The translations under genes were made by a program, and so were the position numbers. A stretch of 64,000 nt of DNA from positions 62,001 through 126,000 of the forward strand of contig NZ_FTMY01000014.1 in NCBI RefSeq assembly GCF_900156165.1, written 5' to 3'. Under the pieces are notes generated by a model. The model made no database searches. It saw nothing but the letters and a program-made list of their open reading frames with translations, and was not told the origin of the DNA. The stretch comes from Pseudacidovorax sp. RU35E (GTDB lineage Bacteria > Pseudomonadota > Gammaproteobacteria > Burkholderiales > Burkholderiaceae_C). Positions 1 through 64,000 of this stretch are shown here, piece after piece; position 1 is the first letter of the stretch; the number at the start of each line of letters is the position of its first letter.

Positions 1-54
1 GTGCCCCCGCCCACCTGAGTCGGCACCGGAGAGGTGCCCGGCCGCCCTGGAGGC

Positions 55-1590
55 TCAGGCCGCGCGCAGCATCTGGGCGACGTGGCGGGTGGCTTCCAGC
101 CCTGCCGTGCCCCAGTGCATGGCGGGACCCAGGAGCCGGCGCAATGCGGCACCGTGCTCGGCCAAGTCATGGCTGCCCAGCACCTCGCGCAGTTCGGCAA
201 GGTCCGGGTCCAGCGTGCTGCCGTCTTCTGCCAGCGTGGTGAGCGAGAGTGCGCTTGCGCCGCGACCGGCCCGCCGCGCATGCCGGAAGGCACGCGGAGG
301 TGCAGGTGCGCGGGCACCTGGCCCAGACCGTACGAAGGGCGCACCATCGGACGCGGCATTGCCGCGGATCCAGTCGTAGATGACCTGGAGTTCGTAGTCG
401 CCGAACACGCCGAACATGCTGGCGTGTTCACCCTGCAACAGCGCCCAGAAGCGACTCTGCGCGGGATCGCTGCCCGGCACCAGCCAACCCTTGCGCTCGA
501 GCGCGGCCACGAAGTCGCCCATGCCTGCCGGATCGGCGAGCCACTGGTTGACGGTGCGGCCCTCGATCCGGCAGTAGTCGGAGTGGGCCAGGCTGCCTTC
601 GCCCGCCCGTCCGCCGAGTACCTGCAGCAACGCCTCGTGGCGGTCGAAGGCGGCAATGGCATCGGTGGTTCCCTGACCGGCATTGCTGAGCATGTAGCCG
701 TCGGCCACCCGCGTCCAGAAGGCCTCGCGATCCGCAAGGGCGGGAAGGTTCTCCACGGCCGCACGCAAGGCCCGCTGGGCGTGGCCGCCAGCCGCGTTGT
801 CCACCGTGACGTGCAGGGTGAAGTAGGTGGGGTCGATGCCCAGTTCGTCCAGCTCGTAGGCCGTGATGAGCAGGTGCAGCGGCAGTTGTTCGTAGCCGAG
901 GTTGAAGCCGATCACCTCGGGCAGGAGCGCGTCGGTGCAGGCGGCCAGCGAGAGCTGCAGTGCGCCCTGGACATAGGACTCGTCCGGCTGGTCGGCCCAG
1001 TCGACGATGCCCATCGAATCGAGCAGCCGCCGGTACAGCAGCACGTGGTTCTTGTCGGGGTCGCCGTCGCCCAGTTCCTCCACGTACGTCAGGATCAGGT
1101 CGTTCAGATGCGGGTTGGCGGCGTCGTGCAGGAGGCCATACAGCCATGCGCCGTCCACCAGCTTGGTGGGTGCGACGGCCCGCAAAAAGTTGAGCGCGTG
1201 CGAACGGCTGCTGAAGTAGCGGCGGGGCGCACCCGCCTTGCGCGACGCCAGATAGGCTTGGTACGCGGCGCCGGTCGAGGCCAGGTTGGCCTGCTGCCAA
1301 GCGGCCAGCCCATCGGGCGCCGCGGGCAGATCGCAGGGCTTCGTCCGCATCTCGGTGCGCCACCGCTCGATGAAAGCACGGGCCTGATCGCGAAGGGCCG
1401 CGTCGGGCCGATCGTTGGCCTGCAGCAGTGCGTCGTACAGCGCGCGTGCACCGGCGGCCAGCGCACGGCTGTCCTCGTTGGCGGCATCGGGGGTGGGGCG
1501 CCGGGTCAGCAACGCGAGGGGCGCGCCGGCGGCGAGGTCGGGCGTGGGGGCTTCTTGGATGGCCCTTCGGGCGAGGCGTGTGTTCTGCAT
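55..1590 (-). CDS. Iron-containing redox enzyme (haem-oxygenase-like fold)
   Basis: The 511-residue protein resembles the iron-containing redox enzyme family, helical proteins of the haem-oxygenase-like diiron fold that act as oxidases on small substrates. In the middle of the protein is a cluster reading YFTLHVTVDN followed by GGHAQRA; this H-x3-D-x5-H spacing is typical of the family's metal-binding helix. A second acidic/His set appears in HEALLQ and in GEHASMFG near residue 400. The substrate is unknown. It is transcribed away from the MFS gene at 1852, leaving a 261-bp divergent promoter region without an obvious operator. There is no sign that it belongs to the photosynthesis cluster. 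The family assignment rests on motif spacing and general look only. Confidence 0.65.
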   Translation of the reverse strand: MQNTRLARRAIQEAPTPDLAAGAPLALLTRRPTPDAANEDSRALAAGARALYDALLQANDRPDAALRDQARAFIERWRTEMRTKPCDLPAAPDGLAAWQQANLASTGAAYQAYLASRKAGAPRRYFSSRSHALNFLRAVAPTKLVDGAWLYGLLHDAANPHLNDLILTYVEELGDGDPDKNHVLLYRRLLDSMGIVDWADQPDESYVQGALQLSLAACTDALLPEVIGFNLGYEQLPLHLLITAYELDELGIDPTYFTLHVTVDNAAGGHAQRALRAAVENLPALADREAFWTRVADGYMLSNAGQGTTDAIAAFDRHEALLQVLGGRAGEGSLAHSDYCRIEGRTVNQWLADPAGMGDFVAALERKGWLVPGSDPAQSRFWALLQGEHASMFGVFGDYELQVIYDWIRGNAASDGAPFVRSGPGARAPAPPRAFRHARRAGRGASALSLTTLAEDGSTLDPDLAELREVLGSHDLAEHGAALRRLLGPAMHWGTAGLEATRHVAQMLRAA

Positions 1591-1851
1591 GGTTTCACCA
1601 TCCGTGATCGGTCCGGCCGCATCGGCAAGGGTGAAGCGCGGTCGGTTGTCGGCCTGGACCGACCCCCCGCCACAGGACTACCCCGGCACGGCCCCCAGGT
1701 GCAACAGGCCCGGGGCGCCGTCCTACGGCTTCGCCGGGGGGCTGCGCCGCGCGCATGGGCATTGCCATGTGCGCCAGCCCTCTGCGCCATGCTGTGGCAG
1801 CATCCGCCCTCCCGCGGCCGGTCTCCCTGCCACCGCCGGCCCTTCTCCCGC

Positions 1852-3081
1852 ATGCCCGCCATCCCCTCTGCCTCCTCATCCTCCCGGCCACGATCCGGCG
1901 CCGCTGCGCAAAGCCTGGGGCTGCTTGCCCTGTCGCTCGTGCTGATCGCCTTCAACCTGCGGCCGGTGTTCTCCAGCCTGTCGGTGGTGCTGCCGGACAT
2001 CGTGCTGGCTACCGGCATGTCGGCGGCAGCAGCCAGTGCGCTGACCACGCTGCCGGTCATCTGCCTGGGCGCCTTCGCGATGGTGGCGCCCTGGCTGGGG
2101 CGGCGGCTGGGCATCGAGCGCACGCTGCTGGCCTGCATGCTGCTCATCACGGTGGGCACATTGCTGCGCGGCTCTGCACTGCTGCCGCTGCTCTTCCTCG
2201 CCTCGGCGATGGCGGGTGTGGGCATCGCAGTGGCCAATGTGCTGCTTTCGGCCCTGGTCAAACGCGACTTCGAGCGCCGCACGGCCCTCATGATGGGCCT
2301 CTACACCATGGCGGTCTGTGCCGGTGCCGCCAGCGGCGCGGGCGTGACGGTGCCGCTGCAGCAGGCCCTGGGTCTGGGCTGGCAGGGCGCGCTGGCCATG
2401 TGGACCGTGCCGGCCGCCGTGGCCCTGCTGCTGTGGGCACCGCGCGCGCTGCCGGCGCGGCGCGAGGCGGGCGAGTCGGCCTTCAGGGTCCGCGGGCTGT
2501 GGCGCGATCCGCTGGCCTGGCAGGTCACGCTGTTCATGGGCCTGCAGTCCTCGCTGGCCTATTCGGTCATGGGCTGGCTGGCGCCCGTGCTGCGCGAACG
2601 CGGCCTGCCTGCGGCACTGGCGGGCTTCGTGGTGTCGCTGTCGGTGCTGGTGCAGGTGCCCACCTGCCTGGTGCTGCCCACGCTGGCGCAGCGCCAGCGC
2701 AACCAGGTGGCGCTGGCGGTCGGCCTGGCGGTGCTCACCGTGGGCGCGCTGTGGGGCTGCATGTTCGCGCCGGTGGGTGGCATCTGGGCATGGGCGGTGC
2801 TGCTGGGCATCGCGCAGGGCGGCACCTTCTCGCTGGCGCTCACCATGATCGTGATGCGCTCGCCCGATGCGCGCGTCGCCGCGCAGCTCTCGGGCATGGC
2901 GCAGGGCGTGGGCTACCTGGTGGCCGCGACGGGTCCGATGCTGGTCGGCCTGCTGCGTGCCTGGACGGGCAGCTTCCGCGCCTCGGCGGTGTTGTTCGGG
3001 CTGATCGGCGTGGCGCTCGCCCTGGCCGGCGCGGGGGCCGGGCGTGCCCGTGTGGTGCGAGCCGCTGCCGTGCCGCGCTGA
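1852..3081 (+). CDS. MFS transporter, CynX/NimT-like
   Basis: This 409-residue inner-membrane protein has about twelve hydrophobic segments starting at LGLLALSLVLIAFNLRP. That early motif (LIAFNLRP followed by V-LP-I) is characteristic of the CynX/NimT (cyanate/nitroimidazole) branch of the major facilitator superfamily. An MFS motif-A-like loop, APWLGRRLGIER, follows the second or third helix. The ATG at 1852 is chosen because the hydrophobic core begins about 20 residues later, although the frame is open further upstream. The substrate cannot be told from sequence. The nuclease/helicase gene starts 35 bp downstream on the same strand and may share its transcript. Confidence 0.8.
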   Translation: MPAIPSASSSSRPRSGAAAQSLGLLALSLVLIAFNLRPVFSSLSVVLPDIVLATGMSAAAASALTTLPVICLGAFAMVAPWLGRRLGIERTLLACMLLITVGTLLRGSALLPLLFLASAMAGVGIAVANVLLSALVKRDFERRTALMMGLYTMAVCAGAASGAGVTVPLQQALGLGWQGALAMWTVPAAVALLLWAPRALPARREAGESAFRVRGLWRDPLAWQVTLFMGLQSSLAYSVMGWLAPVLRERGLPAALAGFVVSLSVLVQVPTCLVLPTLAQRQRNQVALAVGLAVLTVGALWGCMFAPVGGIWAWAVLLGIAQGGTFSLALTMIVMRSPDARVAAQLSGMAQGVGYLVAATGPMLVGLLRAWTGSFRASAVLFGLIGVALALAGAGAGRARVVRAAAVPR

Positions 3082-3116
3082 ACGTCGAGCAAGCGCCCGC
3101 GCGAGGGAAAGCCCAC

Positions 3117-5363
3117 ATGCCCCGCGTCTCCGTCAAGTCGTTGTGCGCCTTCGCGGCCAAGGCAGGCGATCTGGACATCCGCTTCGTGCCGTCGCCCACC
3201 GCACATGAAGGGCAGGCCGGCCATTCGCTGGTGCAGTCGCGGCGGGGGCCAGGCTATGAGCGCGAGGTGACGTTGGAGACCGTCGTCCATGGCCTGCAGG
3301 TGCGCGGCCGGGCCGACGGGTACGACGCCGGCCAGCGCCGCGTGGAGGAGATCAAGACCTTCCGCGGCGACTTCGAGCGCATCAAGGGCAACCACCGCGC
3401 CCTGCACTGGGCGCAGGCCCGGACCTATGCCGCCATGCTGTGCGAGCGCGACGCGCTGGCCTCGATCACCGTCGCGCTGGTCTATCTCGACCTGGCCAGC
3501 GGCGAGGAGACAGTGCTCCAGGAGCACTGCGAGGCCGCGGCGCTGCAGGCTGCGATGCAGACCCTGTGCGAGGCCTACATGCGCTGGGCGCTGCAGGAGG
3601 AGGAGCACCGCGCGCAGCGCGACGCGCAGATGGCACAGCTGGCCTTCCCGCACGGCGACTTCCGGGCGGGGCAGCACAAGCTGTCGCGCGACGTGTACCG
3701 CGCCGCGGCGCGCCGACGCTGCCTGATCGCGCAGGCGCCCACGGGCATCGGCAAGACCCTGGCCACCACCTATCCGCTGCTGCGCGGCCTGGCTGTGCAC
3801 GGCACCGACAAGGTGTTCTTCCTCACGGCCAAGACGCCCGGGCGGCAGGTGGCACTCGACGCGCTGCGCCAGCTCGGCGAGGGCCGTGCGTTGCGCGTGC
3901 TGGAGCTGAGCGCGCGCGAGTCGGCCTGCGAGCGCCCGGGCGCCGCCTGTCATGGCGACAGCTGCCCGCTGGCCAGGGGCTTCTATGACCGCCTGCCGCC
4001 CGCGCGGGCCGAAGCGGCCGAGGCCCGCTGGCTGGACCGCGAGGCGCTGCGCCGCATCGCCGCCGGCCATGGCGTGTGCCCCTACTTCCTGGGGCAGGAG
4101 ATGGTGCGCTGGAGCGACGTGGTGGTGGGCGACTACAACTACTACTTCGACGGCAGCGCCATGCTCCATGCCCTGGCGCGTGAGGAGGAATGGCAGGTGG
4201 CCGTGCTGGTGGACGAGGCCCACAACCTGGTCGACCGGGCCCGCGCCATGTACTCGACCACGCTGGCCCACGCGCTGCTCGACAGCGGCGAGGCCGTGGC
4301 GCCCGCCTTCGTGCAGGCCGCCCTGCGGCGGGTGCGGCGCGAATGGCGGCAGGTGTCGCAGGCCCAGACCACGGCCTATGCCGCCGCCACCGTGCTGCCC
4401 GAGCCGCTGGTGCGCAGCCTGGCCGACGCGGTCGCGGCCCTGTCCGAGCATGCGGCGCAGGCGTCGCCCGAGCTGCCCGGGCCGCTGCAGGAGCTGTTCT
4501 TCGGCCTGCTGGCGCTGGTGCGGCTGGCCGATGCCTTCGGGCCCCATTCGGTCTTCGAGGTGACCAACACGCCGGACGGCGCGCCGCTCGCCCTGGCCAT
4601 CCGCAACCTGGTGCCGGCCGGCTTCCTGCGGCCGCGCTTCGCGGGGGCGGCAGCCTCGGTGCTCTTCTCCGGCACCATCGCGCCATTCGGCTACTACCGC
4701 GACCTGCTCGGCCTGCCCGACGACACCGTGGAGCTGGAGGTGGAGTCGCCCTTCCGCGCCGAGCAGTTGCGCGTGGAGGTGGCGCGCGATGTCTCCACGC
4801 GGCTGCGCGACCGCCCGCGCTCGCTGCCGCGGATCACGGCGTTGATGGCGCAGCAGTTCGGGCAGCGCCCGGGCAACTACATCGCCTTCTTCAGCAGCTT
4901 CGCCTACCTGGACATGGCCATCGAGGCCTTCGCGCGCCAGCATGCGCAGGTGCCGGTCTGGCGGCAGTCGCCCGGCATGTCCGAGCGCGACCGCGCCGAC
5001 TTCGTCGCCCGCTTCGCGCCGGGCGGGCAGGGCATCGCCTTTGCCGTGCTGGGCGGCGCCTTCGCCGAGGGTGTGGACCTGCCCGGCGACCGGCTCGTGG
5101 GCGCCTTCGTCGCCAGCCTGGGCCTGCCGCAGCACGACGAGGCCAACGAGGTGCTGCGCGAGCGCATGGAAGCGATGTTCGGCCAGGGCTACGCCTACAC
5201 CTACCTCTACCCGGGCCTGCGCAAGGTGGTGCAGGCGGCGGGTCGGGTGGTGCGCACCGAGCAGGACACCGGCGTCGTCCACCTGCTGGACGACCGCTTT
5301 GCACAGCCCGAGGTGCTGGCGCTGCTGCCGCGCTGGTGGCAGGTGAATCCTGAGGGCGCCTGA
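3117..5363 (+). CDS. ATP-dependent helicase (XPD/DinG type) with N-terminal PD-(D/E)XK-like nuclease domain
   Basis: A 748-residue protein. Residues 1-170 contain GRADGY (D67) and VEEIK (E78, K80), which fit a PD-(D/E)XK or Cas4-type nuclease core. The helicase follows: Walker A APTGIGKT at 207-214 and DEAH at 366-369. Four cysteines (C271, C278, C283, C321) are spaced like the 4Fe-4S domain of XPD/DinG helicases. Near the C-terminus are GGAFAEGVDLPG and QAAGRVVRT, matching helicase motifs V and VI. Family knowledge suggests a 5'-3' DNA helicase in repair or replication-fork processing, with the nuclease domain trimming DNA. ATG 3117 lies 36 bp after the MFS stop. The helicase assignment is firm; the nuclease domain is an inference. 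Confidence 0.82.
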   Translation: MPRVSVKSLCAFAAKAGDLDIRFVPSPTAHEGQAGHSLVQSRRGPGYEREVTLETVVHGLQVRGRADGYDAGQRRVEEIKTFRGDFERIKGNHRALHWAQARTYAAMLCERDALASITVALVYLDLASGEETVLQEHCEAAALQAAMQTLCEAYMRWALQEEEHRAQRDAQMAQLAFPHGDFRAGQHKLSRDVYRAAARRRCLIAQAPTGIGKTLATTYPLLRGLAVHGTDKVFFLTAKTPGRQVALDALRQLGEGRALRVLELSARESACERPGAACHGDSCPLARGFYDRLPPARAEAAEARWLDREALRRIAAGHGVCPYFLGQEMVRWSDVVVGDYNYYFDGSAMLHALAREEEWQVAVLVDEAHNLVDRARAMYSTTLAHALLDSGEAVAPAFVQAALRRVRREWRQVSQAQTTAYAAATVLPEPLVRSLADAVAALSEHAAQASPELPGPLQELFFGLLALVRLADAFGPHSVFEVTNTPDGAPLALAIRNLVPAGFLRPRFAGAAASVLFSGTIAPFGYYRDLLGLPDDTVELEVESPFRAEQLRVEVARDVSTRLRDRPRSLPRITALMAQQFGQRPGNYIAFFSSFAYLDMAIEAFARQHAQVPVWRQSPGMSERDRADFVARFAPGGQGIAFAVLGGAFAEGVDLPGDRLVGAFVASLGLPQHDEANEVLRERMEAMFGQGYAYTYLYPGLRKVVQAAGRVVRTEQDTGVVHLLDDRFAQPEVLALLPRWWQVNPEGA

Positions 5364-5439
5364 CGGCGATCTGCACATCAGGGCGCGACCTGTGCCGTGC
5401 CCGTCCAGCGCGAGGCGTTTTCTGCAGCCGACTGCACCG

Positions 5440-5600
5440 TCATAGGGACTTAAGTTTTATAAGTGCAACGTCTCGTTGCTCTCTGTTTCTCGACGTTTCT
5501 ACTCAGTCGGTTTTTTGTGAATCCATCAGAAATATCCTACGTACTCGGAGACACGCATGTGGTTCCGACCGCTCTGAGCAATTGATCCTTGCGCAGACTT
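5440..5600 (+). ncRNA. Possible small RNA or regulatory leader ahead of the RlpA-like gene
   Basis: This segment is visibly more AT-rich than its surroundings. It starts with a -10-like TATAAG at 5458-5463, holds a perfect small hairpin GCAACG-TCT-CGTTGC at 5465-5479, and runs into the strong intrinsic terminator at 5601-5630. No protein-coding frame there looks real. It could be an independent small RNA gene, or the 5' leader of the RlpA-like gene ending in an attenuator. No -35 element is convincing and no known RNA family is recognised. Confidence 0.3.
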
Positions 5601-5630
5601 GAGGCCCCGGCAACGGGGCCTCTTTTTTTT
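5601..5630 (+). terminator. Strong intrinsic terminator directly upstream of the RlpA-like gene
   Basis: A 9-bp stem, GAGGCCCCG pairing with CGGGGCCTC around a GCAA loop, is followed by eight T residues. It ends one base before the ribosome binding site GGAG (5631-5634) of the RlpA-like gene, so there is no room for a promoter between terminator and gene. That placement suggests either attenuation or that the gene depends on read-through. Confidence 0.8.
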
Positions 5631-5643
5631 GGAGATGTTGAAA

Positions 5644-6234
5644 ATGGTTTGTCGCCCAATGTTTCTTCGCTGGATGCTGATGCTGTCCGTAGGCACGATG
5701 CTGGGCTGTTCCACGGTCGCGCCGCAGCCCGAAATGCCGGCTGAGATGATTCCCGCGGCCAAGATTACCCGCCGTCCGCCGCCACCCGCTACGCCTGAGC
5801 CCACTGTCGAACAAGAAGAAATTCTGGCGAGAGCGGTGTGGATTTCAGCGGGGCTCAAAGGAAGAAAAACGGCCAGCGGACAGATCTATGTGCCTGACGC
5901 GCTCACGGCCTGGAGCCAGGACATTCCATTTGGCCAAAAGGTATGCGTGCGCAATCTCCGCACGGACGCGGAGGTCCTGGTCTACATCAACGACCGCGGG
6001 CGCGGCGGCAAGGGCGTGTATCTCGGCCTGAGCGAATCCGCGGCCCGCAAGATCTCCATGCTCAAGGAGGGCGTGGCAGACGTGGCCTTGGTGCTTGTCG
6101 CCGACAAGCCGGTCCAGTGCGACGGTCGGCAGGTCGAACCCGGGCTGGTCGCCACGCCGAAGACGGCGCGGGTGAAGGTTTCGCTCGATCCCGTCAAGCT
6201 GGCGCAGTCTGCCGCCGACGGCGGCCGACCCTGA
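5644..6234 (+). CDS. RlpA-like double-psi beta-barrel lipoprotein
   Basis: The 196-residue product has a lipoprotein signal: basic start, hydrophobic stretch, and a lipobox ending LG-C at Cys22. The mature part is proline-rich and then shows the RlpA core: GRKTASGQIY, LTAWSQDIPFGQKVCVRNL, INDRG and LSESAARKI. These match the double-psi beta-barrel of septal-ring lytic transglycosylase RlpA. There is no SPOR domain, and the canonical NDRGPF reads NDRGRG, so the enzyme activity is uncertain. ATG 5644 is preferred because GGAG sits 9 bp upstream; ATG 5635 would be too close to it. Base composition is clearly lower in GC than the flanks, suggesting acquired DNA. Confidence 0.72.
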   Translation: MVCRPMFLRWMLMLSVGTMLGCSTVAPQPEMPAEMIPAAKITRRPPPPATPEPTVEQEEILARAVWISAGLKGRKTASGQIYVPDALTAWSQDIPFGQKVCVRNLRTDAEVLVYINDRGRGGKGVYLGLSESAARKISMLKEGVADVALVLVADKPVQCDGRQVEPGLVATPKTARVKVSLDPVKLAQSAADGGRP

Positions 6235-6244
6235 TCTTCATGGG

Positions 6245-6697
6245 ATGGGTCGAGTCATGTTCCATTCCGCGAAACAATCGGGGCCGTTGCTGGCTCAGCT
6301 GTCGCCTAGCGAATCCTCCGGTGAATTGCGGCAGCGCGCTTCCCGCGTATTGCAGCAACGCCGTTATTTTGCAAAAGATCGCTCGGCATTCCTGCTCGAG
6401 ATCGAATTTGTCCTGGTGGCCGAAGACATTGACTACCTCAACGATGCCGTATTGCTCGGCGGGGAAACGGTCGATTTCCTGCTACGGACGAATGCGCTAT
6501 TGATTGTTCCCCGTTCCGACGTGATGCTGGCGGTCGGCACGGCAATCCGCCTCATCCGGCAACGGGATGCGGACAACGCACTCGTGATCAATTGGGCCGC
6601 GCCCTTTGCCGGCGCTAAACAGGTGCATCCGTGGGTCGGGGCGGAAAATGCGGTCGAAATAGTGGATCTGTATCCAAAAATTTACCGGGGCATGTAG
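6245..6697 (+). CDS. Hypothetical protein
   Basis: A 150-residue soluble-looking protein that I do not recognise. It begins 10 bp after the RlpA-like gene and shares its lower GC content, so the two probably form one acquired transcription unit ended by the terminator at 6729. It has no signal peptide, no membrane segment and no clear catalytic motif. Notable stretches are VLQQRRYFAKDR near the start and VINWAAPFAGAKQVHPW near the end. An internal ATG at 6257 is an equally plausible start. Confidence 0.55.
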   Translation: MGRVMFHSAKQSGPLLAQLSPSESSGELRQRASRVLQQRRYFAKDRSAFLLEIEFVLVAEDIDYLNDAVLLGGETVDFLLRTNALLIVPRSDVMLAVGTAIRLIRQRDADNALVINWAAPFAGAKQVHPWVGAENAVEIVDLYPKIYRGM

Positions 6698-6728
6698 TTT
6701 TTTTTGATGTTTGCGTCGTGCTCCTTTT

Positions 6729-6755
6729 GGACTGCCCCCGGGCAGTCCTTTTTTT
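6729..6755 (+). terminator. Intrinsic terminator after the low-GC gene pair
   Basis: GGACTGCC and GGCAGTCC form a stem with a short C-rich loop, followed by seven T residues (6749-6755). It closes the 5644-6697 unit. On the other strand the RRM gene ends at 6768, just beyond. Confidence 0.8.
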
Positions 6756-6767
6756 ATGCGCGATCCA

Positions 6768-7127
6768 TCATGGCGCAATCCACGACGGGCCCTGAATTCG
6801 GTCAATGCGTGCTTCGGCCGTCGCGGGCGTGTCGCTTCGGTCCTGCCGTCCGGCGCGGCGCCGGGTCCGATACACGTCCCATCGTCGCTCGGCAGGCAGG
6901 TGCACCGTGAGCAATCTGCCGCTGCATTCGCGGCCGTTCAGGGCGCGGCACGCGGCCTCGGCCTGGGCGCGGTCGCCGACCACCACTTCTGCGGAACCCG
7001 TGCAGGGCCCATCTTTCGCAGCGCGCGCCACCTGCACCGCCTGCGCGCCGAATGGCCTGAACATTTCCAGCAGGCGCTCGTCCGTCGTGTCGGGTCCCAG
7101 CCCTCCGACGTAGATCCTTTCACCCAT
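6768..7127 (-). CDS. RNA-binding protein with one RRM domain
   Basis: A 119-residue protein whose first 80 residues form an RNA recognition motif. RNP2 is seen as IYVGGLG at residues 5-11, and the RNP1 position reads GSAEVVVGD, which is weaker than the usual aromatic consensus. RLLEMFRPFG and AACRALNGREC match the two RRM helices. The C-terminal 35 residues are basic and Arg-rich. Small bacterial RRM proteins of this kind are single-stranded RNA binders linked to stress responses; no specific role can be assigned. It stands alone, on the minus strand, between the low-GC insert and the sensor kinase. Confidence 0.75.
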   Translation of the reverse strand: MGERIYVGGLGPDTTDERLLEMFRPFGAQAVQVARAAKDGPCTGSAEVVVGDRAQAEAACRALNGRECSGRLLTVHLPAERRWDVYRTRRRAGRQDRSDTPATAEARIDRIQGPSWIAP

Positions 7128-7215
7128 GTGACGCTCCTCGTCCTTCTTGCGACCTCTCTCCAGGTGGGACGGGTACGCGAGGCGTCAGCGACTGGATTCG
7201 GCAGGCCCTAGTGCG

Positions 7216-9309
7216 TCAGCGCGGGGGCGGGGCGGCTGCCGCCACCATGGCCTGCACCCGGGCGGTGAAGGTCTCCAGGTCGAAGGGCTTGGTCAGCACC
7301 TGCATTCCCCGGGGCAACTCGCCCCGGTCGAGCAGAGAGCCCTCGGCATAGCCGGTGACGAAGAGCACGCCGAGTGCCGGGAACACTACCCGCGCGGCGT
7401 CGGCGAGGTGCCGACCGTTCATGCCTCCGGGCAGGCCGACGTCGGTCACCAGCAGGGCCGGCCGGGTCATGTTCTTGAGCAGCGTCAGCGCGGGGGCACC
7501 CTCGGCCGCCTCATGCACGACGAAGCCCACCCCACGCAGCGCCTCGGCCATGATCTCGCGCACCGCGGGCTCGTCGTCCACCACCACCACCGTGCCGACG
7601 CCCGCCGGCTGGGCGGCGTGCCGCTCCTGTTGGGCGTCGCCGCTCGCCGATCCGGCATGCCGCGGCAGCAGCAGGCACACCGACGTGCCTTCTCCGGGGC
7701 GCGACTCGATGTGCGCCACGCCGCCCGACTGCTGCGCGAAGCCGTAGACCATGGACAGGCCCAGCCCCGTGCCCATGCCCAGCGGCTTGGTGGTGAAGAA
7801 GGGATCGAAGGCGCGGGCCAGGGTCTCGGGCGTCATGCCGCAGCCGTCGTCCTCGACGCAGATCGACACGGCCGGCCCGTCCGGGCCGTTGACGCCCGCG
7901 CCTGGGCGCCCCGTCTCGGCCGGCCTGTTCGTCGCCAGGATGCGCAGCACGCCGCCCTCGGGCATGGCGTCCCGGGCGTTGATGCACAGGTTGAGGAGCG
8001 CGCTTTCGAGCTGCGTCGGATCGACATGGATCGCCCACAGGTCGGGCGCGGTATGGACTTCCAGCGTGATCTCGGGCCCGATGGTGCGGCGGATCAGGTC
8101 CTGGAAGTTGTGGATGAGCGCTCCGAAGTCCACCGCCCGCGGCTCCAGCGTCTGCTGCCGCGAGAAGGCCAGCAGTCGATGGGTGAGGGCGGCGGCGCGG
8201 CGGGTGGCGTTCTGGCCGGTGTCCACATAGCGCAGCAGGGTCGGCTCATCGGCGAGGCGCCGCTTGAGCAGATCCAGGCTGCCGGAGACGGCGGCGAGCA
8301 GATTGTTGAAGTCGTGCGCGAGCCCCGCGGTGAGCTGGCCCACGGCCTCCATCTTCTGGGCCTGCCGCAGCGCGGATTCCGAGCGCATGAGCTTCTCGGT
8401 GCGTTGCTGCACCTGCGCCTCGAGCGAGTGGGCCAGCTCGCGCAGTTCCTGCTCCGCGCGCCGGCGCTCCACCACCTGCCGCGTTCGGTGGGCCACCTCG
8501 CGCACCAGCGACATCTCTTCATCGGTCCAGATGCGCGCCGTCGCATGGTTGAGGTAGAGCAGCGCAACCAGGTCGCCGTCCTCGCTCACCGGCATGTTGA
8601 TGACAGCCTGGGCGCTGATGGCGATCAGCGCGTCGGCCGTGTCGCAGGTGCGCGGGTCCAGGCAGGCGTCGGCGAACACCACGGTTTCACCGCGCTTGAG
8701 GTCCTCGATATAGCTGCCGTAGTCGCGGAAGTGGAGGGTGCCGGCCAGCGATGCGATGCCGGGCGCGTTCCAGTCGCGCTCGATGGTGATGGTCTCGCGC
8801 TGCTTGTCGACGGTGCCATAGCCGGCGCGGCTGACGCCGAGCGTGCGCCCCAGCGCCTCGGCGGCGCGGAAGGCCACCTCTGCCGCATCGAAGGCGCCGC
8901 CATAGAGGTCGCGGGCCAGGAAGTCCAGCAGCGCCAGCCGGCGCCCGGCGAGCTGCAGATCGGTGATGTCCTGGGATGTCGCGAAAACCTCGCGGGCGCC
9001 GGCCGCATCTGTCTCGACGCGGCACAGGGTCATCCGCAGCCAGCCTTGCCGCCGGTCGCTGCGCTGGATGCGGTGCTCCAGCGAAGCGCCCGGCGTGCCG
9101 TGCATCACCAGCGCCTCGACCTGCGCGCGGTCATCGGGATGCACCGCGGCGAGCCAACCGGCCTTGTCGAGCACGTCGCCGGGCAGCAGCCCGAACTGGG
9201 CCTTGCAAACGCCGGACAGCGCCAGCACGTCGGTGCCGGTGCGCCAGCAGAAGAGTCCGACGTCGGCCGAATCCAGGGCGGCGAGGAGGTCCGGTCGATC
9301 GGCGTGCAT
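7216..9309 (-). CDS. Hybrid histidine kinase (PAS-GAF-HisKA-HATPase-REC)
   Basis: A cytoplasmic 697-residue sensor with no membrane segment. Residues 8-125 form a PAS domain (ending in TSQDITDLQLA) and 130-275 a GAF domain with the typical VINMPV and LVALLYLNH strands. A coiled coil near 280-315 leads to the HisKA box AGLAHDFNN (H332). The ATPase part has LCINARDAMP, EDDGCGM and GMGTGLGLSM. The receiver domain occupies about 572-690 with phospho-acceptor D623. ATG 9309 is used because the PAS domain begins right after it. It lies directly downstream of puhE on the same strand (103 bp), so it may be read from the photosynthesis superoperon. The signal is unknown; the GAF lacks an obvious bilin-binding cysteine. 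Confidence 0.8.
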   Translation of the reverse strand: MHADRPDLLAALDSADVGLFCWRTGTDVLALSGVCKAQFGLLPGDVLDKAGWLAAVHPDDRAQVEALVMHGTPGASLEHRIQRSDRRQGWLRMTLCRVETDAAGAREVFATSQDITDLQLAGRRLALLDFLARDLYGGAFDAAEVAFRAAEALGRTLGVSRAGYGTVDKQRETITIERDWNAPGIASLAGTLHFRDYGSYIEDLKRGETVVFADACLDPRTCDTADALIAISAQAVINMPVSEDGDLVALLYLNHATARIWTDEEMSLVREVAHRTRQVVERRRAEQELRELAHSLEAQVQQRTEKLMRSESALRQAQKMEAVGQLTAGLAHDFNNLLAAVSGSLDLLKRRLADEPTLLRYVDTGQNATRRAAALTHRLLAFSRQQTLEPRAVDFGALIHNFQDLIRRTIGPEITLEVHTAPDLWAIHVDPTQLESALLNLCINARDAMPEGGVLRILATNRPAETGRPGAGVNGPDGPAVSICVEDDGCGMTPETLARAFDPFFTTKPLGMGTGLGLSMVYGFAQQSGGVAHIESRPGEGTSVCLLLPRHAGSASGDAQQERHAAQPAGVGTVVVVDDEPAVREIMAEALRGVGFVVHEAAEGAPALTLLKNMTRPALLVTDVGLPGGMNGRHLADAARVVFPALGVLFVTGYAEGSLLDRGELPRGMQVLTKPFDLETFTARVQAMVAAAAPPPR

Positions 9310-9412
9310 GGGCTGATCGTAGCGGCGGAGCGGGCCCGGTGCCGCTTGGGTGCCCGGGACAAGGGGGCGCACCGGTGCGATACGGCTGCAGTGGCGCGCG
9401 CCGTGCGAGCCG

Positions 9413-10171
9413 CTAGCGCCGAGAACGCATCCCCCAGTTCCAGAGCTTCTCGCTCGGCAGCGGCAGCACCATGAACCAGTGCTCCACCACCGCCAGGCTC
9501 AGCAGTGTGGCCACCAGCGTCGCTCCGGTGGCGGCGAAGGGGCTGGCGTCCGGGTGTGTGGCGGCCTGCCACACGGCCCCTGCGCACAGGGTGCCGACCA
9601 GCACCGAAGTGGCGAAGAGCGAATTGCGGGGCCGCCGACGGAAGTAGCTCTGCAGGTAGCGCAGATGCTCCGGCAGGAACTGCTCGCTGAGATTGCGCAC
9701 GCCGAGGAAGACATTGAGCTTGGCCGACAGCCGCATCACCCACAGCACGGCGAAGGTCCAGACGGCGACCGGGTTGGGCCGGCCCCAGCACAGCCACAGG
9801 ATCGCCGTGGCCAGCACCACCAGCGTGAGCTCATGCCACAGGATGGCCATGATCGCGTGGCCCGCGCGCGGCCAGCCGGTGGCCTGCGAGGGGCAGGGAT
9901 GGCGGCGCGGACCGGTGAGGTAGCCCAGCAGGAAGGCCAGTTCCTGCCAGCCCCACACCGCGATGGCGGCCGTGAAGGCCAGGTAGGCGCCGGTCACCCG
10001 GGTGTCGTCGGCCGACACGGCCACGCCGCACAGGGCGACGGCCAGCAGCACCGTCGCCGCGCCCATCAGTGGCGGATGCCAGCGCCGCGGCAGACCGTTG
10101 AGGTAGAGGATCACGCCCGTGCTCGCCCACCAGACCAGCAGGGTGTAGAGCATGGGGCCGAGCACGCGCAT
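9413..10171 (-). CDS. puhE: PuhE, photosynthetic complex assembly protein
   Basis: A 252-residue integral membrane protein, the last gene of the bchF-puhE block. It opens with LYTLLVWWASTGVILYLNGLPRR, which is the conserved start of PuhE (DUF3623), and has about six or seven hydrophobic segments. RLSAKLNVFLGVRN and EHLRYLQSYF in the second half are also typical. PuhE is known to modulate reaction centre/LH1 assembly and bacteriochlorophyll synthesis. ATG 10171 is chosen because the conserved motif starts within ten residues. It follows acsF by 28 bp. Confidence 0.9.
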   Translation of the reverse strand: MRVLGPMLYTLLVWWASTGVILYLNGLPRRWHPPLMGAATVLLAVALCGVAVSADDTRVTGAYLAFTAAIAVWGWQELAFLLGYLTGPRRHPCPSQATGWPRAGHAIMAILWHELTLVVLATAILWLCWGRPNPVAVWTFAVLWVMRLSAKLNVFLGVRNLSEQFLPEHLRYLQSYFRRRPRNSLFATSVLVGTLCAGAVWQAATHPDASPFAATGATLVATLLSLAVVEHWFMVLPLPSEKLWNWGMRSRR

Positions 10172-10199
10172 GGGCAGGGCGTCGATGACCGACCGACGG

Positions 10200-11270
10200 C
10201 TACCAGACGGGTGCCACGCGCATCTGCGCCGGCAGCGCATGCCGGCGCACCGGCTGCAGGTACAGCCGCGCGAAACAGCCGGCCGCGCCCATCGCGGCCC
10301 AGCCCCGGGCGATGCCGCCCACCAGGCCACCACGCGCCTTGGCGGCGTCGATGCGCCGCGACCAGTGCAGCAGCCGGTCCAGTCCGGCGCGGAAGGCCGG
10401 CGCGTCGGTGTCCAGGCTGATCGGGAAGACCTGCCGGCTGATGGCGGTGGTGATGTCGAACACCTCGTGGTCGTAGCGCGTCGGGTCCATGCCCAGCGCC
10501 TCGGCCAGCCAGGGGCGGGTGTGGTCGCGCACGTACATCGTGGCGTAGACGGCCAGCAGGAAGAAGCGAACCCACAGCAGGTTGGCACCCCGCAGCAGAT
10601 GCGGCTGCGCCCGCATCAGCAGCGCGAAGGATTCGCCGTGCCGGAATTCGTCGTTGCACCAGCGCTCGAACCAGCGAAAGATCGGATGGAAGCGGTGCTC
10701 CGGATGGCGCTCCAGCTGGCGGTAGATGCTGATGTAGCGGGCGTAGCCGATCTTCTCGCTGAGGTAGGTGGCGTAGAAGATGTACTTGGGCTTGAAGAAG
10801 GTGTAGCGCTTGGTCTGCCGCAGGTTGACCAGGTCGATGCCCAGGCCGAAGTCCTTGAGCGACTGGTTGAGGAAGTTGGCATGCCGCGACTCGTCGCGCG
10901 TCATGTAGCGCATCAGCTGCCGGATGTCGGGGTTCTCGACATGCCTGGCGATCTCGGCATAGAGCACGCAGCCGCTGTACTCGCTGGTGAGCGAGCTGAC
11001 CAGGAACTCCTGGAAGTCGCGCCGCAGCTGCGGCGACCATTTGGCCGAGGCGCTCGCCACCTCGGCCGCGAAGGTCGCATCGCGCTGGAAGTGGTCGTGA
11101 TTGTTGTCGCCCTCGTACTCGGCCATCATCGCGTCCCATTCGGCGCGCACCGGCGTCACGTCCAGGCGGTCCATGGCGGCGTAGTCGGTGGTGTAGAAGC
11201 GCGGCGTGAGCACCGTCTCCTGCTTGGCGAGCCCGGCGGCGTCCTGTGGGCTGTGCAGATCGGCTTGCAT
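10200..11270 (-). CDS. acsF: AcsF, aerobic Mg-protoporphyrin IX monomethyl ester oxidative cyclase
   Basis: The 356-residue enzyme forms the fifth ring (E) of bacteriochlorophyll using O2, NADPH and a diiron centre. Iron-ligand motifs of the family are visible: [25 protein letters not shown] and [11 protein letters not shown], giving the Glu and ExxH ligands. AAGGA lies just upstream of ATG 11270. The anaerobic cyclase BchE is not in this window, which implies that the encoded pathway needs oxygen at this step unless bchE is elsewhere. It sits between puhC and puhE, the usual order in proteobacterial clusters. Confidence 0.95.
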
Positions 11271-11282
11271 GGGAGCGTCCTT

Positions 11283-11708
11283 TCAGAGAAGGCGTGCGAA
11301 GGTGGCGGCGTTGGCCGAGCCGAAGGCCTCGAGGTCGATGCGCCGCTGCGTGGCCGGATCGACGAGGGTGAGCCGGCCGTCGGCGCGGCCGATCAGCTCG
11401 AAGGGCAGCTGGTCGCCCAGGCTCTGGCGCTTGCGCTCGCGCACCAGGCCGCGCAGCGTGCTGCGGATGAAGCCGCCGTGGCCCGGCTCCACCGTCTCGA
11501 GCACCCGGCCGCTGCGGTCGTCGATGACCTGCAGGCTGCCGTCGGCCGTGTCGGCGAAGCGCAGGGTGCGAAGCGCCACGGCCGGTGCGTCGGCCTGCTG
11601 GCGGATGTCCATGCCGCTCAGCCGCACCCACGCCACGGCCGCCAGCGCGCAGAGCAGGAGCGCGACCAGGGCGCGCAACGGGGTGGGGGACAGGTGGCCG
11701 GCCGACAT
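11283..11708 (-). CDS. puhC: PuhC, photosynthetic complex assembly protein
   Basis: A 141-residue protein with a single N-terminal membrane helix (about residues 11-28) and a periplasmic domain. The stretch TLRFADTADGSLQVIDDRSGRV followed by GFIRSTLRGLVRERKR is the recognisable PuhC signature. PuhC supports RC-LH1 assembly in Rhodobacter. It lies between puhB (2-bp gap) and acsF (12-bp gap), so it is co-transcribed and probably translationally coupled. Confidence 0.9.
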   Translation of the reverse strand: MSAGHLSPTPLRALVALLLCALAAVAWVRLSGMDIRQQADAPAVALRTLRFADTADGSLQVIDDRSGRVLETVEPGHGGFIRSTLRGLVRERKRQSLGDQLPFELIGRADGRLTLVDPATQRRIDLEAFGSANAATFARLL

Positions 11709-11710
11709 GT

Positions 11711-12460
11711 TCAGGCCCCGGCGTGTGCGGCCTCGGGCGCCGCCTCATGGGTGTGCACCGGGGGCACGGTCTGCGTCGCCCGCACTGCGCGTTGCGGCAG
11801 GGGATGCGCCGATCCGGCGGCCGGCTTCACGGCCGCGTCGGCGCCCGGCGTCGCGTGCGCCTGCTGGAGCGCCGGGGCCAGCAGTGCGCTCAAGGCGGCC
11901 GCCTCGGCCGCCGGCAGCGCCCGAAGCATGGGCTGCGGACTGCGCAGCTGCCAGGGCCGCGCATGCGGCCACAGGTGCGGATAGGCGATGCGCTCGTCCC
12001 CGGCCAGCGTGAGCGCGATGTCCGCGCTGTGCCGGCGCTGCCGCAGGTCGGCCGAAGCGATGCGCGCGAGCGGCAGGTTGAAGGTGATGGACAGCACCAC
12101 GCCGATGCGCATCACCACGCGCCGGTCGGTCAGCGTGTAGACGCTGGTGCGGGCGACCAGCCACGCCATGGCGCCGATCAGGCCCAGCGCGAGGACGATG
12201 GGCGCCAGCATGCCGGCGCAGCCCGCCAGGGCCGCGGCCCAGCCGGCGCCGTCGTGCAGGTCGCTGGCCAGCCGCCAGCCCAGCAGCAGCGCGAAATAGG
12301 CCGCCACCTTGCGGATGTGCAGCGCCTGCACCGCCACCAGCGCGGCCGAGGGGCTGCCCTGCCACAGCAGCCGCTCCCCCTGCGGCAGGGCTTCGGGCAG
12401 GCCGTGCCGAGCCTCGAACTCATGCTCGTGCGCAGGCGCGAGCAGGTTGATCGCCTTCAC
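11711..12460 (-). CDS. puhB: PuhB, reaction-centre assembly protein
   Basis: The 249-residue membrane protein starts with GTG at 12460, overlapping the puhA stop in a GTGA junction. The N-terminal part carries ALPQGERLLWQGSP, the PuhB signature, followed by helices around residues 50-110 and the PH-like motif TSVYTLTDRRVVMRIGV. The last 50 residues are Ala/Pro/His-rich and probably disordered. PuhB is known as a dimeric assembly factor for the reaction centre. Choosing GTG rather than a later ATG keeps the conserved N-terminus. Confidence 0.92.
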   Translation of the reverse strand: MKAINLLAPAHEHEFEARHGLPEALPQGERLLWQGSPSAALVAVQALHIRKVAAYFALLLGWRLASDLHDGAGWAAALAGCAGMLAPIVLALGLIGAMAWLVARTSVYTLTDRRVVMRIGVVLSITFNLPLARIASADLRQRRHSADIALTLAGDERIAYPHLWPHARPWQLRSPQPMLRALPAAEAAALSALLAPALQQAHATPGADAAVKPAAGSAHPLPQRAVRATQTVPPVHTHEAAPEAAHAGA

Positions 12461-13212
12461 AGCCAAGGCTCCTGGCGGGCGGCGGTGGCGTACAGCGTGC
12501 CGGCGCCGTAGTAGGCCATGACCTTCTCCTCTTCCAGCATCGTGACCTGATCGGCATCGCGCAGGCCGGGCACGTCCTCGAACTGCCGGCCCAGGATGGC
12601 GCGCACCTTCACGCCGCGCTGCTGCACCCGGGCGAAGTTGATCGGCAGCAGCACATGCCGGCCGCCCTCGGTGCGCACTTCCAGGTAGCGGAACATCATC
12701 TCGGCGCGGTCCACCCACAGGTCCACGGCAGTACCGCCGGCCACCATGTCGGCGCCATACACGGGCAGGCCGCGCGGGTCCACGTCCTCGTGCGCCACGC
12801 CGAAGCCGGGGGCGGCGCGCAGCGGCGCGATGCGGGCTTCGCCCTCCAGCGTGCGGTCGGGACGGTCGGCACGGTCGGCCCAGGCGCCGGGGCCCACGCC
12901 GGCCAGCAGCGGATTGCCGGTGGGCTCCAGCGGCAGGCCGCGCCAGACGCCTTCGTGCAGTGGGGGCTGGTTGTCGCGCCGCGCATTGGGCACCTGCACC
13001 GTGCTGCCATCGGCCATGCGGTAGGTCTTGGGCGACGGCACGGCCGGGAAGCCCTGGTGCACGATGCGGCCCGAGCGGTCCGATTCGAGCGGGTAGCCCT
13101 CGCGCTTGTTCTCGCGGTGCAGGTAGTAGATGAGGCCGGCAAAGAATGCCCAGAACGCATAGAGCACGAGTTGCGCGACGTCGATGTATGCGGTGATGGC
13201 ACCAGTGGGCAT
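12457..13212 (-). CDS. puhA: PuhA, reaction centre H subunit
   Basis: The H subunit has 251 residues. One membrane helix near the N-terminus (AQLVLYAFWAFFAGLIYYLHREN) precedes the conserved KREGYPLESD and a cytoplasmic beta domain with GFGVAHEDVDPRGLPVYGAD. It caps the L/M core and helps proton delivery to QB. ATG 13212 is preceded by an AGGAG-like sequence and lies 11 bp after lhaA. The order lhaA-puhA-puhB-puhC matches other purple bacteria. Confidence 0.97.
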   Translation of the reverse strand: MPTGAITAYIDVAQLVLYAFWAFFAGLIYYLHRENKREGYPLESDRSGRIVHQGFPAVPSPKTYRMADGSTVQVPNARRDNQPPLHEGVWRGLPLEPTGNPLLAGVGPGAWADRADRPDRTLEGEARIAPLRAAPGFGVAHEDVDPRGLPVYGADMVAGGTAVDLWVDRAEMMFRYLEVRTEGGRHVLLPINFARVQQRGVKVRAILGRQFEDVPGLRDADQVTMLEEEKVMAYYGAGTLYATAARQEPWL

Positions 13213-13223
13213 GACCTTCTCCT

Positions 13224-14690
13224 TCAGCCGGGAAGCCCTGCGAGCCCGAAGGGGCCCGGCGGGGATGTGGGGGAATCGCGCCATGCCGCACGGCAGCTGC
13301 GCACCAGGGGACCGATCGCCACCAGCGCCGCGAACAGCAGGGCGATCTCGATGTGATAGACGGTGCTGTAGGGCACCGAGGGGTCGGTCATGGCCGGGCC
13401 CAGCAGGCCCTGGCCCGACAGCCAGCCGAACAGGTCGCGAAGCAGGCCGCCGGCGGCGGTGGCCAGCCCGGCACTGCCGGCCTGCACCGCGCCCCAGGCG
13501 CCCAGTGCCAGGCCGGCCTGCCCGTCGACCTTCAGGCCCATGGCCACCACCAGCATGCTGACGGCGTACAGCCCGCCGCCCAGGCCGATGCCGAAGGTGC
13601 CGGCGCGAAAGAGCAGGGTGGACTGCAGCGGCGCCGAGAAGATCACGGCCGCAAACGCGACGATGCCTGCCAGCACACCCAGGGCGGCCAGCCGGTACGG
13701 GTCCGCGCCGCGCTGCAGCTGGCGGGCAGCGAAGCCGAAGGCCAGCAGCGAGCCCAGCGCCAGGCCGGCGGTCAGCAGGCTGGTGGCCGACACCGACAGG
13801 CCCAGCACGCTGCCGCCGTAGGGCTCCAGCACCACGTCCTGCATGGCGAAGCCGGCGGTGCCCAAGCCCAGCGCGACGAGATAGCGACGCGCCTGGTGCT
13901 GCGCCAGGAACGCGGCCCACGCACGGCCGAAGGGCGGCTCCGCAGCGGCCCGTGTGGCCACCGAACCTCGCGCTTCCTGCTTCCACAGCGCCACGCCGTT
14001 GAGCAGCATGGTGAGCACCGCCGAGCCCTGCACGACCGCGACCAGCCGCGTGGGCGAGAAGTCGACCAGCGCCAAGCTGAAGCCGATGCTGCCCAGCAGG
14101 ATGCCCAGCAGCAGCATCAGGTACATCAGCGCCACCACGCGCGGACGCTTGTCCGCGGGCGACAGGTCGGTGGCCAGCGCGAGGCCGGCGGTCTGGGTGG
14201 TCTGCATGCCCAGGCCCACCATCAGGAAGGCCAGGGCCACGGCCGCCTGGGGCACCATGGGCAGGCGGATGGCCGCCTCGCCGCCTTCGCCGCTGGCCGC
14301 CATCAGCAGCAGCGCGAAAGGCAGGATCGACAGGCCGCCGAACTGCAGCAGGGTGCCGAACCACAGGTAGGGCACCCGCCGCCAGCCCAGGGCCGAGCGG
14401 TGCGTGTCGGAGCGGTAGCCGACGAAGGCCCGCCATGGCGCCACGAGCAGCGGCAGCGCCACCATCAGCGCCACCAGGCCCGAGGCCATGTGCATCTCCA
14501 CGATCATCACCCGGTTCAGGGTGCCGATCAGCAGGGCCGCCGCCATGCCCACCGACACCTGGAACAGCGCCAGCCGCAGCAGGCGCGGCAGCGGCACCTC
14601 GGCGCTGGCGGCATCCGCGAAGGGCAGCAGCGCGGGCGACAGCCGCGTCCACAGGCGGATCAGGCGGGGTGGTGTGATGGGGCGGGCCAT
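13224..14690 (-). CDS. lhaA: LhaA, LH1 assembly protein of the PucC/BCD family
   Basis: A 488-residue polytopic protein with about twelve helices. GTLNRVMIVEMHMASGLVA is the diagnostic PucC-family start, followed by APWRAFVGYRSDTHRSALGWRRVPY and, in the second half, MQDVVLEPYGG. It is placed immediately upstream of puhA, as LhaA is in Rhodobacter, where it is needed for LH1 assembly. ATG 14690 is preferred to an upstream in-frame ATG at 14780, which lies inside bchM. A second, more diverged family member lies at 27279. Confidence 0.93.
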   Translation of the reverse strand: MARPITPPRLIRLWTRLSPALLPFADAASAEVPLPRLLRLALFQVSVGMAAALLIGTLNRVMIVEMHMASGLVALMVALPLLVAPWRAFVGYRSDTHRSALGWRRVPYLWFGTLLQFGGLSILPFALLLMAASGEGGEAAIRLPMVPQAAVALAFLMVGLGMQTTQTAGLALATDLSPADKRPRVVALMYLMLLLGILLGSIGFSLALVDFSPTRLVAVVQGSAVLTMLLNGVALWKQEARGSVATRAAAEPPFGRAWAAFLAQHQARRYLVALGLGTAGFAMQDVVLEPYGGSVLGLSVSATSLLTAGLALGSLLAFGFAARQLQRGADPYRLAALGVLAGIVAFAAVIFSAPLQSTLLFRAGTFGIGLGGGLYAVSMLVVAMGLKVDGQAGLALGAWGAVQAGSAGLATAAGGLLRDLFGWLSGQGLLGPAMTDPSVPYSTVYHIEIALLFAALVAIGPLVRSCRAAWRDSPTSPPGPFGLAGLPG

Positions 14691-14698
14691 GGCGCGTG

Positions 14699-15472
14699 TC
14701 AGGGCCGCTGGCGGGTCATCTCGCAGGCCTGCGAGGTGTAGAAGCCGCTGGCGATGCGTTCGGTGCGTGCCTGCTGCCAATCGGGCAGGCGCCGCGCCAG
14801 GTTGCGGCGCAGGCCCTCCACGCCGATGGGCACGATGGCCGGCGCGCGGTCTCCGCGCGGAAAGAACCGGCCCACCGCATGCATGCCGGCCAGCAGCGGT
14901 GTGCGCGGCGCCACCGTGAAGAGGATGCCGTGCCGCACGCGGCCGGCCCAGCCGTCGAGCAGGGCGGCGGCATCGTGCGGCGTGTAGTGGATCAGCGAGT
15001 CCATCGCCACCACGTGGTCGAAGGCGCCGTCGTCGGGCGCGCGCATGTCGCCGCTGCGCCAGACGATGCGCTCGCCCAGCAGCTCGGCATCGGCCTCCTG
15101 GCGGCAGCGCTGCCGGCCCAGGTCCACCAGCGTGGGCGACAGGTCGATGGCCAGCACCTGGGCGCCGCGGCGCGCGGCCTCCATGGCCAGGGCGCCGGTG
15201 CCGCAGCCGGCGTCCAGCAGCCGCAGGCCGTTCAGGTCATGGGGCAACCACGACAGCAGCGTGGCGCGCATGCGGTCGCGCCCCGCGCGCACCGTCTCGC
15301 GGATGCGGCTGACCGGCGCGTCGGACGTGAGGCGTGCCCAGGTGGCGGCGGCCGTGCGGTCGAAGTAGGTCTGGATCTCGCCGCGGCGGCGCAGGTAGGC
15401 GTCGCGCGGCGCATCGGCGTCGGGCCGGTGCGCCTGCAGCGGGGCGGATGGGGCATGGGGGCGGATCGTCAT
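14699..15472 (-). CDS. bchM: BchM, Mg-protoporphyrin IX O-methyltransferase
   Basis: The 257-residue enzyme moves a methyl group from SAM to Mg-protoporphyrin IX. The SAM-binding loop LLDAGCGTGALAMEAARRG is near residue 75, and GEIQTYFDRTAAATWARL and AMDSLIHYTP are typical of BchM/ChlM. The gene lies 2 bp after bchL and 8 bp before lhaA, within a tightly packed operon. ATG 15472 leaves about 25 variable residues before the first conserved block. Confidence 0.95.
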   Translation of the reverse strand: MTIRPHAPSAPLQAHRPDADAPRDAYLRRRGEIQTYFDRTAAATWARLTSDAPVSRIRETVRAGRDRMRATLLSWLPHDLNGLRLLDAGCGTGALAMEAARRGAQVLAIDLSPTLVDLGRQRCRQEADAELLGERIVWRSGDMRAPDDGAFDHVVAMDSLIHYTPHDAAALLDGWAGRVRHGILFTVAPRTPLLAGMHAVGRFFPRGDRAPAIVPIGVEGLRRNLARRLPDWQQARTERIASGFYTSQACEMTRQRP

Positions 15473-15474
15473 GG

Positions 15475-20196
<4,722 letters not shown>

Positions 20197-20222
<26 letters not shown>

Positions 20223-21747
20223 CGTAGAGGGTCTCGATCGTGATCCGGGACAGGCCGCGGTCGAGCGCGAAGCGCTCGGTGTTGCGCCGGGCCTTGCCGC
20301 GCACGAAGAAGGGCACCTTGTCCAGCTCGCGCTGGGCCTCGGGCGCCCACTGCGCGGCATCGGCCGGCGCCGCCCCGGCGGGCGCCACCCGCACGGGCTC
20401 GGGCCGCGATGCGGCATGACCCAGGTGCGAGGGGGCGGCGTCCTCGTTGAATTCGAAGTCGCCCTTGAACATGGCCAGCAGGTGCTCTTCCAGCCCCATC
20501 ATCAGCGGCTGGACCCAGGTGTCGAACAGCACGTTGGCGCCTTCGAAGCCCATCTGCGGCGCATGCCGGGCCGGAAAGTCCTGCACATGCATCGGCGCCG
20601 AAATCACCGCGCAGGGCAGGCCCAGGCGCTTGGCGATGTGGCGCTCCATCTGTGTGCCGAGCACCAGCTCGGGCGTGGCCGCGGCGATGGCGGCCTCCAC
20701 CTCCAGGTAGTCGTCGCAGACCAGCGCCTCGATGCCGTGCAGGGCGGCCTCGGCCCGCAACTCGCGCGCGAACTCGCGGCTGTAGCTGCCCAGCCCGACG
20801 ACCTGGAAGCCGAACTCTCGGCTGGCGACGCGGGCCGCCGCGATGGCATGGGTGGCGTCGCCGAAGACGAACACGCGCTTGCCGGTGAGGTAGTTGGAAT
20901 CGACCGAGGCGGCATACCAGCCGCTGCGCGACTGCTCGACGTCCACGCGGGCGGCCGCCTCCTGCGGGTCCAGGCCGGCCAGCGTCGCCACCTCGGCGAT
21001 GAAGGCGCGGGTGGCCTGCACGCCTATGGGCACGGTGCGCGTGTGCGGCTGGTCCAGCGTGCGCTGCAGCCAGGCCGCGGCGGTGTGGGCCGTCTCGGGG
21101 TAGAGCAGCACGTTGAAGTCGGCCTCGCCCAGGCGGGTCAGGTCCTGCGGGCTGGCGCCAAGCGGGGCGACCACGTTCACGGCCACGCCCATCTGCTCGA
21201 GCAGGCCACGGATCTCGCGCAGGTCGTCGCGGTGCCGGAAGCCCAGGGCGGTCGGGCCCAGGATGTTGCAGCGCGGTGGCGCGCCGGCCACGCGCGGTGT
21301 GCGCGTGCGCGGGGCCAGGCGTCGTACCAGCTGGTAGAAGGTCTCGGCGGCGCCCCAGTTCTCCTTCTTCTGGTAGGCCGGCAGCTCCAGCGGCACGACG
21401 GGAATCGGCAGCGCCAGCGCCTCGGCCAGGCCGCCGGGGTCGTCCTGGATCAGCTCGGCCGTGCAGGAGGCACCGACCAGCATCGCCTGCGGGTGGAAGC
21501 GGTCGTAGGCGCTCTGCACCGCGCTCTTGAACAGCTGGGCCGTGTCGCCGCCGAGGTCCCGCGCCTGGAAGGTGGTGTAGGTGACCGGCGGGCGCTGGCT
21601 GCGCCGCTCGATCATGGTGAACAGCAGGTCGGCGTAGGTGTCGCCCTGCGGCGCATGCAGCACGTAGTGCAGGCCGTGCATGCCGGTGGCCACCCGCATC
21701 GCGCCCACGTGCGGCGGGCCTTCGTAGGTCCAGAGCGTGAGCTGCAT
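20197..21747 (-). CDS. bchB: BchB, protochlorophyllide reductase subunit B
   Basis: A 516-residue subunit of the NifDK-like BchN/BchB component. The start [18 protein letters not shown] is conserved and fixes the [17 protein letters not shown] carries a conserved cysteine, and the C-terminal domain [20 protein letters not shown] is the PCP-reductase domain typical of BchB. In the family an Asp from BchB (near the N-terminus) helps ligate the NB cluster. It lies 13 bp after bchN. Confidence 0.96.
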
Positions 21748-21760
21748 GGCGGGTGCTTTC

Positions 21761-23895
<2,135 letters not shown>

Positions 23896-24810
23896 GTGGC
23901 AACAACAAGTTCAGATGAGTCCGATGGGGCTCGGCCGGCCTCCGACTTAGGAGGTCAGTCATCCCATCCGGGCGGGCCGCCTGCTGCCTCCCGTCCGTGG
24001 GGTACGCCGCGGCTGGTCTCCGACAACAGTGGCCATGCCCAGCAGCTGTCCCGCGTGGTCGAGCACGAGATCATTCCGCGCCTGCTGTTGATGCATGCCC
24101 ACACCACGGCGCCGGCCCGGCGCGATGGCATCGTCCTGACGCACCAGCATGTGCGCGCATTGGCGGAGCTGGCGGTCTCGGACGATCCCATGTGCGCCAT
24201 CCGCTATGTGCAGTCGCTTCAGGACGCGGGCGCGACCGCGCACCAGGTGCTGCTCGAACTCCTGTCGCCCTGCGCGGCCCTCATGGGCCAGTGGTGGTGC
24301 GACGACAGCTTCGACTTCGCGCAGGTCACGACGGGCCTGTGCAGGTTGCAGCAGGCGCTGGACCGGCAGGTCCATGCGCAGCGCCCCGCCATCGCCGCCG
24401 ACGCCCCGCGGATCGTGTTCGCCGCGCCGCCGCGGGCCCAGCACACCTTCGGGGCGGCCGTGGCGGCGGAATGCTTCGCGCTGGCCGGCTGGGATGCGCG
24501 TCTGGCGACCACCCAGGACTGGGCGGGACTGCGTGGCATCCTCGCCAGCGAATCCATCGACATCCTGGCGCTGTCCCTGTCCTGCGACAGCGATGTCGAG
24601 CAGGTGGCATCTGTTATCGTCGAACTGCGCACCGCGTCCCTGCACAAGCGGCTCGGCGTCCTGGTCGGCGGACCGCTTGCCCTCGATCAACCCGATCTCG
24701 CGCAACGCTGCTGCGCAGACGGCATTGCCCTGACAGCGGGCGCGGCGGTGGACCTCGCCAAGCGGTGGTTGCAGGGCGTGCAGCGATCCGGGCCGACCGA
24801 TCTGCGCTGA
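23896..24810 (+). CDS. aerR: AerR/PpaA, cobalamin-binding antirepressor
   Basis: The 304-residue protein has a variable N-terminus, a helical part with GQWWCDDSFDFAQVTTGL around residues 131-148, and a C-terminal B12-binding domain opening with PPRAQHTFG, where H183 matches the histidine of the AerR/PpaA motif (usually E-x-H-T). AerR binds cobalamin in a light-dependent way and counteracts the repressor CrtJ/PpsR encoded next to it. The GTG start at 23896 is favoured by the GAGGAG about 8 bp upstream; no ATG stands near. The order aerR-ppsR is the usual one. Confidence 0.88.
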   Translation: MATTSSDESDGARPASDLGGQSSHPGGPPAASRPWGTPRLVSDNSGHAQQLSRVVEHEIIPRLLLMHAHTTAPARRDGIVLTHQHVRALAELAVSDDPMCAIRYVQSLQDAGATAHQVLLELLSPCAALMGQWWCDDSFDFAQVTTGLCRLQQALDRQVHAQRPAIAADAPRIVFAAPPRAQHTFGAAVAAECFALAGWDARLATTQDWAGLRGILASESIDILALSLSCDSDVEQVASVIVELRTASLHKRLGVLVGGPLALDQPDLAQRCCADGIALTAGAAVDLAKRWLQGVQRSGPTDLR

Positions 24811-24876
24811 CGGTCCTTCCTTTGATTTGTCGACGCAGCCTCGCGCTGCCGCGAAGTGGAGTTGCGAAAGCCGTTG

Positions 24877-26328
24877 ATGCCAAACCCAAGTTCCTCCCTG
24901 GCGCCCGCGCCCGCTGGGCAGGCCTACCTCCAGATGCTCGATGCCGAGTCGGGCATGCTGGCGACGGTGGTGCAGGCGGCATCCGACGTGGGACTGCTGA
25001 TCGACGCCCAGGGCGTCGTGCGCGAGGTGGTTGTCGGCGCCGACGCGGCCCATGACCTCGCAGAGGCGCCGGGCTGGGTGGGTCGCCGCTGGGTGGACAC
25101 CGTCACGGTCGAAAGCCGGCCGAAGATCCAGGCGCTGACGGCCGCGCTGCGCGGCGAGACGCCCGAATCCTCCCCGCCCGGTGGCGCCCGCCAGGTCAAC
25201 CACCCCATCGCAGGCGGCCTCGACCTACCCATTGCCTACCGCGTCGTGCCCGTCGGCACCAGCGGCCACCTGCTGGCCCTGGGCCGCAACCTGCGCACGC
25301 TGGCAGCCGCCCAGCAGCGGCTGGTCGACGCACAGCAGTCGATGGAGCGCGACTACCAGCGCCTTCGTCAGGCCGAGGCGCGCTACCGTCTTCTGTTCGA
25401 GGCGGTCGAGGACCCTCTCGTGGTGGTGGATGCCGGCTCGCTCAACATCGTGGAGCTCAACGGCTCGGCCGCGCGGCTCCTGGGCACCTCCGCGCGGCGG
25501 CTGGCCCTGCGTCCGGCGCCTGAACTGTTCGGCAGCCAGTCGCAGCCGGATGTGCTGCTGCTGTTCGCGCAGACCCGCAGCGCGGGCCGTGCCGAAGCGG
25601 CCGGTGTCACCCTGGCCAGCGGTGCGAAGGTGCGCCTGGTCGGCTCGCTGTTCAAGCAGGACGGCGTCAATTTCCTGCTCATCCGCATGGTGCCAGCGCT
25701 GCAGGCAGAGGCGGGTTCCACCACGTCGGGCTCGCTGCTGGATGTGATCAATGCCATGCCCGATGCCTTCGTGCTGTCAGACATGCAGGGCCGTGTTCTG
25801 GCGGCGAACGAGGCCTTCGTCGACATGCTGCAACTGCCCGCGGGCGAGGCGGCGGTCGGCCAGATGCTCGACCGCTGGCTCGGTCGCTCGACCGTCGACC
25901 TCAACGTGCTCATCGGCAACCTGCGTCAGCACGGCGTGCTGCGGCTTTTCCCGACCACGCTGCGTGCCGGGGACGGGCAGGCCACGGCCATCGAGATCTC
26001 GGCCGTGGCGGTGGCCGACGGTCCGCAGCCCTGCCTGGGCTTCGCGATCCGCGACGTCACGCGTCGCCTGCCCGCCGAAGGGCGCAGCCAGCGGCAGCTG
26101 CCCCGTTCGACCGACCAACTCACCGGCCTGGTCGGCCGCCTGCCGTTGCGCGACATCGTGGGCGAGACCACCGACCTGATCGAGCGGCTGTGCATCGAGG
26201 CGGCGCTCGAGATCACCCGCGACAACCGCGCCTCGGCGGCCGAGATGCTCGGCCTGTCGCGCCAGAGCCTGTACGTCAAGCTGCGCCGGTACGGCATCCA
26301 CGAACCTTCCGCCGACGCCACCGATTGA
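24877..26328 (+). CDS. ppsR: PpsR/CrtJ, photosynthesis gene repressor
   Basis: A 483-residue transcription factor with an N-terminal PAS-like domain (about 28-140), a Q-linker helix (140-165), two PAS domains (about 168-275 and 285-395) and a Fis-type helix-turn-helix at the C-terminus (EITRDNRASAAEMLGLSRQSLYVKL split across 445-469). It has two cysteines: C386 in PAS2 and C439 in the DNA-binding region; the latter matches the redox-active cysteine known in CrtJ. It should bind the TGT-N12-ACA sites listed in this window and repress pigment genes under oxygen. The start is uncertain: GTG 24856 is in frame with a GGAG-like sequence near it. Confidence 0.93.
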   Translation: MPNPSSSLAPAPAGQAYLQMLDAESGMLATVVQAASDVGLLIDAQGVVREVVVGADAAHDLAEAPGWVGRRWVDTVTVESRPKIQALTAALRGETPESSPPGGARQVNHPIAGGLDLPIAYRVVPVGTSGHLLALGRNLRTLAAAQQRLVDAQQSMERDYQRLRQAEARYRLLFEAVEDPLVVVDAGSLNIVELNGSAARLLGTSARRLALRPAPELFGSQSQPDVLLLFAQTRSAGRAEAAGVTLASGAKVRLVGSLFKQDGVNFLLIRMVPALQAEAGSTTSGSLLDVINAMPDAFVLSDMQGRVLAANEAFVDMLQLPAGEAAVGQMLDRWLGRSTVDLNVLIGNLRQHGVLRLFPTTLRAGDGQATAIEISAVAVADGPQPCLGFAIRDVTRRLPAEGRSQRQLPRSTDQLTGLVGRLPLRDIVGETTDLIERLCIEAALEITRDNRASAAEMLGLSRQSLYVKLRRYGIHEPSADATD

Positions 26329-26355
26329 GCAGCGCGCGGCACCGACAGGCTTCGG

Positions 26356-26373
26356 TGTAAATCTAGATTGACA
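26356..26373 (+). promoter_or_regulatory. PpsR palindrome at the bchG promoter
   Basis: TGTAAATCTAGATTGACA is a perfect TGT-N12-ACA site whose right end forms a consensus -35 TTGACA (26368-26373). The -10 is poorly defined (AGAATG at 26391). After 8 bp a further TGTCA half-site begins at 26382, but its partner half is missing. Confidence 0.75.
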
Positions 26374-26402
26374 TTTGCATGTGTCAGCCCAGAATGGGCT
26401 GC

Positions 26403-27278
26403 ATGCCACTGCCGCGCCTGTCCGCGATCGCCGAGCTGCTCAAGCCCATCACCTGGTTTCCGCCGATGTGGGCCTTCGGATGCGGCGTAGTGGCGTCGGG
26501 TGCGTCGACCGAGGGGCGCTGGCTGCTGATCGTCGCGGGCGTGCTGCTCGCAGGGCCCCTGGTGTGCGCCAGCAGCCAGGCCGTCAACGACTGGTTCGAC
26601 CGGCATGTCGACGCCATCAACGAGCCGCAGCGGCCCATTCCTTCCGGGCGCCTTCCCGGGCGGTGGGGCCTGTACATCGCCATCGCCTGGACGCTGCTGT
26701 CGCTGGCGCTCGGCAGCGTGCTGGGGCCGGTGGCCCTGCTGGCCGCCTGCGTGGGGCTGCTGCTGGCCTGGGCCTACAGCGCACCGCCCGTGCGGCTCAA
26801 GCGCAATGGCTGGTGGGGCAACAGCGCCTGCGCCCTGTGCTACGAGGGCCTGGCGTGGATCACCGGCGCGGCCGTGATGGCGGCCGGCACCTGGCCCGGG
26901 TCGCGGTCGCTGGGGCTGGCGCTGCTCTACAGCCTGGGTGCGCACGGGATCATGACGCTCAACGACTTCAAGTCCATCGATGGCGATCGCCGCATGGGCA
27001 TCGCGTCGCTGCCCGTGCAGTTGGGCGTCGATGGCGCCGCCCGCGTCGCCTGCCTGGCCATGGCGCTGCCGCAGCTCGTGGTGGTCGGCCTGCTGTGGCA
27101 TTGGGACGCGCAGGTGCATGCGGCGGCGGTCGGCGCGCTGCTGGCGGTGCAGCTGCTGCTGATGCGCCGCTTCCTGGCGGCGCCGCTGGCGCGGGCCACT
27201 TGGTACAGCGCGCTGGGCATCAACTTCTTCGTCATCGGCATGCTGGTCAGCGCCTTCGCGCTGCGCTCGGGAGGATGA
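26403..27278 (+). CDS. bchG: BchG, bacteriochlorophyll a synthase
   Basis: The 291-residue UbiA-family prenyltransferase attaches the C20 alcohol to bacteriochlorophyllide. Seven to nine hydrophobic helices are seen. The first Asp-rich site is NDWFDRHVDAINEPQRPIPSG, and the second is NDFKSIDGDRRMG. LLKPITWFPPMWAFGCG is the conserved BchG start, so ATG 26403 is used instead of the upstream ATG at 26379. It is followed without gap by the PucC-like gene. Confidence 0.96.
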   Translation: MPLPRLSAIAELLKPITWFPPMWAFGCGVVASGASTEGRWLLIVAGVLLAGPLVCASSQAVNDWFDRHVDAINEPQRPIPSGRLPGRWGLYIAIAWTLLSLALGSVLGPVALLAACVGLLLAWAYSAPPVRLKRNGWWGNSACALCYEGLAWITGAAVMAAGTWPGSRSLGLALLYSLGAHGIMTLNDFKSIDGDRRMGIASLPVQLGVDGAARVACLAMALPQLVVVGLLWHWDAQVHAAAVGALLAVQLLLMRRFLAAPLARATWYSALGINFFVIGMLVSAFALRSGG

Positions 27279-28622
27279 ATGAACGTCCCTGAACTCCGCT
27301 GGCGCGGCGTGATGCGCCTGGGCCTGGTGCAGATGGCGCTGGGCGCCGTCGTCGTGCTGGCCACCTCGACCCTGAACCGGGTCATGGTGGTGGAACTGGC
27401 CCTGCCGGCCCTGCTGCCCGGCTGCCTGCTGGCGCTGCACTATGCAGTGCAGGTCAGCCGGCCCCGCATGGGCCACGGCTCGGATGGCAGTCGACGCCGC
27501 TCGCCGTGGATCCTGGGCGGCATGGCGGTGCTGGCCGGAGGCGGCGTGCTGGCCGCCGTGGCTACCGCCTGGATGGGGTCCGCGCCGCTTGCGGGCATGC
27601 TGCTGGCGGCCGTGGCCTTCGTGCTGATCGGCCTGGGCGTGGCGGCCGCAGGCACGTCGCTGCTGGCGCTGCTGGCCAGCCGTGTGTCGCCGCAGCGGCG
27701 GGCGGGCGCGGCCACCACGGTGTGGACCATGATGATCGCGGGCTTCGTGGTCACGGCCGGCGGGGCGGGCGCCTTCCTCGATCCGTATTCGCCGCAGCGG
27801 CTGGTGATGGTGTCGCTGGTTGTGTCGGCCCTCGCACTCCTGCTGGCCTTCGTGGCCCTGTGGGGGCTGGAGGACGCGGTGCCGGCCGCGTCCCAGGTGC
27901 CGGCCACGCCCCAGCCGCCGTTCCGTGCGGCCCTGCGCGAGGTATGGCGGGAGCCGCAAGCGCGCCGCTTCACCTTCTTCGTGTTCGTGTCGATGGTGGC
28001 CTTCAGCGCCCAGGACCTGATCCTGGAGCCCTTTGCCGGGGCCGTCTTCGGCTACACGCCGGGCGCATCCACGCAACTGGCCGGGGTCCAGCATGGCGGC
28101 ACGCTGGCCGGCATGCTGCTGGCAGCCCTGGCCGGGCGCCATGGCTTCGGCAGCCTGCGGCAGTGGGTCATCGGCGGCTGCATCGCTTCGGGCGCCGCAT
28201 TGATCGGCCTGGCGGCGGCAGGGCGCATCGGCATGGGTTGGCCGCTGGCGGCCAACGTTTTCCTGCTGGGAACGGCGACGGGCGCCTTCTCCATCGCCGC
28301 CATCGGCTCGATGATGCGGCTGGCCGGCGAGGGCCGCAGCGGCACCGAAGGCCTGCGGCTGGGCGTGTGGGGCGCGGCGCAGGCGGTGGCCTTCGCGGCC
28401 GGCGGGCTGGTCGGCACCGGCGCCAGCGACCTCGCGCGCTGGCTGCTGGCCGACGTGGGCCATGCCTACGCGCTCGTGTTCCTGTTCGAGGCGGTGTTGT
28501 TCCTGGGCGCGGCGCAGCTGGCCGCCGGGGTCGAGCCGGCCACGCGCGCGGCCGCGACGCCGTTGCGCCGCCGGGTGGCCTTGTCGGGTGTGGCCAACGG
28601 CCGACCAGGGGCCCCATCATGA
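27279..28622 (+). CDS. PucC-family (BCD) membrane protein between bchG and bchP
   Basis: The 447-residue protein has about twelve hydrophobic helices and the PucC/BCD hallmarks: STLNRVMVVELALPALLPG near residue 30, DLILEPFAGAVFGYTPG near 245 and GLRLGVWGAAQAVAFAAGG near 365. Members placed between bchG and bchP (often called pucC or ORF428 in other species) are thought to move or deliver pigment during antenna assembly. As no pucBA lies in the window, a role in LH1 or in handing over bacteriochlorophyll is more likely than LH2 assembly. ATG 27279 abuts the bchG stop; its end overlaps bchP in ATGA. Confidence 0.9.
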   Translation: MNVPELRWRGVMRLGLVQMALGAVVVLATSTLNRVMVVELALPALLPGCLLALHYAVQVSRPRMGHGSDGSRRRSPWILGGMAVLAGGGVLAAVATAWMGSAPLAGMLLAAVAFVLIGLGVAAAGTSLLALLASRVSPQRRAGAATTVWTMMIAGFVVTAGGAGAFLDPYSPQRLVMVSLVVSALALLLAFVALWGLEDAVPAASQVPATPQPPFRAALREVWREPQARRFTFFVFVSMVAFSAQDLILEPFAGAVFGYTPGASTQLAGVQHGGTLAGMLLAALAGRHGFGSLRQWVIGGCIASGAALIGLAAAGRIGMGWPLAANVFLLGTATGAFSIAAIGSMMRLAGEGRSGTEGLRLGVWGAAQAVAFAAGGLVGTGASDLARWLLADVGHAYALVFLFEAVLFLGAAQLAAGVEPATRAAATPLRRRVALSGVANGRPGAPS

Positions 28623-29818
28623 GCGGCGCCGGGTTCGACGTCGACACCTGCGACGCCGTGGTGGTCGGCGGTGGCCCGGCCGGCGCCACGGCCGCCGACG
28701 ATCTGGCGCGCGCCGGTTGGCGCGTGCTTCTGATCGACCGCGAGGGCCGCATCAAGCCCTGCGGCGGCGCCGTGCCGCCGCGCCTGCTGGAGGAATTCGC
28801 CATCCCGGCTTCGCTGCTGGTGGCCCGGGCCGAATCGGCGCGGATGGTTGCGCCCAGCCGCCGCACGGTCGACATCCCCATCGACGGCGGCTGCGTCGGG
28901 ATGGTCGACCGCGCGCAGTTCGACCCGTGGCTGCGCCGCCGGGCGGCCGCCCACGGTGCCGTGCGGGTCGATGCGGTCGTCGAGCGCATCGACCGCGACC
29001 CGGATGGCACGGCGGTGGTGGTGCACCACCTGCCGGATGGCGGCGTGCGGCGCCAGCGCACCCGGGTCGTCGTCGCCGCCGACGGTGCGCGCTCGCGCAT
29101 CGCGCAGCAGACGGTGCCGGGCGCGCAGCAGGGGCGGTGTGTCTTCGCCTACCACGAGATCGTGGCGACGCCCGTGGCACAGCCCGCCGCCGTCGCGCCG
29201 AGCCGCTGCGAGGTGCACTACGACGCGACGCTCTCGCCCGACTTCTATGGCTGGGTGTTCCCGCACGGCGCGACCATCAGCATCGGCACGGGCAGTGCCG
29301 ACCGGGGCTTCTCGCTGCGTCGGGGCGTCACCCAGCTGCGCGAGCGCGTCGGGCTGGGCGCCGCCGCCACGCTGCGGCGCGAGGGTGCGCCGATCCCGAT
29401 GAAGCCGCTGCCCCGTTGGGACAACGGCCGCGACGTGGTGCTGGCCGGCGATGCGGCGGGCGTGGTGGCGCCGGCGTCGGGCGAAGGCATCTACTACGCC
29501 ATGCTCAGTGGCCGGCTCGCGGCCCAGGCATGTGCGGCGCTGCTGCAGGGTGCCGACGCGGCGGTGCTGGCGCAGCCGCGTCGGCAGTTCATGCGCCTGC
29601 ATGGCCGTGTGTTCTGGGTGCTCGAGCTGATGCAGCGCTTCTGGTACGGCAGCGATGGCCGTCGCGAGCGCTTCGTCAGCATCTGCCGCGACCGCGACGT
29701 CCAGCACCTGACGTTCGAGGCCTACCTGCACAAGCGGCTGGTGCGGGCGCGACCGCTGGCGCACCTGCGCATCTTCCTCAAGGACCTGGCGCATCTCCTG
29801 GGGGTGGTCCGTGCCTGA
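28619..29818 (+). CDS. bchP: BchP, geranylgeranyl reductase
   Basis: A 399-residue flavoprotein that reduces the geranylgeranyl tail of bacteriochlorophyll to phytyl. The FAD-binding motif VVVGGGPAGATAADDLA is at residues 14-30, PCGGAVPPRLL follows near 48, and GDAAGVVAPASGEGIYYAMLS (split by length) is the second FAD contact near 280. Length and motif order match the BchP/ChlP family. ATG 28619 overlaps the preceding stop by 4 bp. Confidence 0.96.
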   Translation: MSGAGFDVDTCDAVVVGGGPAGATAADDLARAGWRVLLIDREGRIKPCGGAVPPRLLEEFAIPASLLVARAESARMVAPSRRTVDIPIDGGCVGMVDRAQFDPWLRRRAAAHGAVRVDAVVERIDRDPDGTAVVVHHLPDGGVRRQRTRVVVAADGARSRIAQQTVPGAQQGRCVFAYHEIVATPVAQPAAVAPSRCEVHYDATLSPDFYGWVFPHGATISIGTGSADRGFSLRRGVTQLRERVGLGAAATLRREGAPIPMKPLPRWDNGRDVVLAGDAAGVVAPASGEGIYYAMLSGRLAAQACAALLQGADAAVLAQPRRQFMRLHGRVFWVLELMQRFWYGSDGRRERFVSICRDRDVQHLTFEAYLHKRLVRARPLAHLRIFLKDLAHLLGVVRA

Positions 29819-29897
29819 GGCCGTTCCCGGTGGACGCGTGCGGGCCTGTGGTCCGGGCTGGCGCACATCGCGGCGCTGCAGGGTGCAGGGCTGAGCC

Positions 29898-30188
29898 GTG
29901 GCCGGCACGACTGCGCTCCTCGTCGACGCGGCGCTGGCCATTGCGGCGCTGGAACTCGTGATGCTGCTGGCCCTGCGACGGCCCGCGCTGGTCTGGACCC
30001 TGCTGGCCGGACTGGCCCTGATGGTCGCGCTGCGCCTGGCCGTCGCCGGCGCGCAGCCGGCCAGCGTTGCGCTGGCGCTCGCCGCTGGCGGTCTTGTGCA
30101 TGTCATCGACCTGAAGCGCCGTTGGGCCGCGCAGACCGAAGACCGTGCGTCGTTGTCAGTCTCTCCCCCCCACGAAGGAAAACCATGA
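29898..30188 (+). CDS. Small membrane protein upstream of the HiPIP gene
   Basis: A 96-residue protein starting with GTG, with three hydrophobic stretches (about residues 5-24, 29-47 and 52-70), then a basic RRWAAQ tail. No family is recognised. Its stop overlaps the HiPIP start in an ATGA junction, which supports that it is translated. The 79-bp gap after bchP lacks a terminator, so it belongs to the bchG operon. It could be a membrane anchor or assembly helper, but this is a guess from position. Confidence 0.55.
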   Translation: MAGTTALLVDAALAIAALELVMLLALRRPALVWTLLAGLALMVALRLAVAGAQPASVALALAAGGLVHVIDLKRRWAAQTEDRASLSVSPPHEGKP

Positions 30189-30490
30189 ACAACCGTCGTC
30201 GTTTCATTCGCATCGTGCCGCTGGCCGGCGCGGCCATGCTGTCATCGCGCGTCGCCTGGTCGCAGGCCATGGTCGACGAGAAGGATGCCCAGGCCATGTC
30301 GCTGGGCTATGTGTCCGACGCGGCCCGCGTCGACAAGGCCAAGTACAAGAACTACGTGGCCGGCAGCCATTGCGGTGCCTGCGCCCTGTTCCAGGGCAAG
30401 CCCGACGCCGCGAGCGGACCCTGCGCGCTGTTCCCCGGCAAGCAGGTGTCCACCAAGGGCTGGTGCAGCGCCTTCGCCAAGAAGGCCTGA
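30185..30490 (+). CDS. hip: High-potential iron-sulfur protein (HiPIP)
   Basis: The 101-residue precursor has a twin-arginine signal (NNRRRFIRIVPLAG, cleavage near AWSQA) and a mature part with four cysteines C63, C66, C80 and C94 in the HiPIP pattern C-x2-C-x13-C-x13-C, holding one 4Fe-4S cluster. HiPIPs are periplasmic electron donors to the tetrahaem cytochrome PufC in many purple beta- and gammaproteobacteria. A location inside the photosynthesis cluster supports that job. GAAGG precedes ATG 30185 by 7 bp. Confidence 0.93.
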   Translation: MNNRRRFIRIVPLAGAAMLSSRVAWSQAMVDEKDAQAMSLGYVSDAARVDKAKYKNYVAGSHCGACALFQGKPDAASGPCALFPGKQVSTKGWCSAFAKKA

Positions 30491-30508
30491 GGCTGCGGAG
30501 CGGGTCGC

Positions 30509-31825
30509 ATGCAGCTGCAGCGCCTGCTTCCGCCCGATCTGCCCGAGCGTGCGGCGCTGGCGCTGGAGGTGCATGCGAGACCGTCCGAGACGCTCGCCGC
30601 CCCGGCCCGTGCCAGCCACGTGGCCGTGCTGATCGACGCCGACGCGCGTGACGAGGAGCTCGAACACCTTCGCCGCCTGTGCCGGCAGTGCCACGTCTCC
30701 CCACCGCTGGCTGGCGACCAGCAGTGGAGCGGCAATCTTGGCGCGCTTCGCATGGTGTGGGAACGGCACGGCGAGTTCTCCACCTACACCGTGCTGGTCG
30801 CCGGACACGCCGATGCACCCTTCGCGCAGGTGGCCGCTGCGAGGTTGCCGTCGGGCTGGCTGGCCGGGCTGCCGGGCAGCACCGTGCATGCCTGCCATGC
30901 CGAGATCCTGCCGGCCCCCACCGGCCAGGACATCGACTGGGCCCATCTTCAACAGTCCGCCTTCGGCGGCAACCTGCTGGTCGCGTCGGAGATCGGCGGC
31001 GGCGTGGCGCTGGCCTGCTCCGACTTCCGCCTGCATGTCGATGGCTTCGGCCGTTGCCTCCTCTTCGACTGCGGCATGGACCCGATGCTGGCCGGGCGCA
31101 TGCTGCAGCGGCTGCTGGAGATCGAGGTCTACCGCATGATGGCCCTGTTGGCCTTTCCGATGGCGCGGCGGCTGTCGCCGCGCATCCAGGCCATCGAGCA
31201 GTCACTGGCCGCCCTGACCGACGACATCGCCCGCGCCGGCAGCGACACCGACGACGATGGCGACGCGACCCTGCTCGCGCCCCTGACGCGCCTGGCCGCC
31301 GAGGTCGAGAGCGGCCTGTCGGCCAGCCAGTTCCGCTTCGGCGCCTGCCGGGCCTATGCCGAGCTGGTGCGCACCCGCATCGAGGAACTGCGCGAGCGCA
31401 GGCTGCCGGGGCACCAGTCCATCGGCGAGTTCATGGCCCGTCGCTTCACGCCGGCGGTCGCCACCGTGGCCACCGTGTCGCAGCGCCTGCACGACCTGTC
31501 GGAGCGCGTGTCGCAGGCGAGCCATCTGCTGAGCACCCGCGTGGGCATCGCTAGCGAGCGGCAGAACAACGCTCTGCTGGCCAGCATGGACCGGCGGGCG
31601 CGCCTCCAGCTGCGACTGCAGCAGACGGTGGAGGGCCTGTCGGTGGCTGCCATCGTCTACTACCTCGCCGGCGTGGTCGGCTACCTGGTCAAGGGCGGCG
31701 AGGCGTTGGGCCTGCCGCTGAACACGCCAATGGTGGTCGGCCTGAGCGTGCCGCTGTTCGCGCTCTTCGCCCTGTTCGCCGTCCGGCGTGCCCGTCGGCA
31801 TGCGCATGACAGCGGCGCCGACTGA
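30509..31825 (+). CDS. DUF3422 family membrane-anchored protein
   Basis: A 438-residue protein of the DUF3422 (COG4949) family. The N-terminal soluble part contains HVAVLIDADARDEELEHL and VWERHGEFSTYTVL. A central coiled region follows, and two membrane helices close the protein (SVAAIVYYLAGVVGYLVKGGE and TPMVVGLSVPLFALFALFAV), separated by GLPLN. The general family function is unknown; the topology hints at a membrane-bound protein with a large cytoplasmic part. Here it lies between the HiPIP gene and bchI with 18-bp gaps on both sides, so it is expressed with Mg-chelatase genes. Confidence 0.85.
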   Translation: MQLQRLLPPDLPERAALALEVHARPSETLAAPARASHVAVLIDADARDEELEHLRRLCRQCHVSPPLAGDQQWSGNLGALRMVWERHGEFSTYTVLVAGHADAPFAQVAAARLPSGWLAGLPGSTVHACHAEILPAPTGQDIDWAHLQQSAFGGNLLVASEIGGGVALACSDFRLHVDGFGRCLLFDCGMDPMLAGRMLQRLLEIEVYRMMALLAFPMARRLSPRIQAIEQSLAALTDDIARAGSDTDDDGDATLLAPLTRLAAEVESGLSASQFRFGACRAYAELVRTRIEELRERRLPGHQSIGEFMARRFTPAVATVATVSQRLHDLSERVSQASHLLSTRVGIASERQNNALLASMDRRARLQLRLQQTVEGLSVAAIVYYLAGVVGYLVKGGEALGLPLNTPMVVGLSVPLFALFALFAVRRARRHAHDSGAD

Positions 31826-31844
31826 GCGCCTATCGAAAGACCCG

Positions 31845-32843
31845 ATGCCCGCACCCTTTCCCTTCAGCGCGATCGTCGGCCAGGACGAGATGAAGCTGGC
31901 CGTGCTGATGGCCGCCGTCGAGCCGGCCCTGGGCGGTGTGCTGGTGCTGGGCGACCGCGGCACCGGCAAGAGCACGGCGGTTCGCGCGCTGGCGGCCCTG
32001 CTCCCGCCCATGCGCGCGGTCGAGGGCTGCCCCTACCACTGCGATCCGGCGAAGCGCTGCGGCCACTGCACGCCGGGTGCGAAGCCGGTGACGCGGCCGG
32101 TGCCCGTGGTCGACCTGCCTTTGGGGGCGAGCGAAGACCGCATCGTCGGCGCGCTGGACCTGGAGCGTGCCCTGGCCAGCGGCCAGAAGGTCTTCGAGCC
32201 CGGCCTGCTGGCGCGGGCCCATCGCGGCTTCCTCTACATCGACGAGGTCAACCTGCTGGAGGACCACCTGGTCGACCTGCTGATCGACGTGGCCGCGTCG
32301 GGCGAGAACGTGGTCGAGCGCGACGGCCTGTCCGTGCGGCATCCGGCCCGCTTCGTGCTCATCGGCAGCGGCAACCCGGAAGAGGGCGAGCTGCGGCCCC
32401 AGCTGCTCGACCGCTTCGGCCTGTCGGTGGAGGTGCGCACGCCGACGGCGCTGCCCGAGCGGGTGGCGGTGATCAAGCGGCGCGATGCCTACGAGCGTGA
32501 CCCGGCGGCCTTCGAGGCCCAGTGGGCCAAGGAGGATGCCAAGGTGCGCCGCCGCATCGTGCGGGCCCGCGCGCAGATCAAGGACGTGGCGGTGGACGAC
32601 GCGATGCTGATGCACTGCGCCGCGCTCTGCCAGCACCTGGGCAGCGACGGCCTGCGCGGAGAGCTGACGCTGATGCGCGCCGCGCGCGCGCTGGCGGCGC
32701 TCGATGGCGACACGGCCGTGCAGCTCACGCACCTGCGCCGGATCGCCGCACCGGCCCTGCGGCACCGCATGCGCCGGGATCCGCTGGACGACACCGGCTC
32801 CACGGAGCGCATCGAGAAGGCGGTGGCGGAGCTCTGGCCGTGA
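31845..32843 (+). CDS. bchI: BchI, magnesium chelatase ATPase subunit
   Basis: The 332-residue AAA+ ATPase powers Mg insertion together with BchD and BchH. Walker A is LGDRGTGKSTAVRAL at about residue 35; Walker B is LYIDEVNLLEDHLVD. Between them GCPYHCDPAKRCGHC carries four cysteines, more than in plant ChlI, and could bind a metal or act as a thiol switch. ATG 31845 is supported by the conserved FPFSAIVGQDEMK start. The stop overlaps the bchD start in GTGA. Confidence 0.96.
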   Translation: MPAPFPFSAIVGQDEMKLAVLMAAVEPALGGVLVLGDRGTGKSTAVRALAALLPPMRAVEGCPYHCDPAKRCGHCTPGAKPVTRPVPVVDLPLGASEDRIVGALDLERALASGQKVFEPGLLARAHRGFLYIDEVNLLEDHLVDLLIDVAASGENVVERDGLSVRHPARFVLIGSGNPEEGELRPQLLDRFGLSVEVRTPTALPERVAVIKRRDAYERDPAAFEAQWAKEDAKVRRRIVRARAQIKDVAVDDAMLMHCAALCQHLGSDGLRGELTLMRAARALAALDGDTAVQLTHLRRIAAPALRHRMRRDPLDDTGSTERIEKAVAELWP

Positions 32844-34594
32844 CCGGCCCTGCCGACCGGGCGGCACGCTGGGCGGCGCGGCTGCTGGCGCTGGACCCGC
32901 GCGGCCTGGGCGGCGTGGTGCTTCGGGGTGCGCCGGGCCCGTTGCGCGACGCGCTGTTCGATGCACTGCGCGCACTGCTGCCGCCCACGGCCCCGTGGCT
33001 GCGCTGCCCGCTGCAGGTCGACGACGGCAGCCTGCTCGGTGGCGCCGACCTGGCCCTGAGCCTGGCGGCCGGCCGCACCGTGGTGCAGCCGGGCCTGCTC
33101 GCGCGCGCGCAGGGTGGCGTGATGGTGCTGCCGATGGCCGAGCGCGCCGGTGCCGCCCTGGCCGGGCGGCTCGCCCAGGCCCTGGACGAGGGCGGCTTCC
33201 TGCTGGTCGCGCTGGACGAGGGCCAGGGACCGGAAGAAGCACTGCCCGTCTGCCTGGCCGAGCGGCTGGGCCTGTGCTTGGAGACCTGTGCGCCGGAGGC
33301 GGCATGGCCCGAGCCACCGCCCGGCGACCGCCTGCCCGAGGTACGCGAGCGCTGGCGGCAGATGCGCTTCGATGATCCGACGGCGCAGGCGCTGGACGCC
33401 TGCGCCATGGCGCTCGGCATCGGCGGCCTGCGCGCCCCCTGGCAGGCCTGGTGCGCCGCCTGTGCCGTCGCCGCCTGGCAAGGCCACGCCCAGGTGACGC
33501 ACGAGGACGCGGAGCTGGCGGCCCGCCTGGTGCTCGCGCCGCGTGCACGCGCGCTGCCGCCATCGGGCGACTCCGCCGACGCGGCGCAGAGGCCGGCGGA
33601 CGCAGGCCGCGAATCCCCGTCCACGCCGCCCGAGGCGGACCCTGCCGGAACGCGCGACGCCCACCCGCCCGACACCGCCGCGGAACCCGATGAACGCCCC
33701 GCACAGCCCCTGGACGAGCGCCTGATCGCCGCCGCCCAGGCCGCCATGCCGGCCGACCTGCTGGCCCTGCTCGCGAGCGGCGCCGGTCCGCGGCGCGGCG
33801 CTTCCGGTGGCCGCCAGGGCCAGGCCACGCGTGCGGCCACCGCCGGCCGGCCACTGCCATCGCGCCGCGGCCCGCCGCGCGGCGCCCAGCGCCTGGACCT
33901 GATCGCCACCCTGCGCGCGGCCCTGCCCTGGCAGGGCGCCCGCGCGCAGGAGCGCATGCGTCAATCCCTGCCCCCTGCCGCGTCGCGGTGGCAGATCCGC
34001 CGCGACGACCTGCATGTGCGCCGTCACCAGCGGCCTGCGCAGACCACGACCATCTTCGTGGTCGACGCCTCGGGCTCGCAGGCGCTGCACCGGCTGGCCG
34101 AAGCAAAGGGCGCTGTCGAGCTGCTGCTGGCCGACTGCTATGTGCGGCGCGACCAGGTGGCGCTGGTCGCCTTCCGTGGCGCAGGGGCCGAGGTGCTGCT
34201 GCCGCCCACCCGTTCGCTGGTGCGCGCGCGGCGCGCCCTGACGGACCTGCCCGGTGGCGGCGGCACGCCCCTGGCCGCCGGCATCGAGGCGGGCTGGCGC
34301 CTGGCGGCCGGGCTGCAGTCGCGCGAGGGCGCGCGGGCGCAACTGGTCTTCCTCACGGACGGGCGTGCCAACGTCGACCGGCAGGGGCAGGGCGGCCGGG
34401 CGCAGGCGATGGCCGACGCGCGGCAGATGGCGCGGCAGTTTGGCGGCAGCGGCATGCCGAGTCTGCTGATCGACACCTCGGTGCGGCCGCAGCCCGAGTC
34501 GGCAGAGCTCGCCCGCCTGATGCGCGCGCGTTACCTGGCCCTGCCGCAGGGGCGGCCGCAGGCGCTGCACCAGGCCGTCACCGCGATGCTCTGA
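32840..34594 (+). CDS. bchD: BchD, magnesium chelatase subunit D
   Basis: A 584-residue subunit with an inactive AAA+ domain (LRGAPGPLRDAL replaces a true Walker A), a long Pro/acidic linker (about residues 235-300) and a C-terminal von Willebrand A domain with the MIDAS motif VVDASGSQAL near residue 410. It bridges BchI and BchH. Translation starts with GTG at 32840, coupled to the bchI stop. The last 17 bp overlap the 3' end of bchO, which is on the other strand. Confidence 0.93.
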   Translation: MTGPADRAARWAARLLALDPRGLGGVVLRGAPGPLRDALFDALRALLPPTAPWLRCPLQVDDGSLLGGADLALSLAAGRTVVQPGLLARAQGGVMVLPMAERAGAALAGRLAQALDEGGFLLVALDEGQGPEEALPVCLAERLGLCLETCAPEAAWPEPPPGDRLPEVRERWRQMRFDDPTAQALDACAMALGIGGLRAPWQAWCAACAVAAWQGHAQVTHEDAELAARLVLAPRARALPPSGDSADAAQRPADAGRESPSTPPEADPAGTRDAHPPDTAAEPDERPAQPLDERLIAAAQAAMPADLLALLASGAGPRRGASGGRQGQATRAATAGRPLPSRRGPPRGAQRLDLIATLRAALPWQGARAQERMRQSLPPAASRWQIRRDDLHVRRHQRPAQTTTIFVVDASGSQALHRLAEAKGAVELLLADCYVRRDQVALVAFRGAGAEVLLPPTRSLVRARRALTDLPGGGGTPLAAGIEAGWRLAAGLQSREGARAQLVFLTDGRANVDRQGQGGRAQAMADARQMARQFGGSGMPSLLIDTSVRPQPESAELARLMRARYLALPQGRPQALHQAVTAML

Positions 34595-35450
34595 GCATCA
34601 GCTCGCCGAGCAGCTCGGCCACCAGCGCCGGCGCCTCCTCGTGCGCCAAATGCCCCAGTCCCTCCAGCGGTCGCCAGAGCGCGCCTGGGAGCGCGTGCGC
34701 CACCTGCTCGGACTGGGCGGAGGGCACAGTGGTGTCGCGCCGGCCGGCCGCCAGCATCAGCGGAATGGGTTCGCGCGCCAGCCGCTGGCGCAGCGCCGGC
34801 ACCAGCGGCGTCACGTCCCAGTGGGCCATCATCTGGAGCGCGCCGGCCAGGTGCGAAGGCTGCCGCAGCAGCCCCTGGTAATGGGCGACTTCGCCCGCGC
34901 CCAGGCGGGAGCCGGTGGAATCCACCAGCCGTTGCACCGCGCGCGGTTGCGAGGCCGCCTGCGCGGCCAGCCAGGGCAGCATCGGCACCCGCGTGAGCGC
35001 CCGCGCGAGCACCGGGAAGACGCTGCCCGCCACGCCGGGCAGCGGCAGCAGCGCGCCGTTCAGGCTCAGCAGCGCGCGGGCGTCGGGCAGGGCGCCATCC
35101 AGCCACAGGCGCAGCATCAGCGCCGCCCCGGCCGAATGGCCCACCACCGCCACAGGCGACACCTGCTGGGCCTGCAGCAGCGCGGCGACGGCCCGGGCCA
35201 TGCGCGGCAGGCTGGCCACGCCATCGGCGAAGCCGTCGGTGCCGCCATGGCCGGGCAGGTCCGGCACCAGCAGGGAATATGTCGGCGCCAGGTGCGCGGC
35301 ACTGCCCGCCCAGGACAGGCCCGAAGAACCCGTGCCGTGCAGCAGGAGCAGGCAGGGCCGCGCGTCGGGCGGCGGTGTGCGGCGGACGCACCACCGCAGC
35401 CCGCCTGCGGCAGCGGCGTCGGCTTGCAAGGGCTCAGGGTTCAGGAGCAT
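34578..35450 (-). CDS. bchO: BchO, alpha/beta hydrolase of the Mg-chelatase neighbourhood
   Basis: The 290-residue alpha/beta hydrolase has the oxyanion loop LLLLHGTGSSGLSW, the nucleophile elbow VVGHSAGAALMLRLW (Ser about 105) and a C-terminal catalytic His in LEGLGHLAHEE. BchO is conserved in photosynthesis clusters but its substrate is not established; it usually follows bchI-bchD on the same strand. Here it is reversed: convergent with bchD and divergent from crtI, with only 45 bp to the crtI start. ATG 35450 is the only reasonable start. Confidence 0.88.
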   Translation of the reverse strand: MLLNPEPLQADAAAAGGLRWCVRRTPPPDARPCLLLLHGTGSSGLSWAGSAAHLAPTYSLLVPDLPGHGGTDGFADGVASLPRMARAVAALLQAQQVSPVAVVGHSAGAALMLRLWLDGALPDARALLSLNGALLPLPGVAGSVFPVLARALTRVPMLPWLAAQAASQPRAVQRLVDSTGSRLGAGEVAHYQGLLRQPSHLAGALQMMAHWDVTPLVPALRQRLAREPIPLMLAAGRRDTTVPSAQSEQVAHALPGALWRPLEGLGHLAHEEAPALVAELLGELMLRASR

Positions 35451-35460
35451 ACCGGTCCAT

Positions 35461-35478
35461 TGTCAATCAAACATGACA
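35461..35478. promoter_or_regulatory. PpsR palindrome between bchO and crtI
   Basis: TGTCAATCAAACATGACA is a perfect TGT-N12-ACA site in the middle of the 45-bp divergent gap. Its left end is TTGACA on the minus strand, pointing to bchO, only 11 bp before the bchO ATG; the crtI ATG lies 17 bp to the right. Classical -10 boxes therefore do not fit inside the gap. Confidence 0.75.
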
Positions 35479-35495
35479 CTAATAGGATCGGATTC

Positions 35496-37064
35496 ATGTT
35501 GACACCTGCTTGGCAAGGTGACGACCGGCCTCACGCGGTGGTCATCGGCAGCGGCTTCGGCGGCCTCGCGGCCGCCGTCCGGCTGGGTGCGCGCGGCTAC
35601 CGGGTCACCGTGCTCGAGCGGCTGGACGCGCCGGGCGGGCGCGCCTATGTGTACCGGCAGGACGGCTTCACCTTCGACGCCGGCCCGACGGTGATCACCG
35701 CGCCCTTCCTGTTCGAGGAACTGTGGCAGCTGTGCGGCCGACGGCTGGCCGACGACGTGGCGCTGCGGCCCGTCAGCCCCTTCTACCGCGTGCGTTTCGA
35801 CGACGGCACCGTGTTCGACTACAGCGGCGATGCCGCCGCCATGCGGGCCGAGGTCGCGCGCATCGCCCCGGACGACGTGGCGGGCTACGAGCGCTTCCTC
35901 GAGGCCAGCCGCGAGATCTATGCGGTGGGCTTCGAGCAGCTGGGCGACCAGCCCTTCGACCGCTTCGCGGACATGGCGGCGGCGCTGCCGCAGCTGCTGC
36001 GGCTGCAGGGCTACCGCTCCGTCTACGGCCTGGCCTGCCGCCATGTGCGCCACGAGAAGCTGCGCGTGCTGCTGACCTTCCAGTCGCTGCTGGTGGGCGG
36101 CAACCCCTTCCAGACCACCTCGGTCTACTGCCTGATCGCGCACCTGGAGCGGCGCTTCGGCGTGCATTTCGCCATGGGCGGCACCGGTCGGCTGGTGCAG
36201 GGCCTGGTCGGCCTGCTCGAAGGGCAGGGCGCCCGCGTGCGATGCAACAGCACCGTCGAGGAGATCCTGACCGAGGGCGGCGCGGCCTGCGGCGTGCGCC
36301 TGGCGAGCGGCGAGCGCATCGCGGCCGACGTGGTGGTCTCCAACGCCGATGCCGCCTTCACCTATGGCCGCCTGCTCGGCCGCGTGCCGCGGCGGCGCTG
36401 GACGGATGCACGGCTGCGCCGCGCGCGCTATTCGATGAGCCTGTTCGTCTGGTACTTCGGCACGCGGCGGCAATATCCGGACGTGGCGCACCACAGCATC
36501 CTGCTCGGGCCGCGCTACCGCGGGCTGCTCGACGACATCTTCGTGAAGCAGCACCTGGCCGACGACTTCAGCCTGTACCTGCACCGGCCCACCGCCACCG
36601 ACCCGGCCCTGGCCCCGCCGGGCTGCGATGCCTTCTACGTGCTGGCGCCGGTGCCGCACCTGGACAGCGGCACCGACTGGCGCGAGCGCGCCGAGCCCTA
36701 CCGCCGCGCCATCGCCGACCGGCTCGCCGCCACGGTGCTGCCGGGGCTGCACGCGCAGATCGCCACCTCGCGCATGCTCACGCCGCAGGATTTCCAGGAC
36801 CGGCTGCTGTCGGTCAAGGGGGCGGCCTTCTCCTTCGCGCCGCACCTCACGCAGAGCGCCTGGTTCCGCCCCCACAACCGCAGCGAAGAAGTGCGCAACC
36901 TCTACCTGGTGGGTGCGGGCACGCACCCCGGCGCCGGCCTGCCCGGCGTGCTGACCTCGGCCAAGGTGCTCGACCGCCTGGTGCCGCATGCCGAAGCGCT
37001 GCGCCGCGGCCAGACCGATCCGCAGGACATGCCCCATGGCCATCGCGCCCATCGTCCGGCTTGA
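35496..37064 (+). CDS. crtI: CrtI, phytoene desaturase
   Basis: The 522-residue FAD enzyme desaturates phytoene to neurosporene or lycopene. The dinucleotide motif VVIGSGFGGLAAAVRLGARG is at about residues 15-34, DGFTFDAGPTVITAP follows, and the C-terminal FAD motif NLYLVGAGTHPGAGLPGV marks the bacterial CrtI family. ATG 35496 has AGGA about 8 bp upstream. crtB begins inside its last 29 bp. Confidence 0.95.
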   Translation: MLTPAWQGDDRPHAVVIGSGFGGLAAAVRLGARGYRVTVLERLDAPGGRAYVYRQDGFTFDAGPTVITAPFLFEELWQLCGRRLADDVALRPVSPFYRVRFDDGTVFDYSGDAAAMRAEVARIAPDDVAGYERFLEASREIYAVGFEQLGDQPFDRFADMAAALPQLLRLQGYRSVYGLACRHVRHEKLRVLLTFQSLLVGGNPFQTTSVYCLIAHLERRFGVHFAMGGTGRLVQGLVGLLEGQGARVRCNSTVEEILTEGGAACGVRLASGERIAADVVVSNADAAFTYGRLLGRVPRRRWTDARLRRARYSMSLFVWYFGTRRQYPDVAHHSILLGPRYRGLLDDIFVKQHLADDFSLYLHRPTATDPALAPPGCDAFYVLAPVPHLDSGTDWRERAEPYRRAIADRLAATVLPGLHAQIATSRMLTPQDFQDRLLSVKGAAFSFAPHLTQSAWFRPHNRSEEVRNLYLVGAGTHPGAGLPGVLTSAKVLDRLVPHAEALRRGQTDPQDMPHGHRAHRPA

Positions 37065-38112
37065 GCCGCATCTGGCCCGCCACTGGGCCGCCGACGTGGC
37101 CGCCTGCCGCGCGAGCCTGCGCCACAACAGCCGCACCTTCCACGCCGCGTCGCTGCTGCTGCCGCGGCGCGTGCGCGAGCCGGCCACCGTGCTCTACGGC
37201 TTCTGCCGGCTGGCCGATGACGCGGTGGACGAGCCGCTGGCGCCACGCGATGCGGTGGACCGGCTGCGCGAGCGGCTGGACCGCGTCTACGCCGGCACGC
37301 CCACCACCGTGCCCAGCGACCGGGCGCTGGCGGCCGTGGTGGCCATGTACGGCGTGCCGCGGGCCTTGCCCGATTTCCTGATCGACGGCCTGGCCTGGGA
37401 CGTCGAAGGCCGCCAGTACGACACGCTGGCCCAACTGCAGGCCTACGCCGCCCGCGTGGCCGGCGCGGTCGGCGCCATGATGAGCCTGCTGATGGAGACC
37501 CGCGCGCCGCAGGCCCTGGCCCGCGCCTGCGATCTGGGCGTGGCCATGCAGCTGTCGAACATCGCGCGCGACGTCGGTGAAGACGCGGCCAACGGCCGGC
37601 TCTACCTGCCGCGCGATTGGCTGCGCGAGGCGGGCGTCGATCCCGCGGCGTGGCTTGCGAAGCCGCAGCCCGATCCACGCATCGACGCCGTCGTGCTGCG
37701 CCTGCTGGCCGAGGCCGACCGGCTCTACGCGCAGGCCGCCGCGGGCGTCGGCTGCCTGCCGCTGGACTGCCGGCCCGGCATCAATGCCGCCCGGCTGCTC
37801 TACGCCGGCATCGGCCACGCGGTGCGCCGTGCCGGCGGCGATGGCGTGCGGCACCGGGCGCGCGTGCCGGGCTGGCGCAAGGCGGCGCTGATGGCCCGCG
37901 CCGGCCTGCAGCTGTGGCCTTCCGACACCGCGCTGCAGGCACCCGGCCTGCCGGCCAACCAGCCGCTGCTCGATGCGGTGGCGGCCTCGGCCATGCCGCA
38001 GCGGCCGGGTCGCGCGGAATTCGTGATCGATCTGTTCGAGCGCCTGGCCCGCGACGAGCGCGCGGCGCGCCGGTGGCCCGGGCAGGGGCTCGTGCGAGGA
38101 GAGCTGGAATGA
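37036..38112 (+). CDS. crtB: CrtB, phytoene synthase
   Basis: A 358-residue enzyme that condenses two geranylgeranyl diphosphates to phytoene. The two Asp-rich Mg-binding motifs are FCRLADDAVDE at residues 57-66 and QLSNIARDVGEDAANGRLYLP (split by length) near residue 175. ATG 37036 overlaps the 3' end of crtI; its stop overlaps the hemA start in ATGA. About 55 residues at the C-terminus beyond the core are typical of proteobacterial CrtB. Confidence 0.95.
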   Translation: MAIAPIVRLEPHLARHWAADVAACRASLRHNSRTFHAASLLLPRRVREPATVLYGFCRLADDAVDEPLAPRDAVDRLRERLDRVYAGTPTTVPSDRALAAVVAMYGVPRALPDFLIDGLAWDVEGRQYDTLAQLQAYAARVAGAVGAMMSLLMETRAPQALARACDLGVAMQLSNIARDVGEDAANGRLYLPRDWLREAGVDPAAWLAKPQPDPRIDAVVLRLLAEADRLYAQAAAGVGCLPLDCRPGINAARLLYAGIGHAVRRAGGDGVRHRARVPGWRKAALMARAGLQLWPSDTALQAPGLPANQPLLDAVAASAMPQRPGRAEFVIDLFERLARDERAARRWPGQGLVRGELE

Positions 38113-39407
38113 GCCTGATGGCGCTGGGCCTGAACCATGCGAGTGCGCCGCTGGACCTGCGGGGCCGCTTCGCCATTCCGGCCGACCGGCTGGGTGGGCG
38201 GCTGCAGGCGTTGCGCGCGCACCTGGCCGCGGTCGATTCGCCGGCCAGCGGCCTGGCCATCTTGTCGACCTGCAACCGCACCGAGCTCTACCTGGGGCTG
38301 GCGCCCCAGGCCGAGCCGCAGCCGGCCCTGCTCGAACCCGTGGTGGCCTGGCTGGCCGAAGAGGGCGCCAGCAGCCCCGAGGCCGTGCGGGCCCACAGCT
38401 ACCAGCTGCAGGGCGAGGGCGTGGCCCGCCATGCCTTCCGCGTGGCGGCGGGGCTGGATTCGATGGTGCTGGGCGAGCCGCAGATCCTGGGCCAGCTCAA
38501 GCAGGCCGTGCGCGAGGCCGAGGGCGTGGGTGTGCTCGGGCCCACGCTGCAGCAGCTCTTCCAGCGCAGCTTCTCGGTGGCCAAGGCGGTGCGCAGCGGC
38601 ACCGAGATCGGCGCCCATGCGGTGAGCATGGCCGCCGCGGCGCTGCGCATCGCGCAGCAGCTCTATGGCGACATCGGCCAGCGCCGGGTGCTGTTCATCG
38701 GGGCGGGCGAGATGATCGAGCTGGTGGCCACCCATTTCGCGGCGCAGGCGCCGCAGCAGATCGCGGTGGCCAACCGCAGCGCCGAGCGCGGCGCGGAGCT
38801 GGCCGCGCGCCTGGGGGCGCAGTTGCTGCCGCTGCGCGGGCTCGACCTGCGCCTGGGCGAGTTCGACATCGTGGTCAGCTGCACCGCCAGCAGCCTGCCG
38901 CTGATCGGCCTGGGCGCGGTCAAGCGGGCGCTGGCCGCACGCCGGCGCGAGCCGATGCTGATGATCGACCTGGCCGTGCCGCGCGACATCGAGGCCGATG
39001 TCGCCGGCCTGGAGGACGTGTACCTCTACACCGTCGACGACCTGGCGCGCCATGTGCAGCAGGGCGGCGCGCGCCGGCAGGCGGCGGTGCAGCAGGCCGA
39101 GGCCCTGGTCGATGCCGGCGTGCACCGCTTCAGCCAGTGGCTGGAGCAGCGCTGCAGCGTGCCGCTGATCCTGGCGCTGCGGGAGCGCAGCGAGCAGTGG
39201 CGCCAGCTGGAGCTGGAGCGCGCCCGCCGCGCCCTGGCCCGCGGCGAGGACGTGGAGCAGGTGCTGGAACAGCTCTCCGGCAGCCTGAGCGCCAAGATGA
39301 TGCATGGCGCGCTGGCCGGCCTGCATGCCAGCCGCGGCGCCGATCACCGCGACTGGGCGGCGGCCGCGCGGCGCTGCTTCCTGGGCGAGGGCAGTGCGCC
39401 GCACTGA
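38109..39407 (+). CDS. hemA: HemA, glutamyl-tRNA reductase
   Basis: The 432-residue enzyme makes glutamate-1-semialdehyde, the first committed step of C5-type tetrapyrrole synthesis. LGLNHASAPLDLRGR is the conserved start, ILSTCNRTELYL holds the catalytic Cys, GLDSMVLGEPQILGQLK follows, and the NADP domain shows VLFIGAGEMIELVA and IAVANRS. Co-transcription with crtI-crtB links tetrapyrrole supply to pigment demand. Alphaproteobacterial clusters carry instead the unrelated ALA synthase also called hemA. Whether a second copy exists in the genome cannot be told here. Confidence 0.95.
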   Translation: MSLMALGLNHASAPLDLRGRFAIPADRLGGRLQALRAHLAAVDSPASGLAILSTCNRTELYLGLAPQAEPQPALLEPVVAWLAEEGASSPEAVRAHSYQLQGEGVARHAFRVAAGLDSMVLGEPQILGQLKQAVREAEGVGVLGPTLQQLFQRSFSVAKAVRSGTEIGAHAVSMAAAALRIAQQLYGDIGQRRVLFIGAGEMIELVATHFAAQAPQQIAVANRSAERGAELAARLGAQLLPLRGLDLRLGEFDIVVSCTASSLPLIGLGAVKRALAARRREPMLMIDLAVPRDIEADVAGLEDVYLYTVDDLARHVQQGGARRQAAVQQAEALVDAGVHRFSQWLEQRCSVPLILALRERSEQWRQLELERARRALARGEDVEQVLEQLSGSLSAKMMHGALAGLHASRGADHRDWAAAARRCFLGEGSAPH

Positions 39408-39415
39408 ATGCGCCC

Positions 39416-39550
39416 ATGCAGTCGTGGTTCGGCCTGATCGAGCTGCTGCTGGTCTTCGGCGGGGTCATCGGCTGGGCGGTGTGGCAATGGTGGGACTGGC
39501 GGCGCTGGAAGGCCCGTCAGCCGCAGCGGCCCGATCAGGAGGCGGACTGA
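39416..39550 (+). CDS. Small single-helix membrane protein
   Basis: A 44-residue peptide consisting of one membrane helix (about residues 5-25, LIELLLVFGGVIGWAVWQW) and a short basic tail RRWKARQPQRP. It lies 8 bp after hemA and ends 1 bp before bciA, so it is very likely translated as part of this operon. No defined family is assigned; similar short W-rich helix proteins occur widely in Burkholderiales without known function. Confidence 0.6.
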   Translation: MQSWFGLIELLLVFGGVIGWAVWQWWDWRRWKARQPQRPDQEAD

Positions 39551-39551
39551 C

Positions 39552-40526
39552 ATGACCCGGTTGCGCGTGCTCCTGCTCGGTGCCAGCGGCACCATCGGCG
39601 GCGCGACCGCGGCGGCCTTGCGGGCGCGTGGTCACGAGGTGGTGTGCGTGCTGCGTCCGCAGGCGCAGGTGCCGGCCGCCGCGCGATCGTCGCCGGCGAG
39701 CCTGCGCTTCGGCGACGTCGCCGATCCGGCCTGGCTGGCGGCCTCGGTCTTCAGGCGTGGCGAGCGCTTCGACGCGGTGCTCTCGTGCATGGCCTCGCGC
39801 AGCGGCGAGCCGGCCGACGCCTGGGCGGTGGACTTCATGGCCCACCACCAGGTGATGCGTGCCGCGCGACACGTCGGCGTGCCGCTCTTCGTGCTGCTGT
39901 CGGCGCTGTGCGTGCAGAAGCCGCGGCTGGCCTTCCAGCAGGCCAAGCTGGCTTTCGAGCGGGAACTGGCGGCCTCGGGCATGGACCGTGTCATCGTGCG
40001 GCCCACGGCCTTCTTCAAGTCGCTGTCGGGCCAGGTCGAGCGCGTGCGGCAGGGCCGGCCCTACCTGCTGCTCGGCGATGGCAGGCGCACGGCCTGCCAG
40101 CCGATCAGCGACGCCGACCTAGCCCATTACCTGGTCGACTGCCTGCAGGACCGCAGCCGCTGGAACCGCGTGCTGCCCATCGGCGGCCCGGGCCCGGCCA
40201 TCACGCCGCGGGAGCAGGGCGAGGCGCTGTTCGCCCTGCTGGGCCGTCCGCCGCGCTTCCGCCAGGTGCCGCCCGTGCTGCTGGACGGCATCGCGGGCGG
40301 GCTGGGCCTGGCGGCACGGTGGGTGCCCGCGCTGGCGGCCAAGGCCGAGCTGGCCCGCATCGGGTGCTACTACGCCAACGAGTCGATGCTGGTGTGGGAC
40401 GCCCAGCGGGCGTGCTACGACGCCGGGGCCACGCCTTCGACCGGCCGCGACACGCTGTTTGCGCATTACGCCGCTCTGCTCAAGGGCGAGGCGACCGATG
40501 CGCGCGGGGTGCATGCGGTGTTCTGA
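39552..40526 (+). CDS. bciA: BciA-type 8-vinyl reductase (divinyl chlorophyllide reductase)
   Basis: A 324-residue NAD(P)-binding protein of the extended SDR/NmrA type. The Rossmann motif LLLGASGTIGGATAAALRARG opens the protein (residues 7-27, split), FVLLSALCVQKPRLAFQQAK and FERELAASGMDRVIVRPTAFFKS are the signatures of the BciA/DVR family, which reduces the C8 vinyl group of (proto)chlorophyllide with NADPH. No bchJ is seen, so BciA is the only candidate for this step here. It ends the crtI operon and converges on crtC with a 66-bp gap. Confidence 0.88.
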   Translation: MTRLRVLLLGASGTIGGATAAALRARGHEVVCVLRPQAQVPAAARSSPASLRFGDVADPAWLAASVFRRGERFDAVLSCMASRSGEPADAWAVDFMAHHQVMRAARHVGVPLFVLLSALCVQKPRLAFQQAKLAFERELAASGMDRVIVRPTAFFKSLSGQVERVRQGRPYLLLGDGRRTACQPISDADLAHYLVDCLQDRSRWNRVLPIGGPGPAITPREQGEALFALLGRPPRFRQVPPVLLDGIAGGLGLAARWVPALAAKAELARIGCYYANESMLVWDAQRACYDAGATPSTGRDTLFAHYAALLKGEATDARGVHAVF

Positions 40527-40592
40527 AGCAGTCAGTCAACCCCAGCCCGAACGGGTGAGCCGACCGGCATGGCCCGTCCCGGGCCGATGGCC

Positions 40593-41510
40593 TCAACCCG
40601 CGTGGCGGCCCCGCCGTGGCATGCGGAAGGGCAGCATCGCCTGCACCAGCGGATGCTGGAAGCGCAGCAGGTCCAGCGTCTCGTGCATCCACGGCGCGCC
40701 GCCCTGGGCGTCGTCCAGCAGGCTGCGGCAGTAGAAGGGGCCGGACTCGAGCGTGGCCGCCAGCACGGGCCGGTGACGCGGGTCGGCGCAGGTCTGCCGG
40801 TCCAGGCCCCAGCCGCTCGTGGGCAGGTCGCAGCGCGGTGGCGCCGTCTGCGCAGTGACGTTGCCCCGCCCGTCGATCTGCAGGTCCAGCGTCGACGCGT
40901 CGCCGGTCAGCGGCTCCAGCGCATAGACCACGCGGCAGCCGGCGCCAGGGTCGCAGCGGCGGGCCCAGTGCCAGCGGGCGAAGTCGCGGGCCAGCGGGCG
41001 GCGACCCCAGTTGCTGTCCATGTACGCCTCGCCCTCCCAGCGCGTAGCGGGCGCCTGCAGGTCGACCTCGATGCGGGCCGACGGCGCGATGGGCTGCCAG
41101 TGGTGCAGGCCGCCCTGCTGCAGGCGGAAGGCCCGCGCCGGCTGCGCATGCGGCCGCAACGTCAGGCGCCCGCGCACCGGCCGTGGCCAGGGTGCGGTCC
41201 GTTCGTCGAGCAGCACCTGCAGCGCGCCGTCGTCCATCCAGGCCAGGCGGCTGGGGCCGATGCGCAGGGCGTCGCGATCACGCGCCAGGGCATGGTGGCC
41301 GCGTTCGGTCATGGTCCACCACTTGCCGAAATGGCGGGCGCCCGGCGCGCGGCGGTAGAGCGACACGTTCACCGCCACATGGTCCTCGGCCAGCGCCTGG
41401 TCGTCGCCCCAGCGGCGGCGTTGCCAGGCGTAGTAGGGCGAGAACACGCTGCCGATGAAGGCGATCAGGCTCAGGGCCCAGGTGCTGCCGTCCGGCAGCG
41501 GGTCGCTCAT
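40593..41510 (-). CDS. crtC: CrtC, hydroxyneurosporene synthase (carotenoid 1,2-hydratase)
   Basis: The 305-residue enzyme adds water to the psi end of acyclic carotenoids. IAFIGSVFSPYYAWQRRRWGDD, WWTMTERGHHALA and AYMDSNWGRRPLARDFARWHW (split) are the family blocks. ATG 41510 overlaps the crtD stop in ATGA. Oddly, the frame continues upstream with VPPGGYAWWYVDA, a block found at the start of longer CrtC proteins, but no ATG, GTG, TTG or CTG precedes it nearby. The true start is therefore unclear. Confidence 0.88.
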   Translation of the reverse strand: MSDPLPDGSTWALSLIAFIGSVFSPYYAWQRRRWGDDQALAEDHVAVNVSLYRRAPGARHFGKWWTMTERGHHALARDRDALRIGPSRLAWMDDGALQVLLDERTAPWPRPVRGRLTLRPHAQPARAFRLQQGGLHHWQPIAPSARIEVDLQAPATRWEGEAYMDSNWGRRPLARDFARWHWARRCDPGAGCRVVYALEPLTGDASTLDLQIDGRGNVTAQTAPPRCDLPTSGWGLDRQTCADPRHRPVLAATLESGPFYCRSLLDDAQGGAPWMHETLDLLRFQHPLVQAMLPFRMPRRGRHAG

Positions 41511-43126
41511 CGCGTCGACGTACCACCACGCGTAGCCCCCCGGCGGGACCGCGAGGTCGAAGCCAGGTCCTCGAGGATCTGCTGCGCCGCCAGCTGGCCC
41601 GACAGCGAGGCCATCGGCACTCCCGGTCCGGGATGCACGCTCCCACCCGCGAGGTACAGGCCCGGTACCGCGCTGCGCTGGGCCGGCCGCTGGAAGGTCG
41701 CCTGCCAGCCCTGGCTCGCCCGGCCATAGAGCGCGCCCGCCGACCCGGGGTAGGCGGCCGCGAACTGGGTCGGTGTCGTGCGCTCGGCCGTCCACGGGCC
41801 AGGCTGGAGCGTCAGGCCGGCCTGCGCCAACCGATGTCGGATCTGCTGTTCGCATGACGTCAACTCCTTCTCGTCGAGGGGATGCGTGTCGGCGCGGGCC
41901 GGTGCATTGACCAGCAGCATCAGGCGCTCGGGGCCGGTCGGCGCCTGCCCGTCCGGCGTGGCGAGCCGGTCCTGGGCGCACAGGTAGACGGTGGGCGATG
42001 CGGGCAGGCGGCCGGCCTGCAGCGCGTCGAATTCGCGCCGGTAGCCGTCGTGGGCGGGGTCGCTGAAGAAGACGTTGTGGTGCGACAGCGCAAAGCCTTC
42101 GGCCCGGGCCACCTGGTGCCAGGTGACGGCCGACAGCGAGCGCTGTTGCGGGCGCAGCGGCGCGGCACCCGTGGCCGTGCGCACGCCGCCGCCGAGCAGT
42201 CCCTGCGCCAGCGCGTCGGCATCGCCGTTGAAGACGACGATGTCGGCCGGCAGCACTTCGCCATCGGCCAGGCGCACGCCGCTCGCCCGTCCGCCGCGCA
42301 CGGTGATCTCGCGCACCTCGTGGCCGAAGCGCAGCTGCGCGCCCTGCTCGCGTGCGGCGTCGGCCAGCACCTCGGCCACGCGGTGCATGCCGCCTTCGAC
42401 CTGCCACACGGCCTCGCGCTCCACATGGGCCACCAGCATCAGCGTGGCCGGCGCGTCGAATGGCGACGAGCCGCAATAGGTGGCGTAGCGGCCGAAGAGC
42501 TGGCGCAGCCGCGGATCGTGGAAATGGCCGCCCAGTGCCTGCCACAGCGTCTGGAAGGGTTGGATGCGCGACAGCGCCCGCGCGCCCGACAGGCCGCGGC
42601 GCAGCATGCGGGTGGTCAGGCCCAGCGGCGTGGGCCGGCTTGCGGCGATGAAGGTCGATTCCAGCGCCTCGTACATGGCCTGCGCCTGGGCGCAGAAGGC
42701 GAGGTAGCGCCGCGCTTCGGCCGCACCGCTGAAGGTGCCGATGGCGTCGGTGCTGGCCTGCAGATCGGCCAGGAGGTCCAGCCGGTCGCTGGCCGCGGGT
42801 CCCCAGGCATGGCGGGCCAGCACGCGGCAGGGCGTGAGGGCGAGGCCCGGGGCGAGCGACTGGCCGAGGGTGTCGAACAGTTGCTCGAACACCCAGCGCA
42901 TGGTCAGCACCGTCGGCCCGGCATCCAGGCGATGCGGGCCCACCTGGCGGAGGCAGGCCTTGCCGCCCGGCCCTGCGGCACGGTCGAGCACCGTCACGTC
43001 CAGGCCCGCGTGAGCCAGCACGGCGGCGGCGCTGAGCCCGCCGGCGCCCGCGCCCACCACCACGGCGCGGGCAGTGCCGGGCGCATGGGACGCGGCGCTG
43101 CGTCGGGAGGACGGGTCGTGGTGCAT
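41507..43126 (-). CDS. crtD: CrtD, methoxyneurosporene/hydroxycarotenoid 3,4-desaturase
   Basis: A 539-residue CrtI-like FAD enzyme that introduces the 3,4 double bond after hydration by CrtC. The FAD motif AVVVGAGAGGLSAAAVLAHAG is at about residues 20-40, GPHRLDAGPTVLTM follows, and the C-terminal motif VPGLYLAGGSVHPGPGVPM closes the domain. Its pairing with crtC on a minus-strand unit is typical. ATG 43126 lies 18 bp from the PpsR palindrome at 43145. Confidence 0.93.
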   Translation of the reverse strand: MHHDPSSRRSAASHAPGTARAVVVGAGAGGLSAAAVLAHAGLDVTVLDRAAGPGGKACLRQVGPHRLDAGPTVLTMRWVFEQLFDTLGQSLAPGLALTPCRVLARHAWGPAASDRLDLLADLQASTDAIGTFSGAAEARRYLAFCAQAQAMYEALESTFIAASRPTPLGLTTRMLRRGLSGARALSRIQPFQTLWQALGGHFHDPRLRQLFGRYATYCGSSPFDAPATLMLVAHVEREAVWQVEGGMHRVAEVLADAAREQGAQLRFGHEVREITVRGGRASGVRLADGEVLPADIVVFNGDADALAQGLLGGGVRTATGAAPLRPQQRSLSAVTWHQVARAEGFALSHHNVFFSDPAHDGYRREFDALQAGRLPASPTVYLCAQDRLATPDGQAPTGPERLMLLVNAPARADTHPLDEKELTSCEQQIRHRLAQAGLTLQPGPWTAERTTPTQFAAAYPGSAGALYGRASQGWQATFQRPAQRSAVPGLYLAGGSVHPGPGVPMASLSGQLAAQQILEDLASTSRSRRGATRGGTSTR

Positions 43127-43144
43127 TGACGCTGGATTCCGATG

Positions 43145-43188
43145 TGTCTAATCTAATTGACATCAAAGAATGTATTGCATAAGTGACG
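43145..43188 (+). promoter_or_regulatory. Tandem PpsR palindromes between crtD and crtE
   Basis: TGTCTAATCTAATTGACA (43145-43162) is a perfect TGT-N12-ACA site. After exactly 8 bp comes TGTATTGCATAAGTGACG (43171-43188), one base off. The first site contains -35 TTGACA (43157-43162) for crtE, and the second covers the likely -10 region (CATAAG, 43178-43183). This copies the CrtJ arrangement spanning -35 and -10. Confidence 0.78.
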
Positions 43189-43232
43189 ACTGTGGTGATG
43201 TCCGCAGCCATCGCGCCACCAGGAGTCCACGC

Positions 43233-44120
43233 ATGCCTTCCGACCGCATCGAATCCGCGCTGCGCGCCAGCCTCGACGCCTGCATGGCGCCCGGCCATCC
43301 GCCGCGCCTGGCTGCCGCCATGCGCCATGCCGTGTTTCCGGGTGGCGCGCGCGTGCGGCCCCAGTTGGTGCTGGCCGTGGCGCAGGCCTGCGGCGACGAC
43401 GCGCCGGCGCTGGCCGATGCGGCCGCCTCGGCCATCGAGCTGCTGCATTGCGCCTCGCTCGTGCATGACGACCTGCCCTGTTTCGACGATGCGGCGGTGC
43501 GCCGCGGCCAGCCGTCCACCCATGCCGTCTATGGCGAGCGGCTCGCGGTGCTGGCCGGCGACGGCCTGATCGTGCTGGCCTTCCAGTGCCTGGCGCGCGG
43601 CGCGGCCCAGCAGCCGCTGCGGCTGTCGGGGCTGCTGCAGACCATCGCCCAGGGTGTGGGCATGCCGCACGGCATCTGCGCCGGCCAGAGCTGGGAATGC
43701 GAACCCCAGGTGGTGCTGGACGACTACCTGCAGGCCAAGACGGGGGCTCTCTTCGCGGCCGCCACCATGGCTGGCGCGCAGGCCGCCGGCGCCAACCCCG
43801 AGCCCTGGCGGGCCATGGGCCAGCAACTGGGCCAGGCCTACCAGGTGGCCGACGACATCCGCGACATGCTGGGCGACGCGCAGGCGCTGGGCAAGCCGGC
43901 CGGGCAGGACGTGCGGCTCGACCGGCCCAGCATCGCGCGTGCCCTGGGCCTGGAAGGCGCGCTGGCCGAGTTCGAGCGGCTGGTCGCGGTCACGCAGGCC
44001 CGGGTGCCGCCATGCAACGGCGCGCAGGGGCTGCGTCGGCTCATCGCGCTGCAGGGCGAGCGCCTGCTGCCCGCGGCGGTGCGCAGCCTGGCGAGCCGAC
44101 CGCTGCCGGTGGGGGCATGA
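43233..44120 (+). CDS. crtE: CrtE, geranylgeranyl diphosphate synthase
   Basis: The 295-residue trans-prenyltransferase supplies C20 units for carotenoids and the chlorophyll tail. The first Asp-rich motif is VHDDLPCFDDAAVRRG (D79, D80, D85) and the second QVADDIRDM (D207, D208, D211). PGGARVRPQLVLA is the conserved start block. AGGAG precedes ATG 43233 by 7 bp. The stop overlaps the crtF start in ATGA. Confidence 0.95.
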   Translation: MPSDRIESALRASLDACMAPGHPPRLAAAMRHAVFPGGARVRPQLVLAVAQACGDDAPALADAAASAIELLHCASLVHDDLPCFDDAAVRRGQPSTHAVYGERLAVLAGDGLIVLAFQCLARGAAQQPLRLSGLLQTIAQGVGMPHGICAGQSWECEPQVVLDDYLQAKTGALFAAATMAGAQAAGANPEPWRAMGQQLGQAYQVADDIRDMLGDAQALGKPAGQDVRLDRPSIARALGLEGALAEFERLVAVTQARVPPCNGAQGLRRLIALQGERLLPAAVRSLASRPLPVGA

Positions 44121-45322
44121 CGGCGCTCGGGCGCGTGCCGGACCGCACCGCGGAGGGCGGGCCGGCCCACTGGCAGGACGCATGGCTGCGCCTGCGCGAC
44201 CGGCTGCTGGCCAGCCCCGCCTTCCGGCAGTGGGCGGAACGCTTCGCGCCGACGCGCTGGGTGGCCCGGCGGCGCGCCGCGCGGCTGTTCGACCTCGTCT
44301 CGGGTTTCGTCTACAGCCAGGTGCTGCTGGCCTGCGTGCGGCTGGACCTGTTCGAGCGGCTGGCGCAGCACGGCCCCCAGTCGGCCGATGACCTGGCTGC
44401 CGCCACCGCGCTGCCGCTGCCGGCGATGCAGCGGCTGCTGGAGGCCGCCTGCGCCCTCGACCTGATCGAGCATCGCAGGAACGAGCGCTACGGCTTGGGC
44501 GCCCTCGGCGCACCGATGGTCGGCAATGCCGGTCTGGCGGCCATGGTGGAACACCACGAGGCGCTGTACCGGGACATGGTCGATCCGGTCGCGCTGCTGC
44601 GGCAGACGCCGGGCGCCCGCACGGCCGGCGGCGCGCTGTCGGCGATGTGGCCCTACGCCCGCGCCGCGGACCCGTCGCAGCTGGCCGATGCGCAGGTGGC
44701 TGCCTATTCGCGGCTCATGGCCAGCTCGGTGCCCTTCGTCGCGGCGCAGTTGCTGCAGGCCTATCGCGTGCGCGGCCACCGGCGCTGGCTGGACGTGGGC
44801 GGCGGCGAAGGCGCGCTGGCCAGCTGCCTGGCGCTGGCGTCGCCCTCGCTGCGGGTGCAGGTCTTCGACCTGCCGGCGGTGGCGCGGCGGGCCGAGGCGC
44901 GCTTCGCGCGCGAAGGCCTGGCCGTCCGGTGCACGGCCACCGGCGGCGACTTCCTGCGCGACGCGCTGCCCACCGGCTGCGACGTGGTGAGCCTGGTGCG
45001 GGTGCTGCACGACCACGACGACGAGGCCGCGCTGCGCCTGCTGAAGGCCGTCCGCGCGGCCCTGCCTGTGGGCGGGCGGCTGCTGATCGCCGAGCCGATG
45101 GCCGAGGCCCCCGGCGCGCGCAACGTCGGCGCCGCCTATTTCGGCATGTACCTGTGGGCCATGGGCAGCGGCCACGCCCGCACGCCCGCGCAACTGCGGG
45201 CCTTGCTGAGCGACAGCGGGTTCACCGGCATCGCCGTGCGACCCACGCCCATGCCGCTGCAGAGCGGGCTGATCGTCGCCACGGCGCACGATTCCAGCAC
45301 CTTGGGTGTAAATCAGAGTTGA
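44117..45322 (+). CDS. crtF: CrtF, demethylspheroidene/hydroxycarotenoid O-methyltransferase
   Basis: A 401-residue SAM-dependent O-methyltransferase acting on the 1-hydroxy group formed by CrtC. It has a dimerisation/winged-helix half (LFDLVSGFVYSQVLLACVRL near residue 55) and a catalytic half with WLDVGGGEGALASCLA and VSLVRVLHDHDDEAAL. The last 16 bp of the gene, including its stop, form part of the PpsR palindrome of the bchC promoter. Confidence 0.94.
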   Translation: MTALGRVPDRTAEGGPAHWQDAWLRLRDRLLASPAFRQWAERFAPTRWVARRRAARLFDLVSGFVYSQVLLACVRLDLFERLAQHGPQSADDLAAATALPLPAMQRLLEAACALDLIEHRRNERYGLGALGAPMVGNAGLAAMVEHHEALYRDMVDPVALLRQTPGARTAGGALSAMWPYARAADPSQLADAQVAAYSRLMASSVPFVAAQLLQAYRVRGHRRWLDVGGGEGALASCLALASPSLRVQVFDLPAVARRAEARFAREGLAVRCTATGGDFLRDALPTGCDVVSLVRVLHDHDDEAALRLLKAVRAALPVGGRLLIAEPMAEAPGARNVGAAYFGMYLWAMGSGHARTPAQLRALLSDSGFTGIAVRPTPMPLQSGLIVATAHDSSTLGVNQS

Positions 45323-45350
45323 CATAGAACGATGTCTACTTACTATGACT
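45307..45350 (+). promoter_or_regulatory. bchC promoter with tandem PpsR palindromes inside the crtF 3' end
   Basis: TGTAAATCAGAGTTGACA (45307-45324) is a perfect TGT-N12-ACA site; TGTCTACTTACTATGACT (45333-45350) follows after 8 bp and is one base off. A promoter fits well: -35 TTGACA (45319-45324), 16-bp spacer, -10 TACTAT (45341-45346). The two palindromes cover -35 and -10, as known for the bchC promoter of Rhodobacter capsulatus. Confidence 0.82.
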
Positions 45351-45397
45351 CACATGACCTCGCCGTCGCTTTCCCGCCCACGCGCTGGAGTCCGCCC

Positions 45398-46348
45398 ATG
45401 AATACGCTGGCGGTCGTGCTCGACGCGCCGGAGCGGCTCAGCCTGCGCGACCTGCCGCTGCCCCAGCCGCAGGACGACGAGGTGGTCGTCGGCGTGGAAT
45501 GGAGCGGCATCAGCACCGGCACCGAGCGGCTGCTGTGGCGCGGCGAGATGCCCATGTTCCCGGGCATGGGCTATCCGCTCGTGCCGGGCTACGAGGCCGT
45601 GGGCCGCGTGCTGGCCGCGGGCCCTGCGGGCGCAAGCCGGGTGGGCGAGCGCGTCTTCGTGCCGGGTGCACGCTGCTATGGCGAGGTGCGCGGCCTGTTC
45701 GGCGCCTCCGCCTCGCACCTGGTGGTGCCGGCGGCCAAGGCCGTGCCGGTACCGGGCGGCCTGGGCGCCGAAGCGGTGCTGATGGCGCTGGCCGCCACCG
45801 CCTACCACGCCGTGGCCGACGGTGGCCGCGGTGCGCCCCACCGGCCGCCCGACCTCATCGTGGGCCATGGCGTGCTGGGTCGCCTCCTGGCGCGCCTGAG
45901 CGTCGCTGCCGGCAACCCGGACGTGCGGGTGTGGGAGACCGACCCGCAACGCCGCGAAGGCGCCCAGGGCTACCAGGTGCTGCATCCCGACGAGGACACG
46001 CGGCGCGACTACGGCGCCATCTACGACGTGTCGGGCGACGCCGACCTGCTCGACACGCTGATCGGCCGCCTGGCCCCGGGGGGCGAGGTGGTGCTGGCCG
46101 GCTTCTATGCGCGGCCGCTGTCGCTGAACTTCGTACCCGCCTTCATGCGCGAGGCCCGCGTGCGCGTGGCCGCCGAATGGAAGCCTGCCGACCTGGCGGC
46201 CGTGGTGATGCTGCTGGCGGACGGGCGCCTGACGCTCGACGGCCTGCTCACCCATGTGCTGCCCGCGGCCGATGCCGGCATGGCCTACGGCCAGGCCTTC
46301 GGCGATGCCGCCTGCCTGAAGATGGTCCTGGACTGGAGGAGCCACTGA
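45398..46348 (+). CDS. bchC: BchC, bacteriochlorophyllide a dehydrogenase
   Basis: The 316-residue medium-chain dehydrogenase oxidises the C3 hydroxyethyl group to acetyl. GISTGTERLLWRGEMPMFPG and VPGYEAVGRVLAAG are family blocks; IVGHGVLGRLLARLSVAAG is the nucleotide-binding loop. ATG 45398 matches the conserved N-terminus (MNTLAVVLDAPERL), so upstream in-frame ATGs within the promoter are rejected. The stop and the bchX start share one base (TGATG). Confidence 0.95.
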   Translation: MNTLAVVLDAPERLSLRDLPLPQPQDDEVVVGVEWSGISTGTERLLWRGEMPMFPGMGYPLVPGYEAVGRVLAAGPAGASRVGERVFVPGARCYGEVRGLFGASASHLVVPAAKAVPVPGGLGAEAVLMALAATAYHAVADGGRGAPHRPPDLIVGHGVLGRLLARLSVAAGNPDVRVWETDPQRREGAQGYQVLHPDEDTRRDYGAIYDVSGDADLLDTLIGRLAPGGEVVLAGFYARPLSLNFVPAFMREARVRVAAEWKPADLAAVVMLLADGRLTLDGLLTHVLPAADAGMAYGQAFGDAACLKMVLDWRSH

Positions 46349-47364
46349 TGAATGCGATCCTGAACGGCGAAGCCACGCTGCGCTTCCAGTCCCACGCGGA
46401 GATCCTGCGCGGCGAGGCGGCCATCGAGCCCGACCCCGTCGCCACCGGCCCGGCTGTCAAGACCACGCAGATCATCGCGATCTACGGCAAGGGCGGCATC
46501 GGCAAGAGCTTCACGCTCGCCAACCTGAGCTACATGCTGGCCCAGCAGGGCAAGAAGGTGCTGCTGATCGGCTGCGACCCCAAGAGCGACACCACCAGCC
46601 TGCTGTTCGGCGGCAAGGCCTGCCCGACCATCATCGAGACCAGCTCGAAGAAGAAGCTGGCCGGCGAGACCGTGGCCATCGGCGACGTGTGCTTCAAGCG
46701 TGACGGCGTCTATGCGATGGAGCTGGGCGGCCCCGAGGTGGGCCGGGGCTGCGGGGGGCGCGGGATCATCCATGGCTTCGAGACGCTGGAGAAGCTGGGC
46801 TTCCACGACTGGGGCTTCGACTTCGTGCTGCTGGACTTCCTGGGCGACGTGGTGTGCGGCGGCTTCGGCCTGCCGATTGCGCGCGACATGTGCCAGAAGG
46901 TGATCGTGGTGGGCAGCAACGACCTGCAGTCGCTGTACGTGGCCAACAACGTCTGCTCGGCGGTGGAGTACTTCCGCAAGCTGGGCGGCAACGTGGGTGT
47001 GGCCGGCATCGTCATCAACAAGGACGACGGCACCGGCGAGGCCGCGGCCTTCGCGGCGCAGGCCGGCGTGCCGGTGCTGGCGGCCATCCCGGCGCACGAC
47101 GACATCCGCCGCAAGAGCGCCAGCTACGAGATCATCGGCCGCCCCGGCACCGCCTGGGCAAGCCTGTTCGAAGGCCTGGCGACGCAGGTCGCCGAGGCGC
47201 CACCGGTGCGCCCGCGCCCGCTCACGCAGGACCAGCTGCTGGGCCTGTTCAGTGCCGAGACCACGGGCCGCGACTTCGTCATGGAACCGGCCACGCTGGC
47301 CGACATGGTGGGGCCGAGCGCCATCGCGCGCCCTTCGCTCGAAGTCGTCTACGACGCCGCCTGA
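46348..47364 (+). CDS. bchX: BchX, chlorophyllide reductase iron protein
   Basis: A 338-residue NifH-like ATPase feeding electrons to BchY/BchZ, which reduce ring B of chlorophyllide. Walker A is [19 protein letters not shown]; cluster cysteines are in VGRGCGGRGIIHG and DVVCGGFGLPIARD. LIGCDPKSDTTSLLFGGKAC distinguishes BchX from BchL. The C-terminal extension of about 60 residues is normal for BchX. Confidence 0.97.
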   Translation: MNAILNGEATLRFQSHAEILRGEAAIEPDPVATGPAVKTTQIIAIYGKGGIGKSFTLANLSYMLAQQGKKVLLIGCDPKSDTTSLLFGGKACPTIIETSSKKKLAGETVAIGDVCFKRDGVYAMELGGPEVGRGCGGRGIIHGFETLEKLGFHDWGFDFVLLDFLGDVVCGGFGLPIARDMCQKVIVVGSNDLQSLYVANNVCSAVEYFRKLGGNVGVAGIVINKDDGTGEAAAFAAQAGVPVLAAIPAHDDIRRKSASYEIIGRPGTAWASLFEGLATQVAEAPPVRPRPLTQDQLLGLFSAETTGRDFVMEPATLADMVGPSAIARPSLEVVYDAA

Positions 47365-47365
47365 C

Positions 47366-48856
47366 ATGTCCGACTGCCACGCCACTGCTGAACAACTGCA
47401 GGCCCGCACCGCCGCCATGCCGGAGCCGGTGCGGCAGACGCTGGCAGGCTATGCGCAGGATTACCCGAAGGGCCCGCACGACCAGCCGCAGAGCATGTGC
47501 CCGGCCTTCGGCGCGCTGCGCGTGGGGCTGCGCATGCGGCGCACCGCCACCATCCTGAGCGGCTCGGCCTGCTGCGTGTATGGGCTGACCTTCACCTCCC
47601 ATTTCTATGGCGCGCGGCGCAGCGTGGGCTATGTGCCCTTCGACAGCGAATCGCTGGTGACCGGCAAACTCTTCGAGGACATCCGCGAGGCGGTGCATGC
47701 GCAGGCCGATCCGACGCTGCTCGATGCACTGGTCGTCATCAACCTGTGCGTGCCCTCGGCGAGCGGCGTGCCGCTGCAGCTGCTGCCCAAGGCCATCGAC
47801 GGCGTGCGCATCATCGGGGTGGACGTACCGGGCTTCGGTGTGCCCACCCATGCCGAGGCCAAGGACGTGCTGGCCGGCGCCATGCTGCGCTACGCCCGCG
47901 CCGAGGCCGAGGCCGGCTCGGTGGCCGCGCCGCGCGGCTGGCGCGAGCAGGGGCTGGACCGGGCCCGCACTGTCACGCTGCTGGGCGAGCTGTTTCCGGC
48001 CGACCCGATGGTGGTCGGCATGCTGCTGGCGCCGCTGGGCCTCAAGGCGGGGCCCACGGTCCCCACCCGCGAATGGCGCGAGCTGTATGCGGCGCTCGAC
48101 TGCAGCGTGGCCGCGGCCATGCATCCCTTCTACACCGCGAGCATCCGCGAACTGCAGGCCGCGGGCCGGCCCGTGGTGGGCTCAGCGCCGGTGGGCGCCG
48201 AAGGCACCGCGGCCTGGCTGCGGGCCATCGGCGAGGCGGCCGAGGTGCCGTCCGCCCGGGTCGAGCAGGCCGTGTTGCAGCTCGAGCCCATGATCCGCGG
48301 CGCGCTGGCCAAGGCCCGCGTGGACGGCACCGTCACCGTGAGCGGCTACGAAGGTTCCGAATTGCTGGTGGCGCGCCTGCTGGTCGAAAGCGGCGCCCGC
48401 GTGCCCTATGTGGGCACGGCCTGCCCGCGCACGCCGTGGTCCGAGGTCGACCGGCTGTGGCTGGAGTCCCGCGGCACCGAGGTGCAGTACCGCGCCTCGC
48501 TCGAACAGGACCTGGCGGCGGTCGAGCGCCACCGGCCTCAATTGGCCATCGGCACCACGCCGCTGGTGCAGGCCTGCAAGGAGCTGGCCGTGCCGGCCCT
48601 CTACTTCACCAACCTCGTCTCGGCCCGGCCGCTGATGGGCATGGCCGGTGCCGGCTCGCTGGCGCAAGTGGTCAACGGTGCCATCGCCAACCAGGCGCGC
48701 TTCGACACCATGCGCGCGTTCTTCGGCGACACCGGCCAGGGCGACCGCGCCGGCATCTGGAGCGACACGCCCGTGCTGCGGCCCGAGTTCCGCGCGCAGA
48801 CGCGCCGGCAGGTGATCAAGATCATGAAGCAGCGCAACGCGGAGAGCCTGCCATGA
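47366..48856 (+). CDS. bchY: BchY, chlorophyllide reductase subunit Y
   Basis: The 496-residue NifD-like subunit of chlorophyllide reductase has cluster cysteines in [25 protein letters not shown] and [11 protein letters not shown]. It pairs with BchZ. It starts 1 bp after the bchX stop and ends overlapping bchZ by ATGA, so the three subunits are translationally linked. Confidence 0.96.
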
Positions 48857-50337
48857 GCTTCGTCCTCGACCACGACCGGGCGGGCGGCTACTGGGGCGCC
48901 GTCTATGTGTTCACGGCCATCAAGGGCCTGCAGGTCATCATCGACGGCCCGGTGGGCTGCGAGAACCTGCCGGTCACGTCGGTGCTGCACTACACCGACG
49001 CGCTGCCGCCGCACGAGCTGCCCATCGTCGTCACCGGCCTGGCCGAGGAGCAGCTGGGCCGCGAAGGCACCGAGGCCTCGATGAAGCGCGCCCATGCGGT
49101 GCTCGACCCCGATCTGCCGTCGGTGGTGGTCACCGGCTCCATCGCCGAGATGATCGGCGGTGGCGTGACGCCCGAGGGCACGACCATCGCGCGCTTCCTG
49201 CCGCGCACCATCGACGAGGACCAGTGGCAGTGTGCCAACCGCGCCATCTACTGGCTGTGGGCCGAGCACGGCCTGCGCAAGGTGCCGGCACGCACGCCGC
49301 TGGACCAGCGTCCCGCCGGCGAGAAGCCTCGGGTCAACCTGATCGGGCCCAGCTACGGCGTATTCAACAGCGCCAGCGACGTGCACGAGATCCGGCGACT
49401 GGTCGAAGGCATCGGCGCCGAGGTGAACATGGTGTTCCCGCTCGGCAGCCATGTGGCCGACGTGCAGAAGCTGGTGGACGCCGACGTCAACATCTGCCTC
49501 TACCGCGAGTTCGGCCGCCTGCTGTGCGAGGCGCTGGAGCGGCCCTACCTGCAGGCGCCCATCGGCCTGCACAGCACCACGGCCTTCCTGCGCGAGCTGG
49601 GCCGGCTGCTGGGGCTGGACCCGGAACCCTTCATCGAGCGCGAGAAGCACACCACCATCAAGCCGATCTGGGACCTGTGGCGCTCGGTGACGCAGGACTT
49701 CTTCGCCACCGCCTCCTTCGGCATCGTCGCCAGCGAGACCTACAGCCGGGGCGTGCGCCACTTCCTGGAGGACGAGCTGGGCCTGCCCTGCCAGTTCGCC
49801 GTGGCGCGCAAGCCCGGCAGCAAGACCGACAACGCGGCCGTGCGCGAGCTGGTGCGCACCAAGGCGCCGCTGGTGCTGCTGGGCAGCATCAACGAGCGCA
49901 TCTACCTGGCCGAATGCGCGGCGCAGGGGCCGATGCGGCCGAGCTTCATCGCCGCGAGCTTTCCCGGTGCGCTGATCCGCCGTGCCACGGGCACGCCCTT
50001 CATGGGCTATGCGGGTGCCACCTGGCTGGTGCAGGAGGTGTGCAACGCGCTGTTCGATGCGCTCTTCCACATCCTGCCGCTGGCCACCGACATGGACCGC
50101 ACCGACGCGACCCCCGCGCGGGCCGTGGCCGAGCTGGCCTGGACGCCCCCGGCGCGCGAACTGCTCGACGAACTGCTCGAGGCGCAACCCGTGCTGGTGC
50201 GCATCTCGGCCGCCCGGCGCCTGCGCGACGCGGCCGAGCAGCGCGCCCGCCAGGCCGGCAGCGCGCTCGTCCAACCCGAACACCTGGAGGGGCAGACGCG
50301 GCAGATCGTTGCGGCTGCGCTCGGAGCGCTCGCATGA
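48853..50337 (+). CDS. bchZ: BchZ, chlorophyllide reductase subunit Z
   Basis: A 494-residue NifK-like subunit. [21 protein letters not shown] and [20 protein letters not shown] (cluster Cys) are the recognisable N-terminal blocks; a PCP-reductase-like C-terminal segment with [20 protein letters not shown] resembles the tail of BchB. Downstream, 106 bp separate it from pufB. No pufQ is found in that gap. Confidence 0.96.
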
Positions 50338-50443
50338 GCCCGCCGAGCCCTTCGACGCCTGCGTGCATGCCGCACAGGTGTTCCCTGCCGCGCGGGAGCT
50401 GCGCGGTGATGGCCGCAAGGCCGAAGTTGAAGGAGTGATCCAG
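50338..50443 (+). promoter_or_regulatory. bchZ-pufB spacer (possible puf control region)
   Basis: This 106-bp spacer replaces the region that holds pufQ and the puf promoter in Rhodobacter. A 6-bp hairpin CCGCGC/GCGCGG (50388-50406) and the pufB ribosome binding site AAGGAG (50430-50435) are seen. A 34-codon frame starts on the bchZ stop (ATG 50334) and ends one base after that site, but has no helix or family signature. I see no convincing -35/-10 pair or PpsR palindrome. Confidence 0.45.
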
Positions 50444-50593
50444 ATGGCTGAAGAAAGGAAAGGCTCGTTGTCCGGGCTGACCGAAGGTGAGGCCAGGGAG
50501 TTCCACGGCATCTTCATGAGCAGCTTCATCGGCTTCACGGTCGTCGCCGTGATTGCCCATGTGCTCGTGTGGATGTGGCGTCCCTGGCTGTGA
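50444..50593 (+). CDS. pufB: PufB, LH1 antenna beta polypeptide
   Basis: A 49-residue antenna peptide. [17 protein letters not shown] precedes the membrane helix; H39 in [14 protein letters not shown] is the bacteriochlorophyll ligand, and H21 is the conserved second histidine. The end WMWRPWL is typical of LH1 beta. AAGGAG stands 8 bp before ATG 50444. It heads the puf genes and is followed after 38 bp by a second, PufB-like gene. Confidence 0.97.
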
Positions 50594-50631
50594 GCTGAAA
50601 CGACGAACGAACGCACCAGGAGTGATGTGCC

Positions 50632-50853
50632 ATGAATGACTACATGACTGCGTCGGCAGGTCCGCAGGCCCTGCACGGCAAGAGCGATGGAGCACTGTTT
50701 CTGATCAGCTTCGTGTTCGTGCTGGCGGTGGCGCTGGTGGGGCAGATCCTGTTCCTGAAATGGCGCAACTGGTTTCCCGGTGCGGAGAGCGAAACCTCGA
50801 TGTTCAAGAGCGTGCGGGCAGGGGTCTACACCTTCATGTCGCACCTCAACTAG
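50632..50853 (+). CDS. PufB-like small membrane protein lacking the bacteriochlorophyll histidine
   Basis: A 73-residue protein encoded between pufB and pufA. It has one predicted helix (about residues 21-42). Aligned without gaps on WRNWF/WRPWL, it matches PufB at about 9 of 26 helix positions (FxxSF, VA, L, WR, W), but PufB's ligand H39 corresponds to Q38 here and H21 to Gly20. After the helix comes an extension of 25 residues ([20 protein letters not shown] and onward) absent from PufB. AGGAG lies 9 bp upstream of ATG 50632, and pufA starts 11 bp after the stop. I know no described family for it. It may be an accessory LH1 component comparable in role, not in sequence, to PufX or protein W. 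Confidence 0.82.
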
Positions 50854-50864
50854 GAGTAAGAAGC

Positions 50865-51062
50865 ATGTGGAAAATTTGGTTGCTGTTCGACCCACGGCGC
50901 GCGCTGGTGGCCCTTGCGGCCTTCCTGTTCGTGCTGGCGTTGCTCATCCACTTCATCCTGCTGAGCACCAACAAGTTCAACTGGCTCGACGGTCCCCGCA
51001 CTGCCGTGGTCAGCCAGAACTCGTCGATGCCGGCAGCGGTGCCGGCGGCACCCGCCAAGTAG
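50865..51062 (+). CDS. pufA: PufA, LH1 antenna alpha polypeptide
   Basis: A 65-residue antenna peptide. [14 protein letters not shown] is the classical LH1 alpha start; H29 in [18 protein letters not shown] is the bacteriochlorophyll ligand. The C-terminal tail is Ala/Pro-rich and may be trimmed in the mature protein. GGAGTAAG precedes ATG 50865. A strong hairpin follows the stop. Confidence 0.97.
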
Positions 51063-51067
51063 CGTCC

Positions 51068-51102
51068 GGCGGGACGTGCCGGCCCCGCCGGCATGTCCCG
51101 TC
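51068..51102 (+). promoter_or_regulatory. pufA-pufL intercistronic mRNA-stabilising hairpin
   Basis: A stem of about 16 bp (51068-51083 with 51087-51102, two G-U pairs, loop CCC) stands 5 bp after the pufA stop. No T-run follows, so it is not an intrinsic terminator. In Rhodobacter a hairpin at this place blocks 3' exonucleases and gives an excess of pufBA over pufLM transcripts. Confidence 0.82.
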
Positions 51103-51171
51103 CGTGCCGCCTTTCCGAGCCCCACACCGCGTGGCGGCTCGCCCCATTCCCCGGTTCCGGAGGTCGCTGCC

Positions 51172-51996
51172 ATGGCCATGCTGAACTTTGAGCGCAAGTA
51201 CCGCGTCCGCGGTGGCACCCTGCTCGGAGGCGACCTGTTCGACTTCTGGGTCGGGCCCTTCTACGTCGGCTTCTTCGGCGTGACGACGATCTTCTTCTCG
51301 CTGGTCGGCACGCTGCTGATCGTGTGGGGCGCCTCGCAGGGGCCGACCTGGAACCTCTGGCAGATCAACATCGCGCCGCCCGACCTGAGCTATGGCCTGA
51401 GCCTGGCGCCGCTGCTGCAGGGTGGGCTCTGGCAGATCATCACCTTCTGTGCGGTGGGCGCCTTCGTGAGCTGGGCGCTGCGCGAGGTCGAGATCTGCCG
51501 CAAGCTGGGCATGGGCCTGCACGTGCCCGTGGCCTTCGGCTTCGCCATCCTGGCCTATGTGACGCTGGTGGTCATCCGGCCGCTGCTGATGGGCGCCTGG
51601 GGCCATGGCTTCCCGTACGGGATCATGAGTCACCTGGACTGGGTGTCGAACACCGGCTACCAGTACCTGCACTTCCACTACAACCCGGCGCACATGCTGG
51701 CGGTGAGCTTCTTCTTCGCCACCACCTTCGCGCTGTCGCTGCACGGGGCCCTGGTGCTGTCGGCCACCAACCCCGCGCCGGGCGAGACGGTCAAGACCGC
51801 CGAGCACGAGAACACCTTCTTCCGCGATGCCATCGGCTATTCGATCGGCACGCTGGGCATCCACCGCCTGGGCCTGTTCCTGGCGCTGTCGGCCGGCTTC
51901 TGGAGCGCCGTCTGCATCGTCGTCAGCGGCCCGTTCTGGACCCGCGGCTGGCCCGAGTGGTGGGGCTGGTGGCTGCGGCTGCCGGTGTGGAACTGA
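51172..51996 (+). CDS. pufL: PufL, reaction centre L subunit
   Basis: The 274-residue L subunit has five membrane helices and binds bacteriochlorophylls, bacteriopheophytin and [23 protein letters not shown] opens the protein (split), [22 protein letters not shown] holds special-pair and iron ligands, and [14 protein letters not shown] the second iron His. ATG 51172 has GGAGG about 9 bp upstream. The 109-bp gap to pufA contains the hairpin. Confidence 0.98.
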
Positions 51997-52017
51997 GCGA
52001 CACAGGAGGCAGACGTC

Positions 52018-52992
52018 ATGGCTGAGTACCAGAACCTCTTCACCAGCGTGCAGGTGGTCGCACCGGCGTATCCCGGCGTGTCGCTCGGTTCCAAGGACCG
52101 CGAGCGCATCGGCATGCCCAGGCATGTGCACCTGTTCGGCCGGCTGGGCGATGCACAGCTGGGGCCCATCTACCTGGGCTACCTGGGCCTGTGGTCGCTG
52201 CTGTGCGGCTTCATCGCCATCGAGATCATCGGGCTGAACATGCTGGCCTCGGTGCACTGGAACCCGATCCAGTTCGTGCGCCAGCTGCCCTGGCTGGCGC
52301 TGGAGCCACCGGCCCCCGGCTACGGCCTGCACTGGCCGCCGCTCAACGAAGGCGGCTGGTGGCTGATGGCGGGCTTCTTCCTCACGCTGTCGATCCTGCT
52401 GTGGTGGGTGCGCATGTACCGCCGCGCCCGCGCACTGGGCATGGGCACGCACGTGGCCTGGGCCTTCGCGGCGGCCATCTGGCTGTACCTGGTGCTGGGC
52501 TTCATCCGCCCGCTGCTGATGGGCAGCTGGGGCGAGGCGGTGCCCTTCGGCATCTTTCCGCACCTGGACTGGACGGCGGCCTTCTCGCTGCGCTACGGCA
52601 ACCTGTTCTACAACCCCTTCCACATGCTGAGCATCGCCTTCCTGTACGGCAGCACGCTGCTGTTCGCGATGCATGGCGCGACCATCCTGGCCGTCAGCCG
52701 CTTCGGCGGCGAACGCGAGATCGAGCAGATCACCGACCGCGGCACCGCGAGCGAGCGAGCGGCCCTCTTCTGGCGCTGGACCATGGGCTTCAACGCCACC
52801 ATGGAGTCCATCCACCGCTGGGCCTGGTGGTTCGCGGTGCTGTGCCCGCTGACGGGTGGCATCGGCATCCTGCTCACCGGCACGGTGGTGGACAACTGGT
52901 TCCTGTGGGCGGTCAAGCACGGCGTGGCGCCCAGCTATCCGGCGGTGTTCCCGCCGGTGATGGACCCGGCGTCGATGGGAGGTGTGCGATGA
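52018..52992 (+). CDS. pufM: PufM, reaction centre M subunit
   Basis: The 324-residue M subunit pairs with PufL. Typical blocks are [33 protein letters not shown] (ligands of the special pair and iron, split) and [20 protein letters not shown]. The C-terminal segment after the last helix is of the longer form found in bacteria with a tetrahaem cytochrome. Its stop overlaps pufC in ATGA. Confidence 0.98.
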
Positions 52993-54095
52993 ACCGCGTG
53001 CTGCCCGCCACCGGCCTGGTCCTCGTCGCGGCGCTGCTGCTGGCCGGGTGCGAGAAGCCGCCGCCGCAAAGCGTGCAGCGCGGGCCCCGCGGCACGGCCA
53101 TGGTGCAGGTCTACAGCCCGGCGGCGCTGGCCGACGCGGCGGTGCACAACGCGGCGCCCGAGCCGCTGCCACCTGCCTCGCCCGACGGTCCGCGCGCCAG
53201 TCAGGTCTACCAGAACGTGCAGGTGCTGGGCAACCTGAGCGTGGCCGAGTTCGCGCGCACCATGACGGCCATGACCGCCTGGGTCGCGCCCGGGCAGAGC
53301 TGCGCGGCCTGCCACAACCCGGCCAACTTCGCGGACGACTCGATCTACACCAAGCTGGTGGCGCGCCGCATGCTGCTGATGACGCAGAAGATCAACACCG
53401 AGTGGAAGACGCACGTCGGCAACACGGGCGTCACCTGCTACACCTGCCACCGCGGCCAGAACGTGCCGTCGGAGGTCTGGTTCAAGCCGCTGCAAGACGA
53501 GCGGATGAACACCTTCGCGGGCAACCATGCGGGACAGAACGCGCCCGCCGATTCGGTGGGGCTGAGCGCGCTTCCTTCCGATCCGTTCACGCCCTTCCTG
53601 CTGGAGGATGTGGGCATCCGCGTCGGCGGCGCGACCGCGCTGCCCACGGGCAACCGGCAGTCGATCAAGCAGACGGAATGGACCTACGGCCTCATGATGC
53701 ACATGAGCAAGTCGCTGGGCGTCAACTGTACGCAGTGCCACAACACGCGCAGCCTGTCGAGCTGGGGCGGCGAGTCGTCGCCGCCACGGCTGACGGCCTG
53801 GCATGGCATCCGCATGACCCGGGCGTTGAACAACGAGTTCCTGGTGCCCCTGACGGCCAACTTCCCGGCCAACCGCCTGGGCCCGGGCGGCGACGTGGCC
53901 AAGGTCAACTGCGCCACCTGCCACCAGGGCGCGCACAAGCCGCTCTATGGCGCGCCGATGGCCAAGGAATACCCGGGGCTGCTCATCGCGGCACCGGGCA
54001 ACGCGCAAGGCAGCATGTCGGCGGCCGACCTGAAGGTGATCGCGCCGATGGCGACGATCTCGACCCAGGCGCCGACGCCAGCGCCCGCACGCTGA
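52989..54095 (+). CDS. pufC: PufC, tetrahaem cytochrome subunit of the reaction centre
   Basis: A 368-residue lipoprotein with signal and lipobox LLLAGC (Cys21 lipidated). Four haem motifs are present: CAACH (105-109), CYTCH (150-154), CTQCH (247-251) and CATCH (308-312); Met ligands are expected in the helices before them, as in RRMLLMTQ and TYGLMMHMS. It re-reduces the photo-oxidised special pair and receives electrons from HiPIP or a c-type cytochrome. It ends the puf operon. Confidence 0.97.
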
Positions 54096-54160
54096 ACAGA
54101 CGGGAAGGCACCCGACGCGGCGGGCGGCCTGCTGGGTCGCCACCGACCGGCGGCCACGGC

Positions 54161-54874
54161 TCAGGGCTGCCGCTTCGGCGCCGACTCGATCAGCCGCACC
54201 ATGGCCGTGTAGCCGCGTGCCTGGGCCAGCGCCAGCGGCGTGCGGCCCTGCCGGTCGGCCAGGCGCAGGTCGGCACCGGCATCGATCAGCGCGGCCAGCG
54301 TGCGCTGGTGGCGCGGGCCGCCGTCGCCCAGCACCACGGCTTCGATGGCGGCGGTCCAGTGCAGGTTGTTCACATGGTCCAGCGGCGCACCGGCCCGGAT
54401 CAGCCGCTGCACCACCGTGTCGTGGCCCAGGTGGGCGGCAGCGATCAGCGCCGTGCCGTCGTAGCGGCTGGTGACCAGGCGCGCGGAGGCGCCCAGGTCC
54501 AGCAGCAGCGACAGCGTCGGCAGATCGTCGGCCACGGCCGCGATGGTCACGGCGTCGTAGCGGTCGGCGTCCATGGCGCCCAGGTCGGCACCGGCCGTCG
54601 CCAGGGCGCGGATGGCTTCGGGCTGGCGCGCGAAGGTGGCCACATGCAAGGGCGTGCGACCGTGGGCGTCGCGGCCGTTGACCGGTGCGCCCTGGACCAG
54701 CGCCTGACGCAGCGCGGGCAGGTCGCCGCGCTGCGCGGCGCGGAAGAGGCCGGTGTAGGCCTCGGCCTCCGCGGCCGTGGGCGCCACCTGCGCCGAGGCG
54801 GGTGCTGCGCCCAGCGCAAGTGCTGCGGCCACGGCCAATAGCGGACCGGCAAGGCGGCTGTGGCGCATCGTCAT
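54161..54874 (-). CDS. Periplasmic ankyrin-repeat protein
   Basis: A 237-residue protein with an N-terminal signal peptide ending near ALGAAPASAQ and about five ankyrin repeats. Clear repeats are GRTPLHVATFARQPEAIRAL, YDGTALIAAAHLGHDTVVQRL and GRTPLALAQARGYTAMVRL. The role is probably protein binding in the periplasm. It starts 1 bp after the GlcG-like gene's stop, so the two are coupled. Convergent with pufC across 65 bp. ATG 54868 is an alternative start. Confidence 0.82.
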   Translation of the reverse strand: MTMRHSRLAGPLLAVAAALALGAAPASAQVAPTAAEAEAYTGLFRAAQRGDLPALRQALVQGAPVNGRDAHGRTPLHVATFARQPEAIRALATAGADLGAMDADRYDAVTIAAVADDLPTLSLLLDLGASARLVTSRYDGTALIAAAHLGHDTVVQRLIRAGAPLDHVNNLHWTAAIEAVVLGDGGPRHQRTLAALIDAGADLRLADRQGRTPLALAQARGYTAMVRLIESAPKRQP

Positions 54875-54875
54875 C

Positions 54876-55439
54876 TCAGGCGCCCAGCTGGGCCTTGACC
54901 GATTCCAGGCCCGCATTGGCGCACTGGTCGTCCAGGTGGCCGCCTGGCGCGCCGCCCACGCCCACGGCGCCGATCACCTCGTTGCCGGCCTTGATCGGCA
55001 CGCCACCGCCCAGCAGCAGGAAGCCGGGGATGTTCACCAGGTTGGCGGCGCCGGGGTTCTTCTGGGCGTTCTCCATCATCGCGAGCGTGGGCGCCTTGCC
55101 CGAGGCCGAGGTGAAGGCCTTGCGCTCGGCAGCGGCCACCGTGTGCGGGCCGGCGTTGTCGGCACGTTGCACGGCGCGCACGGTGCCGGCGCGGTCGACC
55201 ACGGTGGCCGTGACGGCGTAGCCGTTGGCGGCGCAGGCGGCCACGGTGGCAGCGGCGATCTGGTTGGCCAGCGGCAGGCTCAGGGCGCGCTCGGTGCGCA
55301 GCCCGGCTGCGGCGGCGGCGGCCGGCGTCGCTGCCGGCTGGGCCGGGGCTGCGGCCTGCTGGGCCAGGGTCAGGCTGGCGACCATGGCCAGGGCGGCGCC
55401 GGTGCAGGCGCGGGTCATCAGGGTGGGCGAAATGCGCAT
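54876..55439 (-). CDS. GlcG/HbpS-family haem-binding protein, exported
   Basis: The 187-residue precursor has a signal peptide (ALAMVASLTLAQQA) and a GlcG/HbpS domain: LPLANQIAAATVAACAANG, VTATVVDRAGTVRAVQR, ERKAFTSAS and IGAVGVGGAPGGHLDDQCA. Proteins of this family bind haem or cobalamin-like ligands, or support neighbouring oxidoreductases; function is not fixed. GGAGA lies 6 bp before ATG 55439. An operator-like repeat lies 90 bp upstream. Confidence 0.82.
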   Translation of the reverse strand: MRISPTLMTRACTGAALAMVASLTLAQQAAAPAQPAATPAAAAAAGLRTERALSLPLANQIAAATVAACAANGYAVTATVVDRAGTVRAVQRADNAGPHTVAAAERKAFTSASGKAPTLAMMENAQKNPGAANLVNIPGFLLLGGGVPIKAGNEVIGAVGVGGAPGGHLDDQCANAGLESVKAQLGA

Positions 55440-55529
55440 GGAAATCTCCAGTGTTGTGAGGCGGTGAAGTCCGCTCGTCGGCGGTGATGCCACTGTAGAA
55501 ATCCGTCCGCGCCGCGCCCATTCGTGCGG

Positions 55530-55556
55530 CTACGCGCGCCACTGCGTAGAACTACG
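55530..55556. promoter_or_regulatory. CTACG/CGTAG repeat upstream of the GlcG-like gene
   Basis: A perfect 12-bp inverted repeat CGTAGAACTACG (55545-55556) plus another CTACG at 55530-55534, two helical turns away. It lies between the response-regulator gene and the haem-binding protein gene and is a plausible target of that regulator. This is inference from position only. Confidence 0.4.
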
Positions 55557-55584
55557 GAGCGGCGATGGCGCGGTGACGTCGTGG

Positions 55585-56226
55585 CTAGGGCGCCGGTGCC
55601 TCGGCCAGCACCGCATAGCGCCGGATCAGCTGCGCCAGCGACTCGCAGTCCAGCTTGGCGAACAGGTTGGCGCGGTGCGTCTCGACCGTGCGCGGCGACA
55701 GGTCGAGCCGGCGCGCGATCTCTTTGTTGGTCAGGCCTTCGATGATGAAGGCCAGCACCTCGCGCTCGCGCGGCGACAGCTGGGCGAAGCGCTCGCGCGC
55801 CGCATGGTCGCCCAGCAGCCGCTCGCGCGAGCGCACATGCTGGCGCACCGCGGCCTGCAGCGCGTCGATGAGCTGCTGGTCGTCCACCGGCTTTTCGAGG
55901 AACTCGGCCGCGCCCGACTTGAAGGCGCGCCGGCACAGCTCCACGGTGCCATGGCCGGTGAGCATCAGCACCGGCTGGTCCACGCCCTCGGCGATCAGGC
56001 GGTCCAGCACCGCCAGGCCGCTGATGCCGGGCATGCGCACGTCGAGCACGATCGCGCCGATCTCGCGCCGGTCGAACTGCGCCAGGAAGGCGAGCGGATC
56101 GGCCCAGGCCTGCACCCGCAGGCCCACCGTGCCGATGAGCAGGGCCAGGGCGTCGCGCACCGCATCGTCGTCGTCGATGAGGTGGATCAGCGGGGATTGA
56201 GGCGAGGCGTTCATGGCAGGCGGCAT
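55585..56226 (-). CDS. FixJ/NarL-family response regulator
   Basis: A 213-residue regulator with a receiver domain (acidic IDDDD at 17-21, phospho-acceptor D62 in IVLDVRMPG, T90 region LMLTGHG, K112 in LEKP) and a LuxR-type helix-turn-helix (LSPREREVLAFIIEGLTNKEI, split, about residues 150-170, then LSPRTVETHRANLFAKL). It is paired with the histidine kinase encoded 9 bp upstream. ATG 56214 (MNASPQ) is an equal start candidate. Confidence 0.9.
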   Translation of the reverse strand: MPPAMNASPQSPLIHLIDDDDAVRDALALLIGTVGLRVQAWADPLAFLAQFDRREIGAIVLDVRMPGISGLAVLDRLIAEGVDQPVLMLTGHGTVELCRRAFKSGAAEFLEKPVDDQQLIDALQAAVRQHVRSRERLLGDHAARERFAQLSPREREVLAFIIEGLTNKEIARRLDLSPRTVETHRANLFAKLDCESLAQLIRRYAVLAEAPAP

Positions 56227-56235
56227 GCAGAGGGT

Positions 56236-57717
56236 TCAAGCCTCGGCCAGCGGCAGGGCGAGCGTGAAACGCGCCCCGCCTTCGGGCGGGTTGTCGGCCG
56301 CCAGGCTGCCGCCCTGGCCGGTGGCCAGCGTCTCGCTGAGGCTCAGGCCTAGCCCGAGTCCGCCCGGGCGCGTACTGACGAAGGGCTGGAAGATGCGCGC
56401 CAGCAGCTCGGGCGCGATGCCCGGACCGCTGTCGTGGATCTGCAGCAGGCCCTGGCCAGACTGGCGCAGCACGGCGATGCGGATGCGCCGCGGCGTATCG
56501 GCCGGCCGGGCCTCCAGCGCCTGCAGCGCATTGAGCAGCAGGTTGTGGACGATCTGCTCCACCGCCACGGGATCGGCCTGAACGCGCACGGGCTCCGCGC
56601 CGGCCGCGGTCTCCACCGCCACCTGGCGGCGGGCGCACTCGGGCTCCAGCAGATGCAGGGCATCGCGCACCACATCCTGCAGCGCGACGACGGTGCGCCG
56701 CTCGCCGGCCTGCGCGTCCGGCCGCTCGATGGCGCGGCGCAGCCGCGCGACCACGGCCGCGGCGCGGCGGGCCTGCTCTGCGGCCTGCGCCATGGCGCCG
56801 CGGGCGGTGGTCAGCTCGGGCGGGTCTTCGTCCAGCAGGCGTCGCGCGGCCTGCGTGTTGGCCAGCATGGCCGTGAGCGGCTGGTTGAGTTCGTGCGCCA
56901 TGCCCGCGGCCAGCTCGCCCAGCGTGTTGAGCCGGCCGACCTGGCCCAGGCGCAGCAGCTCCTCGGCACGTCGCCGGCCGGTGCGCTGGCGCTGCCAGGC
57001 CTGCAGAACGCCCAGCGCCACGGCCACGACCGCCGCCCACAGCGTCATCGCGGGCCAGGGCAGTTCGGCCCAGCCCACGCGCCGCATCGACACCACCTCG
57101 AAGGGCTGGCTGGCCGAGGCCAGCGTCTTGCGGAAGCCGAAGTGCCAGCCGCCGGCCGCGGTCGCATCGCGGCCGGGCTGCAGCACGAAGGCCTGGCCGT
57201 CCAGCGCCAGCACCAGGCGCGAGGCGGCCGTGCGCGGCTCGTTGGGCCATTCCTGCCAGGGCACGGCCGCAGCCAGGTCGATGTCGAGTGCGTAGCTGGC
57301 CGGCTCGGCCGCCATGAGCAGCTGATAACGGCCGGCGGCCAGATCGATGCGGCTGAGCACGGCGGCCTTGCGGCTGCGTGAGCGGGCTTCGGCGGCAGCC
57401 AGTTCCGCATCGGCCCATGCGGTGCCGGGTGCGCGGCGTTGCACGCGCAGGATGGCCGGGTAGACGGCGCTCACCCGCTGTTCGGGCCGGTCGGCGGCGG
57501 CGGGCGCCTGGGCGCCACCCAGCAGCGCCAGCGTGGCCAGCACCGCGTCGTACTGCACCACCTGCTGGCTCATCAGCCGATGGGCGATGCGGCCCTCGGT
57601 GTCGAAGTCGGCCTGCAGGCGGTCGAGTTCGACGCGCGCCAGCCACACGCCACCCGCCAGCACGGCCACGAGCCAAGCCAGCAGCCAGGGCAGCAGGGAG
57701 CGCAGGGAACGGGGCAT
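56236..57717 (-). CDS. Membrane sensor histidine kinase
   Basis: A 493-residue kinase with two membrane helices (about 8-28 and 221-241) around a 190-residue periplasmic domain that starts with a long helix, as in CHASE-like or DctB-like sensors. The cytoplasmic part has HisKA GMAHELNQPLTAML (H275), the N-box NLLLNALQAL and the G-boxes HDSGPGI and GLGLGLSLSETL. The gene partner is the FixJ-like regulator. The signal is unknown; proximity to a haem-binding protein suggests an extracytoplasmic ligand or redox cue, as inference only. Confidence 0.88.
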   Translation of the reverse strand: MPRSLRSLLPWLLAWLVAVLAGGVWLARVELDRLQADFDTEGRIAHRLMSQQVVQYDAVLATLALLGGAQAPAAADRPEQRVSAVYPAILRVQRRAPGTAWADAELAAAEARSRSRKAAVLSRIDLAAGRYQLLMAAEPASYALDIDLAAAVPWQEWPNEPRTAASRLVLALDGQAFVLQPGRDATAAGGWHFGFRKTLASASQPFEVVSMRRVGWAELPWPAMTLWAAVVAVALGVLQAWQRQRTGRRRAEELLRLGQVGRLNTLGELAAGMAHELNQPLTAMLANTQAARRLLDEDPPELTTARGAMAQAAEQARRAAAVVARLRRAIERPDAQAGERRTVVALQDVVRDALHLLEPECARRQVAVETAAGAEPVRVQADPVAVEQIVHNLLLNALQALEARPADTPRRIRIAVLRQSGQGLLQIHDSGPGIAPELLARIFQPFVSTRPGGLGLGLSLSETLATGQGGSLAADNPPEGGARFTLALPLAEA

Positions 57718-57817
57718 GCGGGCATTGTGCCGGCCAGCACGAACACGACCTCTGCCACGCGACCGCGGTGATATCGTTTCCGGCCCGTCTCCGTGGCCTT
57801 CACCCCTCACGTCCGCC

Positions 57818-58564
57818 ATGCCTTCCAAAGCCTCGTCCCCTTCCACCACGCCGGCGTCGCGCAAGCGCCAGGTCCGCACGGCAGTCGCCGCCGCGGCTGC
57901 GCCTGCCGTGGATGGCGCCATGGACGAGGAGGTCGATGCCGACGGGGGCGGCGATGCGGGGGGTCGGCTGACTCAGGCCGAGCGCCGCGCGCTGGCCGAG
58001 CGGCGCATCCTCGACGCGGCGCTGGAACTGGTCGCGCGCCGCGGCTCGGTGCGCATGACGCTGGCCGAAGTGGGCGAGGCCGCCGGCTACAGCCGGGGCC
58101 TGCCGGCCCATCGCTTCGGCAGCAAGACCGGGCTGCTGCAAAGGGTGGTGCTCAACATCGGCGCGCGCTTCGAGGCACGGCGCCTGGCGCTGCCGCAGCA
58201 CCGCCCGGGGCTGGATGCGGTGCGCAGCCTGGTCTCCACCTACTTCGTCCGCGACGACACACGCTGGATCGAGACGCGCGCCCTGCTCGTGATGATGACC
58301 GAGGGCTTCATGGAGGACTCGGAACTCAACCCCTACATCGGCGAATACATCCGCAGCAGCATCTCGCGGCTGGAGCAGCACATCCGCGACGGCATCGCGC
58401 TGGGCGAGATCCGCGCCGACATCGATCCGACCACCGCCGCCACGCTGCTGCTGGGCGCGCTGCGCGGCGTGCTGCACCAGCGGCTGGTGCTGGGCGACCT
58501 GAGCCTGGACAAGGTGCGGGACCTCGCCTTGCAGATGGTCGACAGGACCCTGGCGCCGCATTGA
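57818..58564 (+). CDS. TetR-family transcriptional regulator
   Basis: The 248-residue protein has an unusually long N-terminal tail of about 55 residues, rich in Ala/Ser/Gly, before the TetR helix-turn-helix: ILDAALELVARRGSVRMTLAEVGEAAGYSRGLPAHRFGSKTGLL (in parts). The C-terminal ligand domain contains FVRDDTRWIETRALLVMMTEGF. It converges with the fatty-acyl genes to its right and probably controls them and the Bug gene. The ATG at 57818 is the first in frame after the kinase start; a later start cannot be excluded. Confidence 0.83.
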   Translation: MPSKASSPSTTPASRKRQVRTAVAAAAAPAVDGAMDEEVDADGGGDAGGRLTQAERRALAERRILDAALELVARRGSVRMTLAEVGEAAGYSRGLPAHRFGSKTGLLQRVVLNIGARFEARRLALPQHRPGLDAVRSLVSTYFVRDDTRWIETRALLVMMTEGFMEDSELNPYIGEYIRSSISRLEQHIRDGIALGEIRADIDPTTAATLLLGALRGVLHQRLVLGDLSLDKVRDLALQMVDRTLAPH

Positions 58565-58579
58565 CGGCGGCCCCTTGGC

Positions 58580-59482
58580 TCAGCCGCCGCGCCCTCCGCG
58601 GGCGCGAGCCCAGTCGTCCGGTCCCCACGCCAGCAGGTCCTCGGCGCCGGAGGTGCGCAGGTGCTGGCCGCCATCGATGGCGATCATCTCGCCGTTGATG
58701 TAGGCCGCGCTGTCGCTCACCAGGAAGGCGGCCAGCTCGGCCAGTTCCGGCGGCCGGCCGACGCGGCCCAGCGGGTTGGCGGGATAGGCGGCAGCGCGGG
58801 CACCAGCCTCGACGCCAGCGCCAGTACTCGCCTCCCCATTCGACGCCGCATTGGCAAACGCCCGCCCCGCTGTCGGGTCCAGCGCCTGGCCCGCGCCCGC
58901 CGTCGGAAACGGCCCGGGCGCGATGGCCACGCTGCGGATGCCATGGGGGCCCCACTCCACGGCCAGGCTGCGCGTCATGGCCAGCAGCCCCGACTTGGCC
59001 ATGGCCGAGGGCACGGTGAAGGCGCGTCCGGTGCGGGTGGAGGTCGAGAGGATGCTCAGCACCATGCCCGGCCGGCCGCTGTCGATCCAGCGTCGGCCGG
59101 CCTGCAGCGTGCAATACAGCGCGCCATGTAGCGTGGGCCCCAGGATGGCGTCGGCCGCGCGGGCGCTCAGGCGTTCGGTCTGCGCGATGAAGGTGGCCGC
59201 CGCGTTGTTGACCAGCACATCGAGCGGGCCTTGCTGCCAGGCTGCATCGAACATGGCTTCGACGGCGGCCGGTTCGCGCACATCGCAGGTCAGGGTCTGC
59301 ACATGGGCGTCATGGCGTGCCACGAGGCCGTCGCGTGCGGCCGCCAGCAGCTCGGCCCGGCGGCCACACAGCACCAGCTGTGCGCCCAGCGCCGCGAAGC
59401 GCTCGGCCATGGCGAGCCCGAGGCCGCTGCCGCCGCCGGTGATGAGGATGCGCCGTCCGCGCAGCAGTCCGTCTTGAAGCAT
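58580..59482 (-). CDS. SDR oxidoreductase, 2,4-dienoyl-CoA reductase type
   Basis: A 300-residue short-chain dehydrogenase with TGGGSGLGLAMAERFAALGA (residues 15-34). The usual YxxxK is replaced: the lysine stands in VPSAMAKSGLLAMTRSLAVEW, with Ser where Tyr is expected. This arrangement, together with FIAQTERLS and the APGPFPTAG loop, is characteristic of 2,4-dienoyl-CoA reductases (DECR1 type). It would reduce dienoyl-CoA esters during degradation of unsaturated acids. It lies downstream of the enoyl-CoA hydratase on the same strand. Confidence 0.75.
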   Translation of the reverse strand: MLQDGLLRGRRILITGGGSGLGLAMAERFAALGAQLVLCGRRAELLAAARDGLVARHDAHVQTLTCDVREPAAVEAMFDAAWQQGPLDVLVNNAAATFIAQTERLSARAADAILGPTLHGALYCTLQAGRRWIDSGRPGMVLSILSTSTRTGRAFTVPSAMAKSGLLAMTRSLAVEWGPHGIRSVAIAPGPFPTAGAGQALDPTAGRAFANAASNGEASTGAGVEAGARAAAYPANPLGRVGRPPELAELAAFLVSDSAAYINGEMIAIDGGQHLRTSGAEDLLAWGPDDWARARGGRGG

Positions 59483-59552
59483 GGTGTGGCCTTGGACCCG
59501 CGGTGCGGGCGTTGTTGCGAAAGAGGAGGAGCGAGCGAGGCGTGCCGCCGGC

Positions 59553-60341
59553 CTACCGGCCGCTGAACTTCGGCTGCCGGCGCTCGGACATGGCCTGCAC
59601 GCCCTCGCGGAAGTCCTCGCTGCGGAAGTGCGCGAACTGCATCTCGCTTTCACGCGCGACGGCTTCGCGCAGCTGCGGCATCAGTTCGCGCCGCAGCGTG
59701 GCGCGGGTGGCCTGCACGGCGATGGGGGCCGAGAGGGCGATCTCGTGGGCCAGGGCCAGGGCCGCGCCGCGCACGGCCTCGGGCGCATCGACCAGCTCGT
59801 CGACCAGCCCCAGCGCGTGGGCCTGGGTGCCGTCGATGCGCCGGCCGGTGTAGAAGAGCAGGGCGGCCTGCTGCGGGCCGACCAGCCGCGGCAGCGTGAC
59901 CGACAGGCCGAAGCCGGGATGGAAGCCCAGCCGGTTGAAGTTGGCGCTGAAGCGCGCCTGCGGACAGCTCACGCGGAAGTCCGCGGCCAGCGCGAGGCCC
60001 AGTCCGCCGCCGATGGCCGGCCCGTGTACCGCGGCCACGATGGGCTTGCCGGTGGCATAGATGCGCAGCGCCTCGGCATAGATCGGGTTGAGCGCGCGCG
60101 GGCTGGTGGCCGCGCTGGCATCGGTGTCGCCACCGAAGTTGGCCCCGGCGCAGAAGGCCGTGCCCTGCGCCGCCAACACCACGGCGCGGCAGTCGGCATG
60201 GGCTTCGAGGTCTTCGAGCGCATCGGCGATGGCGCTGATCAGCGGCACGTCGAAGAAGTTGTGCGGTGGGCGGCGGATCTCGAGGACGGCGACGTGGCCG
60301 TCCATGTCGACGCCGAGGTCGGTGTGGCTGCGTGGGGGCAT
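59553..60341 (-). CDS. Enoyl-CoA hydratase/isomerase family protein
   Basis: A 262-residue crotonase-fold enzyme. The CoA/oxyanion loops are AFCAGANFGGD (about residues 62-72) and HGPAIGGGLGLALAADFRV (about 105-123). The first catalytic Glu position of classical hydratases is not obvious (FHPGFGLSVTLPRLVG), so isomerase or another crotonase activity is possible. It belongs to the acyl-CoA degradation unit with two dehydrogenases and the SDR. Confidence 0.85.
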   Translation of the reverse strand: MPPRSHTDLGVDMDGHVAVLEIRRPPHNFFDVPLISAIADALEDLEAHADCRAVVLAAQGTAFCAGANFGGDTDASAATSPRALNPIYAEALRIYATGKPIVAAVHGPAIGGGLGLALAADFRVSCPQARFSANFNRLGFHPGFGLSVTLPRLVGPQQAALLFYTGRRIDGTQAHALGLVDELVDAPEAVRGAALALAHEIALSAPIAVQATRATLRRELMPQLREAVARESEMQFAHFRSEDFREGVQAMSERRQPKFSGR

Positions 60342-60377
60342 GAAGGTCTCGTTGGAATGGGGGAGGGAAGGGCCGGT

Positions 60378-61469
60378 TCAGCCCGCGGCGTTCTCGGCGA
60401 ACTGCCGCTGCGTCATCGCCGGCCAGAAGCCGGCCGCGCGGGCGCGGATGGCCGCGGCGCCCAGGCGCTGGGCCCACCAGGCATCGGCGCCGTACGCCGC
60501 ACGCCAGGCCCACAGCCGGCGCGTGGCGAAGTGCAGCGCATGCTCGTGCGTGAAGCCGATGGCGCCCAGCACCTGGTGCGCCGTGGCGGCCACGCGTGTG
60601 GCGGCCTCGCCGCAGCGCACCTTGGCGGCGGCCACGCCGAAGTCCACGCGCGCGGCACGCTGTGCATCGCCGAGCCGGAAGTCCAGCCCCGCCGCGCGCA
60701 CCGCCATGCGGGCCGAGGCCACATCGCCCGCGGCCTGCGCCAGCATCTGCTGCAGCGCCTGGTTCTTGCCGATGGGCCGGCCGAACTGCACGCGGTCGTT
60801 GGCGTACTGGATGGCCTCGGCCAGTGCCCATTCCATGGCGCCGACCATCATGGCCGCATGCAGCAGGGCGGCCGTGCTGCGCAGTGGCAGCGCGATGCCG
60901 AAGACCGCGGCCGGCAGCACGGCACGCACCGCGACGCCCGCCAGGCGCAGGCGGTCGGCGGGCAGGCCGGCGAGGTCCAGGCCCGGCTCGCATGTGAGGC
61001 CGGCGGCGCCCTTGAGGTCCACCACGGCGATGTCGCCCTGCGGCAGTTGCACCAGTGCCCAGTCGGCATGGCGGCCCCAGGGCACGGCCGGTGCCTCGCC
61101 GCTCAGGTGGCGACCGTCCGCAGTCAGCGCCAGCGTCTGCCCCGGCCCAGCGTCGATCAGCGTGCCCGGCCCGGCCAGCGGCGCATGTCCCGCGCAGGCC
61201 AGCAGGGCCAGGCCGGCGGCCGTCTCGGCCAGCGGCAGCGGCACGCGGTGTCGGCCCAGCTCCTCGAAGATCGGCAGCGCCTGGTCGGGCGTGAGGCCGA
61301 AGCCCTGATCGCCCGCCGCCAGCGCCGCCGCAAAGCCGGCTTCTTCCACCTGCTGCCAGAGCGCCTGCGGAAAGTCGCCGGCCTCCACCTGCGTGTTGAG
61401 TGCGGCCCCGGCCGCATCGGCGAACATCCGCGCGGCGCTGTCCTGGATCATCTGTTGGTCTTCGTTCAT
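60378..61469 (-). CDS. Acyl-CoA dehydrogenase family protein (second subunit type)
   Basis: A 363-residue protein with the acyl-CoA dehydrogenase architecture: helical N-domain (FPQALWQQVEEAGFAAAL), a poorly conserved beta domain, and a C-domain with YANDRVQFGRPIGKNQALQQ and GAIGFTHEHALHFATRRL. The beta domain lacks strong FAD-contact motifs. Such diverged members often pair with a canonical partner, here encoded upstream at 61663, to form a heteromeric enzyme, as in pimeloyl-CoA or steroid side-chain dehydrogenases. The pairing is inferred. Confidence 0.83.
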   Translation of the reverse strand: MNEDQQMIQDSAARMFADAAGAALNTQVEAGDFPQALWQQVEEAGFAAALAAGDQGFGLTPDQALPIFEELGRHRVPLPLAETAAGLALLACAGHAPLAGPGTLIDAGPGQTLALTADGRHLSGEAPAVPWGRHADWALVQLPQGDIAVVDLKGAAGLTCEPGLDLAGLPADRLRLAGVAVRAVLPAAVFGIALPLRSTAALLHAAMMVGAMEWALAEAIQYANDRVQFGRPIGKNQALQQMLAQAAGDVASARMAVRAAGLDFRLGDAQRAARVDFGVAAAKVRCGEAATRVAATAHQVLGAIGFTHEHALHFATRRLWAWRAAYGADAWWAQRLGAAAIRARAAGFWPAMTQRQFAENAAG

Positions 61470-61573
61470 GGCAGTTGTACCCGGGGCTGTATGTCAGCTG
61501 CGTCACATGAAACTGGCGCGGCGATAGAGATCGAGTGGCCGCGGAGCAGGCCAGTGCCAGTGCACCCGCGGAA

Positions 61574-61656
61574 CCGGCTTTGCCGGGCCGGGGGGGGCGC
61601 CCCCCTCCAAGCCGAAGGCGCGAGAGAGGGGGGAGCCGCGAAGCGGCATGGGGGGT
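61574..61656. repeat. Intergenic tandem-hairpin repeat, Comamonadaceae style
   Basis: The spacer between the two dehydrogenase genes contains CCGGC-TTT-GCCGG (61574-61586), a G7CGC6 palindrome (61591-61605), a GCCGAAGGCGCGAGAG segment and GCCGC-GAA-GCGGC (61635-61647), ending in a G-run. Repeats of this composition are scattered between genes in Variovorax/Acidovorax-type genomes. It is probably a non-coding dispersed element that can fold in mRNA. Confidence 0.55.
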
Positions 61657-61662
61657 GTCGTC

Positions 61663-62802
61663 TCATCGCAGGCCCATTCCTTTGGCGAGCATTCCTCGCA
61701 GGATTTCGCGCGTGCCGCCGCGCAGGGAGAAGGAGGGCGTGGCCAGCACCAGGTGCCGCTGCACGCGCGCCAGGTCGCTCTCGGGCGGCATGCGACCGCC
61801 GAAGAGTTCGTGCGCCAGGTCGGGCAGGGCCTGCTCCAGCAGGGCGCCCTGGTCCTTGACGGCCGCGGCGGCCAAGCCCGGGTTCTGGCCCGCGGCCAGC
61901 ATGCCGGCCACGCCCAGCGACATCTGCCGCAGCGTGGCGTACTGCGCCGCCAGGCGGCCCAGCACCAGCTGGTGGTGCGGGTTGTCGGCATCGGCGGCGT
62001 CCAGCATCTCCAGCATGAGCTGCGTGCTGCTCATGTAGCGCTCCGGGCCTGAGCGTTCGAAGGTCAGCTCGGTCGTCACCTGGTGCCAGCCTTCGCCCTC
62101 GGCACCGATCAGGTGGTGCGCGGGCACCGGCACCTCGTCGAAGGTGACCTCGTTGAACTCGTGCTCGCCCAGCTGGTTGACGATGGGGCGGATGGTCAGG
62201 CCGGGGCTGCGCATGTCCACCAGGAACTGCGACATGCCCGCATGCCGGTCGGCACTGGCCGGCGCCGTGCGCACGAGGGCGATCATGTAGTGCGCCTTGT
62301 GCGCGGCCGAGGTCCACACCTTGCGGCCGCTGATGCGCCAGCCCTCGCCGTCGCGCACGGCCCGGGTGCGGATGGAGGCGAGGTCCGAGCCCGAATCGGG
62401 CTCGCTCATGCCGATGCAGAAATGGCACTCGCCGCGCACGATGCGCGGCAGCAGCTCGGGCGCCAGCACCTCGGGCGAGTAGCGCATCAGCAGCGGACCG
62501 CTCTGGCGGTCGGCCACCCAGTGGGCCGACACGGGAGCGCCTGCGGCCAGCAGCTCTTCGAGCACCACATAGCGCTCGAGCATCGAGCGCTCGCCACCGC
62601 CATAGCGGCGCGGCCAGGTCATGCCGATCCACCCCCGCTGGCCCAGCGCGCGGCTGAACTCGGGGCTGTAGCCCGACCAGTTGCGGGCGCGCTCATGGGA
62701 CGGCAGGTCGCCGAGCGTCTGCGCGAGAAAGTCGCGCACCTCGGCGCGCAGCCGCTCGCAATCGGGTGGCAGTTCGGCCGGACGGATGTCCAGGGCTTGC
62801 AT
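61663..62802 (-). CDS. Acyl-CoA dehydrogenase
   Basis: A 379-residue flavoenzyme. The middle domain has the FAD/substrate motif CIGMSEPDSGSDLASIRTRA and WTSAAHKAHYMIALVRT; the C-domain shows TFERSGPERYM and SLRGGTREILRGMLAKGMGL. It introduces the alpha-beta double bond in an acyl-CoA. AAAGGAG lies 11 bp before ATG 62802, which is preferred to an upstream in-frame start inside the divergent promoter. First gene of the minus-strand operon 62802-58580. Confidence 0.92.
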   Translation of the reverse strand: MQALDIRPAELPPDCERLRAEVRDFLAQTLGDLPSHERARNWSGYSPEFSRALGQRGWIGMTWPRRYGGGERSMLERYVVLEELLAAGAPVSAHWVADRQSGPLLMRYSPEVLAPELLPRIVRGECHFCIGMSEPDSGSDLASIRTRAVRDGEGWRISGRKVWTSAAHKAHYMIALVRTAPASADRHAGMSQFLVDMRSPGLTIRPIVNQLGEHEFNEVTFDEVPVPAHHLIGAEGEGWHQVTTELTFERSGPERYMSSTQLMLEMLDAADADNPHHQLVLGRLAAQYATLRQMSLGVAGMLAAGQNPGLAAAAVKDQGALLEQALPDLAHELFGGRMPPESDLARVQRHLVLATPSFSLRGGTREILRGMLAKGMGLR

Positions 62803-62869
62803 GGGGCGTGTCTCCTTTGACGGTGCGTGCCGGGCAGGAGCGTCCGGGTCAACACCTAAAGCAACTTGC

Positions 62870-62883
62870 TTGTTGGTCAACAA
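62870..62883. promoter_or_regulatory. Inverted repeat in the divergent acyl-CoA dehydrogenase/Bug promoter
   Basis: TTGTTGGTCAACAA is a near-perfect palindrome centred in the 174-bp divergent gap. TATAAG (62885-62890) directly to its right could be the -10 of the Bug gene. It is a plausible operator of the TetR regulator at 57818. Confidence 0.45.
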
Positions 62884-62976
62884 ATATAAGTGCTAGAGTC
62901 CGCCCAGGCAAGCGAGGTCCCACCCGGGCCTTCCCGGACTTGCGTGAATCCACAGCTACACAGACGGAGACATCCC

Positions 62977-63966
62977 ATGACCCTTGAACGTCGCGCCTTC
63001 CTGGCTGCGCTGGGCGCCTTCGGCGCCGGCGCCGCACTGCTGTCGGCCAGCCCCGCCGCGCTGGCCCAGGCTGCCTTTCCCACCAAGCCGCTGCGCATCG
63101 TGGTGCCCTTCACCGCGGGCAGCGGCTCCGACTCGGACTCGCGCTTCTACGGCGACCTGCTGGGCAAGAAGCTCGGCCAGCCGGTGATCGTGGAGAACCG
63201 GCCCGGCGGCAGCGGCCTGATCGCGGTGCAGTCGGTCAAGTCGGCCCCGGCCGACGGCTACAGCATCCTCTTGGCCAGCAATTCGCCCATGTCGGTGAAC
63301 CCGGCCGTGATGAAGAACCTGCCCTATGACCCGTTCAAGGACTTCAAGCCGCTGGTCGGGTCGGCCGTCGGCCCGGCCGCCTTCGTGGTGAAGGGCGACT
63401 CGCCCGCGCACAGCATCCAGGACGTGGTGGCCGCGGCCAAGCGCGAGAAGCGGCCCATCGCGGTGGGCAACTACTCGGCCGGCTATCAGCTGGTGGCCGC
63501 GTGGCTGGGCACGGCCTCGGGCGCGCAGATCAACCACATCAACTACAAGGGCGGCTCGCAGATGGTCACCGACGTGATCGGCGGCCAGCTGGCGCTGGCC
63601 ATCGTCGACCCCTCGGCCTTCATCGAGATGCAGAAGGAAGGCCGCGTGCGCATGCTGGCCGTGACCGGCGCCAAGCGCATGGGCACCCTGCCCACGGTGC
63701 CCACCATGATCGAAAGCGGCTTCGCCGACTTCGAGACCTATGTGTGGAGCTCCTTCTTCGTGCGCAGCGACACGCCCGCCGACATCACCCAGAAGCTGAT
63801 CGGCGCCATGGCCGAGGTGATGGCCCAGCCCGAGGCGGTGGCCTATCGCCAGCAGCGCGGGGCCGACTTCCTGGACCTCAAGGGCGACGAGATGCGCAAG
63901 TTCCAGCAGCGCGAGTACGAGCGCTTCAAGCGCGTGGCCGAAGCGGCCGGCCTGGTACAGCAATGA
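62977..63966 (+). CDS. Bug-family tripartite tricarboxylate (TctC-like) solute-binding protein
   Basis: The 329-residue precursor has a signal peptide (ERRAFLAALGAFGAGAALL, cleavage near PAALAQA) with RR near the start. FPTKPLRIVVPFTAGSGSDSDSR (in parts), VENRPGGSGLIAVQSVKSAPADGY (in parts) and HINYKGGSQMVTDVIGGQ are the classic Bug motifs. These periplasmic proteins bind carboxylates or other small molecules and are very abundant in Burkholderiales. Location beside acyl-CoA genes suggests it binds the precursor acid. Confidence 0.93.
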   Translation: MTLERRAFLAALGAFGAGAALLSASPAALAQAAFPTKPLRIVVPFTAGSGSDSDSRFYGDLLGKKLGQPVIVENRPGGSGLIAVQSVKSAPADGYSILLASNSPMSVNPAVMKNLPYDPFKDFKPLVGSAVGPAAFVVKGDSPAHSIQDVVAAAKREKRPIAVGNYSAGYQLVAAWLGTASGAQINHINYKGGSQMVTDVIGGQLALAIVDPSAFIEMQKEGRVRMLAVTGAKRMGTLPTVPTMIESGFADFETYVWSSFFVRSDTPADITQKLIGAMAEVMAQPEAVAYRQQRGADFLDLKGDEMRKFQQREYERFKRVAEAAGLVQQ

Positions 63967-64000
63967 CGACGACTTGGCCGGTGGACACCCCTGGGCGCGC

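Follow-up and report, generated by a model that had tools for sequence, protein, structure and literature searches.

A putative histidine-less paralogue of the LH1 beta chain conserved between pufB and pufA in Burkholderiales

The window, a stretch of 64,000 nucleotides from Pseudacidovorax sp. RU35E (contig NZ_FTMY01000014.1, positions 62,001 to 126,000), carries the genes bchXYZ-pufB-ORF74-pufA-pufL-pufM-pufC in this order, as established by reading and by family scans (of the bch genes, bchZ alone, at 48862-50337, was scanned; Table 1). ORF74 opens with an ATG at 50632 and closes with a stop codon at 50851-50853 after 73 codons. It has its own AGGAG and lies 38 nt behind pufB and 11 nt ahead of pufA, a description already given in the sequence-only reading of this DNA and confirmed when the coordinates were re-read. 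The AGGAG of pufA overlaps the stop codon of ORF74, and folding found no RNA structure in the gap between pufB and ORF74. One pufB and one pufA of the window genome pass the LHC cut-off, and nothing else does. The stem-loop between pufA and pufL probably delimits the pufB-ORF74-pufA segment of the mRNA from pufLMC and would separate antenna from reaction-centre (RC) mRNA levels; the same interval, folded without shuffles in 8 relatives, gave -48 to -62 kcal/mol in seven of them. Beyond pufC, the minus strand (54161-57921) encodes an ankyrin-repeat protein, an HbpS-like haem-related protein, a LuxR-type response regulator and a histidine kinase.

Table 1. Positions in the window of the puf genes and associated elements
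Feature	Position	Strand	Basis
pufB, short LH1 beta, 49 aa, ligand His39	50444..50593	+	Pfam LHC, E 7.9e-13
Shine-Dalgarno AGGAG (50618-50622) and spacer of ORF74	50618..50631	+	sequence
ORF74 homologue, 73 aa, putative His-less LH1-beta paralogue	50632..50853	+	profile comparison, alignments, tallies
Predicted membrane helix of ORF74, residues 20-47, Gln38 at ligand position, WRxW end	50689..50772	+	alignment, tallies, AlphaFold
C-terminal tail of ORF74, residues 49-73, begins PG	50776..50850	+	homologous to long PufB tails
pufA, LH1 alpha, 65 aa	50865..51062	+	Pfam LHC, E 4.7e-17
pufA-pufL intergenic stem-loop	51063..51171	+	fold -59.9 kcal/mol, z -3.64, as stable in 0/200 shuffles
pufL	51172..51996	+	Pfam Photo_RC, E 1.2e-97
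pufM	52018..52992	+	Pfam Photo_RC, E 1.7e-110
pufC, RC cytochrome, 4-nt overlap with pufM (52989-52992)	52989..54095	+	Pfam CytoC_RC, E 6.6e-136

The gene had been called undescribed; by its place and its like length it is taken to be ORF74 (RD2015_RS05155) of Roseateles depolymerans, reported in PMC10037100. The LH1 absorbance band of that species lies at 873 nm (PMC12654162). The ORF74 of R. depolymerans DSM 11813 (L009) has 74 codons and is 58% identical to the window protein. According to the sections of PMC10037100 covered here, it lies between pufB (RS05150) and pufA (RS05160), is co-transcribed with pufBA on the major 1-kb puf transcript, and is, together with pufA and pufB, one of the three most reduced loci in a sigma-factor mutant (Table 2 of that paper). 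Those sections name it as an ORF and record its transcription, and give neither homology nor function. The same table lists ORF77 (RS05175) between pufM and pufC, whereas the two genes overlap by 4 nt in the window. No paper on the homology or function of ORF74 was found in searches of an open-access library with few subscription papers, and a mention in older work on Rubrivivax or Roseateles is possible. Within the literature searched, what appears new is not the gene, which is known by number, but its description as an LH1 beta without the ligand His and the observation that ORF74 and tailed PufB exclude each other.

Profile comparisons indicate that ORF74 is a paralogue of LH1 beta, homologous over its full length and closest to the tailed (long) beta chains. 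HHalign gave 97-98% against short PufB, 99.8% over 74-75 columns against the long PufB of Burkholderiales and 99% against long beta chains of other genomes, the E-values of HHalign being those of single comparisons without a database. The corresponding ORF74 profile scores were 61, 144 and 103, whereas the best of 60 shuffles scored 20, 50 and 24, respectively, so that no true score was reached by any shuffle (0/60); the kinship with LH1 beta seen in the sequence-only reading is thereby upheld. That reading is refined in that the closest kin of ORF74 are tailed beta chains and not the adjoining short PufB. PufA, which served as the negative control, was ruled out as a relative, its score of 16.6 being equalled by 17 of 60 shuffles. 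Among PDB sequences, the ORF74 profile found LH1 beta chains, the best being 8z81_B (1.4e-14, profile positions 8-63, running into the tail), and the window protein alone reached 8.5e-6. No close homologue of ORF74 was present among the PDB chains by profile or sequence search, the significant matches being ordinary antenna chains. Two long beta-like chains of one complex, 8z81_B and 8z81_D (75 and 74 aa), are among the best relatives. The window protein has no Pfam LHC match up to E 10, and LHC matches below the cut-off occur in 4 of the 22 ORF74 members of set A1 (best E 0.089). As to other families, nothing exceeded the cut-off in Pfam or NCBIfam, and PHROGs yielded nothing. The AlphaFold model (mean pLDDT 66.2, pTM 0.38) places a helix at residues 10-47, with mean pLDDT of 93 for residues 21-30 and 88 for residues 31-40; from residue 51 the pLDDT of the tail falls to 50-58, and a helix predicted at 57-72 is not to be relied on. 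A fold search with this model gave no match and is uninformative, because the PufB model used as a positive control had no match either.

A locus scan over contigs from one genome per species recovered 22 loci, all from Burkholderiales or from metagenome-assembled genomes with betaproteobacterial names. The order pufB-ORF74-pufA-pufL-pufM is complete in 21 of them, the contig of the remaining one (L024) starting inside ORF74, and identity to the window protein ranges from 40 to 97% across 21 aligned relatives. A sample of 399 Burkholderiales genomes contained 48 with RC genes, of which 46 could be assessed, since the contigs of G301 and G147 break off before the ORF74 site; ORF74 follows pufB in 38 of the 48, a count that includes G052, whose contig ends within ORF74 so that adjacency to pufA is not seen. 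Homologues in other puf operons, which the sequence-only reading had proposed to look for, thus occupy the same place in 21/22 loci and 38/48 RC genomes. All 58 loci measured have pufB-ORF74-pufA on one strand, with a gap of 10-22 nt between ORF74 and pufA (11-12 nt in 44); a Shine-Dalgarno-like motif precedes ORF74 in 52 of these loci and pufA in all 58. ORF74 is evidently under purifying selection, with dN/dS of 0.10-0.41 in all ten pairs computed (the pair of the window and L003 has 4 differences only). Because of these identities, the constant order and the dN/dS values, ORF74 is more than a chance reading frame, and on this evidence it is a real, conserved gene that goes beyond an isolated duplicate. 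A phylum-wide sample of 398 genomes yielded a match to ORF74 in at least 21 (at most 14 candidates were scored per genome): four were same-family genomes with ORF74, and the other 17 matches comprised 15 puf loci and two loci that are not puf loci. The best-matched chain in those 15 puf loci was in every case a PufB with His.

The helix of the window protein aligns with that of PufB without gaps, placing Gln38 opposite His39 and Gly20 opposite His21 and leaving a 25-residue C-terminal extension, as the sequence-only reading had it. The absence of the ligand His, also part of that reading, extends to all 59 members: the position holds Gln in 51, Thr in 4, Ser in 2, Gly in 1 and Leu in 1, and all 61 PufB chains compared (58 from ORF74 loci and three from Rhodocyclus-like genomes) have His there. 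At the N-terminal EFH His column, where the window protein has Gly20, His occurs in 3/59, and Trp47, nine residues beyond Gln38, is kept in 58/59. Mean pairwise identity, computed over 41 ORF74 representatives under 85% identity, is 83% for residues 44-52 (WRxW-PG), 56% for the rest of the tail, 41% for the helix and 19% for the N-terminus, so that constraint is tightest at the helix end, as in LH1 beta, and in the tail. In tail-only comparisons, HHalign gave 98% against the long PufB tails of Burkholderiales and 94% against those of other genomes, each with 0/40 shuffles as good. The tail is homologous to the long-PufB tails, so that it represents an old feature and not a new extension. The 15 tailed beta chains compared (5 from Burkholderiales, 10 from elsewhere) all carry GY near the tail start (L157 and L159 with GY, L164 without it, and L165 and L166 without a tail were left out of this count), and at the Tyr position none of the 59 ORF74 proteins has Tyr (one has Phe). 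In Rhodopseudomonas palustris, the parts of PMC7806223 covered here describe a beta chain resolved to Tyr52 with 13 C-terminal residues missing, and, on the basis of mass spectrometry, put the missing regions down to heterogeneous cleavage. This one species links the GY site to cleavage, and ORF74 may retain its tail whereas such beta chains lose theirs. Positive charges are slightly commoner C-terminal than N-terminal of the ORF74 helix (mean 3.1 versus 1.9), and the LH1-beta-like topology of ORF74 is accordingly not certain.

The 46 assessable Burkholderiales genomes fall into three states, which are mutually exclusive in the DNA seen: (i) ORF74 with short PufB (38 genomes); (ii) long PufB without ORF74 (5 genomes: L095, L096, L101, L107 and L105), the single PufB of 76-78 aa combining the ligand His with an ORF74-like tail; and (iii) a small His-less ORF upstream of pufB (3 genomes: L086, L094 and L097), which ends LAMALMD and accompanies a PufB that stops soon after WRPW or WKPW. 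ORF74 and long PufB occur together in 0/46. The label Rhodocyclus-like for the third group is a guess from gene content; its members also have an LHC alpha-like ORF beyond pufM on the other strand, with a beta-like ORF beside it in L097. The tail is present once in 43 of the 46 genomes, and because three genomes have neither ORF74 nor long PufB it is not demonstrably needed in every operon. In a PufLM tree, four of the five long-PufB genomes lie near the outgroup, and the fifth (G180) is nested, weakly supported, among the genomes with ORF74; the tree, in which several deep nodes have support of 0.11-0.36, does not order duplication, loss or fusion in time.

The upstream ORFs of the three Burkholderiales genomes are related to ORF74 over the helix alone (HHalign 93-96%, 32 columns). 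Outside Burkholderiales, a His-less ORF lies upstream of, and beside, a His-bearing beta chain in 9 of the 15 puf loci, the other six being without one. These one-helix ORFs between bchZ and pufB (L152-L154, L158-L161, L163 and L164), several of which end SVFGEAKAMAVSAIPFAFMG or similar, were chosen by eye before testing. Those of L154, L163 and L164 had no Pfam or NCBIfam match over the cut-off, and the L163 ORF matched NCBIfam pufB (6e-4) and Pfam PufQ (0.14), both below it. A profile was built from the non-Burkholderiales ORFs and the three Rhodocyclus-like ones, which it finds by construction. HHalign gave 97-98% for the upstream ORFs against long PufB (score 62, shuffle maximum 18.5, 0/60) and 95-97% against ORF74 (score 57, shuffle maximum 30, 0/60). 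In tail-only comparisons, they matched the long PufB of Burkholderiales at 94% and ORF74 only weakly, at 12.6%, though 0/40 shuffles scored as high; the long tails of other genomes gave no match, with 5/40 shuffles as good. Searched across Burkholderiales loci, the profile matched 50/59 ORF74 proteins, 5/5 long PufB, 13 PufB and no other ORF. It detected no upstream ORF in the ORF74 loci, of which four of 58 (L103, L106, L108 and L119) have too little upstream DNA.

A beta-like helix encoded next to alpha, lacking the ligand His and bearing a conserved tail, fits a putative factor in LH1 assembly or ring architecture. The leading interpretation, offered tentatively and with nearly even prospects, is that ORF74 may take part, as a partner resembling a beta chain, in the biogenesis and architecture of LH1, being produced together with PufA and providing in trans the kind of tail found in cis on other beta chains. 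ORF74 would be synthesised alongside PufA, would pair in a beta-like manner either with PufA or with the ring as it grows, and would offer its conserved C-terminal tail to some further component. One job would thus be split between a short, pigment-binding PufB and a His-less ORF74 that provides the tail in trans. Since ORF74 is grouped with pufBA before the strong stem-loop and is close to pufA, its amounts would be nearer to those of the LH1 chains than to those of the RC chains. It is quite possible, if slightly less probable, that ORF74 is instead a resident accessory subunit, occupying one or several beta positions or a place between beta chains of the finished LH1 ring, where a gap or altered packing would let quinones pass, as with protein-W, PufX and gamma chains. 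The homology to LH1 beta, which includes the WRxW helix end, is in keeping with such a subunit, and there are precedents for accessory chains within the ring or next to it, namely protein-W and PufX at a gap and gamma-like chains (described in the parts of PMC7806223 and PMC9640540, respectively, that were covered). However, one copy per RC would not need a place upstream of a strong stem-loop, and no PDB chain is closely homologous, which is a weak point since a betaproteobacterial RC-LH1 structure may not exist. What chiefly tips the balance, by a small margin, towards biogenesis over a ring subunit is that the corresponding tail can be removed from one canonical chain.

Two further readings concern the helix. 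ORF74 could be a pigment-binding beta variant that holds bacteriochlorophyll or a precursor through Gln38, for spectral tuning, quenching or pigment delivery. Gln can ligate the Mg of chlorophyll in other proteins, and the prevalence of Gln (51/59) and Trp47 (58/59) agrees with this, so that the loss of pigment binding assumed in the sequence-only reading is not demonstrated. Nevertheless, 8 of the 59 members have Thr, Ser, Gly or Leu at the position and the helix otherwise drifts fast, which leaves pigment binding through Gln38 very improbable. That ORF74 is a relic or a non-functional duplicate is hardly tenable and is refuted as far as sequence can refute it: the rapid divergence of the N-terminus and helix is what such a relic would show, but the dN/dS values, the near-invariant WRxW-PG, the conserved tail and the constant gene order all speak against it.

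PufQ offers a different comparison. ORF74 might be the betaproteobacterial counterpart of PufQ, a small membrane protein steering tetrapyrroles into bacteriochlorophyll or handing pigment to LH1, with the upstream His-less ORFs as the link and PufQ as a former LH1 beta. The ORFs in the upstream slot (9/15 non-Burkholderiales loci and the three Rhodocyclus-like genomes) match both ORF74 and long PufB, and that of L163 touches the pufB and PufQ families at once, albeit below cut-off. Whole-length scores against PufQ slightly exceed the shuffle maxima for ORF74 (25.4 versus 22.8), and those of the upstream ORFs are 23.4 versus 18.2. PufQ is also reported absent from some phototroph groups in the portions of PMC3176799 and PMC5725709 covered here. 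On the other hand, HHalign reached only 26-62% for ORF74 against PufQ and 4-29% for the upstream ORFs, and the tail-only comparisons were empty, with 39/40 shuffles as good for ORF74 and 10/40 for the upstream ORFs. The PufQ family (PF05398) has no match in the window genome at E 0.001 (13 of the 398 genomes in the sample searched match it), and it is not among the matches of the 22 ORF74 members (set A1) up to E 1. The C-terminus of LH1 beta is periplasmic. That of PufQ, by contrast, is predicted to be cytoplasmic in the part of PMC5725709 covered here. Identity of role with PufQ is thus judged distinctly improbable, and ORF74 is not filed as PufQ because the tail-only comparison is empty and PF05398 finds nothing in the window genome. 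A broader proposal, unlikely but less so, is that LH1 beta founded a His-less 'silent beta' family for photosystem biogenesis, which would comprise ORF74, the bchZ-pufB ORFs and possibly PufQ, and whose function would occur once per operon: upstream of pufB, between pufB and pufA, or fused as the PufB tail. Both this proposal and the PufQ comparison are weakened because the tails of the upstream ORFs match those of ORF74 weakly.

Should a role in LH1 biogenesis and architecture hold, a conserved photosystem gene present in 38 of the 46 assessable Burkholderiales RC genomes would have gone without a family or function despite co-transcription with the antenna genes where examined. The split between PufB and ORF74 here, set against their union in the single chain of relatives, would provide a natural test of the LH1-beta tail versus the ligand His. 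It could reveal how RC-LH1 rings other than those of the Rhodobacter type form or open, and it points to where small puf accessory proteins may have come from in evolution. If a 'silent beta' family existed, an antenna protein would have turned into a factor for its own assembly or for pigment flux, and betaproteobacteria would possess a PufQ-like protein that bears a different name and lies elsewhere.

Among known systems, PufB (Pfam LHC PF00556, NCBIfam NF040862) resembles ORF74 in full-length profile homology, a single helix, the pattern [H/Q]-x-L...WRxW and the shared operon; ORF74 differs in lacking the ligand His and the N-terminal EFH His, in falling below the LHC cut-off and in its conserved tail. 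Long LH1 beta chains (PDB 8z81_B, 9m8m_B, 7xxf_B of Rhodopila, and 6z5r/6z5s, which we take to be from Rps. palustris) align with the ORF74 helix and tail start but keep the His, and the tailed chains compared have the GY site. PufQ is like ORF74 in its length of about 72-75 aa, one predicted helix, membership of the puf operon and a conserved C-terminus, yet it has a different C-terminal motif and marginal profile similarity, and lies upstream of pufB (pufQBALMC, as given in the part of PMC3176799 covered), whereas ORF74 lies between pufB and pufA in 58/58 loci. In a Pfam scan up to E 10, no PufX model matched the window ORF74. Three helices are described for protein-W (PMC7806223, as far as covered) as opposed to one long predicted helix and a short, low-confidence C-terminal one in ORF74, and the gamma-like chain of Rhodopila has 22 aa and is encoded far from puf (PMC9640540, as far as covered). 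PufX, protein-W (PufW) and LH1 gamma are nonetheless all small helices that modify the LH1 ring, and ORF74 could work in a like manner.
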